A stretch of DNA of 64,000 nt, from positions 625,185 to 689,184 of the forward strand of contig VFIW01000016.1 in NCBI GenBank assembly GCA_006386115.1, in the 5' to 3' direction. Under the pieces are notes generated by a model. It saw only the letters and a list, made by a program, of their open reading frames with translations. It had not been told where the DNA came from and made no database searches. Origin of the DNA: Globisporangium splendens (Eukaryota; Oomycota; Peronosporomycetes; Pythiales; Pythiaceae). The position numbers were made by a program, and so were the translations under genes. Below are positions 1 to 64,000 of this stretch, piece by piece (positions within the stretch are counted from its first letter, which is position 1; every line of letters starts with the position of its first letter).

Positions 1-3000
1 GGATGGCGTCCCCAGCGCGGCAGACGCAGTCGATGCCGCACCACCAGCGCCTCGATCTCGACCCATCTCGGTATGTTGTTAAATGGCTGTTCTTTCAGAG
101 CTGCAGCCCCGGACCGAAAGCGCCGCTTCCGTTTACTTGTTGAGTGTAAGATGCTAATTGTGCGATGTTGTGCTCCCTGAACTCGTTATGGTCCTTAGAC
201 TGACGACGTTCCCGATGCCAGGGTTCATGGGGTCGTCGTCGGGTTCGAGCTTTCCGGTAGAGTTTGTGCTATTGGATCGTATACAGGGAACTTGAAGTTG
301 GCGAGATGATGTTTCGCTAATGCGCTCTTTGTCTGATATGTAGAAAGAGCCAATGAGCGAACGACCGAGTGTCCAAGCTGGTCCGTAAACGAGTACATGC
401 GCTCTCTGTGGCTCTTTCTGAGTATCCCAATACTGAACTATGCACTTGCTGGACTTGAATTCTGTGCAGATTCTGCATCGCGGAACATCCCAGCGCCTCC
501 GCATTCGACCGGGAATCAGTATTGGATGCCGGACCATCTATGCAAGGCATGCGCTGCGTTTTTTCGTATGCGTCTACGTCCTGGCGACTGCTAACTTTTA
601 TTCCTAAACGTGTGCTTCTGCTGTAGGTTTGCTACGACTGCGGGGTCTCGTTTACGTTTTTCCGCCGTCGCCACCATTGCCGGTTGTGCGGTCAGATCTT
701 TTGTTTCGAGTGTAGTGACCAGTTTATCGAAGGAGCTCCTCACGGACACACAGGGCTCATTCGGGTCTGCAAGTTTTGTGCGCGTTTCATTGAGGACGCA
801 GAAAGGAAGAAGAACTTGCTCAATGGCCAACGACGCACTTCACTCAGCCGTGGAAGCAGTCTTGGCATTACAGCAGCACCTAGTGTGGATTATCGGAATG
901 CAGACACCGAGCCGCAGTTGCAGACTTCGCCCCTACTGTGTGTGGCAGATGACACGTCGACGACAATGGATTCAATGGACGCGAGTGAGGTGTCTAGTAC
1001 ATACTTGAATCCGCCTTTGTCTCCTGATGTAAGTGGAGGTGATAGGGCTTCAGCGTTGCCGCCACTCTTCACGATCCAATCGTCTGAGTCGATGGAAGTT
1101 GACGACTTTGACGGCAAGCTCGTACAAAGACCGTTTCGACCAAAGTCTCCAGGCCATCGCCGACGAAGGTCGAGTGTCGAATTATTAGGCGCGATCGAAA
1201 GTGGAGGACTCCGTGACATCGACATGGACCAGCTGAAACAGACTACGGCTCAGCATGACGGGCGTGTGACGTCACCTACAGCTGATCCACCGATGTCCTT
1301 TCGTGTAAAGGATACTTACACAACGCGAGACATGATGCTTGGCAAATACCTGGTAAGGAGAAATTTGCTGTTGCGTGATGCAAGGACTGCGTGGAGCTGG
1401 CGTGAAACTAACTGTTGAATCTTATCCTGTAGGAAGCAGCTCATGATCAGATACGTGCTGGAATTCGTCTTACTGTTGACACAGCAGCTGAGAGTCTGAC
1501 GCCTGGTGGTGATGTGGACCTGAAACGTTTAGCTGTGTCCCTTGAAGACATCGCGTTCGTCGTCGCCGGGCATTTGCTGTTCAGTATGAATTTCCGCACG
1601 GCGAATGGCTTCAACTACTCCAGTCTGGTGAAAGTGAAAAGCATTGCGATGGCAGAGACTGTGCAAAAGAATGTCAAGAAAGAGTCCAAATACCAGTTCA
1701 AGTGGCTCGCTGGAACGCTATGTCGCAAGCATTTGAGTCACAAGCAAATGGCGCGTCAAATTGCCAATCCGCGAATCCTTCTTTTCGCGTGTGGGATTAG
1801 TTACGATCGATCGGCTGGCGCTGGACGACTTAATTCGCTCGACACGCTCTTAGAACAAGAGAAGAGCTACATGAGCATCCTCGTGGACAAGATCACTGCA
1901 CTGAAGCCAGATGTGATTTTTGTGGAGCGGACAGTTTCCCGTCATGCTCAAGAATTGCTTCGAGCCCGTGGTGTTGGGATTGTCCTCAACGTCAAGTTCG
2001 AGATTTTGGAACGAATCAGCCGTCACACTGGGGCGACGCTGCTGACATCAGTTGATCATGTAGACAAATCCGATCCAAAAGAAGTCGTGGGAACGTGTCG
2101 GTCATTCCTCGTCAAAAGCATCCCGACGGTGCCAGCGGAAGAGCAAACAGAGAAGGCAGCTGCGCCGAGTGTCGCTGGGGTGACAGCGGGAACACCAGCT
2201 GGCAGTCGAGCGAAAACCGAAACGTACTTGTATCTGGATGGGTGTGATCCACTGAATGGATGCACTGTGCTGCTCACCGGTCCAACAAAAGCAAAGCTTC
2301 GCGTGCTGAAAGGGCTGACCAGATCAGTGTTGTCGATGGCATACCGACTACTCCTCGAAGCACACGTGTTGTCAGAGCTGGAATTGCAAAAGCCGGGATT
2401 AATGCCACGGAGCGCTAAAGTGTTTAGCGAAGAGGGTGCGACGACTTGGTACACAACATGCACCCTCCGCGTTCGTGAGCAATCGTCTACAAATGTGCGA
2501 TACCATCCGTGTACGAGCTCAAAGCATTTCGGGATTCAAGCGTACTCAGATATGGATATCTCGTTTGGTAATCTTTTGACCCAAGAAATGGGCATGCTGC
2601 TGCTGAAATGTCAGGTGAGTTATGTGTGAATCAGCGTCATTTCCATTGCTGCTGCCTGGGTGCTGACGTTGTGCTCCCGTATCCTCGTGCTTTAGAACTC
2701 AAAATGTAGCTACCCAATGGCTGATCACGTTCAAACCTTTAGCTGCAGCACTGGGACGGTAACCATTTCGTTTGAAGAGCTCCCACCTGAAAGTCGGCTG
2801 CCGATATCGAGATTGTCTCTGAACCAGAATGGAGATCGTGAAGAAGGAGCTTCGAACACGGCGGATACAAATCGGCCGGCATTCCTGTCAAAGCTGTTAG
2901 GCAGAGACATCAACGTTATGGGGATGCTGACAGGGATATATGAGCCACCTCAGTTCGAGAGCAATGGGGTCACAGCGACAGAGCCTGAAAGTTATCCTTC

Positions 3001-5524
3001 ACTTGTTTTCTGGCGCTGGTGTCGCGAGTGCAACGGAATGGTGTCACCATTCATACCGCTGGAAAAGTACATCTACAAGTACTCATTTGCTCGGTTCCTG
3101 GATGTCATGTTCTCTGAAGACAAAGCGACGGATCTGCTACCACCAGCAGATCTTTGTCCGCACGTGTCAATGGAATCTCAAGTGCTGTTCTTCAACATCG
3201 GTGATTCGGTTGCTCGATTTGATTTCGCCAAGAAAGTTCCTCTTTGCCTCGTTCGAGGTGACGGGCGACTTAAGCGTGGGTTCAGCTTCGATGTGGCTGC
3301 AGACAAAGAGGACCACATTGTTGTCGAGCATGTGGTGATGAAGCGGTTCACCAGCATGAAACAATTGCTCGACTCGCTAATCGAGCTGTTTACTGAAAAA
3401 ATTCAAGGGATCAAGCAAGCGGTGGAAGCCTTTGAAAAATGTGACGATACTCTTCAAGCTCAAGTTGTGCTGGAAGTGGTGTGTCTGAAGAAACTGATTC
3501 AGAGCGACCAGCTAGTGTTTCTGCACAAAGTCGAAAAGTTGGAGGCCAATGCTGCGAACAACTTGGCAGAATGCGATACAGCACAGCGATCGTTGTATCT
3601 GTTGGCTTGTCGGTGGATAGATCGTATGCTCAAGCTTCGCAAACTGATTAAGAAGAACCTGTCAAAGGAAGCGGCTGCAGCAATGACGAGCAGCTCGTTC
3701 ACTCTTGCTGGGTTTTCTTTCAGTACTCCAACAACATTATCCCCAATAGCATCTCCTCGGCATCGTGATGAAGGAGAACACTCAAGTTTGGCACCGAGCG
3801 CCATCTCGCGAGACTCAACTGACTTTCTGTGGGAAGGTGCTAAAGAGAGATCGAAACGAAGATCGAGCGATGGACTAAGTATCAACGGCTCGGATATTTC
3901 GCCAGAAAGCTCGATCGTGTCATCGACTACATCTTCGTTTTTGAGCTTCGAGAGCGGAAGGAAAACACCGTCAAACCAATCGTACGATCGGTCAACAAAC
4001 GGGAGAAATGGCGACCAGAGAGACGTAAGTGGGATTTTGTCGATTGGATGAGAAACCGATGATGGCGGGTTTCTAACGTTAATTGCTTTGTTCGTCTAGC
4101 AGTCTTCGCAATCGGGTTGGCGAACAGCTCTTTGGGACTTGTACAGGGTCCTCGGCCGCAATACACCTGGGAGTGACTTCAACGTGGATCTGCCAGAGGC
4201 ACTTCTGGCAGGTCACCCGAGTCTCCCGTATCGATCAGGAGATAATGTCGTGCTTGTCAACAATTCAGAGCCTATCACGTGTGTAGCGTACGCTTTGTCG
4301 TCCGATTTGTATGAAGAGCAACTTGATTCGTGGAAGCTGATTGTCCAGGAAGAAGTCGAAGCTTCAGTTAACAAGAATCGCCCAGTAAGCTCTTCTCCAA
4401 TTTCAACAAATTGGTCGCGAGCAGCACTCGAGACGACCCTCAACGTTCCATTCAAGTACTCGATCTGCGAGATACCGCTGCACTTGTCGCTTCTATCGGG
4501 AACAAGCTCTGCGAATGCGCTGAACTCGCCGTGGGAGTTCTCTACCATCGCGTACTATCCTTTGCAGGTATGGGAGAAACGAAAACCTTGTCGTGTTTGA
4601 TTCGTTTCTGAACTTGTTGATGTACGTGTTGTAAAAGTTCGAGGTGCTTCGTGAGCTCTTTTATGGAACGCTCGACAATTTTCTGTTTTCTATCGCTCAT
4701 GTCAAGAATTGGGACGCAAATGGAGGCAAGTCAGGGGCTTCGTTTTATCGCACGCTCGATGACCGCTTTGTGATCAAGCATATCTCATCCACAGAGCTTC
4801 AGGTATGTTGTTGGTTGTTTAGCTTTGCTATGAGCAAAAATGTCCATTGTATCAAACTAGTTCTGACTTGTTTATTGCTCTTTCTCACTGTCTGTAGAGC
4901 TTTTTGGAAGTTTTGCCGGGATACTTCAAGTATATGTCGAAGGTATACTTTGACGGAGAAGCCAGCATCATCTCCAAGACGGTGGGGCTTTACCAGACGA
5001 TGATCACGAGAAAGGAAACCGGACAAAAGACTGTGCATTACATTGCAGTCATGGAGAACGCGTTTTCTCACAAGCGAATCACGCAGACCTACGACTTGAA
5101 AGGAAGTTCCCGAAATCGATACATCAAATCGGTCGACGGAAAGTACGAGCACGGTCGCGTGCTACTGGATGGAAACCTGCTGGAGTACTCGCAAGGCCAC
5201 CCACTCGGCGTTCTTGCTGAAGATCACGAGTTCATTGTCAAAGCGATCAAGAACGACGCCGACTTTCTCAATTCCATCAATATCATAGACTACTCAATGG
5301 TTGTTGGATTGGGTGAGCTCCAAAGAGAGAACCTGGCGTTCACAGAGATGACGATCGGGATCATCGATTATTACCGGCAGTTCGACTTGATCAAGCGTGT
5401 TGAAAGCGTCGGCAAATCCGTTGGCATGATCGCAGGGCAGTCTTCGCCAACGATCATTGAGCCGGCATTATACGGGAAGCGATTCATCGATGCCATCAAT
5501 CGGTACTTCATGCCTGTCACCTGA
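1..5524 (+). CDS. FAB1: FYVE-domain 1-phosphatidylinositol-3-phosphate 5-kinase (FAB1/PIKfyve family), 5' end unresolved
   Basis: This enzyme makes PI(3,5)P2 from PI3P on endosomal and vacuolar membranes. The FYVE zinc finger spans 517-780: WMPD, then after an intron RRRHHCRLCGQIFC and a closing CKFC. A Cpn60/TCP-1-like middle region lies about 1750-2450, a Cys-rich segment about 2696-3350, and the PIP-kinase domain 4638-5524 with VIKHISS, YDLKGSSRNR, IIDYSMVVGL and IGIIDYYRQFDLIKR. Inferred exons are 470-546, 627-1352, 1433-2614, 2696-4024, 4100-4567, 4638-4802 and 4898-5524; phases agree throughout. The 547-626 intron has a GC donor. Exons upstream of 470 are unclear. An ATG at 3 leads to a GT at 71, but that phase does not match the 470 exon, so further exons or an upstream start are likely. 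The gene is convergent with the next one, 155 nt away. The family call is secure. Confidence 0.95.
547..626 (+). other. GC-AG intron inside the FYVE finger
   Basis: The exon ends TGCAAG and the intron starts GCATGC and ends CTGTAG. Joining 546 to 627 gives C-K-V-C-Y-D-C, the expected spacing of the first FYVE zinc ligands. Using the nearest downstream GT instead would disrupt that spacing. The intron is 80 nt and phase 0. Confidence 0.85.
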
Positions 5525-5679
5525 GGTACGCCAAGTGTTAGCAACTTTGTGATAGATCTCCATGTTCATTGTGCGTGGTGAGCGTGTTAAGGAGGACTCA
5601 CTGGTTTATCAAAAGCTGCTCATTTAACTCCCTCTTGAGATTTTGGTTGAAGGAATACACACCGGGCTTAACGCCAAGT

Positions 5680-8600
5680 TTAATGCCTCAATGTGAGCAG
5701 GTGTTGATGCGATCGGGAGCACACACCGACATATGTGTACCGAACAGCGTGACGCGAGCATTTCTTGCGGAAGTGGTTGTGACCGATGCTGACACCCCGC
5801 ATTCCATCGGTGATCGGAAACACGATTTCTTCTGGTGCTTGAATGTGCATATCTGTTGTGCCCCCCTTTGAAGTCTTTGCTTTGCGCTTCACGGTGTTGG
5901 AGATGCGCACCTGATCAAGCGCACCTTGGTTTTGGAAGAGCAGATGTCGTCGAGGTGGTGGTGTTACCGTTAACAGGTAGCTGGCTGGGGTTTTCTTCTT
6001 CAGCTCTTGTGTCGCCATCGGGATCGAATGCACTAATGCTAACCTCTCTGTCATCGCTTGGACAAGTCGCGCGGTATCGTCAACTGTCAGCGGCATGGCA
6101 GCAGCTGTGGCGTCTTTACCGAGAGTGCTTGCGCTGCGGAGATTTATCGAGTGGAAACAATCGGCCAAGGGCATGGTATAAGAATTGGCTCGATCATTTG
6201 TGCGCTTCCCAGATTCATCGTCACCCAGGATGGCGCAGCTCATGAAACATTCCCCACTAGTGCGATCGATCAACGCGACTTTTTCAATCATCAGCTTCTT
6301 GCCTTGGACGTTGCATTCTCGACCGCAGAAGCTCTCTGCGTAGGTCCAGTTCAGATGACAAAGCAGTCCAAGCGTGCTCTCGTGCGAGAAAAACCCAGGA
6401 TACGTCGTACAGTTTTCAAGATCGTATCCGTCAAACCGAAAAGAGAGACCACACTAGCAGCACAAAGCAAGGGGTGAGCACCGTCACATGGGAAAGAGAA
6501 TACGAACTGAAGCCAACAAAGGAGACGTACCTTCTCGATAGTGAGCATGATGCGTCGTCCGCTGACCTCCATCCCCCGCTGAAAGACCTTCTCGGCCATA
6601 TAGAACGTGCAGTTGCCATCTCGGAACACGAGGGCTCGCTTCCGACCGCGATAACCTCTGAAAATGCGCTGGATCTGGGTTGCTTCGAGGTGCCATCGCC
6701 GGAGACAGTTGCGGTGGGCGAACCCTTTGTAGATACGCTGGATCGCGATAGCGCTGTGACGACGTCGTTCACGGAAGAGGAAATTCGCCTGCAGTTGAGC
6801 GAGCATGCTGCCGACTTGCCGCTGCTGGATGTTTTGAATGAGCCGCTCGCGCCACATTTGGGATCGAAACCGGAAACCGCGGAACACGCGCTGCAGATCG
6901 ATAGCTGCGTACGAGATGACGACGGCAGAAGCGCGCTGCTGGCGCCGTTTCAGCAAAAATGGGAGCACCACGACATAGTGGAGTGAATTGGATGACGATG
7001 ATGATGCTACAGTTGTCGACGTGCCCCAAATTGGCTCGACACTCGCTCCTACTTTGAGTGCATTGCTGTCGTCTGTTGTTGCTTTGGTTGGATCAATGAG
7101 TACCAGCTCCTTTAAGAGCATCTCGGCATGCTCCTTGGTCAGGCTCGCTCTGGACCTCTTCTCGGACGCCACCGAAAGCTTTTCAGGGCGAATGTGAAGT
7201 CCCCGGAACTCATCCTGATACAGTTGGATAATGGCATTATTCGTCTTTGACTCCTTTGCTCGTGCTTCGGTTTGCTGTTCCGCCGGCGCTGGCGATTCTT
7301 TCGCCGTCGGCGTGAGATTTCGAGAACTTTTCAGGCTCATAGGCGATTTCTGGCTGTTTTTCGCCAGCCCGCCAAGCTCCGAACACTCCCGTTGTTATTG
7401 CTCGGAGTACTCGCTGCTTCTGTGTCTTGTGAGAGCTCATTCATGCTCGGTTTTTCAACCGCGGCAGATTTCCCGCGCTCACTCAAGAACGCCAGCACTT
7501 CGTCTTTCGATAAATAAATCGCATTCACGCGGCACACGTTCTCCTGATCCGCAGGTGTGATGACTACGAACTGATTGAGTTTCGCGACCATGAAGCGGAT
7601 CTTCTCTCCGCGCTTGGCCACTGGCACGACTTTTGCCAGGATGTTGACCTGTCGACTGTTAAAGATGGAGCAAAACCGGTGGTAATTCAGCAACAAGCGA
7701 TCGAGCGTCTGCACGCGGTGAAGGTACCCGGGGACGCGATAGTCGACCGGAAGCAGCGATAGACACTTTGCGTAATGCGCCTCGGCACGTGCGATGTGCT
7801 CTGACGATTGACAGAACACAGCCAAGTCGAGACAGGCAGCGACATCGTTTGGCCGCAATTGTAGCGCTGGTAAGAGGTATTGCTTCTCGAACTGCATGCA
7901 ACAAACAGGTCATGAGTATGTACCTGTTGACGCATTTCGTATAGAGAGGGGCACGTACCATTGCCAGTTCGTCGTCCGATAGATGCAAAACGCATCGCGC
8001 CTTGTTCAAAATGCCATCGCGACCTCGACGTCTTCGCCTATGACTTGCAGGAGCACGGCGTAAAAGAAACAAAACCTGGCTGACGACGGGAAGAGCGTGA
8101 GCCCCTCGAGACAGAGTGTTCGTGCGCCTTTGAAGTCGTGCAAACCGACATATCGCGCCATAAAGCAGTCGAACAGCGAGTCCTCAGTGCACTCTTCAAG
8201 CGTACAGCGCTCGCAGCGTGGACTCTTCTGGTGAATGCTCATGGTGGTCACTAGATGACGCACGTGGCGCTGCTGCTCGAATCGAATAGCCTTTGCGAGC
8301 TGACGCCCTCGCCAGCCACGAGTGCAGCGCTGCATCACGATCGCTGCTTTATTTCGCCGATCATGGAGTAACGCCGTGACGACGCGCCAAAAACGGTGGC
8401 CGCGGAAATAACGTTGGAACAGGATGATACCGCGCAGCAGCACGCGCGCTTGGTGATCGCGTAGTGTGTCTCGACACCTGCAGCCGCGATACCACGCTTG
8501 GATGCGCACCGCTTTCGCGTGCTTCTTGCGCTGCAGTCGTCGAAACACGCGCTGACACACGAGCAGCCACCGGAACGCGTACTGCATGTAACGAGCCGCG

Positions 8601-9127
8601 CGCCGGTTTTTAGGGCCGTTGAACGATTCCAATTGCGCGCGAGTGGCGACACCGCGAACGATTCTTTGGATCTGCGTCGCAGCGTAGTTGGCTTCGTATC
8701 CATACTGGCGGAAAGCCACCTCTGTGAGCTCATTCTGCGCATTCTGAGCCGCCCATGAGCGCTTCAACGACGAGTGATACAGAATCAATATCTGCTCATC
8801 CATCGGGGAGAGAGTGTGCTTCCCAGACACGACGGCGTTGCTTGGCTCCCGTGTGGGTCGTTTCTTCTTGTGTCTGTGTGTTGCTGTCACCACAGTGCTC
8901 CTGCGCTCACCAGCAGGCACATGCTCGTACTGCTGCGGTCTCTGGTTCGAGGGAAACGCTTCGCAGTTGCCGCGCGTACTGTCATGACGCTGCTTGCCAG
9001 CGCTCATGCGCGCGTCTTGCAGCAAGAGCGGTAGCCGCGTGGCATGGACGCCGTCCGTGGGTCGCTCGAGCGGCTCCTGCTGTCGTAATGACGCCGCTTT
9101 CAGCGTCTGCTTCTGCAAGAACGCCAT
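5680..9127 (-). CDS. IQ-motif and TPR-like repeat protein with two apparent 1-nt frameshifts
   Basis: Reading starts at 9127 (MAFLQKQ). At least four IQ motifs, such as ATQIQRIVRGVATR and AIVMQRCTRGWRGR, lie in 8006-9127. A TPR-like helical region follows, ending in the segment around 7690-7897. Three more IQ motifs lie about 6600-6930, then a C2-like or unknown C-terminal region ends at 5680. IQ motifs usually bind calmodulin or EF-hand light chains, so a cytoskeletal or ciliary role is possible but not shown. Clear introns are 6454-6530 and one between about 7887 and 7963 (GCAATG|GTACGT to GCATGCAG|TTCGAG). The frame is lost at two homopolymers, 8008-8011 and 7357-7361. Each needs one extra base to continue, so these are sequencing undercalls or true lesions. 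It is divergent from the WDR68 gene. I do not recognise a named orthologue. Confidence 0.75.
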
Positions 9128-9339
9128 CTCCTTGTGTATCAGTATTTAGATAGGAGCTCCGTGGCGCTGATCACACTGCAAATCGCATTCACAGCGCGTA
9201 GTTCTCCATAGTCATCACTTGCTCCTCATGCTTGTTCCATACGACGTTTGGAGATTGCGTGCGTCCCTAAAAGAACTTCATCTGTCCCTAACTTAATCGC
9301 TTCCAAGAAGGGAATCTTCGGGAATCACAGCACGGGACA

Positions 9340-9346
9340 CCATTCT
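9340..9346 (+). promoter_or_regulatory. Initiator-like element (YCATTYY) of the WDR68 gene
   Basis: CCATTCT followed by ACCAACTT fits the oomycete Inr core plus flanking region. It lies 14 nt before the ATG at 9360, which would give a very short leader. Assigned by consensus only. Confidence 0.4.
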
Positions 9347-9359
9347 ACCAACTTCGAAA

Positions 9360-10695
9360 ATGGCGGATCATCGGAAGGCGTTCATCAGCTACTTCGCGCC
9401 GCATCGGCTCTACGGACTCTGCTGGAGCACGCGGAAGAACGACCTGCGCGTCGCCGCATCCTCCTTCATCCCGGGCGAGTACGTCAACAAATTGCAGGTG
9501 TGTACGCGCAGTAGAAGCAGCAGACGATTGCATGAATGGCTCATCACTTATGCTGCATCTGCTGCTGTATGTAGATCTTGCATCCGAGTCCCGATGGCAC
9601 GCACTTGCTGAACACCGTGGAGATCGACCATCCGTACCCACCTACGAAGGTGATGTGGTCGCCAGAGACCTCGGGCAACCCCGTCGAGTACCTCGCGACC
9701 ACGGCCGATTACCTGCGTCTCTGGGCCGTCAGCGACTCGTCCATCGAGCGCCACGCCACCATCTCCCACGTACGTGTGAAGCTAGCTATGGCCTTTAGTG
9801 GAGGTTATATGGGCTGACGATATGTGTTATGTGTATGCAGCGGAGCCAAGATATGTGTGCGCCGCTCACGTCGTGCGACTGGAGCGAGTCGGAGCCCAAC
9901 ATCATCGGCACTTCCAGTATCGACACCACGTGCACCATCTGGGACTTGAACGTACGATTAATGCTATGTGCTATGCGTCTGCGATCACCTGTACGTGTAT
10001 ACGGTGTGCTTAATGCATTATCTGCCGTTATTCTGCGTTAGAACCACACGATCCCAAAGCAGCAGATCATCGCGCACGACGACGAGGTCTACGACCTCGC
10101 GTTCTCCAAAGACGCTAATGTGTTTGGCTCTGTCGGCGGAGACGGCTCGTTGCGCATTTTCGATCTCCGGTAAGGCATTCTGTGTGCTTGTTACCTGTCA
10201 GCGTTGCGTGAATTGACAGCAAACTGTTGTTTATGGAATGGCACTAGGAGCCTGGAATCGAGCACGATCATGTACGAGTCGGACGATCTCAATCCGCTGC
10301 TGCGGATCGCATGGAACAAGCAGGACGACAATTTCGTCGCCACGATCGTCGCGGGCAGCTCGAACATCATCATTCTGGATTTGCGCAACACGAGGGGGCC
10401 GCTGCTCGAACTGAACCAGCACACGGCGAGCGTCAACTCGATCTCGTGGGCACCACATTCCCGTTTCCACATCTGCAGTGCCGCAGAAGACCACACGGCG
10501 ATCATTTACGACATTTCGGCATGCACAAGCACCACGGATCGGAGCCACAGCGGAGGCAGTGGCGCCATGGATGGCAGCCAAAACTCGGTGCTTTTCCGCT
10601 CGAAAGGACCGATCAACCAGATTCGATGGTCGCCCACACGCACCGATTGCATCGCACTGTTGGACGAGGAGGCTGCGCACATTGTACAAGTTTAA
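9360..10695 (+). CDS. DCAF7: WD40 protein of the WDR68/DCAF7/TTG1 family
   Basis: Five exons: 9360-9497, 9575-9769, 9841-9951, 10042-10169 and 10248-10695. All have GT-AG borders and consistent phases. The product is about 339 residues, typical for the family. Diagnostic blocks include LYGLCWSTR near the N-terminus, [49 protein letters not shown] and a final [18 protein letters not shown]68 is a highly conserved WD40 scaffold that binds DYRK/HIPK kinases and CUL4-DDB1 in animals, and bHLH/MYB factors in plants (TTG1). The partner in oomycetes is unknown. It is divergent from the IQ gene and convergent with the ligase at 10885. Confidence 0.95.
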
Positions 10696-10884
10696 AGTAA
10701 ACAAAAACAAGTTTATATAAATGAAAAGAGATGCAAATTGCCGAAGTGAAAGAAAGGACGGAGGCGCTGTATTCAGTTTCAGGCACGCTACTATTCGTGC
10801 ATGTGTTGCTCTTTGCTATCAAAGTCTATGAAGGAAACAACAAGCTACATGCAGGAACAGAAGGGATGATTTAAGAAGAAATCA

Positions 10885-12381
10885 TCACGCGTACATGAGT
10901 TTTCCCGCTGGGCTGCACGGCAGGCAATGCACAAATTCGACGGACAGCGAGTCGCGGAGATCCGGGTACTTTTGCGCGCACCACTCGATGAGGTCTTCGA
11001 CGCGCACGACGGCGTCGTCCTTAAGCACTGCGCGCACACGAACGGGTGGTGGCTGCGTATCTGCTGCTTCATGATCACCGCCTTTGTTTGGTGTGCCTTG
11101 TTGCATGAGCACAAGCGCATCCGTGACGTCTGGATGGGTCGTGACAGTGTCTTCAATCTGCTTTGGCGCATGAGACGACGCGACGCCTGCCGACACGGCG
11201 TGGATCGAAGGACGAAGCCGATCCTGCAGCCACAGACACTCAATGCCACGTTGGTCTTGCTTCATGAACCCAACATCGGCAGTTCGATGCGGCCGGCCAT
11301 GAAATCCTTGGAGTGCTCGTTCGCGAATGTATCCGAGCGCCTGCCACGGCGTCGCAATGAGGACTTCTCCCGTGGACTCGATCTCGGCCGTGACGCCTGG
11401 CCACAGACTCCCCGTGTAGATGCATCCGCTGTTGACATCCGCCTCGAGCTTTTCGTCGTCGAACGTTTTCCCAAAAAGAGACCACGCCGCGATGTCGCCG
11501 GTCTCCGTTGAGCCATAATTCTGCATCACTTGCAGTCCGCAATGCTTGTACACTTGGTGGAACAACTCAAGCTGCATCCGTGTGCCAGCGCAGTACGGTA
11601 CGTCAACGTTCATTGCTGCAGCTGGTAGATCTAACAGCGCGGTGTACGTTGCAGGCGTTCCATAGAGCAATGTGAACTTCTCCTTCGGCTCTGTGAGAAG
11701 AGAGTGGAGACCTGCGATCGTCGGCACAAAGCACAACTCGGACTGATCGTCGTGCGGCGACGTGAACAGCGTGAAGAGCGCATTGATCGAGTACGCGTGC
11801 GATATTGAAGTCGCACACACGATTCGAGCAGGTCCAGATGGGAAGAGCTGCTCCTGCGTGGATTGACCCTGTAGCAGCATGCGGCTCCACGTGCATGCAA
11901 CCACCTTCGGTGCACCAATGCTCCCAGAGGTGAGCATGCACACGCATCCACCAACAGCAATGGCGCTCTCGTCCAGCCACGACAGCTGCACACCATTAGC
12001 ACTTGGTGCAGAATCTTGCTGGAGCTCCACGGCATCGCTTGCATCGTTCACGACGACGACTTTCGTGATCCCAGTCTGCTCCTGTGCATGCTGCAGTAGC
12101 CCGATACGGCTCGTACTGATCACCAAGCACACGCACTCCAGCTCCATCGCAGCGATCATGCACGCGACGCTCGTCCGATCATTGTCCACCACCAAGATGA
12201 AGACGTCCTTGCGCTGGATGCCGATGTCTTGCAGCAGAATGAGCCCACGAGGTAGCAGCGTGTGTTTTAGACCACCACGGAGCACCTGCACTCGTTCGCG
12301 GTCCTGCTGCGTGATGCGCGGCGGCGCGTCCGACGGGTAGAAGAGCTGCAGCTTGCCGTTCTTCACACCCACCTGCGCCAT
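10885..12381 (-). CDS. AMP-binding (ANL superfamily) acyl-CoA synthetase/ligase-like protein
   Basis: A single exon of about 498 residues from the preferred start MAQVGVKNG at 12381; the frame stays open to 12501. ANL motifs in order: MLTSGSIGAPKVV (the phosphate-binding TSGSxGxPK loop), NYGSTETGD (YGxTE), TADVGFM (hinge/adenine region) and a C-terminal PCSPAGKLMY, where the Lys matches the catalytic PxxxxGK. Such enzymes adenylate a carboxylate and usually pass it to CoA. The substrate cannot be read from sequence. No signal peptide or clear PTS1 is seen. The 216-nt gap to the gene at 12598 is a shared divergent promoter. Confidence 0.88.
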   Translation of the reverse strand: MAQVGVKNGKLQLFYPSDAPPRITQQDRERVQVLRGGLKHTLLPRGLILLQDIGIQRKDVFILVVDNDRTSVACMIAAMELECVCLVISTSRIGLLQHAQEQTGITKVVVVNDASDAVELQQDSAPSANGVQLSWLDESAIAVGGCVCMLTSGSIGAPKVVACTWSRMLLQGQSTQEQLFPSGPARIVCATSISHAYSINALFTLFTSPHDDQSELCFVPTIAGLHSLLTEPKEKFTLLYGTPATYTALLDLPAAAMNVDVPYCAGTRMQLELFHQVYKHCGLQVMQNYGSTETGDIAAWSLFGKTFDDEKLEADVNSGCIYTGSLWPGVTAEIESTGEVLIATPWQALGYIRERALQGFHGRPHRTADVGFMKQDQRGIECLWLQDRLRPSIHAVSAGVASSHAPKQIEDTVTTHPDVTDALVLMQQGTPNKGGDHEAADTQPPPVRVRAVLKDDAVVRVEDLIEWCAQKYPDLRDSLSVEFVHCLPCSPAGKLMYA

Positions 12382-12597
12382 TCTTGCCAACCACTGATAA
12401 TTGCTGCGCACGACAAGATGACTGTCAAATGGTCGCCACCATAAATCCAAACGAGCCGAAACGAGCCGAGCTGGATGCTTGTGAGTGTAGGTCCCAACCA
12501 ACGGCTTGGCTCGTTTTGGTGAAGGTTGGCTTGTGGCATAAGTAACTTAAAACAGTATGAAGAGCACATTTGTGGTGAACAACACAATTGAGAGAGC

Positions 12598-14435
12598 ATG
12601 GCGAAGAGCGATCGTAAGAAGAAGAGAGAGATTGTGGACGACTCGGAGACAGAGAGTGAGGCAGACACGCGCAGCCGCCGCCGCCGCGTTGCAGAGAGCG
12701 ATTTCGCTAGCGACCCAGCTGAGGATCTCAGCTCAATCAGCTTGGATGACGACGAGGAAAGCGGCGACGGTGGTCGCGCCAAGCGGGAGGTGAACATGCG
12801 GCTCGATGCTGCAAAATATAGTGCCGCTAGCGACGGTGACAGCGATGAAGAGAGCGGTGACGATGCACCGAATGCTGTGTATCGTGTCGGGGTGGGACAG
12901 ATCAAAGATGAGCAGGTGGACCGTGACTTGTTTGGCGACGATGAGGACGATGAAGACGAAGGTGACGAGAACATTGACGATATCAACAATGATTATAACG
13001 ACAACGAAGAAGACGAGGAGGAGGATCTGATGTGGAAGAGTGAGGGCGAAGACGCACGAGCATACGATGACGAGAGCACGGAAGAGGAGTCACGTCCTGC
13101 GAGCTCGAACATGCACAGCTTCACCGATGAACTGCTGATGAATAGTGAGTCGAATGGCGATGAGCACCTTTTGGAGAATACTGAGGATGCTGCTGACAAA
13201 CCGTTGCGTCTCAGTGGACAAGAAAGTTTCGACACGAGACTGTTGATGCGGAACATCCTCTCGAACCTGTCCACCCGTGAAAAAGCCGGGATAAGGCGCG
13301 GAGTGAGAGTGGTCGGACCGCCGATCCAAGAGCCGAATGCGCGTGTCGACGAGTTTAAGCGGTACGAGTGTTGATTGGCAGTGTCGTGCATAAAGACTCT
13401 CTGTCTGTAATTCTGATGTATGTGATTGACTGTGTATGTAGGAAATTCCGATGGCCAGTGCGCATGATCAACCTGCCAGCCAAAGAGTACGAATCTCGGC
13501 AAGCACACTCTACTTTATTGGCTTTGAAGAGTAGCTAACTGTGTGGCGCTTTGTGTATGTTTGTGTTAGTTTTTCTCAGGATCCGATGGAGATTTTCAAC
13601 GATTATGAGCTGCCCGTGAAGACGCCAGATACTGCAGCAAAAAATGCACCTCCAGGGCAAAAGCATCGTGTTCATGCCTCGCAGATCCCGAGAGCTGCGA
13701 GTGCATTTGCGCAACTTCCTTCTCCAGTCGTCGAAGCAGCTGCCGCATCCGTTCGGCTTTCGAGAAAGAGAAAGCGCTCGCATCCACATCCAGAAGACGC
13801 AAGAGAAGGAGATGGCATATCTGCCAAAAAGCTGACGAACCTCGCTCGCATCGGAACTCGGTTCGCAGACCGCTTTCTCGATTCCATGATCCGCGACAAC
13901 GCCGCAGTCTTGCAAGGAGAAGACAAGGACTATTTGCAGCGGAGCTGGTAAGAAAACGGATTCTTCATCCGCAGTCTTTTCCCTGTGAGTTTGAGTCGAT
14001 GATTGTGTGATGATGTTGGATTGTAGGAATCCACTGCCAGTGACGAGAAAACCAGTCGCGAATTGGCGTTTTGTGTTCGAAAACGCCATGAAGCACCATG
14101 CTCGCAACGGCAGCGCAAGCCAGGACACCGTGTGCCCACCACTTCGAAAAGCGTGAGCAGTTAGTTTGTGTTGTGGCTCAAAATATGTGTATTGCTGTAC
14201 ACCTGACTCCAATGTGTCTGTGTGTGCATGGTGAGAATCTAGGACCCTCGTGCGCATCCGGGATCGCCTCAAGAAACTCTATTCGCTTCCATGGACGACA
14301 GAGGACAACGAACTGTTGGCACGCGTTGATCGCTCTATTGACAGGTCACCGGCGAAGGCTGCGACGATGCCAGCAAATCAGCCACAAAGTCTAGACGGAC
14401 AGCCTAGCGAAGAAGGAAGAATACTCATGCTCTAG
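12598..14435 (+). CDS. Acidic, probably nuclear protein of unknown function
   Basis: Five exons (12598-13361, 13442-13486, 13570-13947, 14027-14152, 14243-14435) join in phase to about 501 residues. The N-terminal half is strongly acidic, with Asp/Glu runs around 12940-13090 and basic stretches such as KSDRKKKRE and RSRRRR. The C-terminal half is more ordered: KFRWPVRMINLPAK, KKLTNLARIGTRFADRFLD and a final RIRDRLKKLYSLPW. The composition resembles chromatin or ribosome-assembly factors, but I recognise no domain. The 45-nt exon 2 is unusually small; it is supported because it keeps phase and yields the non-repetitive block above. It converges on DRG1, 104 nt away. Confidence 0.8.
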
Positions 14436-14539
14436 CTCGTTCACCCAACACGCAGTCATATTTTGTTCTCAACGTCAAGAACAAAGCTCCCATTCGACCA
14501 GCAAACTGGTCGTATGAATCTTTCGCTTCCAGTGACTAC

Positions 14540-16467
14540 TTAGGTCTTCAACGCTTTCTTCTTGCGCTTGTACTTGTCAAAGTACGCCTGCACCTTCTGG
14601 TTGTAGTTCTTGTCACGCTTCTGCTGGTTCGCGGTCTTCACGATCACCTGAAGCACATCTTCATCCTCAAGAAAGTGCTCTTTGCCCACACGCTGAGGAT
14701 TGTACTTTGTGCTTGTCCCCCACACGAGCGCATAATTAAAGTTGTCGAGCATGTCCTTCGAAATCTATCAGAACGAAAAAGAACAACCATGTTAGCCACA
14801 ATTGGGAGAGTCTAGTCGCACAGTGGTGAAACGTACCGAAAGACACGCAGCCTGGACACTAACACCTCGTCGTTCAGAGGACAGAACCACAGGCTCTGCG
14901 AACTGTGGAGCCTCTCCACGACGCTTGGTGTACACACGCGTGAGCCCCATGTAGTCCCACATCTTCGAGAGCAACGTGTCGAAGTTGAGCTGTGCAGCAT
15001 AAAGGAGAAGGCGTTTTAGAGCTTTGACGCTATCACCCACGTTCGACGTGCACAGTGCTACTTACCGCTGGACGATCGCCGTGGGCACACGCGATCACAG
15101 TCGAGTACGGCAATCGCGCGAGCCGATCCACGTCTTCGATCGACACGACATCGATCTTGTTGTACACGTAGAGACACTTGATGTATTTGCGGTTGCCTTC
15201 GATCACATCGATGAATTCATCCGCCGACGCGTCTTCACGGAACAGCACTTCGCAGTTGTGAATCTTGTACTCGTGAAGGATTCGGTAGACCGTCTTGTAT
15301 GGATCGTCTCCGAGCTGCAGAGGAAAAATGCGCGAGAGTGTGAGAACGAATATAGAGACTCATCACATGATAGCGAGACTTGAGTCACAACACACCTTGG
15401 TCAGTTGGACGGTACTGTTGAAGGTGATACCACCGCCGTTCTTCTTGCGAAAGTAGATATCTGGAGGATTCTTGTTCAGACGCAAGCCCACCGTTTCCAG
15501 TTCGTTTTCCAGGATCTCACGGTGGCGGTTGCCTGCTTCGTGACCAGCATCCAGGACCATGAGGATCATATCCGCCGACTTCGCCACGGCAATGACTTCA
15601 CGGCCACGGCCCTTGCCGTGCGCAGCACCTTCGATAATACCAGGAAGATCCAAAAGCTAAGTAGAGTATCCAAGGTACGCGTTATGTCAGAAACCATGAA
15701 GACGCAGTACAGAGACCACGTTCATGCCAACACTGACCTGAATGCGGACGTCGTTGTAGATCAGGTTGCCAGGGATACACGTCAAGGTGGTGAACTCCAC
15801 GGCACTCGTCTCGGATTCCGTTTCCGTGAGCTGACTGAAAAGAGCAACCACGCATACAAATGCTGTTGTCAGTACCACCAACTCCTTCTAGATGCGTATC
15901 CCGTATCATAAGAAAGAAACGCACCTCAACATCGTCGATTTACCGACACTAGGAAAGCCAATCAGCGCAACACGACCATCTCCGCTCTTGGCGACATCGA
16001 AACCTGTTCGAAAGCAAATATTAGTATCCTGGTCACCTCCCAACCTTCACAATCAATTCAATAACCACATACCTTCGCCACCGCCGCCACCAGCAGCCTT
16101 GTCGCCCTCCAGAAGCTACCAAATTCCCATCAACAGAAGTCAGTTGCACGCACATCAACATCCACTGCAAACGCAAGCGTCGCGGACCTCAGTTCGCAGT
16201 TTTGCGAGCTTCGCCTTGAGCAACCCGAGATGGTGCTCGGTGGCCTTGTTCTTCTGCGTCCGTTTCATTTCATCCTCTGCATTACAAAAGAAAGATACAA
16301 CGTCAGCTATGTCCATTGCACCAACTCAGCAACAGTCGTCTTCTGTGCGCACTCCACGCGTCAAAGTGACACCTCCGCTGCAATGACAGAGAACAGTAAC
16401 TGCACACAATACACGCACGCTACACAGTGTACACACCGATCTCCTTGATCTTGTCGATGATCCCCAT
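14540..16467 (-). CDS. DRG1: Developmentally regulated GTP-binding protein 1 (DRG1 family)
   Basis: Nine small exons: 16467-16437, 16276-16188, 16115-16073, 16003-15925, 15834-15738, 15656-15396, 15314-15066, 14989-14837 and 14764-14540. They sum to 1227 nt (about 408 residues). The protein starts [20 protein letters not shown], typical of DRG. G1 is GFPSVGKS, G3 is [18 protein letters not shown], and G4 is NKID at about 15145. The C-terminal TGS-like domain follows ([16 protein letters not shown]), ending in a Lys-rich tail. DRG1 binds ribosomes with its partner DFRP1/ZC3H15 and rescues stalled translation. A poly-Gly stretch (GGGGG) before the G domain is a local insertion. It is the most intron-rich gene in the window. 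Confidence 0.96.
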
Positions 16468-16938
16468 GGTTGCGGTCGATCCTTCCCGAGGCGGGCTCCT
16501 GCTTGAACGTCTGCTGCTTTCGCCGTCACCACTGCTGCATCAGCAGCAGCTTTCAATCCAGTGTCAATCAATTCAAAAACGAATTGATAAAATTGAATTG
16601 TGTCAAAATGATTGTAGAGTACCATGAACAATTTGTCAGAAGATACACTGATACAAATACCGTACTGCTCGCTTGAAGTCCTGTTTGCTTGGCAACCAAG
16701 CTGCATACGTCATCTTTTTCGGTCGTTGGCACGTGGCGGATGAAAAACCTACCCCTTCGTCCTCCACCTAGCATTTCAAGATCACCGATTGTTGCGTCCG
16801 ACGTCTAATTTCACATCTAAAACAACGGAGGGGCCACAAATAAAAGGGCTGGTTTGACTTGCATGCGCGTGCCATGCCGCAATCGACACCCGCACGTTCG
16901 ATTTTGACTTTCGTGGTGCACCAGGACGAAGGCTGAAC

Positions 16939-18090
16939 ATGTCCGCGACGGAGACCAAGAACGCTGCCGCAGCGCAGGGAAAAGGCTTCATCCCCTCCTT
17001 GCTCGTAAGACATGCTTCTGCACCTGCAGCGCAGTGTCTGTGTGTCATGTACTGACGTTGGCAATGTGTGTGAGCGCTCTTAGGGAGGTGCTGTTGCCGG
17101 AACCTCCGTTGACATTGCTCTCTTCCCACTAGACACGATCAAGACCAGACTGCAGTCTGCGGAAGGTTTCTTCAGAGCTGGCGGGTTCCGTGGTGTGTAC
17201 TCTGGGCTCTCAGCTGCAGCCGCCGGCTCTGCTCCTGGAGGTGAGTACGATGCGCAGTACACTCGAATTGGTATGCTTTGCGAGTGCTGAGCGAGTGACA
17301 TGCGGAATGCTTTAGGCGCCATGTTCTTCAGCACGTACGAGACGTCGAAGAACCTCATTGGCAAGTACTTCCCAGAAATCAAGCACTCTCCGTTTGCTCA
17401 TATGGCTGCTGCTGCAACGGGTGAAATGGTGCGTTCTGCTTCTGGATGCTTTGCTGAGTACGTATGTGTTCGAAGAGAAGTGCTCAGATTGATCGTATTG
17501 CTTGCAGTCTGCGTGCCTTGTGCGCGTGCCAACCGAAATCGTGAAGCAGCGAATGCAAACCGGCGTGTACAAATCTATTGGAGAAGCGGTCACTGGCATC
17601 CGTGCTGCTCAAGGCTTCTCGGGTTTCTACCGCGGGTACTGGAGTATGATTGCTCGTGAAATCCCATTTTCGTTCATCCAGTTCCCGTTGTGGGAAGGAC
17701 TGAAGGTAAGCAGTTGCGTTGTGGCTCTCTACCTTTCGACCAGCGTACTAATTACAACCCTTATCATTTTCACAGTACCAATGGTCTCAAAGTCAAAATG
17801 CGCCTGTCAGCTCTTTCCAGGGAGCTATCTGCGGCTCTATCGCTGGCGGCGTTGCCGCGTCCATCACGACGCCATTGGACGTCGTGAAGACCCGATTGAT
17901 GCTCGGAAAGGACGCCAAGGGAGTTCAGTACACAGGAACGGTCGACACGTTCACGCGTGTCTACCGAGAAGAAGGCATCAAGCGCTTGTTCTCGGGAGTG
18001 GGTCCACGCACCATGTGGATCAGTATCGGCGGCTTCGTGTTCTTCGGCATGTACGAGAAGGCGACCGAGACGTTTTCGACCGTGCTCTGA
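16939..18090 (+). CDS. SAMC: Mitochondrial S-adenosylmethionine carrier-like protein (SLC25A26/SAMC)
   Basis: Five exons (16939-17004, 17084-17240, 17316-17428, 17508-17705, 17776-18090) give about 282 residues, the normal size of a mitochondrial carrier. Three repeats each carry the Px[DE]xx[KR] signature: [22 protein letters not shown] and [11 protein letters not shown]. The order and the GFRGVYSG / GFSGFYRGY spacing fit the SAM carrier subgroup. The protein would sit in the inner mitochondrial membrane and exchange SAM for SAH. Substrate assignment is by family resemblance. It is divergent from DRG1, with 471 nt between the starts. Confidence 0.88.
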
Positions 18091-19017
18091 GCGCATCGAC
18101 ATAGAGAGAATGTGAGGCTGAAGCTTCATTATGCAAATAGATGCCTGTTTGTCTCTGCGTGCACTTGGTTGCATGAATCCATTATGTGGTCACATGGAAG
18201 GAGCGGGAGCGATTGCGTTACATTTTCTCACCGAGCAATCTTTAGCGCCGACCTTACCTTGGGTTGCAGGTTTCCTTTTTGGCGGACAAGAGTGCAAATG
18301 CGGAATGCGGAATTGAAGTTGCGCCATCGGGTCGTTGGCGCGCTTCCATCAATCCAGTTCGCCGTTTTCTCACACTGCCTCCTTGGTTGCCTTTTTAGCA
18401 GGTGTCGCTCGCCCTCGCTCCTTCTTACCGTACGTAGGACCAGATCTAGTGGCATGGATGCCATTGTGGCCAACCGCATGGCCACTTGCCGCGAACGTTC
18501 AACATCATCGTCAGCAGTGCCTTCAAACCCTGTTCGCTTGCTCGCAATCCCCTAGCCCTCCCCTGTGGTTGCTTGTGCCTTCAAGCAGCAACTCCGATCC
18601 TTGCAAAACGGGTGGGTCGGGTTCTGCCGACTTGGTGCTGAATCAGTCAGACGGGTTTCATGATCTTTGGCCCATGTCGGTTCACACAGGCAAACTCGGT
18701 TGCTGATTCAAGGAAACGGGTTTCAGAGCGGGTAGGTTCCCTTTGTGGGTTTTGCGCAGAATTGTCTCATGCGGCCCGCGTCACCTAGTCGCCCCTGTCT
18801 GTCGCGTGATTGCGAGATTGTGGAACTGAAGTGGCTTGCACGCTCGCGTAAGTCCGCCGCGTCGAAAGTGCCGAGCCAACTTCTGCATGTGACGCAATCG
18901 CGCGCCGCTGCTGCCCCGCGCTCATTCACTCATTCTCGAATCTGCGCGCTCAAGCACAAGCTTCTTCCCGCATTCACCCCAGACCCCCCTCCTCCCTCCC
19001 TCCCTCACACATCTACA
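18091..19017 (+). other. Intergenic region upstream of transaldolase
   Basis: About 0.9 kb with no supported ORF. It holds the promoter and a C/T-rich leader (about 18960-19015) of the transaldolase gene. The upstream open frame in line with the CDS has no coding signature. Confidence 0.6.
18930..18936 (+). promoter_or_regulatory. Initiator-like element of the transaldolase gene
   Basis: TCATTCT fits YCATTYY, and a related TCATTCA lies 8 nt upstream (18922). Transcription starting here would give a leader of about 85 nt containing a pyrimidine tract just before the ATG, as in highly expressed oomycete genes. Confidence 0.45.
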
Positions 19018-20019
19018 ATGAGCTCGCCAACCAAGAAGGTCAAGGAAGCGACCCAGCTGGACCAGCTGAAGGAGTTCACCACAGTGGTCGCTGACACCGG
19101 TGACTTCGACTCGATCGCCAAGTACAAGCCACAAGATGCCACGACCAACCCTTCGCTGTTGTACAAGGCTGCCACCATGGAGCAGTACGCGCACCTTGTC
19201 GACGACGCTGTTGCCTACGGCAAGGGTCTGGACGCGAGCATCTCGGAGAGCGAACGCTTGGGCTACATCATCGACAAGCTCTCTGTGAACTTCGGTCTGG
19301 AGATCTTGAAGATTGTCCCTGGCTACGTGTCGACTGAAGTTGATGCTCGTTTGAGTTTCGACAAGGAAGCCACGATCGCCCGTGCTCACCGCATCATCGA
19401 AATGTACGAGAAGGCTGGTATCAGCAAGGACCGTATCTTGGTCAAGATCGCGAGTACGTGGGAAGGTATCCAGGCGTGCAAGGAGTTGCAAGCTGAAGGC
19501 ATCTCGTGCAACATGACCTTGTTGTTCGGTTTCGCCCAAGCGGTTGGCTGTGCTGAAGCCAACGCCACCTTGATCTCGCCTTTCGTCGGCCGTATTTTGG
19601 ACTGGCACAAGGCTAAGACTGGCAAGTCGAGCTACGAATCCCACGAAGACCCTGGTGTCATTTCGGTGAGCAAGATCTACCAATACTACAAGAAGTTCGG
19701 CTACAAGACCGTTGTCATGGGCGCCAGTTTCCGTAACGTTGGTGAAATCACCGAGTTGGCTGGCTGCGACCGTCTCACCATCTCGCCAAACCTTTTGGAC
19801 GAATTGAGCAAGAGCACCGAGCCAATTTCCCGCAAGTTGGACGAAGAAAGCGCCGCCGCCAAGTACACTGGCGAGAAGGTGTCGTTCAGCGAGAAGGACT
19901 TCCGTTTGAGCTTGAACGAAGACGCCATGGCCACTGAGAAGCTTGCTGAAGGTATCCGTGGCTTCAGCGCCGACATCGTCAAGTTGGAAGGCATCTTGAA
20001 GGCGAAGTTGAAAAACTAA
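19018..20019 (+). CDS. TAL1: Transaldolase
   Basis: A single exon of 333 residues, the standard length for a class 1 transaldolase. It swaps a dihydroxyacetone unit between sugar phosphates in the non-oxidative pentose phosphate pathway in the cytosol. Visible signatures: [13 protein letters not shown] and [12 protein letters not shown] at the N-terminus, the Schiff-base Lys in [14 protein letters not shown] (about residue 143), [30 protein letters not shown] and [10 protein letters not shown]. The start is chosen because homology begins there; the open frame upstream to 18745 is non-coding. Codon use is much more biased (mostly C- or G-ending, AAG for Lys) than in neighbouring genes, and there are no introns, which fits high expression. 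Confidence 0.98.
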
Positions 20020-20800
20020 GTTGCCAACGAGCCCTGCATACTGCTGGTATGCAATTGGTAGCACCGAGGTAACCACTTGGGGTCCATTCGCCTTGGAGTC
20101 CACAGATGTGAAGGAGCATGACATTGATCGGGGAGCCAAAAAATGAGCTTGATGGGACATGCATTTGAAACTCGTAAGTAGCAATCATCCCACCCAAACG
20201 TAACAGAAAAACTAGTTTTTATTTTGATCTATAAGCACTGCGCTTTGTCGTCACTTCATGAAATTTCTCTCTTTGAAGAGAGAGTGCGAATCGCGCTCTT
20301 CCTGAGTCAGGACAGCATGAGATCGTGCATGACCAACCACGTTCAACATGAACGCACGAATCAAGGTTGATGGTTCGCAAGATACGTTGCCCCTATGACT
20401 TGCATCCGATCTCATCCCGCACGTGAGAGACTAGCAGCAGAAAGCTGCATGAAGCCAGGATAACTCATACAATTGCATCTTGCTTGCATTCCCTTGTGCA
20501 TTCAGCTTTCCATCACCACTCCCCAGTCACATGATTGCGCTCTGATACCAGAGCAATGAAGACACTTGAATGACTCAATGACGTCTCTTCACAGAAACGT
20601 ACTTAATATAACCAGTGCAGTATGCACACCAATGCACTGTTTGTATCCTTCAAAGTGTGAAACACTTTGCACACTCGAACTTACTCGGATGCGAGTTGGT
20701 GTGACCCACACTGGTTGATCAGACGAGACTCGGCGCAAAGGCAAGCAGAAAGCAAGCAGAAAGCAAGCGCCCGAAGACGTGGTCGCCGCGCCGTCCCACA
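20020..20800 (+). other. Intergenic, transaldolase 3' side
   Basis: No gene is supported. The stretch from 20667 is in frame with the zinc-finger pseudogene, but it is Arg-rich and shows no recognisable domain before about 20940. Confidence 0.5.
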
Positions 20801-20879
20801 CCGTTGCGGCGCCGCCGAACGACGAACGTATGAGCGAGAACGCATCGCCTGCTGTCAGCGAGGGCGTCAGCAACGCAAG

Positions 20880-21527
20880 CGCCGGCGACGACGGCGCCGA
20901 GACTCAGGCGAGGAGGACGATGACAGCTGCGACAACGACGATAAAGTAGATTTTGGTCGCTGCGCTGCGTGCAACCGCGTGAACCCTCAGTACATGTCGA
21001 CAAATCGGGTGACGGGCGCTCCATCTGTGCCGGTGTGTGATGTAAAGTGCGAGACCAAGTAATTGGCGTCGAAGGGGAAGGTTCCCACGGTATCTGCCAC
21101 TACGACTATAAAGGCTCGAAAGCACGTTGTGGAAGCTGATGCTGCTGGTGAGGACGGTGAGTCTGCGGGTGCGGCTGAAGATGGTGGTGAAGGTGGATAT
21201 GTGCGCTGCTTTATGTGCAATCGTGTGAGTCCACAATATATGCCGACAGATCAGGTGAAGAAAGTGCCTTGTGTGCCCGTTTGTAGTGCGGCGTGTGAGG
21301 CAAAACTACTGGCTTTGAAAGGAAAGAAGGCTCCTGCTAAGAGCGTAACGTTATCAAAAAAGCATGATCGAGAGACGACGAGTGCTCCTGTCGAAGATGA
21401 TGTTACTGCTGAGATCGATCCACCTGAGCCTGAACGTGTTGTGTGCTAAATGTGCTTTATGCCTGACCCCGAGTTCGATTCGCCCGATCGATTCCCCAAG
21501 AAAGCCCCTCCCGTTGAAGGTTTGTGA
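20880..21527 (+). pseudogene. Broken tandem duplicate of the zinc-finger N-terminus of the next gene
   Basis: One reading frame encodes three copies of the Cys finger found in the 21824 gene: CAACNRVNPQYMS...VPVCDVKC (about 20961), CFMCNRVSPQYMP...VPVCSAAC (about 21210) and a partial MCFMPDPEF (about 21450). Two TAA stops interrupt it at 21060-21062 and 21447-21449. Both fall where the intact gene has a Tyr codon (EEKYLASKG and VCYMCHM). A TGA at 21525 ends the frame. No counterpart of the enzyme or PHD part follows, so this is a 5'-only duplicate that has decayed. It might still give a short finger peptide, since each segment is open for more than 100 codons. Confidence 0.7.
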
Positions 21528-21823
21528 ACGTTGCGTTTAACCATCCATTCGCATTCTCGAAGTTCACATGAGCCTTTGTGAACTGCACGACAGTTTTCCG
21601 AGTTTGGAGTTGCACGGACTTAAGTGAGTATTTGCAGCTCTACCAGTCTTTTCGTACTTATGAGGTTTCCTACAGTACCCGACAAGAGTTGATTGGGTGA
21701 AACTCTGCCTCTCAGTCCTCGAACTGCAAGCCGAGTTCCCGCCTGAAAAGCGCCAAAAGCATCCATCCTGCCAGACCCACTTGTCGACGCGCGCGCGTTT
21801 AGTTAGGAGAGAAGAACAGAGCG

Positions 21824-23827
21824 ATGGCGACGACGGCAGACGACGAGTTTGAGCTCAGCACGTGGTTCAACAGCGTCTCCGACAAGGAGAACGGCCTCAA
21901 CGGCGTGCTCGCCGCCAAGAGCTTCCGCGAGTGCAGCGGCGACAGCAAGCGCGACGACCGGAACGACACGCCGGATCCGTCCGTTTGCTACATGTGCCAC
22001 ATGCCTGGGCCGGAGTACATGTCCTCCGACAAGATCCGCAAAGCGCCGTCAGTGCCCGTGTGCTCGGAAGAGTGCGAAGAGAAGTATTTGGCGTCGAAAG
22101 GGCTGCGTCCAGCGCTGAAGAAGGAGAAGAAGCGAAAGCAAGACGAGGAAGAGGACGATGATGGTGACGGTGAAGAAGAAGAAGTAGACTATGCGCATTG
22201 CTACGTGTGTGAGCGCGACGGCCCAGAGTACATGTCGACGGATCAAATGAAGAATTTCCCCTCGGTGCCGGTCTGTGGCGTGGAGTGCGAAGCGGTGTAC
22301 CTGAAGTCAAAACATAAGAAGAACACAAAGCAAAGTGACAAGGCGACGCCGCCGAAGAAAGCCAAGAAGGAGAACAAGGATGGCGCCGCAAAGCGCTCGC
22401 TGAGCTTCTTGGAGGACCACCTGCTCGAAAACGACGACAGCAAAGGATACAAGAGCTGGTGGCTTCGCGCGCTGACGTTTTACGACTTTGTGTACCAACG
22501 GCACGCCATGTGGCACAGGTATGGTCCCACTTCCCCGTGGCATGCCGATTTGAATTTTCGAATGCTAATCCTGTGTGGCGTTTGTGTTGCACTGCTGTGA
22601 ATTAGCTACACCTACACGCCAGACTTGCCGAACGTGGACCCAGCTCTGACGAAATTTGGTATGTGGTTGCTGAATCTGGAGGTCACGAGTCCAGTGTGTG
22701 GGCTAATGAAATGCACGACTTTTGTGTCTGTAGCAACGTGGAATATTTACCGTGAGTTAGACCGGACCACTGCATATTTGCGCAAGAGCGTGCTGCGATG
22801 GCAAAAGGCGCATCAGGACCGCCGCAGCTTGCGCGAGATCCTGTGGATGGCCGTCGTGTTTCGATTCTGCAACAAGATTGAGACGTTCTATGATGTCCAG
22901 GGCATCCCAAAATCGGATGAATTCAAAGCGTTCAAGAAACGGTATGCACTGCCTTTATATGTGTTTATTTGTAATTTGACATTTGACAACAGAGAGTATT
23001 TACACATTTTACCTCTTTTGATGCCGCCGTTTAGCTTGTCGTCGTTAGTGAAGAAGAAGCCAAACACAGAAATCCTCGCCGGAGACCGCGACATGAACGT
23101 GGCCACTTATCTCCAGACGTTGGAAGACTTTTTGGACAATCTGGACCAGTGCACGTCCAAGGTGAAGAGCTGCACGACGATCAAAGAGATCTTTGAAGCG
23201 CTCCGAAATTTCAACAGCAATGCGCTCGGATCGTTCACCTGCTGGCAAGTCGTCTGCGATTTGATGGAGTTGAATATATTGCCGGAAGGCGTCGTGGAAG
23301 GTGACTTCATCTGGATGACCGCGGACGCGAAGCAGAGTCTGGTTCAGATCTTTGGTCAGCGCCGAGCTCGACCATCTGAGTTTGTGTCTCTTGCACGCAT
23401 CTTGCAGCAGCGACAAGCTCAGGGATTTAAAGCGCTTCAAGTGGAGTTCCCATACTTCATGGACCAGAAGTTGAACTTGAAGAACATTGGGCATGCTCTC
23501 CACGGCTACCAACTGTATCGCGATATCAAGCTTTACCAGAACAACCGATTTGTTGGCGCGACGGCTCCTGGAAAGTACGTGTCGCGATCTGTGCTGAACG
23601 ACCAGGAACCGTGCGAAATCTGCTCGAGCGACCAGGACGATCTGCTGCTTTGTGATCTGTGCCACCGCATGTTTCACACGGAATGCGACAATGTCGTGGA
23701 GGTGCCTCCAGCATCATGGGTGTGTCATGATTGCAAGAAGCTGTCGAATTACCAGGTTGTTGGCCTGGTTGAGACCCCCGTAAAAGCAGCCACAACAACC
23801 GAGCCGACGGTGATTTCCATTGACTAG
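21824..23827 (+). CDS. Zinc-finger/HMUDK-helical-like/PHD protein, predicted to act on modified DNA bases
   Basis: Exons 21824-22518, 22606-22658, 22734-22941 and about 23035-23827 give about 582 residues. Two treble-clef-like fingers come first (C55-C58-C80-C84 and C126-C129-C151-C155), each with a PEYMS(T/S)D core, separated by acidic and Lys-rich linkers. Next is a helical domain: ALTFYDFVYQRHAMWHR, TWNIYRELDRTTAYL, AVVFRFCNKIETF and FTCWQVVCDLMEL. These match my memory of the 5-hmdU DNA kinase helical / alpha-glutamyl-putrescinyl-thymine pyrophosphorylase family (HMUDK_hel), which phages use to build hypermodified thymines. A C4HC3 PHD finger closes the protein (CEICSSDQDDLLLCDLC...WVCHDC, about 23611-23740). 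The usual GPG-type loop near the end of the helical domain reads TADAKQSL here. Nuclear location is inferred from the PHD finger. The last intron's acceptor is uncertain (22992 or 23034; both keep frame). Confidence 0.75.
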
Positions 23828-24066
23828 GCTTACTGACGCCTCGATACTGCGAGTTGGAAATTGTTTGCGACTTTCTTGAGACTGTAGGATTTGCAGTCAC
23901 AAGTTTGAACCTTGCGGAGCAGATGTGCTTTGTTCTCGCTTGTGTTCCATTGGCAGTATGTAATTAAACCCGACAGTTTACGTCCAACTTTTTCTTGATC
24001 TTCTCTTGTTGCGCTGCTAAAGTGAGATGCAGCTTAAGGCAGGTGGTCTTACAAACACACCTTAGT

Positions 24067-25779
24067 CTACGATCTCTGCTCGTGTCGAGTTCGATCTCTC
24101 TGGTGCTTTCTTGGAGTAGACTTCGCTCTTCCCCCATCGACTTTTGATCGTCTGATAGTGCGAGTCCTTCTTCCAGATATAATACAATGCGACCACCTCG
24201 CGGCAGGTCTTGGTCTCGATCTGGGCAAATGATAGTTCGCGTTAGTTACGTGAGAAAGAGCCACGCAGTTCATTTTGAGAGTTTCCCAACGCACCACATG
24301 CGCAATGCGATGGAAATCTTTGCCATAGCATTCCATAGCGACTTCAAATATGCGAATTTCGATCGGTGTCCACGAATCTGCACAGAAATCACACGACAAA
24401 GCAAACGCATTAGATCGGAGACCAATGTAAAGAGACGACAAGTGCAGCTTACCTAATACAGAGGTCGACTTCAGCACAGAAGTCTCGTTGATAGCTGACT
24501 CCAACGCAGGAACACCCTGTAAACCGAACTCAGACAGCTTCACTCGCTTGTGATTGAACCGCGGCGCGAACCTTGGTGCATACAGGCTTCGTGCAGCACT
24601 TAGGTACGCCTTCATACAAGACTGGCGTCCTGCATTACGTCGAATATATCAGCAAGAGCATTAGGCGCAAGGAATCCATGTACCCGCATCAAAGAGGCAC
24701 GCACGCCGCAGTTTCTCGATCAATTGACTTGTCTCGATCGGCAGATCTGGCTCAGGGAACTCGTCATCCGATTCACTGTACTTTGCGCACGATCCATGCT
24801 TTTTCCAGACGTAGAAGAATGAAATCACGTCTCTCGCACTCTTGTTCGGGAGCTACAAGTGAAAGAACCAATTCATTGTTATTGAGAACCTCGGGCAGTG
24901 GACGCATCGAGCGAACGTACTTGGTCCGCAATCAAGTGAAATTTCCTCCCAAATTTCTCAAAGGATGCCTCGAAAATGGCGATCTCAAGGGCAGTCCAGT
25001 CATCTGCAAAAGAATGTAAGCAGGGCTCTGTTAGCGTCTCGTCACGTTGATATTGCAACCTCCTGATTCACACGGCGTACCAAGAACTTGATGCTGCCGA
25101 AGAGGGGTTGTCAACGCCACCAGCATGTCGAAAGTGGAGCTCGCCTTGAAACCGTACTGTGTCATTACATATGTGCACCGAGTAAACATGATTAGTGCTC
25201 AGTCGTCATCAGAGCAGTGCAGAGCTCATTATCGCACCGTGTTGGGTTTCATGCGCAAAATGGCTGACGGACGCTTCATTTGATATTGCAGCTCATACAA
25301 CGCACGCGTGGCTCTAAAGTATCGCCTGATAGCGTCAAGTTTCACTTTGACACACAGAGCAAGCAAGTGGTTAGTAAACATAGTAGCCACAATGAAATTC
25401 GCATCCAGCGAAGCAGCACGTTTGCACCATCAATCACTTCAGCGGAGACGCCCTGCTTCCAGTATGCCGACGCAGACGTGACAGAATTCTCGATATCTGT
25501 GCTGCCACCATCGCCATCGAATGCTAAAGCGAACTATTGCAAACGAAAGGAAGGATCCGCCATGTTAGCCACCGAGAGCTCCCATTTATGATGCTCTCTC
25601 CACATGCTTCTCTGCGCTTGTACCTCATCGTGTCGCTTCCTGTCAGCCGCCCCACCACACTGCTTCAACGGACTCGAGTCCGAACTGTTCCCCGCGCCGT
25701 CACTCGCGCCTTCCTCTTCGCCCTCCTCCTCCTCTTCGGGCTCCAACTCAACGTGCTGCGCGCGCACTTGTTCCGCCAT
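24067..25779 (-). CDS. Double SANT/Myb-domain protein, MIER/RERE-like co-repressor type
   Basis: The start is MAEQVRAQ at 25779, followed by a Glu-rich stretch. Two SANT repeats follow, each split by an intron: DDWTALEIAIFEASFEKFG with ARDVISFFYVWKK (about 25010-24700), and DSWTPIEIRIFEVAMECYG with CREVVALYYIWKK (about 24380-24150). The FYxWKK ending is typical of SANT domains in ELM2-SANT histone deacetylase complex subunits. An upstream helical region about 25380-25090 (RRYFRATRALYELQYQM, YGFKASSTFDMLVAL) may stand in for ELM2, but I cannot identify ELM2 with confidence. At least six introns; the 5' splice sites are tentative. It converges on the PHD-finger gene and diverges from COG1 across 162 nt. 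Confidence 0.78.
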
Positions 25780-25941
25780 TTTCGCTCCCCAAAATGCGTT
25801 GCCAATTGCGGAAATTGCCCAAAAGAGCAGTCTATACCGGTGTTGATATCGGTATTATTTGTACCCCCTCTTCCTGTCGGGAATGCAGGTCGCTTCAAGT
25901 CGGAGGGAGAACGCAATTGGGGAAAGAAGATAGGCAGCGAT

Positions 25942-28900
25942 ATGAGTGCGGCGGAGGCGCGCGCGGGGAAGCCGAATGACGCCGCGGACTTCCTGCGGCG
26001 GCTCTCGGTGGCCGACGCGAAGGTGCTGCTGGAGAGAACCAGGTTCGTTAATTGTACTCCCCGCTCTTTTGTTCCCCAAGTTGGACGCTAATATGAGGGA
26101 CACGCATGCTATCTCTGTGTCTGGATTGTTGTCGTGATGCTGGTGCAGAAAGGAGAAGGAGAACAAGACGAAGGAGATGCAGAAGATGATCGGCGTGCGA
26201 TATCGCGATCTCATCGAGTCTGCGGATAAAATCGTCAACATGCACTCGGCTGCGCTGCGTCTGGAGGGATCGTTGAAGGAGATGCCGGAGAAGTGGAAGC
26301 ACATTGAGGCGACGTTCGCGAATACACTAGCGCAAGCCAGTCGAGTACAGAAAACAGGAAGAAACCCTGAAGACCTCATGAAAGGAAACCACGTTGATGC
26401 TGTCGATTTGCAGGTGAAGAACGATGTCCGCGACCAAGTGGTGTTTCTCGTGACGGTCTCGGAGAAAATGTGGCAATTGCTGGATCGAGGCGAATCTTTC
26501 CGCGCTTTGCAGTTGTATCTGAAGGCGAAGGAAGTGTACTCTCTTCCTGATTTCGAGAAGCAGCAAGGCAGCTTTCCGTTTGTGCCGTCCGAGTGGTCAT
26601 GCATCGAGAGCTTTCGTCCGGTATGTGCATGCCTCATTGTCGCATGAATCGAATTGGGAATGCAAAGTTTGAATATGGGCTGAGCTAACATTTTTCCTAT
26701 GTTGCTTGCTAGCGAATCGTTGCGTGTGCGCAAACCTACTTGGCTTGTCGAGGCAAGGAGAGTAGCTTTTACGCTCAAAACCTGTGCACTCTGGCGGTGC
26801 TAGCAGAGCCAAGCATCACAATCGAGAACCTATTCGAAACATTCTTGGACTCTCGGTCCAAGTGGATGTCTTCGGACGACGAATCGCGAAAGAAAGAAAA
26901 AGCTCAAGCGTTTGCGGAGCAGGAACGACAGCTAGTCGTTATCCTTCGTTCGATGAACTTGACCGTGCTTCAGACGGAAGATATCTTCAATGCGGAGAAC
27001 AAGTTCGAGCTTTTGAAGCCAGCCTTCCGGCTGAAGCCTCAACTTGAAGCAGATCTAACGAAGTTTGTGACAACCGGAGCGCTCGGAGAGAAGATGACTC
27101 AGTGGTTCCTCATGGAACACAAAAAGGTACAAATAACGTTTTGTTGCTCGTTGTGCTTCGTAACGCTAACCGAATGACTTCTGCTTTTATAGATTGAGAA
27201 AGAGGTGTCTTCGGCTATTAATCAGATTTCGTCTATTGGTTTGCTGTCGAAAGTCCAATCCAAGTTGAGTCTCGCAAACCAAAAAGATGGCGATTGCTAT
27301 CAATCGAAGACTTGGCAGACGATCTCCGATTCTGTGTCGCAAACGAAACGCAATTTCCCAATCGATTCACCGTTCACTATTCTGTTTGCAGAAGCGTTTA
27401 GGAAGAGGACGAGAGATTTGGTGCAAAGTTCGTTTGTCGAAGCGCTCGAAGCGATCAAGAAGCAAATCCGTGACGTTGTCGGCAAATCAGTCGCTGAGAA
27501 TTCCGGACTGGTAGCGCGTATCGGGTGTGTCAAATTCTACGACTATTTTGAAATGATCCACAAGAAGGCAGCTGCACTGGATGCGAGCGATTTGCAAGCC
27601 GTGCTCATTGAAGAGTTTCTGCGCACTCTCTTGAAGCTGGTGGTGTTTTTCGAGAACGAGTATCCTCTTCGTACAAACACTCAGCAAACGAAGTACGAGG
27701 AATCGTCGACAAGCAACGATGCGACCAAATACCTGTGCATATCAAATATCCTGAGCTCGATATTAGCTGGATTCCCAGAACGCAGTGCGAAGCTGTTCCC
27801 AAATATGAGCGCTGCCTCACCGACGAATCGAACTGGGTTTGCGCGAGTGCGTGCCTCGTTTGAAGATCATGTCCACGAAGGGAGAGTCACAAGAGCCGCC
27901 TTGAATCAAGCATTACAGGTATGAATCTTGACGCAATAATCCCAATCCTTTCGAGGTGCTAACATACACGCATGTATTTGTGAACAACAGGAACACAATG
28001 ACAAGCAAAACACTCGGAGCTGCTTTATCGATGAAGAGCTGAGCCAGCTGAAGACTTTTGGAGTCCACTCGTTGTATTTGGTTCTTCAACTGAAACAGAG
28101 AAGCTCGTACCCTCAAATGTTTGCCGATATCATGCAAGAGCTTTCGTACGAATACTGCGAGGTGTGGGCGAGATCTCTGCTGCACGAGAAAATCGAACCG
28201 CTGCGTGAGCGCCTTCATATGGAGCAGTACGATTCAAGCAATCAGGTGTGAATGTATCGTTATTCTCGGCATGGCATGATGTGTGTTTCTGACGACTCCA
28301 TTTTCTGATGGTGCGTAGGATTGGATAAAGTCGCACGAAGGCTGGATTGAGCAAACGATCACTGAAGATCCCCTAGAAAGCGATCTTGACGACTCGGCTT
28401 CAGAGACAGAAGCTTTCGGCGAAGAGAAAGTCTGGCTTCCGTGGTGCGAGACCACGACTGTCTCCAGCTTCCTATTTCTGTGCTGCTATATGCTTGATGA
28501 AGCCAATCGACTGGTTCGGAACTCGGATGGCGCAGAAGAGAAGCACGTCGAGCTGATGCAACGAACGATTCGTGATGTGCTCGTCGAGCAGTTGACGATC
28601 ATCAGCGTCGAGGCATATAGCGAAGGTGTCTCTCTTCTCCTTCAAGCCAAGACCGAGCAGAAGCAGACCGTTCTCAACTTTGGGGAGTGTTGTATCTTGC
28701 AGTTCCTGTTCGATATGTACTTTGTTCGTGCGACGCTCGGCTTTTCGGATTTTATTCGCTTTGGTTGGGGCGACGAGTTGAATGAGGAAGAGTGTTCCCC
28801 TGGACTCTTGAGCTTGAAGAAGCTGTTTGAGAAGATGGAAGACTTCATCGATCCCGTTGATTGGGAAATCTATGGCCCACAGCTGATTGAGAACGTGGTG

Positions 28901-29429
28901 CTCCAGTTCAGAAAGAGTCGCTTGCTGTTCTCTTCATTGTCCGAATCGAATGACATCAACGAAATCAGTAAGTTATCCTGCTTTATTGCTGAACGTTTGG
29001 CTCAAGTGCTAACATGCTTCCTTTTCAGATGGTAAACAAGTCATCATCAGTGCCCAGGACACTCGGCCGCTTGTCCGAATTGCTGAACCAGTGGCTCGAT
29101 TCTCGTTGCTCCCTGTGCCTTCCAACCGCCGTCTTCATCGCACTCCATCGCCTTCCCCAGGTGGTGTAGAGACTGGAGATGACTCGACGAAAAGGGGGGC
29201 CGTGACTGCACCAAAGAATTCGAATCTGTTCGAAGAGCGCGCACCAGAGAGCTCGTCAGCGTCCCTAAAGTTTCAGAGCATTTTGTCAGGCTCGACGGGT
29301 TCGAATATTTTGTCGGCGGCAGCATCCGGCACGAACCTTTTGTCTTCTGCAGCCAAGGGGATGAGCTACCTGTCTTCTGCAACGAGCTCCTACTTGCGAG
29401 AAGGAGAAAGTCGACCCAAGTATTTTTGA
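25942..29429 (+). CDS. COG1: Conserved oligomeric Golgi complex subunit 1
   Basis: Seven exons (25942-26042, 26149-26620, 26713-27126, 27193-27918, 27991-28245, 28319-28967, 29029-29429) join in phase to about 1005 residues. The N-terminal MIGVRYRDLIESADKIVNM with preceding basic helix is the Vps51/COG1 signature, where COG1 contacts the other lobe A subunits. The rest is the extended alpha-helical rod expected of this family. The C-terminus is Ser-rich with a short repeat (GSNILSAAASGTNLLSSAA), probably disordered. The product works in intra-Golgi retrograde tethering. The family call rests on the N-terminal block and overall size. Confidence 0.88.
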
Positions 29430-29968
29430 GCAGCCACATGGAGATATTGGCAAAATGTGCTGAACAATTGATTGCACAACGTTACCTGGATGTGGAGACA
29501 AACATAGGCTTTTCTCTATGGATCGGAGAAATGAAATGACCCACAGTTCGGAATCGCGTTCACGTTCTTCTTCTTTGCTTGCAGTTTAACATGTAAACAG
29601 ACAAACGCCTCTATCAAGCCTTCTGCTTTAAAATCTCTCACCTCGAGGAGAAATCACATTCTCGCTGTGAAAAGTTGTGACGCTTCTTACAGATCATGAA
29701 GCTACGAGTAGTCTATAGTCAAATTGCCGCAATAATCGCTCGTTCCTTCGATCAGTTTCTTGTGGGTGATGGCAATTGGAGCAACCCGTCCGACAAAAGC
29801 CTCAAAAGATAAAGCTGGCGACCGTTGCGCAGAGATCTGCGACCAGAGATCACAAGAAGCTGCCACGTTTAACAATGGCGATCAGCGAACGAGAATCGAC
29901 GACAGCACGCACACGCCACCACATTGCTTATTGCGAACTCAAACCATCGTCAGTGAAAATGAACCACC
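29430..29968 (+). other. Intergenic, COG1 3' side
   Basis: No supported gene, repeat or RNA. Confidence 0.5.
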
Positions 29969-30229
29969 ATGTCGCCGAAGGCAGTGGCTGCATGCGTGCG
30001 CAGCTACGACCCAGTCGAAGATCTGGAGCTCGCCCGAGCTCGGGTGCGTGTGTCTGCGGATCCGTGGCTCGAGGTCAACCAGACTGCTGAGCGCTTTTGG
30101 TGGCGGGTGAAGCAGTCGATGGAGAAATCCGAGCCTGTAGCGTCAGCATTGTCGAGCGGAATCATGGAACCTCGCACATGGACGAGTCTCCAAGCGCATT
30201 TCAGAGCTGTGCACAGCATTGGCAGATGA
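29969..30229 (+). CDS. Short Myb/SANT-like (NAM-type) domain ORF, possible transposon relic
   Basis: 86 codons. The pattern DPWLEVNQTAERFWWRVKQS followed by PRTWTSLQAHFRAVHSI resembles the trihelix/NAM-like DNA-binding domains that oomycete genomes carry in many copies near transposons. No partner exon or transposase is visible. It may be a truncated copy or not expressed. Confidence 0.4.
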   Translation: MSPKAVAACVRSYDPVEDLELARARVRVSADPWLEVNQTAERFWWRVKQSMEKSEPVASALSSGIMEPRTWTSLQAHFRAVHSIGR

Positions 30230-30303
30230 GGAGTGCGCCACAGACTAGGGTCATCGAGCTGCCATATTAGGCAAACGCGGCACGCATTCGCAACGGATCG
30301 AAC

Positions 30304-30747
30304 TCAGAACTGGTACTTCTCATCCTTCGTCGTCCACAAAAGCTCTGCTTGCCAGCGGCTCGAAATGACTGTCGGTGACTTTGTTGGCTCGCCAACGGAT
30401 TTGAGTCCAGTTGAGAATGGCAATAATTGACAACAAATTGCAATATGTTGCTGAACAATTACTACTGCTAAAACCAGTATTAGATGACTAACCGGTTTTG
30501 TGTTGGTTGGTTGTGCTAACAGTTTTCCAACCCCAACTTGTCTAAACCATTCTTTTTTACACCAATCACATGTCTGCCCATCTCCCATTGGCGCAGATAA
30601 ACTGCATTCGGGACATGAACCCATTGGGTTTTTATCGAAAAACCTCGCGACATGGGTGAATGACGGGCCAGTATTCGAATCATTTGAGGCAGAAATCAGT
30701 TTGGTATCTTCCCCTATAGTGTGCAGGAAGCGTGGCGTGCGTTGCAA
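30304..30747 (-). CDS. Hypothetical ORF with a CxxC...CxxC pair
   Basis: 147 codons. CPECSLSAPMGDGQTCDWC could form a small zinc ribbon. There is no other recognisable domain and no supporting promoter. It lies in the AT-richer gap before the myosin gene, so it may be spurious. Confidence 0.25.
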   Translation of the reverse strand: MQRTPRFLHTIGEDTKLISASNDSNTGPSFTHVARFFDKNPMGSCPECSLSAPMGDGQTCDWCKKEWFRQVGVGKLLAQPTNTKPVSHLILVLAVVIVQQHIAICCQLLPFSTGLKSVGEPTKSPTVISSRWQAELLWTTKDEKYQF

Positions 30748-30867
30748 TATTTAGAAAGAGTTTGCCCAAGAGAAGGAAGAAAGACGCGCGGCGCCGTCCC
30801 CACAAGCGCTTCTTCGTCGGCGCATTGAGAGAGAGAGAGAGAGAGGCGGGGAAGAGACTACGTGGCA

Positions 30868-33800
30868 ATGGAGAACGCCAAGCGCACGCCGCGCCGCGAG
30901 GGCGAGAAGGTGTGGGTGCCCGACCCGCGCAACGTGTGGCAACTGGGAACCGTCGTGGAGGACGATGGCGAGAAGCTCCACGTACTGCTGCCCGAGGGCG
31001 ACAACAACGAGCAGGAGTTCTCCGTCTCGCAGACGCACCAGTACGACCCGACGCACTCGATGGACCTCGACAACATCTCGGAGATGGACAACCTGCACCA
31101 AGCGCCGCTGCTCGACCTGCTGCGACGACGCTACCTCGAAGACAAGATTTATGTACGTGGTGAGCTCATAAACAGTAGAAGATCTCTTTCTGCGTCTTGA
31201 GCATGAGCTGACATTGGAATTGTTTGTGTGTGTGTGTGTGTGTGTGTGATGAACATGCTGCTATAGACGTACACTGGTGATATTCTGATCTCCATCAATC
31301 CGTACAAGAATATCCCGATGCTCTACAACTTTCCCGAGCTCGACTCGATCGGGAAACTGGAGAACCCGGTTCCCCACGTGTATTCGACGGCGCATGGCGC
31401 GTACCACGCGATGCGCAAGGACAACAAGTGCCAATCCATCCTGGTGTCGGGAGAAAGTGGCGCCGGCAAGACCGAAGCGTCCAAGTACATCATGCGGGTA
31501 CGCTACAAATTATTACTTTTGTGTATCACTTTTTGATGAGTGCGGAAGCTCACTTTTTTTCTTGTCTTTGCTTTGTGCGCGCGCAGTACTTGGCAAACAT
31601 CAGTGAAATCGGGAAGCATGGACCGAAAACCGTGAATAAAGGCGCGCAGGGTGGGTCCTCCGTGGAGCAGTGTGTGCTGCAGAGTAACCCGCTGCTGGAA
31701 TCGTTTGGAAATGCAAAGACCATTCGTAATGACAACAGTAGTCGTTTCGGCAAGTTCATCAAGATCTACTACAAGGACGACGGTACGATCTCCGGCGCCA
31801 CGACGAGCCACTTTCTTCTGGAGAAGAGTCGCATCGTCGGGTGTGCAGACTCGGAGCGTAATTACCACATCTTTTACCAGATGTGCGCGGGCATGCCGGC
31901 CGAGGAGAAGCAAGCGCTGAAGCTGAAGAATGCAGTCGATTACTACTACCTGAATCAAGGCAACTGCATCCAGGTCCCGGAGATCAACGACAAGAAGGAC
32001 TACAAGGAGCTTGTCGAGGCGATGGGCATTGTCGGCATCGCGCCCGATATCCAGAAAACGATTTTTACGCTCGTCGCGTGCGTGTTGCACCTCGGTAACT
32101 TGGAGTTCGAGGAGAACGCAAAGCTCGAGTCGGTGATTGCGAAACCGCAAGAAGTGATCGACTTGGCGGAGCTGCTCATGGTCACACCGGCCGAGCTCGA
32201 GTTTGCGCTCACGAAGAGAACGATGTCGGCTGGTGCTCGCGGATCGGTGGCGGAGATCTCGCTGTCGGCTGTGGAATCCAACAAGTCGCGCAACGGTCTC
32301 GCAAAGGACATTTTCAGCAAGATCTTCGACTGGCTCGTGTCGCAGATCAACTTGTCGACGAAGCAGATCTCGCAGGGGGAGAGCGGTGGGATGGGCGCGT
32401 CCAAGTTTATCGGTATCCTCGATATCTTCGGGTTTGAGAGTCTGCAGTTCAACTCGTTTGAGCAGCTCTGTATCAACTACACGAACGAGATGCTCCAGCA
32501 GCAGTTCAACCAGCACGTGTTTGTGTACGAGCAAGAGGTGTACGTGGAGGAAGGTATCGATTTCTCTCGCCTCGAATTCCAGGATAACGGTCCGTGCCTC
32601 GACTTGATCGACAAGAAGCCGCTTGGTATTCTGCCGCTGCTCGATGAACAGGGAATGCTCGGTAAGCGAGCGAGTGATGAGAACTTTATCCAGAAGTTGA
32701 ACCAAACGCATCTCCCACAGGGCAAACCGAAGGAAGGCGTGATCCAGTATTACTCGAAGCCTCGTTTCGCGCAAGACCAGTTCACGATCAACCACTACGC
32801 CGGTGAAGTGACGTACAACGTCACGGGTTTCCTGGAGAAGAACGACGACTCGCTTCACGCGGATCTGATTTCGCTCATGGACAGCTCCAAGTGCGAGTTC
32901 CTGCGCAAATTGTTCCCGCTTGCCGCGGGTGGCGCAGCGAGTGGTGGCGCGGCAGGTGGCAATCCAGCGCGCAAGCCCATTCAGAGGGCAGGTGGCAAAA
33001 TGACAGGAACCATGACGGTCGGTCGTAAATTCCGTGACCAAATGGCTGACCTGATGCTCGAGTTGAAGGCCACGGCTCCGTCTTTCGTGCGGTGCGTCAA
33101 GCCGAACAACCTTCGTTTCCCTCAGGGATGGAACGCGTCGTTGATTTTGAACCAGTTGATCTACTTGGGTGTGATGGAAACGGTTCGCATTCGTCGATCT
33201 GGTTTCCCGGTTCGTCGCTCGTTCGAAGAGTTTTATCAGAAATACCAGATCTTGACGCGGAAGATCAATGTTTCCAAGGAAAAGCGCGCCAGTATGACCG
33301 ACAAGGAGTTCTGTGAAGTGATTCTGCGGTTCATCGCGCGTGAAAACTGGCAATTGGGCCACAAGAAAGTGTTCTTGCGCGACAGCCAGCTTCGTATTTT
33401 GGACAACGAAGCCCGAAAGATTACTTCCGATGCAGCGATCCAGATCCAGAAGCACGCGCGCCGGATGGTGCAGCGCAAGAAGTACCTGATGATGCGCGAG
33501 AAGGTGATCCTGATCCAGGCCACAGTGCGCATGTATCTGGCGAAGGTTCACTTCCGCCGCATGCGCCATCGAATCACGTTGCTGAACGCTCTGGCGCGTC
33601 AGTTTGTGCAGCGCCGTAAATACCTGAAGCTCCGCAAGTACACTGTGTTTGTGCAGAGCCGACAGCGCGGCAAGATCGCTCGACGTCAGTTGTGGTACTT
33701 GCGCAATGCGCCAAAGGCTGCGACCAAGATCAATGCGCAAGTTCGACGATACTTGGCTCGAAACCGGTTCTTGAAGCAGAAGCGCGCAGCATCCGTTGTC

Positions 33801-36686
33801 GCCAATGCGCACCGCATGCGCAAGCAGCGCAAGGCGTTCCTGGACTTGCGGAAGGCGGCGTCCGTGATTGCTGCGCGATACAAGGGGTACCGTGGTCGGC
33901 GTAAGTACAAGGAGATGAAGAAGGCAGCGATTGTGCTTCATGCAGTTGGCCGAGGCTTCCTGGCTCGACTCAAGTTCGGCAAGAAGGCTCGCGTTCGTGC
34001 TGTGATGCGCAACAAGGCGCAGCGCCAAATCGCTCGCATCATCCGCGGCTTTTTGGCGAGACGAGCGTACCAGCGATCGAAAAACCGCATCGTCATGATC
34101 CAAGCCCGTGTGCGCGCGAACAAGGTGCGCACAGAGTACCTCAAGGGCCGCGAAGCCACGATCAACTCGCAGGCGATGATCCGCCGAGCGCTCGTCCGTC
34201 GTAAATTCCTTCGCGAAAAGAAAATGGCCACGCGCATTGAAGCGTTTGGTCGAATGGTCATCTGTCGGCAGCGATACACTGACGAGCGCCAGAAGATTGT
34301 GCTGATGCAGTCTCTCTGGCGCATGCAGATCAAGCGCCGCCAGTTCAAGAAGCGCATGCTGCAAATCGCCGTGTTGCAATCTCTCTGGCGGTGCCATTAC
34401 CAGGCGAAACTCTACCGCGCGACTCGCGAGAAGATCATTACGCTCGAATCGTTCAGTCGCATGGTGCTCGCGCGCAAACGGTTCCTCAAGGTGAAGGCAG
34501 CCGCGATCGTGGCACAGTCCGCGGTGCGCTCGTACCTTGGCCGTCGAACGTTCATGAAAAGCCGACGCGGGGTCACGAAGATCCAGGCTCGGTACCGAGC
34601 ATACATCCAACGCAAACGGTACAAGCAAAGTCTCTCGCGAATCATTCTCGTCCAAAGCGTGTTCCGCCAGCGCAAGGCGAACAAACAAAGCGCAGTGCGT
34701 CGCCGCGCACTCGCGCGAGTCCACGGCGTGTTGCGTCTCTTCTTGTCGCGTGTGCGCATGCGCAATCGCACCAAGGACATGTTCAACGCCGCGAACTCGT
34801 ACAACCTCACCGAGGTGCTTCACATCGCACAGGAGATCCCAGGCATGCTCCGTGTTCGCGACCGTATGAACGACATGATGTCGTTGGTGCACGTGGCGGC
34901 AAAGAACGGCGATTTGAATCTCGCTCGCTTCGTTCTCGAGGAGAACCATCAGATGGAAGATCTCGTGTACGGCAAGGACTCGTCGGGCAGCACTCCGCTT
35001 CACTATGCGTGCCGTTTGGCTCACATCGACATGGTCAAGCTTCTCGCAAAGATCGCGAACCGAACTGCGATTCCAGGGGGTTTCGATCACGGCAGCGAAT
35101 TTAGTGGTTCCCGCGAGCGAAGCGCAAGCAGCGCCAGTAGTACTGCGGATGAACCGATGGACAAGCTCCGCTCGATCTCGAGCGTCAGCACGGCGTCGAT
35201 CCGCTCCCCAACCACGAAGTCGCCTTCCAAGATGTCGTTCAACGAAGCTCCGACGCCAGAAACTCGTTTCCGAGGCATGTCGAGTGCCGGCTCGTCGTTC
35301 TCAATGAAGCCAGGAGTAGCTCCTGGTGAGCCTGGCGGCGCGATCAAGCGTCCCGGTCGACGCACTCTCGTGTCGTCAACTCCCCGCATGGGACGCGGAT
35401 TATCGAACGCGCTTCCTCCCGTCTTGCCAACGACGGTGCAGATTCCCGTGTACAAGGAGGGTTTCTTGCGCAAGGCGAGCGGCAACCGATGGGCCAACAA
35501 GCGCTACGTGATGGTTGATGAAGTGTGTTTGTCGTACTACAAGGCGCCAAAGGAGCGGATCCCGTTGAAGATCATGGAGCTCTGTGATGCCACGATCAAG
35601 CGTATCTCCCATGTGGACAACTGCTTCGAGATCCATTCGCCTCGTCTGAAAAGCTCCAAGAACCCGGAAGGCATCATCTCGATGGTCGCTGACACGGAAG
35701 AAGAAGTGCACGAATGGATGGCTGCGATCCGCAAGGTGCGTGGCGTGCGCATCGCCACGTCGAGCCCACCGTTCCAGAACATGATCTGCATCGACACTTC
35801 GCTGCGTCGCGAGTACGTCAACATGAAGAACAAGCTCGGCTTCACGCCGCTTCACGTCGCCGTTCAGAACGACGACGATGAGGGCTTTGAGGCTGCGAAG
35901 GTTAGTGTGTGGCTGATCGAAAATGGCGCCGATGTGAATGCTGTGGACGTCAACGGCGACACTGCGCTCCACTACGCCGTGATGCTGAATCGGTTCGATC
36001 TCGTGGAGACGTTGATGAAACGTGGCGCGGACTCGAGCATTCAGAACCTCAAGGGGCTGACGCCGATTGACATCACGTCAGAGGATGACATGAAGGAGAT
36101 TTTGGACCCGGTGACGCATGCTGAAGCCGAAGACACAACAGCACCGCTGCTCAAGTCCCCAGCGCGGCTGCACGACAGTACGTACGTGTCGGTGTTCCTC
36201 GGTGCGGTCGCGGTCGCGACGGGGCCGATCATGGAGACCCCGCACTTCAATTTGTACGTTTTGGACGTGAAGAGCGCGGTCGTCGAGGCTGCGCAGCACA
36301 CGCCAAAGTCGCTGATCCAGGCCGGAGGCAACTACTGGTGGTTTGGCAACACGTGGAACATCCAGACGCCTCTCGAGCATCTCAAGGATGGTACGTTTCG
36401 CTTTGTAGCTGACTTTGGCTGATGATGTGAAGAACTAATGGTCGCTGACGTTCTGCTTTGTGTTTGCGTAGGTTGTGTGGCTGTGATGGAGTTGCGCCAC
36501 CGCAACTTGGTGACGGACGAGATCGAAGTGGGCTGCTGGACGTTCTTCCGCCTGGATCTGAGCAAGATCACGAGCGCACCCGTGACGTTCGAGATGTACG
36601 CGGCGCCCGTGGACCCGTTCAGCAAGATCCTCGCGCGTATCCCTGGTGACTCGTTCTTGCAGGCGGAGATCAACGTGTCTCTGTAG
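30868..36686 (+). CDS. Unconventional myosin with long IQ neck, ankyrin repeats and PH domain (oomycete type)
   Basis: Four exons (30868-31152, 31267-31497, 31587-36390, 36472-36686) give about 1844 residues. An SH3-like N-terminus leads into the motor, with P-loop GESGAGKTEA (about residue 160), switch I NDNSSRFGKF, switch II DIFGFES and the actin-binding end SFVRCVKPNN. From about residue 785 to 1230 there is a very long neck of about 17 or more IQ-like repeats. Then come ankyrin repeats (about 1240-1335), a Ser-rich linker, a PH domain (about 1457-1557, KEGFLRKASGNRWANKRYV), further ankyrin repeats (about 1590-1680) and a C-terminal beta-rich region. This matches, from memory, the class XXXI architecture of oomycetes. 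PH implies membrane phosphoinositide binding, hence cargo transport along actin. Intron 1 holds a (GT)n run. Confidence 0.95.
31221..31248 (+). repeat. (GT)n microsatellite in myosin intron 1
   Basis: A perfect or nearly perfect GT dinucleotide run of about 26 nt inside the 114-nt intron 31153-31266. It is on the sense strand and may be length-variable. Confidence 0.8.
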
Positions 36687-36933
36687 ATCAAGCGCGAGAT
36701 GTGTGGGTGGGCAGGCAGCTCGCTGCTCTGTCGTTGTGTGTTTTTAAAGAGACTTTGAGTGCTGGTAGCGGATAAGTTTTGGATTGTTAGACAAGCACAA
36801 CATCAGACTTTGTCGTGCTCTGAAATAAACCAAAGGAAAAAGGAAAACGTGGTCATGACACACAGCAAGAGTAGTTTGTATTGCAGTGACACGAAAAGCA
36901 CCACATGCACACGCATTTCGCTCGACTTGACGC

Positions 36934-37389
36934 TTATTCGTCGAGCCCTGGGACGTCGAGATTCCCCGCGACGACAGCGCTGGGGTTGAGTCCGTCCAGG
37001 TTGGAGCTGCGTGATTCCGCCGCGCTGCTTGTCGTCGCATTCGTCGCCGCTGGCGTCGCCGACGACTTGCAGTTGCCGGGTTCCGGCGCCACGCAGTCCA
37101 CCTCCTTGTTCGACTTGTCTGGGATGCCTTCGTCTGCGAAGCACGTGAGCACGCCGTCCTTGCACTGCGCGAAGATGCTGCCGCGACGCATGCGGCGGCC
37201 GACCAAGTAGCAGAAGCCGTGGTTGCTGAGGTAGATCGCCGCGCCGCCAGATGACGTGCAGGGGGAGCCCGCGGCCGCGCTCGTGGCCGACGGCCGGGGA
37301 GGCGTGTCGGCATCCTGCGCTAGGGACGAAGCGGCCAAGCAGCTCACGAGCGCGAGCGCGAGCAGGAAGAGCGAGCGTCGCATACCCAT
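36934..37389 (-). CDS. Small secreted cysteine-rich protein
   Basis: 151 residues in one exon. The start MGMRR is followed by a strong hydrophobic signal segment (RSLFLLALALVSCLAASSLA), with likely cleavage before QDAD (residues 25-26). The mature part has six cysteines (SPC, GFC, AQC, LTC, VDC, GNC), which suits three disulfides, then an Ala/Thr/Ser-rich tail. It has no RXLR-EER block and no transmembrane segment. An apoplastic role is possible, but nothing in the sequence proves an effector. It converges on the myosin gene, 247 nt away. Confidence 0.75.
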   Translation of the reverse strand: MGMRRSLFLLALALVSCLAASSLAQDADTPPRPSATSAAAGSPCTSSGGAAIYLSNHGFCYLVGRRMRRGSIFAQCKDGVLTCFADEGIPDKSNKEVDCVAPEPGNCKSSATPAATNATTSSAAESRSSNLDGLNPSAVVAGNLDVPGLDE

Positions 37390-38033
37390 AGTTGCTGCTG
37401 CTGTTTATCGCCGGTGGCTTGGATCGGGAGCAAGCTTCTTATAAGCGGAGTTTCTGCGCTTGGGAGAATGGCGCTCTCTTGTGCCGTCGTCGCGCGAACT
37501 GGGCAGCATTGGGCAGCAAGGAAACAGCTGGTCTGTGTGCAGAAGGAAACAGTCAGCGTCGGAAGCGTACCTTACGATAGCGTTCAGTGCTGATGCACGA
37601 CAAATATACAGAATATGTATTTGCAGATATGTTTTCATGTTAAAATGCGTTATTGTAGCAGAGAAAAACGGCAAGTATGCATTTATAGGATAGCGTTAGC
37701 AGAAAGTATTGGTCGGAACTGAATTGACTCGGACAATTAATCGGCACGAGCATGTTGGCAACCTTGGCGCATGATGGAGCTGCAACAAGCAACAGGGCAA
37801 GATATATGGATGCGTGCAAATGTAAAAACGAAAAAAAGGAGCAGTTATCTCTATAGGTAGTAACGTAGGGAATGGGATAGAAGGAGCCTACAAAACGCGC
37901 AGCCCAAGCACCAAGTGAGTACACAGACCATCTCGTGCAGCGATCCACATGCGTAGGATGGACATGCCGTCATGTGCATTTGTATGTGTCTGCGTCTGTC
38001 TGGGGATTTCTGCGCAAATACCACTCTCTGCGC
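37390..38033 (-). other. Intergenic region
   Basis: Holds the promoter of the secreted-protein gene and the 3' flank of IMP4. No ORF, repeat or RNA gene is supported. Confidence 0.5.
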
Positions 38034-39153
38034 TTAGAGCACGCGGCGCTTCTTGGCTGAGTTCATGTACGGCCGCAAGACCCACTCGTTCTCGGCTTCC
38101 TTCTGGTCGCATGTGCCCAGCTTCACCTGGTAGAGCTGTAGCTCGAAGCGCGGCCCGCACTCCTGGAGCTCCACCTCTCGCCCCGTCTTCTTGAACACAT
38201 GGTGGCGGAACGAGATGAAATCGTTGTCGTTCGAGAACGTGATCACGCGCTTCGAGTCGGACTTCGGCACGGGGAAGAGGTGCTTCAGGATGTTGGACAC
38301 GCGCTTGCCGAGCGCCGTCTCGAACTGGTTCAGGATGATGTGCGGGTACGCCTCGGAGATCGTCGCACGGTCCTCAATGTCGTGACGCAGCACCGTGTTG
38401 CTCAGCGAGAAGTACGCTGTCGGGCCATACGGCAAGTGCGACACCACCAACCCATCTACATGTGGAAAAATGATTAGATGAATTGGGACTCAGACCGATC
38501 TGTAGCGTAATGCATTTGATTCTGCATACCTGGTTCACCACGCGTTTCCGTGACGATCACCAGATCCGTGTAGTCATGCGACCGTGCGCTCTCCACAAGC
38601 TACAATACGAGCAAAGTATCAAATAACAATGAGATCAGTAGCTGCTCAAAGTGGGCTACAAACACGCAGGCAACGTACATCGCCAACGGTGTGTGCACCA
38701 CGATTTAGTCGAATCGCATTGGGGAAGATCAGGCGGATCTCCTGTGCAAACTGCTTTAGCCGCGAACTCGGGTCGCGCGACGTCGTGATCGCGATCTTGG
38801 GGTCAAACATGCCCGCGTTCTTGTATTCGTCATCGATGTGGTTGAGCGGCTTCTCATGCACGACGTCGTCGTATTCCATTTCATGGCGCAAGCTCTTCTC
38901 CTGGCCACGAAGCTCCGTCGGGATGGATTTACCGCCTAGACATCACAGCAAAAGCAATGCACAAACACACAATCAGTCCCTGTTTGCTGCACATTGCATG
39001 GGTATTGTGCAGTTTATGCCGCCAGAGAAAGCACGCACTTCGGATGGACTCCTTCAGCTGCTGCTTGTGCTCGTAGAGCGCTCGCTCCTTGCCCTCGAGG
39101 CCCTTGCGGTATAAATATTCACGGCGGAGGCGCACGTTTCTTCGGACCGACAT
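38034..39153 (-). CDS. IMP4: U3 snoRNP protein IMP4 (Brix domain)
   Basis: Four exons (39153-39039, 38935-38679, 38599-38530, 38455-38034) give about 287 residues, the normal length of IMP4. The N-terminus SVRRNVRLRREYLYRKGLEG is characteristic. The Brix domain shows AITTSRDPSSRLKQFAQE, RLNRGAHTVGD, GLVVSHLPYGPTAYFSL, HIILNQFETALGKRV and a basic C-terminus. IMP4 works with IMP3 and MPP10 in early processing of pre-18S rRNA in the nucleolus. The start is the MSVRRN methionine. Confidence 0.96.
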
Positions 39154-39356
39154 CTTGCTGCTTTGCGCTTTGAGCACAAACGTAACCTTTCACTATGAGA
39201 ATTGCCGCTACCAACCAACCACCAACAGCAAAAGAAAACGCGGTACACTGTACCAAGTACACAAAATAACAGAGTCTATAAAATATGAAATTAAACAACA
39301 CGGTGCGCTGCACTGCAAAGTACAACATATCAGAGTGCATTAAATATCAAAAACAG

Positions 39357-41186
39357 TTAGGTGATGCACACCACATTGAGCTTGGCAGGTTTCGTGGCGC
39401 TCCATCTCTTGCCGCCGCCGCACATGCGCGTCGCAGGAACCAGCGCGAAGTGTTGCTGTTGTTGCTGCTGGTACCGGCGTTTGGGCCGTTTTTCTGGTAG
39501 CAGCAGTGGCGACACAAGCGGCGCCGGTGACACCGATGGCGACAGCACTGGCGATCCGATCCGCGATCTCTTCTTCTTCTTTGACGAGCGCGTCGGAGTG
39601 GTCGTGCCATCTTTCTGGAAAGAGCTCCGCTGCGCAATATTGATCGGTTGAGAGGCCGCACTTGGTGGTAGAAACAACCCGTGAGTCGAAAAGTAAGGGC
39701 GGTGGCTGGCGGTAAATGGCACGCTGTCCACGCGCGCAGTGGCTTTCACTTCGGGAAGCAGCGGGATGTCACGGAAGCAGAGCATTGGGCACGCTGCTTT
39801 GAAGTGACCCAGTTCGCCGCAGTACCAGCAATCGGACATGAACGACGCGGCTTCTCCCTTCGTGCTCTCCACACGCCGATGCGCCATCATACACTCTCTC
39901 GCTTTGTGGTCGTTGCCTTCGCAAATGTAGCAGCTGGCCGAGATGTTCCATGACGTCACATCCGCTGCGCAAATCGTGTCCAGGCGATGCCCTTGACAAA
40001 CCATCTCAAACGCGCGCTGGAACTCGAAGTTCAGAATGTCTTGGCCCTTACGGTTAAAGATCACGCGACCGACGTCATGCGTCAGCTCAAACGGATCTTC
40101 AATGCTGATGCGCCACGGAACCGAGTGGCTCCATTTTGTTGTCTTGGACAGCGGCGCTCCTGTGCGAATGCTCACGACTTCGTCTTCAATGTTGAACTGG
40201 GACGCGTAAAACTGGAAAAAGCCAGTCAGCAGCGCGCCTACTGAGTCCTGCTCTGACGTCCCGAACGTGGAATGCATCTCGTCACATGGGAGCGTATTCA
40301 GACGCTGTATCAACGTAGAAATCTCGTTTTCAAGCTGCAGACTCTGGAATATCGAGTGGACAGACTGCAGCAAGATCGGCGAGTGACGCGATTGAAGATA
40401 GAAGATCAAGAGAAGCGAAAAGCCTACGCATAAACCCATCGTGAGCACCTGGAATAAAACAAAAAGGCAGGTACATTTGATAAATGCCTTACCATAAGAG
40501 CTCAGCGTTCCATTCACCGAATCGTTGATGCCGCGCTGTTTTGCCCAGTACTTCACAGCAAACATTAATGGTCGAACCCGCGGGTCGACTTGCCCGTAGT
40601 ATTTGATCAGCGCTGTGTTTAAAAGCGCATTCACGCCACCCACGCACAAGTCGCATGCGACCTACACACACATCCGAGAATGGTTAGATTGGTATTTGGA
40701 CCTTACAAATCGCAGTTTGGCATTGCACAAACCTGTCGCTTAGGGTCCCACAGCTTCAACACGGGGACACGCGCGTTGTGGATGAATTCTTTGATCTCAA
40801 ACGCATCTTGGAGCCGTTCACAGGCCGTGGAGAGGATCTGAATCCGCTCTTCCATCGAGAAATGCGCCTGGCAGTCCACGTCTTCAAAATAGATCCCGAG
40901 ATCCACGTCGCTCCCACCAAAGCCAATGCCGCTACGACCACGATAAACCCAACGGAATCAGATATCAGTTCAACATTCGCAACGTCCACACTAATGTAAT
41001 TTCGACTCACCTCTCCGACGATCCAAACGGTAGCACGCGGCACAACGGCCACTCCTGCACGAGCGCATGCTGCACGTACTCGCGCACTTGGCGCTTCTTC
41101 TGGATCTCATCCGCGTTCGGCTCCAGCTGCTCGAGCAGCGCGATACTGTCGATCGTGAGCTTCCGTACGCTATTCGCCGCACCCAT
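39357..41186 (-). CDS. Cid1/TRF-type terminal nucleotidyltransferase (TUTase or non-canonical poly(A) polymerase) with zinc knuckles
   Basis: Exons 41186-41011, 40931-40733, 40661-40493 and 40423-39357 give about 536 residues. The catalytic pocket is visible: PFGSSE...GFGGSDVDLGIYFED (the DxD of nucleotidyltransferases), then GVNALLNTALIKYYGQVDPRVRPL and a PAP-associated segment with SYGFSLLLIFYLQ, DPFELTHDVGRVI. Two C-terminal CCHC zinc knuckles follow (CYICEGNDHKARECMM and CWYCGELGHFKAACPM), then a basic tail (KKKKRS, KRPKRRYQQQQQQ). Zinc knuckles occur in several RNA-uridylating TUTases, so uridylation of mRNA or small RNA is the likely role. The added nucleotide cannot be told from sequence. 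Confidence 0.9.
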
Positions 41187-42562
41187 GCTGCTTCTTTTCT
41201 TCCTTCTTCCAAGTGTGCGCTCTTCTTTCGTAAGTTCTTCTTCTTCTTGTTTACGTCTCCTTGTGTGTGTCTTTGTCTTTATCCCCTGCTCTCGCTCTTT
41301 CCCTTCCTCTTGCTTGTTCTGTCTATCACTGATGCTGTCGCCACGCGCCGCCGTTCGCTGTCAAGATCACGTTCTCTTGTCGTGCTCCCAGTCGCGTCAT
41401 GTCTTGTCACTGACCTTCGCAGCAAAGTCAAGCAGTCATGGACGCTGCTGGCGGTCTCTTACAATGGCTTCTTCTTCGTCGGTCTTTGGGGAGTAAAATA
41501 TGAAGGCGCGTAGTGACCTGGGACGCGCGTGCGTGGGGGAATGCGGAATGGCTTTGTACCTGATGTGGCGGCGTTGTGGGCGGATGTCGCACCAACGCTC
41601 CGCAATCTAGAAAACCCACACTCACACACAACTGAGAGGGATGGGACGAGCGAATGGAATGGAGTGCGCACTCTCTTTCTCGAACCAAAAATTGATGAGA
41701 AGCACGTTTATTCAAATGGAGGGGGCGAACGAATCTTGGTGATGAAGATAGCTACAAGCGTCAAGCGTGGAGATGCCACACTGCCACATATAGGATGCAT
41801 GCACATATCCATGAGGACGCGCCCAAGTGTGCGAGAAGCCGTTGAGTCACCAATGCGGTGAAAAATACAGCTGACAAGAATAAAATACCAGGTGAGAACA
41901 GACTCTGCAGCGGAAAGAAATGCGTCGACTTAAGCGGACCGACGTATTTTTCAGACACGACGTCGCAAGCATCAGGCACGCAGCACTTCAACGTGTTCCC
42001 TCACCCAACACACATAACGCAAAAAGAAACGCATACCTTCGCGCAACCTTCGTATCCGTACCGTATCCGACACAATGAAGCTTTTCGTTGAGGAGTACCG
42101 TTGACGAAACAGCTATAGCGTTCGCGGTACCCATTGTGACCCCAGCTGAGTGCGACGAGAGCAAACGGTGGCAATAGCTACTTTTGCCCTTTTGTGACCT
42201 TTTCGCGGGTGTGTGGGAGAATTGTTTTGCTTTTTTTTTTTGTTTGTTTGTATCGGACACCTGGCTTAGCACAAGCGAGCGAGCGGGGGCCGGACGCGCG
42301 CGCGCGCGCATTCATTCGACCGACACGACACGTAGACGGCGTATTATACTGTAGTACGAGTCTCCCCCTGTGTGTGTACACGACACCCCTCCCCTTACTC
42401 GATGCTTATACTAACCTTCTCTTGTTGTGCTTCCCCCCTCCCTTCTCTTTCCATGTTGGCGCGATCTCCCTGATTTGTCCTGTAAAGAGGAAAAGCTTCG
42501 TTCTCCCTGGTACAGACCTGGACGTAGCAGGCGCTAGATAGAGAGAGTGTCCTACACAGACG
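41187..42562 (+). other. Long divergent intergenic region (TUTase/AMBRA1)
   Basis: 1.4 kb. It has a T-run (42231-42240), a (GC)n run (about 42295-42309) and C/T-rich leader sequence before the AMBRA1-like start. Short ORFs at 41529-41861 (+) and 41988-42311 (-) show no domain and I do not call them. Confidence 0.5.
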
Positions 42563-45199
42563 ATGGATAAGAAAGTATGGCAGCGCGCGGTCGCGGACCT
42601 GAATCCGCCGGGGGTGCCCAACTCCTTCCGGCGCGCGCACCGCCAGAAGAACATCGCGTCCATTCTGCTCAAGCGCGAGTCGGGCGCAGGCGCGCGCCGA
42701 TCCGTGCACATGCTGGGCGAAGACCGCGGCGAGAACTTTTGGGCCGAGCGCGAGAGTGCGGCAAAGGTGCGTAGGAAAGACGTGGACGCCATGTGGGAGT
42801 GGGAAACACAGAGAGCTGACGGAAGTGATGGCATTGCGTTCCTCAGCATCAAAGTCGATATTTTGAGTTACCGCCGACAACCAAGTCGACGATTTCGATT
42901 GCGATTAGTCCTGATGGGTAAGTGTCGATTGCAAATATGCGGGCTTTGCTGTCTTTGTGATGTGCTGACATGCATTTGCTTGTGGATGTCTGACTACTTA
43001 CCTTACAGGAAAACGTTTGCATCGACGCATGGAGATCACACAGTGAAGATCATTTGCTTTGAGACAGGAAGAATACTTCAGGTCAGTTGCGTGCATCCTC
43101 CCTCATTATCTAGTTGATCAAGCTCAAGCTGATCAACTTTATGCGCCGATTCTTGGACCATGATGCAGACACTCGTGGGCCACCCGCGAACACCGTGGAG
43201 TGTAAAGTTCCACCCAACAGATCCGCGATACGTTGCGTCGGGTTGCCTTGGTTTTCAAGTCCGGTACGCAGTGCACATAAGACCATGAGCTTGTGATCTT
43301 CGATTGATTGATGAATGACTGGTTATTGCAATGACCAAATGCAGGTTCTGGGATATCGAGACGGGACGATGCTTGTACGTCTCGACGTTGCGTCATGCCA
43401 TCATTTCGATCTCTTTTCACCCATCTGGCGATATTTTAGCGATTGCGAGCGGAACGTGTGTCTACACGTGGGACTATCAGGTACTCAACGCTCTCGACAG
43501 CTTTGCTTTGGAGGTTTCCGTTCTAATGCTCCGTTTTGTTGCGATTTCCCGGCAGCACACGTCGCCGCGGATTGCCATGTTTAGCTATCAGACGCTGAGG
43601 TCCGTGACATTTCTCCCTGATCCGACAAAGATCATGGTCGGCGAAGCAAACGAGCGATATCTAGTAAGTGGCTATCTTACTGCGACCGCACGTTGTATCA
43701 CTTCCTCCTACTAAAACGCAGTTGTTCTGACGTTTAGCGTCCACAGGGCCAGGCTCCTCCGTCGGACTTGACCGTGACATTGACGATGTGGGATTTTGAT
43801 CCGTCCTGGTCGCTTGCTCCAGAACTGCTCTTGTCGGATAAAGCGATGTCCAACAGCCAAGTCGTGCTCTCGCACGCGCTGATCTACAACGACGGCGGGT
43901 TTGACATTTCGCGATGCGGGCGGTACCTGTCGATCTGTGCAGACTTTTCGCTGCGGCAAGCAGAGAAAGAAGTGGAAATGGAAGCCGAGATGGAAGCGAA
44001 CAACGATTTAGAGCAGATTCTCGCCACGGCCCCACAGGAACAGGTCGCGGAGGAAGTGATCCCCAGTGACGACGCGAACGACACGTCGATGCCTGCGGTC
44101 CAGTCGACTGAAAGTGCTACTACTACTAGTAGTAGCAGTCTAGCTGCATCGGTTGTTGCTTCTGCTATCAGTAGTGGTGTGAACGCCGCCTCGTTGGCGG
44201 GTTTCCAGCAGTCTCGGCTCCTTCCCATGCCGAGCATCATGCTGCAGCCGCCAAACATACTAGCCGCACTGCAGTCAGCCGCGTCTGACCTGTCACTGAG
44301 TATGGATCAGTACATGAACCAACAAATCCGAAGAGTTCGACCTCGATTGCAGGTCACAAATGGACTGCATCACAACCACCAACCTCTCGGGTCTGCACGC
44401 GGAACTGCGTTGAATTCATCTGCTGCGTATCAACAGCAGCGCTACACTCAGATTCGCCCCAATATCGCGCTTAGTCGAACACGATTTACAAGAAATCAGC
44501 GCAGCCAGCGCGGTCGGTTAGCGTCGGAGATTCAGTCTACGTGGCTCGCATTGATCTCGCTGGAACCACAGCAGCTTGGTCGAGTCATCCAGACGTGCCA
44601 CTTGGCAGAAACAGCAGCAGGCGGAGTGACGTCGGTGAAAATATCGCCCACGTCGGCGTATGTGTTGCTGGGTTACGGCGTTCGAGATCGCATTCAGAGG
44701 TGAGTTGCTTGGGCGAACGCCATTTATGCGTCGAAATCGTCATGATGCTAATTCAGTTTGTGTTTGCTATTGTAGAGAATCGGAGTTCCCCATTCACCGT
44801 GTCACCCGAATCTATCGTTGGGACGACATGAAGCTGCTTTCTCATGTGGAGAGCGAGCTCGACGATGTCAACATTGCGCTGTTTAGTCCGATCTGCGGCG
44901 GTGGGTTTCTCTATGGCACCAAGCAGGGCAAGCTGCGGGTCTGCAGCACGTATCGAGGCGAGTATGAAGACGAAGAGAACTGCAACGTGCTGCACGGAGC
45001 ACGACGTCGTCATTATGACCAGTCGGTTATTTCGGATGACAACGAAGAGGACGATGAAGATGACGATGAAGACGACGACGAGGAAGACGATGAAGAGTTT
45101 GACGACATGGAACTTGAAGGGGAAGTTGAGGCGGATGGCATTGTCGGTGATGCGGACGTGCTCGAAGAAGGCGAGGCACGAGTCCGGTTGAGTCGATAA
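42563..45199 (+). CDS. AMBRA1: AMBRA1-like WD40 protein (autophagy, CUL4-DDB1 substrate receptor type)
   Basis: Eight exons (42563-42766, 42868-42917, 43009-43081, 43169-43263, 43345-43480, 43556-43663, 43738-44699, 44776-45199) give about 683 residues. The first WD40 block is diagnostic: SPDGKTFASTHGDHTVKI, LVGHPRTPWSVKFHPTDP, VASGCLG and RFWDIETGRC. AMBRA1 homologues have the same ASTH-GD and GHxRTPW elements. After a Ser/Gln-rich middle, beta-propeller blades resume (VTSVKISPTSAYVLLGYGV, VNIALFSPICGGGFLYGT), so the propeller is split by an insertion, as in animal AMBRA1. An Asp/Glu-rich tail closes the protein. In animals AMBRA1 regulates Beclin-1/ULK1 and delivers cyclin D to CUL4; the role here is inferred. 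Confidence 0.85.
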
Positions 45200-45427
45200 G
45201 TGGTAACATGCTACTGTCCATTGCGATGTATAGTACGACAGAAGGGATCATCCGAAAAGTTGTGGCGAAGGAAGTTGTGTCGGGCTCTTTTGTTTTCTTT
45301 CTCTTACGACATGTTCAAAAACGTGGAAGAAAAAGGCGAGAAAATCGAGGAAAGTTTTGACTTGGATGAGATCCAAGCACACCACCTAGAGGAATTGAGA
45401 CTTACTACGTAATACAGAAACGCGATT

Positions 45428-47210
45428 TTAACTCTCGTCGTCGGCCACGCGCGCTTGGTTGGTTCCGTGGCCAAACGTCTTGCCGAAGAACATTTCCTTG
45501 TCAAAGTCGCTGCCAACAAACTGCGCCTTGTCCACCTTTCGCGCGCGGTTGATCATCTCGGCGGTCTCCTTGCGCGAGGCTTTCTGGTTCAGCAGATCCT
45601 CCTCATCGCCACAACCCCAGACTTCCATCGCGTCGATGGTGAAATGCTCGCGGCTTGAGAGCTTCCCAGACTCGAACGACATGCACTGGGTCGTCGTATA
45701 ACTGCTCTCGTCAAAGTCTTCGCTCACGAACAGTCGAAATTTGTTCGTGTTGCCGCCCATGCCGATGCCACGAGGCAGCGAGTACCCCTTGGAGTTTAGG
45801 TACATGAAATTGTCGTTGCTCACCCCACTCACGCGGTAGATGTTGATCTGTGGCTCAAGTCGAAACAGAAAGCACCCATTGCCGCCGTACATGCGGCTCG
45901 ACTCTTTCCATCCCGAGTCGCAAAACATCCCAAAGACCGCTGCACATGCGTGTAAGACATTTAGCATGGTGATGTGTGTCATTAGATAAGGGATTACAAA
46001 GCATCGTACCTCCTTCTGTGTTTTGGATGACCACGAGCGTCGGTCCCGTGTACCCCAGCAAATGAAAGCAGAGCCGATTGAAACTCAGTCCATCTTGAGC
46101 GCTTGTGTACAGACGATAGAGTGGTTTCTGGATCGGATTTGCAACTGCCGACAAACACACGAAATGTGCCCTGCCCATACAATACACGATATTAGCCATA
46201 CCCATGTCGTTACAGCACATCCTTGTTGGCTTTGAGCTTACCGTGAAAGGATATCTGACTTGTGAGACAGTCGTGGCGCGTGGTACGACGGTCGCGCGAG
46301 TGCGTCCAGGCATTTCGTGGCCATCCACGAGACAAACACCGAGTAAAACAGCGGGAATTGACCGCTCAACCAGCGCACAAACTCGTCATTAGACGTCTGC
46401 TGGGGTGTGGATCCGGCGGGTGATGGGAGTACGGCATGCGTGAGTTTCTGCGCCATGCGGAGTGCCTTGTGCGGGTCTTCGACAGCGATCTTGTCGTCGG
46501 CCATGATCAGCAGCGCGTGGAAGAGCTGCGTGAGCTCGTCTTCCGAGATCGTCGAGCGGTGCGTCGCCGCGAATAGACGGAAAAGCGCTCGGGCAATGGA
46601 CTGCGAGGACGATCGCACGCACGCGGCAACTAAAGACAATAGTACACAATCAGATTGGCAGCATAATTATGTCGAATAATAGCAGCATGACACTGCTAAA
46701 AGCGTACCTGCTTGCACAAAGTCAATCAGCAGCACCTTGTTGGACGCAGCCGTTCGTCCATCGGCTTCACAGGACAATAGGCACAATTCGTAGAATGCAG
46801 TTCCGAGTGCATTTATGCGCACTTGGTACTGCTCTGGAATCGACTCACTCGATGGAAGTTGCAGTAATTTCTACACATAAAGAAGAGAAATAAAGCGAGC
46901 GCACGCACTCAGAAATGCAGTGCACACGCCCACACACCCGCAACTTATATGCACCAGCGACCCAGCGTACCTGTAGCCGCACATGGACGTCCGAGACCGT
47001 GGTTGCACCCGTCGTGACATCTTTGTACTTGACCACGAGACACTCGTACTCCTGCGCACCGTTGAACAATGGAGCAGAGAGTAGAAAATACACACGTTGA
47101 GCCTACAATAGAGAGTAAGGCGCCGTGCGCAAACGTACCGGATCGCTAAAGGGCCCCTTCCACTCGGCAGCAGCACCACCGCGGTGGCTCGACGACGCGT
47201 TGTTCCCCAT
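45428..47210 (-). CDS. TLDc-domain protein with N-myristoylation signal (MEAK7/TLDC1-like)
   Basis: Exon 1 (47210-47139) encodes MGNNASSSHRGG, a clear Gly2 myristoylation site. Several short exons follow, including EYECLVVKYKDVTTG (about 47050) and a helical region about 46640-46240. The TLDc domain starts about 46190 with LYRLYTSAQDGLSFNRLC and TGPTLVVIQNTEGG. It continues with YGGNGCFLFRLEPQINIYR, NDNFMYLNSKGYSLPRGIG and HFTIDAMEVWGCGDE, ending at 45428. This order is the plan of MEAK7, an alternative mTOR activator at lysosomes, and TLDc proteins can also bind V-ATPase. The exact function here is inferred. It converges on the AMBRA1-like gene. Confidence 0.83.
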
Positions 47211-48001
47211 CGCATCGACCAAAGTGATCGGAGACGACTGTCGATTTTGGCAAGGCAAGGTGCCTCTTGAACTGCATACAACAGTTTATCAAGCCTCTCA
47301 AATAGCATATTACACAACCCGTGTCAATATCTTGAAACAATACTTTGCATTTTGATGAGTCGTATCTTCAATCCGGATAAAAGAGCATGAGCTCATCTGA
47401 GACATGTGCCAAATGGCTTCTGTTGCCGTACAGTATGGCCACCACAAGCACCTGTCCGCTCAAGATTACACTCGGCTGTCGTATCGCACGTGTCCAGCAG
47501 CGCGCAAGTGGCAAACGAAGCGGCTCACTTCACTCTCTCTCCCTAATGTGTATTTATTCGGTCGATCCCTTCGAAACAATGCTCTTATAATAGACAAACC
47601 AGCTCAAAAAAGACCAGACAGCAGCAGCACCGCGTGGTGCCCTTTTTATAGACGACGGCTGTTCAGTCTCCGCACAAGTCGTTTCCATCTCTCTTTATAG
47701 ACCTGCACCGTCTTACCTCTCTCTCTATAAATGCATTTATGCTCTGGATCCAAGTGTATCAATCCTTTATAATTACTATATGAATCACCTGCATAATATG
47801 ATATCTCACAGAGGCAGATGAGACTACAAATATCGGTTTGAAGAGGGCGCGTTGGATTCTTTCTATTCTTGGCGCTTGCACCCAAAGCCCACAACAGCGT
47901 CGCATCAGCAGGAAGGAAGCACGCGGTTTCGGTCGCTGCGCACTGCGCTCACAGTGGGTATTCGCCGCAACGCCAAGAAGAAAGCAACAAGAAACAGAGA
48001 G
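47211..48001 (+). other. Divergent intergenic region
   Basis: Promoters of the TLDc and NIPA-type genes. Contains CT-rich tracts (about 47527-47545 and 47716-47731) and an in-frame open stretch (47852-48001) before the preferred NIPA start. No other gene is seen. Confidence 0.5.
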
Positions 48002-49904
48002 ATGTGGAGTCGTCGTCGCCCTCATCGCCGCTGCGGCGGTGTCCTTCTGGAGGCTGCAGCCGCCATGTGGCTGCTCGCTCTTCGTACCCAGGCACTCGAG
48101 TGCTCGAGCACGTGCGGCACGCCGTCGGGCCTCGACTTCTGCTCCCACGTGTCGTTCGCGGTGTGTCCCTCGGAGTCCACGTACGAGGAGCTCGATGCCG
48201 CGGCGCAGACGGCGTTCAACACATGGACGAACGCGACGACGATGCAACTGGCCAAGCTGCCGCAGTACGAGGGCAAGAGCGAGGTCGAGCTCAACAAGAC
48301 GATCTACGATTTAGATCTGTTCAATACGAGCAGCTCCTGCGGCGCGTTCCTCAAGCGCCTGGAGTGCGCGATTCACTTGCCAGTGTGCGAGATCGGACGC
48401 GACTACACGCTGCTGTGCCAGAACTCGTGCCGCGACAACGCGAAGAAGAAATGCCCCGGCCTCGAGCACATCTGCACGCAGTTCCCCCCAACGGAGATCG
48501 AGAGCAAGAGCAAGTGCTTCAAGATGGACTACAACGGTCCTGCCGTTGGCATGTGGGTTGCAGGGTTCACGATCTCGCTGGTGTTCTCCATCCTCAACTC
48601 GATCGGCATCAACCTGCAGAAGCTCTCGATGACGCGCAACGAGACGGCCGAGACGAAACAAGGGACATTCAAGCAGCCGCTCTGGGTGCTGGGCTTTGCG
48701 CTCGTATGCCTTGGCTCGCTTCTGGACTTTGTCGCGTTCGGAATGGCCCCGCAGACGCTGCTGGCGCCGCTCGCGGCACTTTCGCTCGTGTGGAACATGT
48801 TCATCGCACCCGTTTTCCACAAGGAGAAAGTGACCAAGCAGAACATCATCGCAACCGTGATCATCTTCTTTGGCGTGACGCTGACCGTGATCTTCGCAGG
48901 GCACAGCACGCCGTCGTACGAGCTCGAAGATCTCATCCACTTGTACCAGCAGCCAGTCATGTACGCGTACATCTTCCTGGTCGTGCTGTTCATCGGCGGA
49001 CTCTTCTACTTCAGCCGGTACATTGAGCGCACACACAATTACGAAGGTGGACTGTACCACATCATCTGCTACGGTGGCATCGCCGGCACGTTTGGTGGCC
49101 AGTCCGTGCTGCTCGCGAAATCGACTGTGGAGCTGCTGAAAAGCGCGATCTGGGGCCAAGCCGGGGCTTACATGTTCACGCAGCTGGCGTCGTACCTCAT
49201 CATCTGCGGCATGGGCATGTGTCTCGGCTGCCAGATACATTTCCTGAATGGAGGGCTCGCGCGCTTCGATGCGCTCGTGGTCGTGCCAGTGTACCAGAGT
49301 TTCTGGATCCTGACCAGTGTGCTCGGCGGCATCATGTACTTTGAAGAGTACGTCAACATGACGCGGACGCAGATGTTTATGTTCACGGTCGGCGGCACCG
49401 TGACGATCTTGGGGATTATCGTGCTACTCAAGACCCGTACGGAAGACGGCGGCAGCGAAACAGGACGCTACGTGGAGCTGGTACGTCACTGGTGATGCAT
49501 ATTGAGTGTGGTGCGTATCTGAGGCTGATATTGTTTGTGTTTCTGTGTCCATGTTGTAGTCGCTGACGCCAAGTTCGGCCTGGAACGCAGACAACTCTGA
49601 TGAAGAGGAGATTCAGCTCAAATTGGCGCACAACGACGAACGTGAAGAGCACTTCACGAATGGCGGCAGCACTGCGAAAGTGGTGCCATCGTCCAAGTCG
49701 GTTTCATCTTTTTCGCCGTCGGCAACCACCATGTCCTCGTCCTCGGCCAGCAGCGTGTTAGGGAAAGGAGGCAAGCAGGTCAGCGACAGCGGCATCTCGA
49801 ATGCGATCTACCGCAAGTCCAGCACGACGACGTCGCCAACAGCAGCGAGTAATGGCGGCCGTGGAAAGAGCAAGGATGACGAAGAAGAAGCCGACTTTAT
49901 TTAA
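48002..49904 (+). CDS. NIPA-type magnesium transporter with a Frizzled-like Cys-rich ectodomain
   Basis: Two exons (48002-49480, 49560-49904), about 608 residues. The start MWSRRRPHRR gives a signal peptide (LLEAAAAMWLLALRTQALE). An ectodomain of about 150 residues has 12 cysteines. Its order (LPQYEGKSEVELN, SSSCGAFLKRLECAIHLPVC, LCQNSCRDNAKKKC) is like a Frizzled CRD. Then come nine or so hydrophobic helices of the NIPA/DMT fold (GPAVGMWVAGFTISLVFSI, GFALVCLGSLLDFVAFGMAP, LLAPLAALSLVWNMFIAPVF, YGGIAGTFGGQSVLLAKS). A Ser-rich cytosolic tail follows. NIPA proteins move Mg2+. The CRD suggests regulation by an extracellular ligand, which is speculative. An alternative upstream Met at 47852 would hide the signal peptide. 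Confidence 0.88.
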
Positions 49905-50376
49905 GAAAAGCAGGGGCATCAAGTATCTTTCATAAGGGAGGAGGGCAACCACAGCATACATAGAACGAAGACCGATCGTGGTGCGTTGACCACAGACACA
50001 GCGAGACGATCATATACGATAGTAATGCTTTAGGATTAGATAAAGTGGAGGCTCGCGCCTCCATTTTGGTAAACTGTATACATATATTCATTCCTAGATA
50101 CACTTGATGCCATTACTCCATCACCAGTCATTTCACTACGAGACAAGAAGATGGCCGGCAAAAGAAGCATTTGTGTACGGTTGTCTTTTGCGTCCTGCGT
50201 GCGTCCTGTGAATGCATACACATCACACACGTGTTTACTTGATTTACATACAGCAAGGTTGGCATTCACATAGGTCACAATGAACCACAACAGGCGTAGA
50301 TCAACCAAATGGCGGAAAACGTAGAGCAGTATATTTCAATAACGAGAGAAACGTGGTTCAGTGGATGTCGAGAAGA
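49905..50376 (+). other. Intergenic, NIPA 3' side
   Basis: No gene supported. Confidence 0.5.
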
Positions 50377-51933
50377 TTATGCACTGAAAACAACTCCCAC
50401 CTGCGCATTGGACACAGCCACGTTCGCCAGTCCTGCGTCATAGCACGAGGCAAAGAGCTTCTCGTGCATACCTGCTGCGATCTTATCCTTCATGGCGTTG
50501 TCGTGAACCGAAGCAACGCATCGGAACTCAACCAGACAGAAGTCGCTCAGTCCAAGCCAGGAACAGCAACCGCCAGTCGCAAATCGCTCGATGTATTCAT
50601 TCAAATTGCCGGCTGCACGCAACAACTTGATGCCCCAACAAGTATCCCCGTCGTCACGAATCGTGAATCGATGAACCCACTTGATCCAAACAACGCGCCA
50701 ACGTCTACCGACGTCACAAAACTGCTTGGTGAGGCGCGATACGCGGACTTGTAAAGCGACATTTGCCACGCTTTCTCCACATAAATATCGCTGGACACCC
50801 TTCTACCAAGCGTCTGGCGGATGCCATCGTAGTCGACAGCTTGCAGGATTCGAGCGATCAAATCCGGAAGGGTTTCGGGGACGTCAAGTGCTCGAACGAT
50901 ATGGCCGACGTTCATCTTGACGAAGAACCGCCTGATCACTGGCGACGAAAACTCGATATGATGTCCATTTTGAACCAGAATGCCTCTCCGAACGCATCGC
51001 TCGACAATGTCAGCGTCGAACCCACCAAGATGTTCCAGCTCATTAAGTTCCTGAGACTCGAGCGTACTCAACACCGCCACAGCACGGGGTGATACTAGGA
51101 ATTGAACAGTGCGCTGCTCTAGTCTCGATACAGTGACCCGTGCTGCAACATACCGATCCACTCGCCAGCCGACGGATGCACACAAGCGCTCCTCACACGA
51201 GATAAATAGACTTCATTTAGTGCACTGACAGCAGTCGCGCAAAGACCAACGTGTCGACTGGTCAACCACGCCAGATCGACACAGAAGGTCTCCATCGCAG
51301 ACGAACCCTCACGCGTGGTACCGTCTTGAACGCACGCAATGCCGTCGAACAACTTGCTGACGTACTCTCGGGCTTTAGCAGGGCTGAAGTTTAGACGCCC
51401 AACGCTCAGCACCATTGGTGGTGGGAACTCGACTGGAGTAGCGTACTGAAGGTCAGGATCACGCACTGCGAACATCAAGATTCTCATTCCGAAGCCGCGC
51501 TGTTCCGAACAAGTTTGACCAGCTCCCAAAACGCAGTAGATTTGTGTCTCGAAGAGGACGTTCGTTCTTGGTAGAGCACTTGCGCCTCGTCCACCACCAA
51601 ATACACCAAGCAGCCTTGCATCGCTGCTTCAGCTTCATTCACTTCCTCCTCTACTTGGTTACTCGACAAGCCAACGCTCCGAAGTGTCGCCCGTGTCTGC
51701 TTCGGGTGCTCACGATCTGCAGCCTCAACGAGATCTCCAACCCCTCTCTCCGCCATCCACTTGCTGCCTCTCTTGGAGAGATAGAGGCGCAGTCTGTCGG
51801 CACCAACTGCCTTCAAGTCGTTCTCCTTCTTCTCCTTAATAACCGTCTCTGAGTCAGCCACCGTGTCACTCTCCTCGACTTGAACACAACAAGCACGTCC
51901 ACTTACGCCAACCATGGCGCAGTACAGCTTCAT
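50377..51933 (-). pseudogene. Decayed Crinkler (CRN) effector-like gene
   Basis: The N-terminus (MKLYCAMVGVSG at 51933) has the ubiquitin-like CRN header, with RLYLSK where CRNs carry LxLFLAK or LxLYLAR/K. The usual DI/HVLVVVP recombination block and a Walker A are missing, as though deleted. A Walker B-like VYLVVDEAQVLY follows at about 51600. The frame is lost near 51500, continues in another frame to about 51119 (RILMFAVRDPDLQYATPVEFPP), and shifts again near 51150 and between about 50600 and 50770. The last part resembles the nuclease-type end (GIKLLRAAGNLNEYIERF). CRNs are host-targeted or self-targeting P-loop/nuclease proteins. With at least three breaks, no full product is expected. 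Confidence 0.7.
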
Positions 51934-53242
51934 CTTTCTGATGACTACAGATTCGCTCAGCGTTGCCAATTAGCTCACGTTTGATGGATGGCTGCCCCAC
52001 TGTGCTTGTCTTGTTAGTTTGCCTGACAATGGTCAATCCTCTGCTTCAAATCGCACAGAGCTGATGACTGTCTATGATCATATGGAAGAATGATGGATAC
52101 TGATCCATTCATTTTTCTTTGTTTGCAGCCATCACTGCCGTTGATTTTTTGACGTGGGTCGTATCGCTCTCAAATAAAGCACACTCGACTGTCGTCGCAT
52201 CTGGATCCGGCTACCGACAAACAAACGAGCGACCCAGTAACGCAACATTATCGTACTCAACTTCCAATAACCACCGATCGGGGCTGCGACACCTGTATCG
52301 CCAATTCAAAGCGACGATGTCGGTCGATCTGGCAACAGAGCTCACAAATCATATTCGAGGTTTGAAGCGAGAGACATCGATTGCTGCTGGAGACGGGAAA
52401 GAAAAGGTAAAGTCTGGAAATGAAGAGATGCTCATGGATTGAGGGGTGCCGCCACTCCTCAGCCACGCATAAACGAATCAATAGAGTCATCTCTATTCCT
52501 CCACGCGAGTATTGGAAAACCCACTGCAGTAGCTGGCGCCTGCGCTACTGCCCGCACATGATCTCCCCTATCCTGAAAATCCAGAAAAATGAGACAACGA
52601 CAGCAACAATCTCACCCGCTCAATTTATGAAGATGACTTTTCTTTCCGACGGACGTGACGCGGTGCCACGCAGATTAGAGACGATTCTGTGGAGCGGAGT
52701 GGGTGAGGACCTGCCCTCGCGATACGCTACGGATCCGATGATGACACCAACGGCAGCAGCGAACGGAAATCGAATATGCCTGGTAACGAGGCGAATGTGG
52801 CGATGAAGTGACGAGGAAGGTGAAGAAGATGATGAAGACAGCAAAGAGATTGGTTGAACAAGGGACGAGGAGACACCACGAACCGCGACGCAGACCAGGG
52901 ACGATTTCCAGCTGCCTATAGGGAGTTGTGACCCGTAGGGAGTAAGCAGCCGACAAATCCGATGATGAACCCATTCGAACCGTGCACATGACACAGAAGA
53001 CAAGTTGAACGGATATGAAGACACCAACAACGAGATTCACTGAATACAAACGAAACACCAAGACAGCAAATATCAAATACCGAGCCCCACACGAGTACAA
53101 CCTAAGTAGAATCCCTTCTCCCTCACCACGAACAAATCTGGAACTCATCATGTATAAAGTAATACAGCGAAAAAGGTGGCATGACTGACACCCCCTATCA
53201 TCCGAATGTTTGCTGTTTCAGTTTCAAGGTGAGGTATTTAAG
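51934..53242 (-). other. Intergenic region with only doubtful ORFs
   Basis: ORFs at 52119-52442 (+) and 52675-53151 (-) lack recognisable domains and consistent coding character. I see no RNA gene. Probably degraded repeat sequence between the CRN and RNase H relics. Confidence 0.4.
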
Positions 53243-53690
53243 TTAAGGCTGCCGAATTACGACATCCATTCTCGAAGTTACATTACCAGCGGTGATTTCG
53301 GTCCCGAGTATTGTAGGCGTCAAGGTGCCACTGGCGCCTCGCCAACTCGACTCCGGAGGCAATCCTCTTGGAGTCGCTGCAAAGGCGGGCGGACACTGCA
53401 GTGAGCAGGGCTCCGCCATTTCGTTACGGAGCCATTGCGTCACGTCCCCGTCGAGGAGGTCGCAAATTTCTTGGGCAGAGCTCCGTCCTGTCGGAAGCCA
53501 GTACTGGGTTGAGATGTTCAAATCCGCGTGGTTTGCGGCTCGATCCGCCGTCATATTGTGCATTCGGTGGCGATGTTTCAAGCAGAGAATGCGCAGATGG
53601 TTGGCAATCCGTTTGATCTGGTGATACAGGAGCCCTTCTTCCTTGCATCAACATCAAGGCGACCAGCATAAGCAGTTCTTGCAGCATGGC
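53243..53690 (-). mobile_element. Retrotransposon RNase H relic
   Basis: In the frame ending at 53243, HQIKRIANHLRILCLKHRH followed by NMTADRAANHADL resembles the last helix and ...ADxxAN...D ending of a retroelement RNase H domain. Reverse transcriptase is not visible upstream. Old and truncated. Confidence 0.45.
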
Positions 53691-53778
53691 TGACAGCTAT
53701 TGCGTGATGTTTGTGGTGAGGTGGGAATGCTCGAAGATGGCAAAAATGTCGTTATCAAAGTGATTACGTGTTTCCTAA

Positions 53779-54777
53779 TTACACAAGCTTGACAACAAGT
53801 TTGCCGATGTTCTTCTTGGCGTACATGTGGTCAATGGCGTCCGGGATGGCTTCAAGACCCTTGAACTCGGTCGGGTCCACGCCAGCCTTCAACTTGCCTT
53901 CCTTGATCAAGCTCAATAAATTGGCGATGTGGCCAGGCACGTGAGACACGTGGTTGCTCAAGACGAAACCACGCACCGAGGCTGACTTCATGAGAAGATT
54001 TGAGTTCACTTGAATCACAAGTGATTGCGTGTCCGCTTCCTTGTAGTTCGAGACGAACCCGAAGACGATCACACGGCCGTACACAGCGATGTTGTCCACG
54101 GCAGCCTTGAACATGTCACCGCCAACGGCTTCGAACACGAGATCCACACCCTTCGGGTACTCGGCCTTCAACACAGCGTTCACGTCTTCCTTGGTGTAGT
54201 TGATCACACGGTCGCAGCCGAGCGACTTGAGGTACTCCACCTTTTCATCGGAGCTGCACGTACCGATGACGTGGTTCCCTGCGAGCTTGGCGAGTTGCAC
54301 AACGAATTGGCCGGTGCCGCCGGCAGCGGCAGTGACAAGCACAGTCTCCCCGCCCTGCTTCATCTGTCCGACTTGCTCCAGTGCAACCGACGCCGAGATA
54401 CCGCACACCGTGAGCGGCAGCACAGCCGCCGTGAGCTCTGGGGTCTTGATCAACGTGTCGGCAGGCACTTCGGCGTATTCGGCAAACGCACCAAATTTTT
54501 GGTACACAACCGCATCCCCGACGCTCACGTTGGTGACACCGTCGCCGACGGCAGTGATGATCCCAGCGGCTTCAAGACCACATGGGAACGGAGGCGCCAC
54601 ACTACCATAGGCACCGGCAGTGATGTTGACGTCGGTGGCGTTGATGCCGACGAAGTGGTTCTGCACGACGACGTGACCAGCACTCGCGGTCGGGAGCTCC
54701 GGCACGTCGACGATCTTGGTCGCGGCGCGGAAGTCCTTCGAGAGCGTGTGCACTTGGATGAATCGGTAGGACGGCAT
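53779..54777 (-). CDS. Zinc-binding-type quinone oxidoreductase (MDR family, ZADH2/PTGR3-like)
   Basis: 332 residues in one exon, the usual MDR length. GroES-like N-terminus (VGINATDVNITAGAYG, PFPCGLEAAGIITAVGDGV), nucleotide-binding motif VLVTAAAGGTGQFVVQLAKLAG, then RVINYTKEDV, VDLVFEAVGGDMF and IGKLVVKLV at the end. It lacks the zinc-ligand Cys cluster, so it is a reductase of the quinone/enone type using NADPH. Codon use is biased toward C-ending codons, suggesting good expression. It stands alone between repeats. Confidence 0.93.
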   Translation of the reverse strand: MPSYRFIQVHTLSKDFRAATKIVDVPELPTASAGHVVVQNHFVGINATDVNITAGAYGSVAPPFPCGLEAAGIITAVGDGVTNVSVGDAVVYQKFGAFAEYAEVPADTLIKTPELTAAVLPLTVCGISASVALEQVGQMKQGGETVLVTAAAGGTGQFVVQLAKLAGNHVIGTCSSDEKVEYLKSLGCDRVINYTKEDVNAVLKAEYPKGVDLVFEAVGGDMFKAAVDNIAVYGRVIVFGFVSNYKEADTQSLVIQVNSNLLMKSASVRGFVLSNHVSHVPGHIANLLSLIKEGKLKAGVDPTEFKGLEAIPDAIDHMYAKKNIGKLVVKLV

Positions 54778-56402
54778 CGTGGGAGGGGGAACGAGGACTT
54801 TACGTGAGTGCTTGGACTTGAATTCTGGAATGAAGAGCTACAGATCGGGGAACTCGTGTTGCGAGTGGCAAAGGATACGGTACTCATGGTTCCCCCCGAT
54901 CGTCAAGCTATTGCAATGGCATGTTGATGCCAGTATGCGACTCACTTGAGCCTGGTGACAATAAACATTTGGATGATGGCGGGGCAAAGAGCAAAGACAG
55001 TCTTAGGCTAAGGCTAAATAAGCGCGGAATGATGGTTCTGACGCACATAGACCGTCGTCGGACGCATCCATGTCAACTTGGACGGCGGGAACCGACACGC
55101 ACGCGAAATACGCAACCAGGATTGAGTTGAACCGCGACTTGTGAGACGGCACTGCACGGAACCAACGCAGCTAAGGCCGTTGGTTTGATGCCCTTTTTCT
55201 GGTGCTCTCACACACACACAAACTATCAAAAGCCTCTATTTTAGGAAACCCGTTTGTGTTGTACCGAGGAATTTCCATAGACCAGTACATATGTACCGAT
55301 TTGTTTGTTTCCGTGACACATCAAATTCTGAATGTGCTGACTCGGTACACGCTCAGTGCGTTTTAAGCAAATAGCAGTGAGTGCGCACAATCCAGTACAA
55401 TCTCTCGTAGGTATTTACGATACGAGTGATGTCGCCTCTCGACAGCACGCCACGACGGCAGAAGAGTCAAAAGGAGACAGTGGCGGCGCTGCCTCCACCC
55501 AACAACAAGAAGAGTAAGTGTAGCCCCAGAAGCCCGCAGCAGAAATTGCATTATTCACTGTATTCAATATGGCACACACGCACACACACTCACTCATTTG
55601 TGTTAGTCTGAAAAGGATAATTATCGTGGCCCAAACTAGTTTCGGATCTATAGAATTTCTACAGCGCCATAAAATGCCTGCTCAAAATGGAGAGGGGATG
55701 ATGCTCAGGCTTCAAACAGCTGCAATTTCCCGCTGAAAGAAACCTCTCGTTAGTCTTCCTCACTCACGCAGCGAACGCCGCATCAAATCTCTTTTGTACA
55801 TTTTCTGTGAAGATGCAAATCGTCCTCTTTGTTCAGAAACGCTGTTGTTCATCGATAGTGCTTCCTCCTTTCGGATGTCTCATATTTTCCCTTTCAATGT
55901 CATACATCTGAGATGATAACAAACGTATTGAAGTTAGAGTTTAAGATTTCCCGGGAAGAGAATTGGTTGGTTCTGAGCTATCATACCCGGCCGTAATACA
56001 AGTATTCTCACGCTGTGTCTGGGGATTTCGTAATTTTCTAGTTTTTCTGGCATATGTAATTACTTCATGTGCCATTTTGTTAGTGGCTTCGTTCGTTGTT
56101 GTATACATTTTAGCTGTGCTTTGTCAGGCGCACTTGCACTGGTGATCTTAACGCTTCGATGCTTCGACCACGGCTCGAGTCACACGAGCGCACGTGCGTT
56201 TGATTGTGACACCGCATTCTGCTTTATCATTTGTCAGTGCTTCAGCAGGACTTTGATGATCTGATCCGCTGGTTCTGCACACACTTGAAAGGAATGCACT
56301 AATTTGATTGTTGTGCTTGTTCCCACGGCTTGACTGATGGCGCATCGTCATTTGTAGGTTTCATTGCGAGGAGTATTGGTGCCGCATCGCCGGTGGGCTA
56401 TG
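54778..56402 (+). other. Gene-poor flank left of the Gypsy cluster
   Basis: 1.6 kb with only short ORFs. One at 55963-56145 encodes a hydrophobic 60-mer but is probably chance. A short (CA)n patch lies about 55571-55591. The last bases before the LTR (CTATG, 56398-56402) are a possible target-site duplication. Confidence 0.5.
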
Positions 56403-57042
56403 TGTAATGGGGCGCTGTTCACAACAGTCCCCAAAACAAGGCACACACGCTTGTGCCAGAGGAAGCGTCTCCCGACTTGGAGGGAGGAAGGAAGACTTGA
56501 GGGCTTGGTGGTAAAATTGCAACTGAATTAAAAATGCTTATGGTTCCTGTCGCTACTTGTAAATGAACCCCAAGGGATCCTAGAGGTTTTATAACTAAAA
56601 CCTAAACATACACAATAAAACCTATGAATCTGATATATAAAACCTTGGGTACACTGAGGTTGAACCCAGGGGATCTTCGAGAAACTTGAACTTGAAGTCC
56701 CGTGGAAAGTTCCCTGCAAAGTGATTGGCTACAGCCACTCACTTTAGGTGGCAGAGACACGTCGCTCTCATCACCAGTGCAGTTTCCCAAGTAGGAACCA
56801 TCATTCACGTGTCTAGAGTACTGTTGTGCGTAATCACGCTGAATCTCAATGATTGCGAGCGACCAACACTCAACTCAGACACAGATTGCTCTGACGTCAG
56901 ACGATGACGTCACCTGTGCATGTGGGGATCACTTTTACGTGCTTCACCCAATATCTTCGCACCCACAATGCACTTCCACAAGGTGGTGTGCGACACACAC
57001 AAAGAGCCACCTTGCATGTAATGGCAGCCTTAGCCCATTACA
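56403..57042 (-). repeat. 3' LTR of the minus-strand Gypsy element
   Basis: 640 nt with terminal TGTAATG/CATTACA. Its 3' two-fifths (minus direction) is nearly identical to the LTR at 59245-59895 on the other strand; the U3 part differs much more. It holds two TGACGTCA sites at 56892-56899 and 56905-56912. Confidence 0.9.
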
Positions 57043-57060
57043 TCATCCCTCCCTTAAAGT
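57043..57060 (-). promoter_or_regulatory. Polypurine tract
   Basis: On the minus strand this is A/G-rich (AAGGGAGGGATGA) and directly abuts the LTR start, as expected for the plus-strand priming tract of a retrotransposon. Confidence 0.7.
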
Positions 57061-57118
57061 TCCATCACGGACTTTACTTCTCTCGGAAGAGGCACCCGCT
57101 CTCACTTTCCAATTGACC

Positions 57119-58168
57119 ATGAAGCGATCAAGCGACCAAGTGAAGCGCGAAGAACGGCCCGAGCCGAAGCGGCAGCGGACGACTCCCGGCTTGTACGACA
57201 TCTCCGCTATTCGCAAGAAGCGTGGAGGACGTCGGTTCTACAAGGAGTTGTTCTTCCTCTGGCGCAAGATGTCCGGCGGCGACGATCCTGGCCAGTCCAG
57301 CACAGCGAAGCTCGAGTCGTGGAAGACGTTTGTCCGACTCGAGAACGAGAATCTTGTCGAGCGTTTGCTAGGGAACCTAGGAGGCACGCTCGAGAACGAT
57401 CATAAAGAGCTTGGCTCTCGTCGTTCTAGTGCTCGCGAGAGCACTACAAGCTCTGTTCGTAGCTGTGAACCACGTCGGGAACATCAGACTGAAGAGTCTC
57501 TCGAGGTTCCCACGTGTCCGAGTCCGGCGGATAGCCAAGCCACCGTACTCTGTAGAAGCGTTGACGGTTCAACGACTTCTCTCCTCGACGACGAGTCGAT
57601 CGATCCTCGTGATCGACTATCGACTCAACGATCCAACGACGCTCTCCCTGATGATCGATCAGAGGAGGTGGGGCTGAACGCGAAAACGATTGAGCGACTC
57701 TGGAAGTGGAAGAGTGCTCACCGCGCTCAGATCGAGGCTCTTGAAGTTCGCAACGCGGTACTCGAAGACCGGTGCGAAAGCCTCGAAGACCGGTTGAAGG
57801 AGCAGGAGTCGAAGATCGACTTGCTCTTCGATGGTCTTGCCCAGCGTTCGGCAATGGAGTCACGTTTTGAACAGAGGTTCGAGAAGGTTCAAGCCGAGCT
57901 TGAACGACTCCAGAAGGCTGAGAAAGCTCGTGATGCGTATCACGAACGTCTACTGCGCTCTGTGGAAGAGGCAGGGACTTCTCTTGAGATACTTCGGAAG
58001 GAGTATCATGGTCGCCTTCTCGCGTTGGAGACAATAAAGGACGAGTCCTTTGATGTGCTTCAGCGCCTTTATGCCGAGAAGAAGCTCCATGGCGATGAGT
58101 TACAGACTCTTCGCGAGCTGGTGGAGCGACTTCAGGATCAACTTGATCATCCGTCAAGGGCTCTGTAG
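57119..58168 (+). CDS. Antisense coiled-coil ORF overlapping the Gypsy integrase tail
   Basis: 349 residues from ATG 57119, on the strand opposite to the element's pol. The N-terminus is basic (KRSSDQVKREERPEPKRQR, NLS-like). A segment GGRRFYKELFFLWRKM follows, then a Ser-rich linker. The C-terminal 150 residues are a continuous predicted coiled coil (RLWKWKSAHRAQIEALEVRN, LEDRCESLEDRLKEQESKI, ERLQDQLDH). Bases 57444-58168 overlap the antisense integrase ORF; the first 325 nt lie outside it. The start is 77 nt from the LTR edge, so transcription could begin in the LTR. I recognise no family. It may be a genuine second product or a by-product of codon constraint on the other strand. Confidence 0.5.
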   Translation: MKRSSDQVKREERPEPKRQRTTPGLYDISAIRKKRGGRRFYKELFFLWRKMSGGDDPGQSSTAKLESWKTFVRLENENLVERLLGNLGGTLENDHKELGSRRSSARESTTSSVRSCEPRREHQTEESLEVPTCPSPADSQATVLCRSVDGSTTSLLDDESIDPRDRLSTQRSNDALPDDRSEEVGLNAKTIERLWKWKSAHRAQIEALEVRNAVLEDRCESLEDRLKEQESKIDLLFDGLAQRSAMESRFEQRFEKVQAELERLQKAEKARDAYHERLLRSVEEAGTSLEILRKEYHGRLLALETIKDESFDVLQRLYAEKKLHGDELQTLRELVERLQDQLDHPSRAL

Positions 58169-59244
58169 GGTTCGCTGACCCACTTGGAAGGTAAGGCTTT
58201 AGTCGACCTACGTAGAACGTAGGGTGTAGTCGCATGCGTTTAGGAATGTCTAGTGTGTAGGCATCACCATTGCATTTCACTACCCTGAACGGTCCAATAT
58301 ATCTTGGCAGAAGTTTCGAACTCCCCAAGTTAGACACTGCGTGTTCAGGTAGATTAGCCGTGCTAAGTAATACAAGATCATTGATCTTATAAACTTGCTT
58401 GTTCTTCCTTCCGCTCCTATCTGCTTGTTCCTTTTGCAGATCCTGAGCCTTTGCAATTGCGTCTCGAACAAACCTCACAACGGCTTGTCTCCTCACAATA
58501 AAGGCGTCGACTTGCTGTTCCTCACGACTTGTCATGTCGTCTAGAGGTTTCATCGAGTCAAAATTCGCTTTTAACTCGGCAACAGCATTCAGATCCGACT
58601 GTGGCTCCTTAGCCATAGTCTCTCCCCCACTTAAGGTAGAAACCTCTCCCACTAGTGACGCTGGCACTCTCGGGTGGAGTCCGTAGTTCACATAGAACGG
58701 GGTATGACCTGTCGAGACATGCGTGGAGTTGTTCAACGCAAACTCTGCGAGAGGGAGAAACTCACTCCACTCTCCGAAAGACGTCGCATAACTGCGCAAC
58801 ACGTCTTCAAGGACACGATTCACTCGTTCAGTTTGACCGTCTGTCTCTGGGTGTGCTGCTGTTGACATGGATAGTTTTGTATCCAAAATGCCAAGCAGAG
58901 TTCGCCAAAACCTAGACGTAAACCGAGTGTCACGGTCCGATACGATCTCCGAGGGCAGACCATGTAGACGGAACACCACGTCTACAAAGACTTTCGCAGT
59001 CATCTCTGCCGAGATCTTATCCGAGACCGGCGCAAGATGCACCATCTTGCTGAATCGGTCCACAAACACAAGGATGCCATTGCGTCCGTGTTTGTCTCTT
59101 GGAAGTCCGAATATGAAATCCATACTCACAGACTTCCAACTGTCCTGAGGGACAGCCAATGAACGAAGTGGGGCCCGAGTAGAGCCGGATGGCTTAACTC
59201 TTTGGCACACTTCGCAAGTACGCACATACTTGCGAACCCACTTG
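57444..59244 (-). CDS. Gypsy pol C-terminus: integrase core, GPY/F and chromodomain
   Basis: About 600 residues. The reading frame runs 23 nt into the adjoining LTR, so the first seven or so codons of the open frame (from 59267) are not native. The element part begins WVRKYVRTCEVCQRVK (end of the zinc-binding domain). The DDE core follows: MDFIFGLPRDKHGRNGILVF, IVSDRDTRFTSRFW and TDGQTERVNRVLEDVLR. Next are the GPY/F module (RYIGPFRVVKCNGDAYTLDI), a low-complexity linker and a chromodomain (WIVESIVDHEDRS, FYRVRWLGYPPDSDTWEP). Chromodomain integrases steer insertion to marked chromatin. No internal stop. Confidence 0.93.
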
Positions 59245-59895
59245 TGTAATGGGCTATACCTAGCCATTACATGAAGGTGGATCTGTTCCCAGATCTAGTG
59301 TGCCGCACACCACCTTCAGTGTGCATTGTGGAGAGACAATTAACAAAGGGATTACGGTACGACAGTCCCACATGCACATGTGACGTCATCCCATGACGTC
59401 ACGAGCGCTCTCTGTGCTGATCAGTGCAGAATGTTGTTCACATGTACTAATCAGTACAGAGTGATGACATCCATGTACTAATCAAGTACTGCGTGATGGT
59501 TCCTACTTGGGAAACTGCACTGGTGATGAGACCGACGTGTGTCTGCCACCTAAAGTGAGTGGCTGTAGCCAATCACTTTGCAGGGAATTTTCCACAGGAC
59601 TTCAAGTTCAAGTTTCCAGTAGATCCCGTAGGTTCAACCTCAGTGTACCCAAGGTTTTATATATCATATTCATAGGTTTTATTGTGTATGTTTAGGTTTT
59701 AGTTATAAAACCTCTAGGAGCCCTTGGGGTTCATTTACAAGTAGCGACAGGAACCATAAGCATTTTAATTCAGTTGCAAATTTTCTCTCAAGCCCTCAAG
59801 TCGTCTTCTCTCCAGATTCTCTGTGAGAATTGCTTCCTCTGGCACAAGCGTGTGTGCCGTGTTTCGGGGACTGTTGTGAACAGCGCCCCATTACA
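59245..59895 (+). repeat. 5' LTR of the plus-strand Gypsy element
   Basis: 651 nt, TGTAATGGGC...CCCATTACA. Paired TGACGTCA sites at 59381-59388 and 59394-59401. A TATA-like ATATAT at about 59658 and a conserved region to the end match the 56403 LTR in inverted orientation. Confidence 0.92.
59415..59499 (+). repeat. Imperfect tandem repeat in LTR U3
   Basis: Three related units about 30 nt apart around GCTGATCAGTGC, GTACTAATCAGTAC and GTACTAATCAAGTAC. They are largely self-complementary and absent from the other LTR. Confidence 0.6.
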
Positions 59896-59897
59896 CC

Positions 59898-59914
59898 TGG
59901 TAGCACTTCGAGCG
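59898..59914 (+). promoter_or_regulatory. Primer-binding site
   Basis: TGGTAGCACTTCGAGCG begins two bases after the LTR. The TGG start would pair with a tRNA 3' CCA. The tRNA species cannot be named from this. Confidence 0.6.
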
Positions 59915-59999
59915 GTCCTTCCAGCGACCAAGCCAAGAAAGGTTTGACGAAGCGGCTTTGAGCACTTCGCGCATTCCTGTCCAAGACCTACTTCCGTCT

Positions 60000-61115
60000 A
60001 TGCCTGGGAACATGGAAGGAGTAGATGTGCCACTCGGTCCAGCAGTACCGGAAACTGTCGAGTTGACGAATGAGTATTTTCCTCATTTGTCTCCTTATGA
60101 GTGGTCGGCGCTGGAGCGGATGCGAAACGTCATCGGGGAGGCTGCTGTAATCAGCCTGCTACGATCGGCGTCTCCTGAAGACCAGAAGAACGCCGCGGTC
60201 AGTTTCATGCACCACGAGATTATTGAATCTCGAAAGCAGGTCGCAACCCCTGTTTCGTCCTTCAGGACGGTGCCGCTGAAGCTGGACGTCTCTCCGTATC
60301 GTGGCGGAGAGAACGAACCTCTTTCGAGATGGTTCGTCGAGTTGGATGCAGCCATCACTGCAAGACAACTGCGAGACCCTTCGCAGCGAGTGTTGTTCGC
60401 GATGTCCAACCTTGCGGGTCGTGCGAAGAGCTGGGCTTATGGGAAGCGTTTGTCGGATCCAAACTGCTTCTACAGCTACGAAGACTTCAAGGCGGAGCTC
60501 AAGGCAGCGTTTGAACCACCGCAGAGCGAGTTCCGTGCGCGTGCCGAGTTCCTCAAGCTTCGCCAAGGCCGTTTCGATCTGCATTCGTATGCACAACGAG
60601 CGCGCTTCTTGGTCTCAAGCATCGTGGACGAGCCGATTGACGTTCCAACGCAAGTTGTGACGTTCATGACGGGTCTGAACGACGGGCCAATCCGGAACCA
60701 ATTGTTCCGTGAGTATCCCAAGACGCTGGACGAAGCCATCAGCCGTGCGATGCAAGAAGAGTTCAGCATCAAGCAAGCCAAGTTCCAAGGGTTTGTGTCG
60801 AGACCAATTCGGCAATCGAATGTCGCGCACGATGGCCCAGAGCCGATGGACATCTCGTACATTTCCACGCCTGGAAATGAACGTCCTCGCAACGATGGAA
60901 AATGTTTCCGTTGTGGGAAGTCGGGTCACTTCGCTCGGAACTGCAAAGTGTCCTTGCCTGACCGGCAAACGACACAGGGTTCGCGCTCGAACAACTACGG
61001 TCGCGGCCGTGGGTTCGATCGTTCCCAACGTTCAAAAACGGGAACGACCAGTAGGGGCGGGGCCTCCTACTGGGCTCGAAAAGAGGACTGTGTTTGTGGA
61101 TACACAGGACTCTAG
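60000..61115 (+). CDS. Gypsy gag polyprotein
   Basis: 371 residues from the first ATG (60000); the frame is open from 59958. It has the retrotransposon gag core (VSPYRGGENEPLSRWFVELD, ANLAGRAKSWAY, LRQGRFDLHSYAQR, FMTGLNDGPIRNQLFREYP) and a CCHC knuckle (CFRCGKSGHFARNC, about 60903). It ends at TAG 61113. Its last 400 nt overlap the start of the pol frame, which is +1 relative to gag. Confidence 0.92.
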   Translation: MPGNMEGVDVPLGPAVPETVELTNEYFPHLSPYEWSALERMRNVIGEAAVISLLRSASPEDQKNAAVSFMHHEIIESRKQVATPVSSFRTVPLKLDVSPYRGGENEPLSRWFVELDAAITARQLRDPSQRVLFAMSNLAGRAKSWAYGKRLSDPNCFYSYEDFKAELKAAFEPPQSEFRARAEFLKLRQGRFDLHSYAQRARFLVSSIVDEPIDVPTQVVTFMTGLNDGPIRNQLFREYPKTLDEAISRAMQEEFSIKQAKFQGFVSRPIRQSNVAHDGPEPMDISYISTPGNERPRNDGKCFRCGKSGHFARNCKVSLPDRQTTQGSRSNNYGRGRGFDRSQRSKTGTTSRGGASYWARKEDCVCGYTGL

Positions 61116-63714
61116 CCCCAATGTGCATGATGCACATGCAGTTTCCACGAGGGAGAACAGTGTCAGTCAAACGTCAAGTTTGATCGTTCTCAAAGTTCAT
61201 GTAGACGGTATTGCAACACCTCTGCGTGCTTTGGTTGACACTGGTGCATCGAACAATTTTGTTCGAAATGAAGTGATCGTCAGGCATGGTGTCTTCGTGC
61301 CTGATGCGAACGAAGAGAAGACGATGGTTATACGGTTGGCCAACGGGTCGACTGTGAAGATGCCGAAGCGCGTGGTGCGCTTGGCAATGAAGTGTGAAGA
61401 TTTCCGAGGTGAAGACGAGTTTATTCTACTCGACCTCGATGACAAGTTTGACATCATCCTGGGCATGCCGTGGTTGAAGCGTTATCAACCTAGCATTGAC
61501 TGGATGAAGATGAAGATCTCCGTTGACAAGTCACGTGATGTTGACTTGTGCTGCACAACAACGGATGAAGTGGTGTGGGTTTACACATCTGTGGAAGAGA
61601 TCCCGGATGGCCCTTGTGATATTGCGGTGTGCGATGGCCCCCCATGTTCACGAGCGGTACCCATCTTGAAGAAGACTACTGGAGGTGGAGCAGTCAGGCG
61701 CCAACAAAAGACTGTCTCCTTTGCCATCGACCCCATGGGTGAGGCGATGTGCGTGGAAGAAACGAATGGGAAAAGAGCCGAAGAGCCATCCCGAGAGAAG
61801 AAGAAGAAGACCAGCAAGGAGAGTGTCCCGTGTGCCCCTGATCAAGGTACAAGTTACGGTGACGAAGGAAGTGTCCAAGCACAAGACATTTCAAGCGAGT
61901 TTGCGAATATCGCGGTCTACAATGAAGATGGTGACGTGGATATAATCCGTCACGTGAAGATTGAAAATCCTCCAAGCTCTGTTGAAGATTTGGTTTCCTT
62001 GCCGTGGATGAGCAAGAAGACGCTGAAGCGTAGCCTAGCGAAAGGCGAAATTTCGCAGGTCTGCATGATCGTCGATGAAGTTGCCGACGATGTCATCAAC
62101 ACTGTGGAAGTGTTCGATGAGAAGACACGGAAGGAAAGGTTTGATGAGCAGTCGTGGGACGCTCTCAAAACGAACCCCGTGTATGAACTTGTCAAGGAAT
62201 ATGAGGACATATTCCCTGACAAGGTGCCGGACGAACTGCCATTCGATAGAGGCGTTCGTCATGAGATTGACATACTTCCTGGCACGAAGTACTGCATCAC
62301 ACGGCAGTGGCCGTTGCCAAGAGAACAAGTCGTTGCGATCGACGAGTTCTTTGCGCAACGTGCCAAGGCTGGGCATGTGCGAGAGAGCAAGTCTCCACAT
62401 TGTAGCCCAACCTTCTGTGTGAAGAAGGCAACTGGTGGTTGGCGCATCGTTCACGCCTTCAACAAGCTGAACGACGCTACCATTCCAGCCCAAACTCCGG
62501 TTCCACGCAAGGATATGATCCTTGACGGAATGGTTGTCAGTACTGTCTTCAGTGCTATCGATCTGAAAGATGGGTTCTATCAGATTCGAATGCGCGAAGA
62601 TGATGTTCCACTAACTGCAGTGAGTACCCCGAGTGGTATGCTGTGGGAATGGTTAGTGATGCCACAGGGACTGAAGAACGCTCCTGCGACTTTCAATAGG
62701 ATGGTCACGAATCTACTTCGTCCATTGAGAGGGTTTGCACCGAGTTACTTTGACGATATATTCGTTCATAGTAAAACCACGGGTGAAAAGTCTGACGTTG
62801 ATGTTCATCTTGACCATCTCCGTCAAGTCTTTCAGGTCATGCGAGAGAACAAGCTCTACGCTAACCTGAAGAAGTGCATATTCTTTGCACCAGAGATCCC
62901 CGTTCTCGGCTGCTTTGTGGGAAAGCATGGCGTTCGAGTCGATCCGGAGAAGGTCAAAGCTATTGACGATTGGCCTGTGCCTCAGAACGTCAAACAGCTA
63001 CGACAATGGTTGGGTTTGGCCAATTACTTGCACAAGTACACGCGCAATTATGCAGCGTTGGTGCAACCGCTCACACAGCTCCTGAAGAAGGACATTGAGT
63101 GGGAGTGGTCCAGTGACCATCAAATGGCATTTGCCGAAGTGAAGAGGAGTCTGCGAGAAGGTCCCGTGCTGGCAATTGCAAACCACGACAAGCCTTTTCA
63201 TGTGGTTTGCGATGCAAGCGACTATGCCATCGGTTGCGCGTTGATGCAACACGATGATGAGGGTCATGAGCGAGTTGTGTCGTATCAGTCACGACAACTC
63301 CGACCCGCAGAACGGAACTACCCAGTTCATGACAAAGAACTTCTGGCGATGAAGTATTCTTTGGTCAAGTTCCGTGTCTACCTGCTTGGCGAGGAGCGCT
63401 TCGCGATCTACACAGATCATGCGTCGCTGCGTACAGCGGTAAAGACTCCTCACTTGTCGCAAAGAATGGCGAGATGGTTCTCCTTCTTTGCAGAGTACAA
63501 CTTTGTTGTACACTACAAGCCAGGCAAGACTAACATCTTAGCCGATGCGCTGTCAAGACGTCCGGATTACGATCCGAAGACCAAGAGTGAAGGCACGGAC
63601 GGAGCGTGTCGACTCTGCGAAGATGTTCAAGCGATCGCGGTGCAGCTACGACTCAGTTGCGAGAAGAGATCGTCGAAGGGTACAAGTCTGACGAAACATG
63701 TCAGGACTTGTTGA
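60709..63714 (+). CDS. Gypsy pol: protease, reverse transcriptase, RNase H (frameshifted 3' end)
   Basis: Aspartic protease LRALVDTGASNNFVRNE (about 61220) and ILGMPWLKRYQPSIDW. Reverse transcriptase: KATGGWRIVHAFNKLNDATI, FSAIDLKDGFYQIRM, MPQGLKNAPATFNRM and YFDDIFVHSK (the YxDD box). RNase H: FHVVCDASDYAIGCALMQ, YTDHASLRTAV and ILADALSRRPDY. The frame breaks near 63645. The downstream frame (63606-63908) carries the HHCC-type start (VHRFRVHNGLLHYAVEQ) and then meets a TAG at 63906 inside the usual GGHLG motif. Expression of pol would need a shift from gag in the overlap. Confidence 0.92.
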   Translation: MSIPRRWTKPSAVRCKKSSASSKPSSKGLCRDQFGNRMSRTMAQSRWTSRTFPRLEMNVLATMENVSVVGSRVTSLGTAKCPCLTGKRHRVRARTTTVAAVGSIVPNVQKRERPVGAGPPTGLEKRTVFVDTQDSSPNVHDAHAVSTRENSVSQTSSLIVLKVHVDGIATPLRALVDTGASNNFVRNEVIVRHGVFVPDANEEKTMVIRLANGSTVKMPKRVVRLAMKCEDFRGEDEFILLDLDDKFDIILGMPWLKRYQPSIDWMKMKISVDKSRDVDLCCTTTDEVVWVYTSVEEIPDGPCDIAVCDGPPCSRAVPILKKTTGGGAVRRQQKTVSFAIDPMGEAMCVEETNGKRAEEPSREKKKKTSKESVPCAPDQGTSYGDEGSVQAQDISSEFANIAVYNEDGDVDIIRHVKIENPPSSVEDLVSLPWMSKKTLKRSLAKGEISQVCMIVDEVADDVINTVEVFDEKTRKERFDEQSWDALKTNPVYELVKEYEDIFPDKVPDELPFDRGVRHEIDILPGTKYCITRQWPLPREQVVAIDEFFAQRAKAGHVRESKSPHCSPTFCVKKATGGWRIVHAFNKLNDATIPAQTPVPRKDMILDGMVVSTVFSAIDLKDGFYQIRMREDDVPLTAVSTPSGMLWEWLVMPQGLKNAPATFNRMVTNLLRPLRGFAPSYFDDIFVHSKTTGEKSDVDVHLDHLRQVFQVMRENKLYANLKKCIFFAPEIPVLGCFVGKHGVRVDPEKVKAIDDWPVPQNVKQLRQWLGLANYLHKYTRNYAALVQPLTQLLKKDIEWEWSSDHQMAFAEVKRSLREGPVLAIANHDKPFHVVCDASDYAIGCALMQHDDEGHERVVSYQSRQLRPAERNYPVHDKELLAMKYSLVKFRVYLLGEERFAIYTDHASLRTAVKTPHLSQRMARWFSFFAEYNFVVHYKPGKTNILADALSRRPDYDPKTKSEGTDGACRLCEDVQAIAVQLRLSCEKRSSKGTSLTKHVRTC

Positions 63715-64000
63715 AGTACTTCAAGGACCCTTCGGACAAAGCACTGCAAGGTCTTCCGTCACGCACAAGGTCGCGAGTTCACCGCTTCCGAGTACACAAT
63801 GGGTTGTTGCACTACGCGGTTGAACAAGGGGATACAGCAAGGGTTGTTGCTCCCAACGACGAAGGTCTGCGTCATCGACTCTTGTATGAGTACCATGACA
63901 GTCCTTAGGGTGGCCATCTCGGGACGTTGAGAAAACGGTTCTCAGTCTTTCGGGATTACTCCTGGCCAAAAGGTACAAGTCCGGGTGCGCAAGTATGTGA
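63640..64000 (+). pseudogene. Degenerate integrase N-terminus of the plus-strand Gypsy
   Basis: Continues pol in another frame with a TAG at 63906-63908, directly before GGHLGTL, and a further apparent frame change before VRKYV at the window edge. At least three lesions lie within 360 nt. Confidence 0.7.

Follow-up and report, generated by a model that had tools for sequence, protein, structure and literature searches.

The closest described relatives of the locus analyzed here are phage 5-hmdU DNA kinases and other proteins carrying the helical domain PF18723 (HMUDK_hel), a family formerly called aGPT-PPlase clade 1, and eukaryotic members of which were reportedly predicted by Iyer et al. 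in 2013. In phages, the P-loop kinase domain PF18748 is either fused to the helical domain or, in M6-like phages, encoded by a separate neighboring gene. Published accounts describe a phage 5hmdU DNA kinase as phosphorylating hmU in DNA (PMC7653180, PMC6457204), pair aG/PT-PPlase1 with thymidylate synthase, at times near a glucosyltransferase, in pelagiphages (PMC9599517), and count the aGPT-PPlase domain as a predicted defence domain, with a figure legend that names a 5-hmdU DNA kinase (PMC13092281).

The phage relatives are encoded in DNA-modification clusters. The domain gene of Sphaerotilus phage SN1 adjoins a PF18748 P-loop kinase gene, with a PF18724 amino acid:DNA transferase, a PLP enzyme, a radical SAM protein, and a thymidylate synthase/hydroxymethylase encoded nearby. 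Among the best 80 of 256 viral loci encoding a relative, collected with a eukaryote-weighted profile, a thymidylate-synthase-like gene is present in 61, a TAGT glycosyltransferase in 43, and a P-loop kinase was detected in 8 (46, 29, and 8, respectively, of the 58 loci flanked by 3 kb or more on both sides). These counts are rough, since near copies are frequent and some loci are short, and the number of kinases is a minimum because the kinase profile was seeded with 2 proteins. At least 1 further modification-type gene lies near the domain in 62 of these best 80 loci, and none of the 3 was found in the other 18. The glycosyltransferase and the kinase never occur together in these 80 loci, as expected of a shared DNA-side module, and since 43 loci have the glycosyltransferase without a detected kinase, the name that Pfam gives the domain, “kinase helical domain”, is probably too restrictive. 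The proximity of HMUDK_hel to TAGT suggests that hmU glycosylation may use the same helical protein. In loci such as L033 (5929-7595) and L035 (1861-3527), the HMUDK_hel gene is followed directly by a TAGT glycosyltransferase gene and then by a thymidylate-synthase-like gene, with no P-loop kinase detected.

A tblastn search with a metagenomic relative (P0028) matched 277 of 50,697 phage records and 21 of 72,556 plasmid records; scans of viral contigs with the same protein, and of prokaryote genome contigs with A2 and P0087, yielded no locus of a relative. Stand-alone HMUDK_hel genes occur on plasmids of Erythrobacter aureus (L005, 4474-5487), where the gene sits between dnaQ and dnaE, and Natronomonas (L004, 4453-5469); both are annotated as “nucleotide kinase domain-containing protein”, and their only Pfam match is PF18723. 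Several of the phage hits H1, H14, H16, H54, and H55 are labeled “terminase small subunit” or “baseplate hub protein” at their kinase or helical matches, and P0028 matches positions 281-471 of 511 in PHROG 800 (phrog_800), itself labeled “terminase small subunit”. On kinase and helical genes, such labels are likely misannotations.

An oomycete member of this family is encoded in the window, the 64,000-nucleotide stretch of Globisporangium splendens DNA analyzed here (Table 1). Its 258-aa and 400-aa raw frames become a single gene once 3 GT-AG introns are spliced; the length of every intron is a multiple of three, introns 2 and 3 are open in the raw frame, without a stop, and the end of intron 3 was placed with the help of the Globisporangium ultimum protein (P0002). 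That protein is 95% identical to the spliced product overall and 77% to 100% identical by region. The 2 Cys fingers, the helical region, and the C-terminal PHD finger listed in the preliminary description of this locus are all present on the plus strand within the coding span. The stretch that it quoted as QRHAMWHR is also there, except that the final R is intron sequence, the spliced protein reading WHSYTYT.

Table 1. Features of the HMUDK_hel gene in the window.
Feature	Position	Strand	Residues	Remarks
Coding span, one gene	21824-23827	+	582 aa	4 exons
Exon 1	21824..22518	+		Codes for the N-terminus, the two Cys fingers, both linkers (acidic and basic), and the first part of the helical domain; colinear with P0002 of G. 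ultimum
Exon 2	22606..22658	+		GT-AG introns and P0002
Exon 3	22734..22941	+		NxYRELDRxT and CNKIETF motifs; GT-AG introns and P0002
Exon 4	23035..23827	+		Rest of the helical domain, followed by the PHD finger and the C-terminal tail with the stop codon; GT-AG introns and P0002
Introns 1, 2, and 3	22519-22605, 22659-22733, 22942-23034	+		GT-AG
Cys finger 1	21983..22075	+	54-84	Treble-clef-like (CxxC...PVCxxxC)
Cys finger 2	22190..22279	+	123-152	Treble-clef-like; missing in Pythium proteins P0014 and P0016
HMUDK_hel (PF18723)	22466..23554	+	about 215-492	Pfam profile; split by three introns
NIYRELD motif	22742..22762	+	253-259	N253, R256, D259 invariant; kept in 23/23 oomycetes
Hairpin region GSFTCWQVVCD	23228..23260	+	384-394	F386 and D394 invariant; kept in 23/23 oomycetes
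GPG loop position, here T-A-D	23318..23326	+	414-416	G-P-G in 169/169 relatives, 0/23 oomycetes
C-E pair position, here H-G	23501..23506	+	475-476	C, E in 168/168 relatives with a letter there, 0/23 oomycetes
PHD finger	23612..23734	+	512-552	CEIC...CDLC...H...C...CHDC; PF00628
C-terminal VISID tail	23810..23824	+		[VI][VI]S[VI][DE] ends 24/25 oomycete proteins (P0002-P0026)

The regions of the protein differ strongly in conservation. In the helical domain, identity is 99% to G. ultimum and 62% to 66% to 8 other, distant oomycete proteins, for which the corresponding figures are 53% to 62% for the PHD finger, 44% to 62% for Cys finger 1, 37% to 53% for the short linker preceding the PHD finger, and 16% to 44% for the N-terminus and for both the acidic and the basic linker; Cys finger 2 is 6% to 12% identical in the 2 Pythium proteins, where it is mostly missing, and 26% to 53% in the other 6. 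Conservation of the helical domain while the N-terminus and linkers diverge shows that the gene is real. The PHD profile PF00628 scored slightly below its cut-off of 24 on the spliced protein (23.3 bits, 6.6e-05) and above it on the raw open reading frame (25.0 bits) and on the orthologue P0014 (33.8 bits). With the raw frame as query, the closest solved PHD chains by sequence were those of BRD1, ZMYND8, and NSD3, with CHD4, AIRE, and PHF21A scoring lower; several of these fingers bind histone H3 unmodified at K4. The proposal in the preliminary description that the protein reads chromatin through its PHD finger is plausible. The C-terminal VISID tail resembles a SUMO-interacting motif. Directly upstream of the gene (20955-21500, plus strand), a single frame holds 2 stretches that resemble the fingers and the beginning of a third, and it is broken by 2 TAA codons (21060-21062 and 21447-21449) where the intact fingers carry Tyr; these decayed extra Cys finger copies look like a degenerate tandem duplication.

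Assignment of the helical region to PF18723, as predicted beforehand, is borne out by a Pfam match of 83.5 bits on the spliced protein (2.2e-23; cut-off 25) and by an hhalign probability of 99.7% between the phage/plasmid and oomycete profiles; NCBIfam gave nothing above a cut-off. We used the structure model of a 95%-identical orthologue, in which pLDDT is mostly above 90 in HMUDK_hel. The fold of this model matches those of the SP10 5-hmdU DNA kinase and phage helical-domain proteins, in agreement with the kinship to phage hmdU kinases that had been proposed. Against the PDB, the closest fold was the 5-PmdU glycinyltransferase PUGT, together with the queuosine hydrolase DUF2419 and helix-hairpin-helix (HhH) DNA glycosylases, and a second, separate model gave the same order of PDB matches; Foldseek against the PDB alone returned no match at E ≤ 0.001. 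A family profile (A3) had no sequence match among PDB chains, and the search by family profile found no solved PF18723 structure in the PDB. The models point to an HhH DNA-glycosylase-like fold for HMUDK_hel, and the domain is related to the module with which phages and prokaryotes hypermodify thymine. We do not claim sequence homology with PUGT because hhalign against the amino acid:DNA transferase family PF18724 was weak (11.6% for the phage family and 0.2% for oomycetes), and the glycosylases OGG1, Mag2, and EndoIII, like DUF2419, appear to share the helical HhH-type fold, with no sequence match.

A protein search returned 28 matches (as 90%-identity clusters), whose named sources place orthologues in 8 oomycete genera, Globisporangium, Peronospora, Phytophthora, Pythium, Bremia, Plasmopara, Lagenidium, and Nothophytophthora; Saprolegnia, Aphanomyces, and Albugo were absent from the 28 matches listed. 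A profile search matched 305 proteins, and a eukaryote-weighted search, which scored only the 8,000 candidates sharing most words, matched 39, P0131 among them. The label “eukaryote-type” that we use for part of these proteins rests on similarity because most members are metagenomic and have no taxon. Their architectures resemble the oomycete one in several respects: P0131, an MMETSP transcript, combines HMUDK_hel with a clear C-terminal PHD finger (35.2 bits), P0087 joins a Tudor-like domain (PF21743) to HMUDK_hel and a Cys-rich end, and P0108 likewise ends in a Cys-rich region. In a 55-row tree, the oomycete (7 rows) and eukaryote-type (12 rows) sequences form one set with support of 100/100, and an 87-row quick tree gave 99 for the same grouping (27 rows). 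Both groups share WQ, instead of YE, at positions 389-390, and E397, unlike most phage and prokaryote proteins, as well as an LK-x-I-x-HAL signature. The simplest reading is a single entry into this eukaryotic line, with its direction presumed. One of the oomycete proteins (P0022) is labeled “putative transposable element”; we judge a transposon origin unlikely because PF18723 has a single match in the genome and each named species appears once, at a 90% clustering that would hide closer paralogues.

The oomycete proteins depart from nearly all relatives examined at positions that hardly vary elsewhere. We aligned 224 domains, including 23 oomycete sequences, 25 eukaryote-type sequences, and 169 non-identical relatives outside these 2 sets, and defined as near-invariant the 18 columns that are at least 97% identical among the 169 relatives. 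The eukaryote-type sequences keep 17 of the 18 by majority, whereas oomycetes keep 10 (R226, N253, Y255, R256, L258, D259, R293, F386, D394, and L442) and have lost 8. Seven of the latter, A335, G414, P415, G416, C475, E476, and K479, are lost in all 23 oomycete sequences and kept in 80% to 100% of the eukaryote-type sequences with a letter there; the eighth, G488, is lost in oomycetes and eukaryote-type sequences alike. Compared with the helical domain of phage 5-hmdU DNA kinases (SP10, M6-like, and PhiW-14), the oomycete domain is homologous over most of its length and retains the NxYRELDR core, R293, F386, and D394, but it lacks the PF18748 P-loop kinase domain, is fused to Cys and PHD fingers, and has its 2 signature elements replaced. 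In place of the GPG loop stand, in order, S/T, L/V/A, and D, and the C-E-x-x-K signature of the last helix, with K in 166 of 168 relatives, is found in none of the 23 oomycete sequences. The GPG and C-E-K signature is likely tied to catalysis in phages.

How these positions vary within oomycetes bears on what the loss means. Variation at positions 414, 415, 476, 479, and 488 would by itself also fit relaxed constraint; W412, D416, and H475 are invariant across the 23 oomycete sequences, which suggests a new constrained role more than decay. The oomycete stem branch is long (about 1.5 changes per site) and is followed by strong conservation, a pattern that a change of function fits better than decay, and the loss of the conserved signature falls on this stem. 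Because several residues kept in nearly all relatives examined are lost, the oomycete domain more likely recognizes DNA than modifies it.

Partner enzymes were sought across the 53.3-Mb genome, where PF18723 has 1 match. Pfam (E ≤ 0.01) detects no PF18748 domain in the 582-aa protein itself, and the genome gave no match to PF18748, to PF12851 (TET/JBP, which would supply hmU), or to the later pathway enzymes PF18724 and PF20691, leaving no kinase, transferase, glycosyltransferase, or TET/JBP partner identified in searches that intron-split genes can escape. As controls, the PF18748 profile matched all 4 viral records (E ≤ 0.001), 2 of them over the cut-off, and PF20691 matched in 1 of 14 control genomes and PF12851 and PF18724 in none. 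Ordinary HhH-GPD glycosylases were found in the genome by the same method. The plus-strand neighbors are a transaldolase gene (PF00923, 18769-20019) and a Vps51/Exo84-like fragment slightly below the cut-off (26177-26647), in which we saw no link to DNA modification. Farther along the window (57444-63714), an integrase/chromodomain-like frame on the minus strand and a gag-pol-like reverse transcriptase frame on the plus strand appear retroelement-like when read by eye.

We favor, at about even confidence, a nuclear, chromatin-bound protein that binds DNA or a modified base and derives from the thymine-hypermodification module in catalytically altered form. The PHD finger would dock on the histone H3 tail without the K4 trimethyl mark, while the helical domain would grip duplex DNA and probe or hold a base, perhaps an oxidized or otherwise modified thymine; with its altered active site, the protein would serve as a reader or scaffold instead of a base-modifying enzyme. 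This reading follows from the PHD finger, closest in sequence to those of BRD1, ZMYND8, and NSD3, from the 10 near-invariant residues kept on a base-handling fold, and from the disappearance of the signature likely linked to catalysis. The preliminary description had instead had the protein act on a modified or damaged pyrimidine, a role as an enzyme that is not supported, given the loss of GPG and C-E-K, the lack of a P-loop kinase domain, and a genome search that found no partner, which is not proof of absence. An active enzyme on modified pyrimidine in DNA, acting either by itself or together with an unrelated kinase or transferase, is unlikely in our estimation: membership in PF18723, the retained near-invariant residues, and PUGT as the closest PDB fold in the models speak for it, but the signature is gone from all 23 oomycete sequences, the kinase, transferase, glycosyltransferase, and TET/JBP profiles went unmatched in the genome (within the limits set by introns and missing controls), and most viral loci examined supply a further modification-type gene near the domain.

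The predicted fold also invites comparison with DNA repair, and the fold matches include the glycosylase homologue Mag2, which sculpts DNA at abasic sites; a glycosylase or repair factor that excises or marks damaged bases in chromatin, such as hmU from oxidized thymine, is nevertheless quite improbable, since the canonical catalytic Lys and Asp, mapped by eye, are not kept. By this mapping, the acidic residue near the catalytic Asp position is not conserved among the aligned rows inspected, and the position of the Lys of bifunctional glycosylases maps to Phe; moreover, the genome already contains ordinary HhH-GPD enzymes. The resemblance to DUF2419 could instead mean that the protein, in the manner of the queuosine hydrolase, acts on a modified nucleotide or on RNA, which we regard as very improbable given the presence of a PHD finger, the DNA-modification clusters in which the phage relatives sit, and a family profile without sequence match to any PDB chain. 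Loss of the signature residues would also suit a helical domain that is a structural scaffold, with function residing in the PHD and Cys fingers, but that domain is the best conserved part of the protein and has conserved charged residues, leaving this explanation only a small chance. As for the chromatin-bound DNA or modified-base binder that we prefer, its more specific form, in which the module has turned into a chromatin reader of modified or oxidized thymine (e.g., hmU) beside a particular histone H3 state, is a long shot of similar size.

Our literature search, judged by titles and the beginnings of abstracts, turned up no paper about this gene in oomycetes or about oomycete hmU. Within the reach of these searches, neither the group shared among eukaryotes nor the signature loss specific to oomycetes has been described. 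A DNA-base-modification module of phages and prokaryotes has become a fixed part of eukaryotic proteins that also carry chromatin-reading fingers, and the 8 genera carrying the gene belong to a group in which major plant pathogens are found. Whether a DNA-modifying module has become a chromatin reader, and whether there is modified thymine for it to read, are now testable questions; if the protein does read modified thymine, oomycetes would have an unreported base mark together with its reader.
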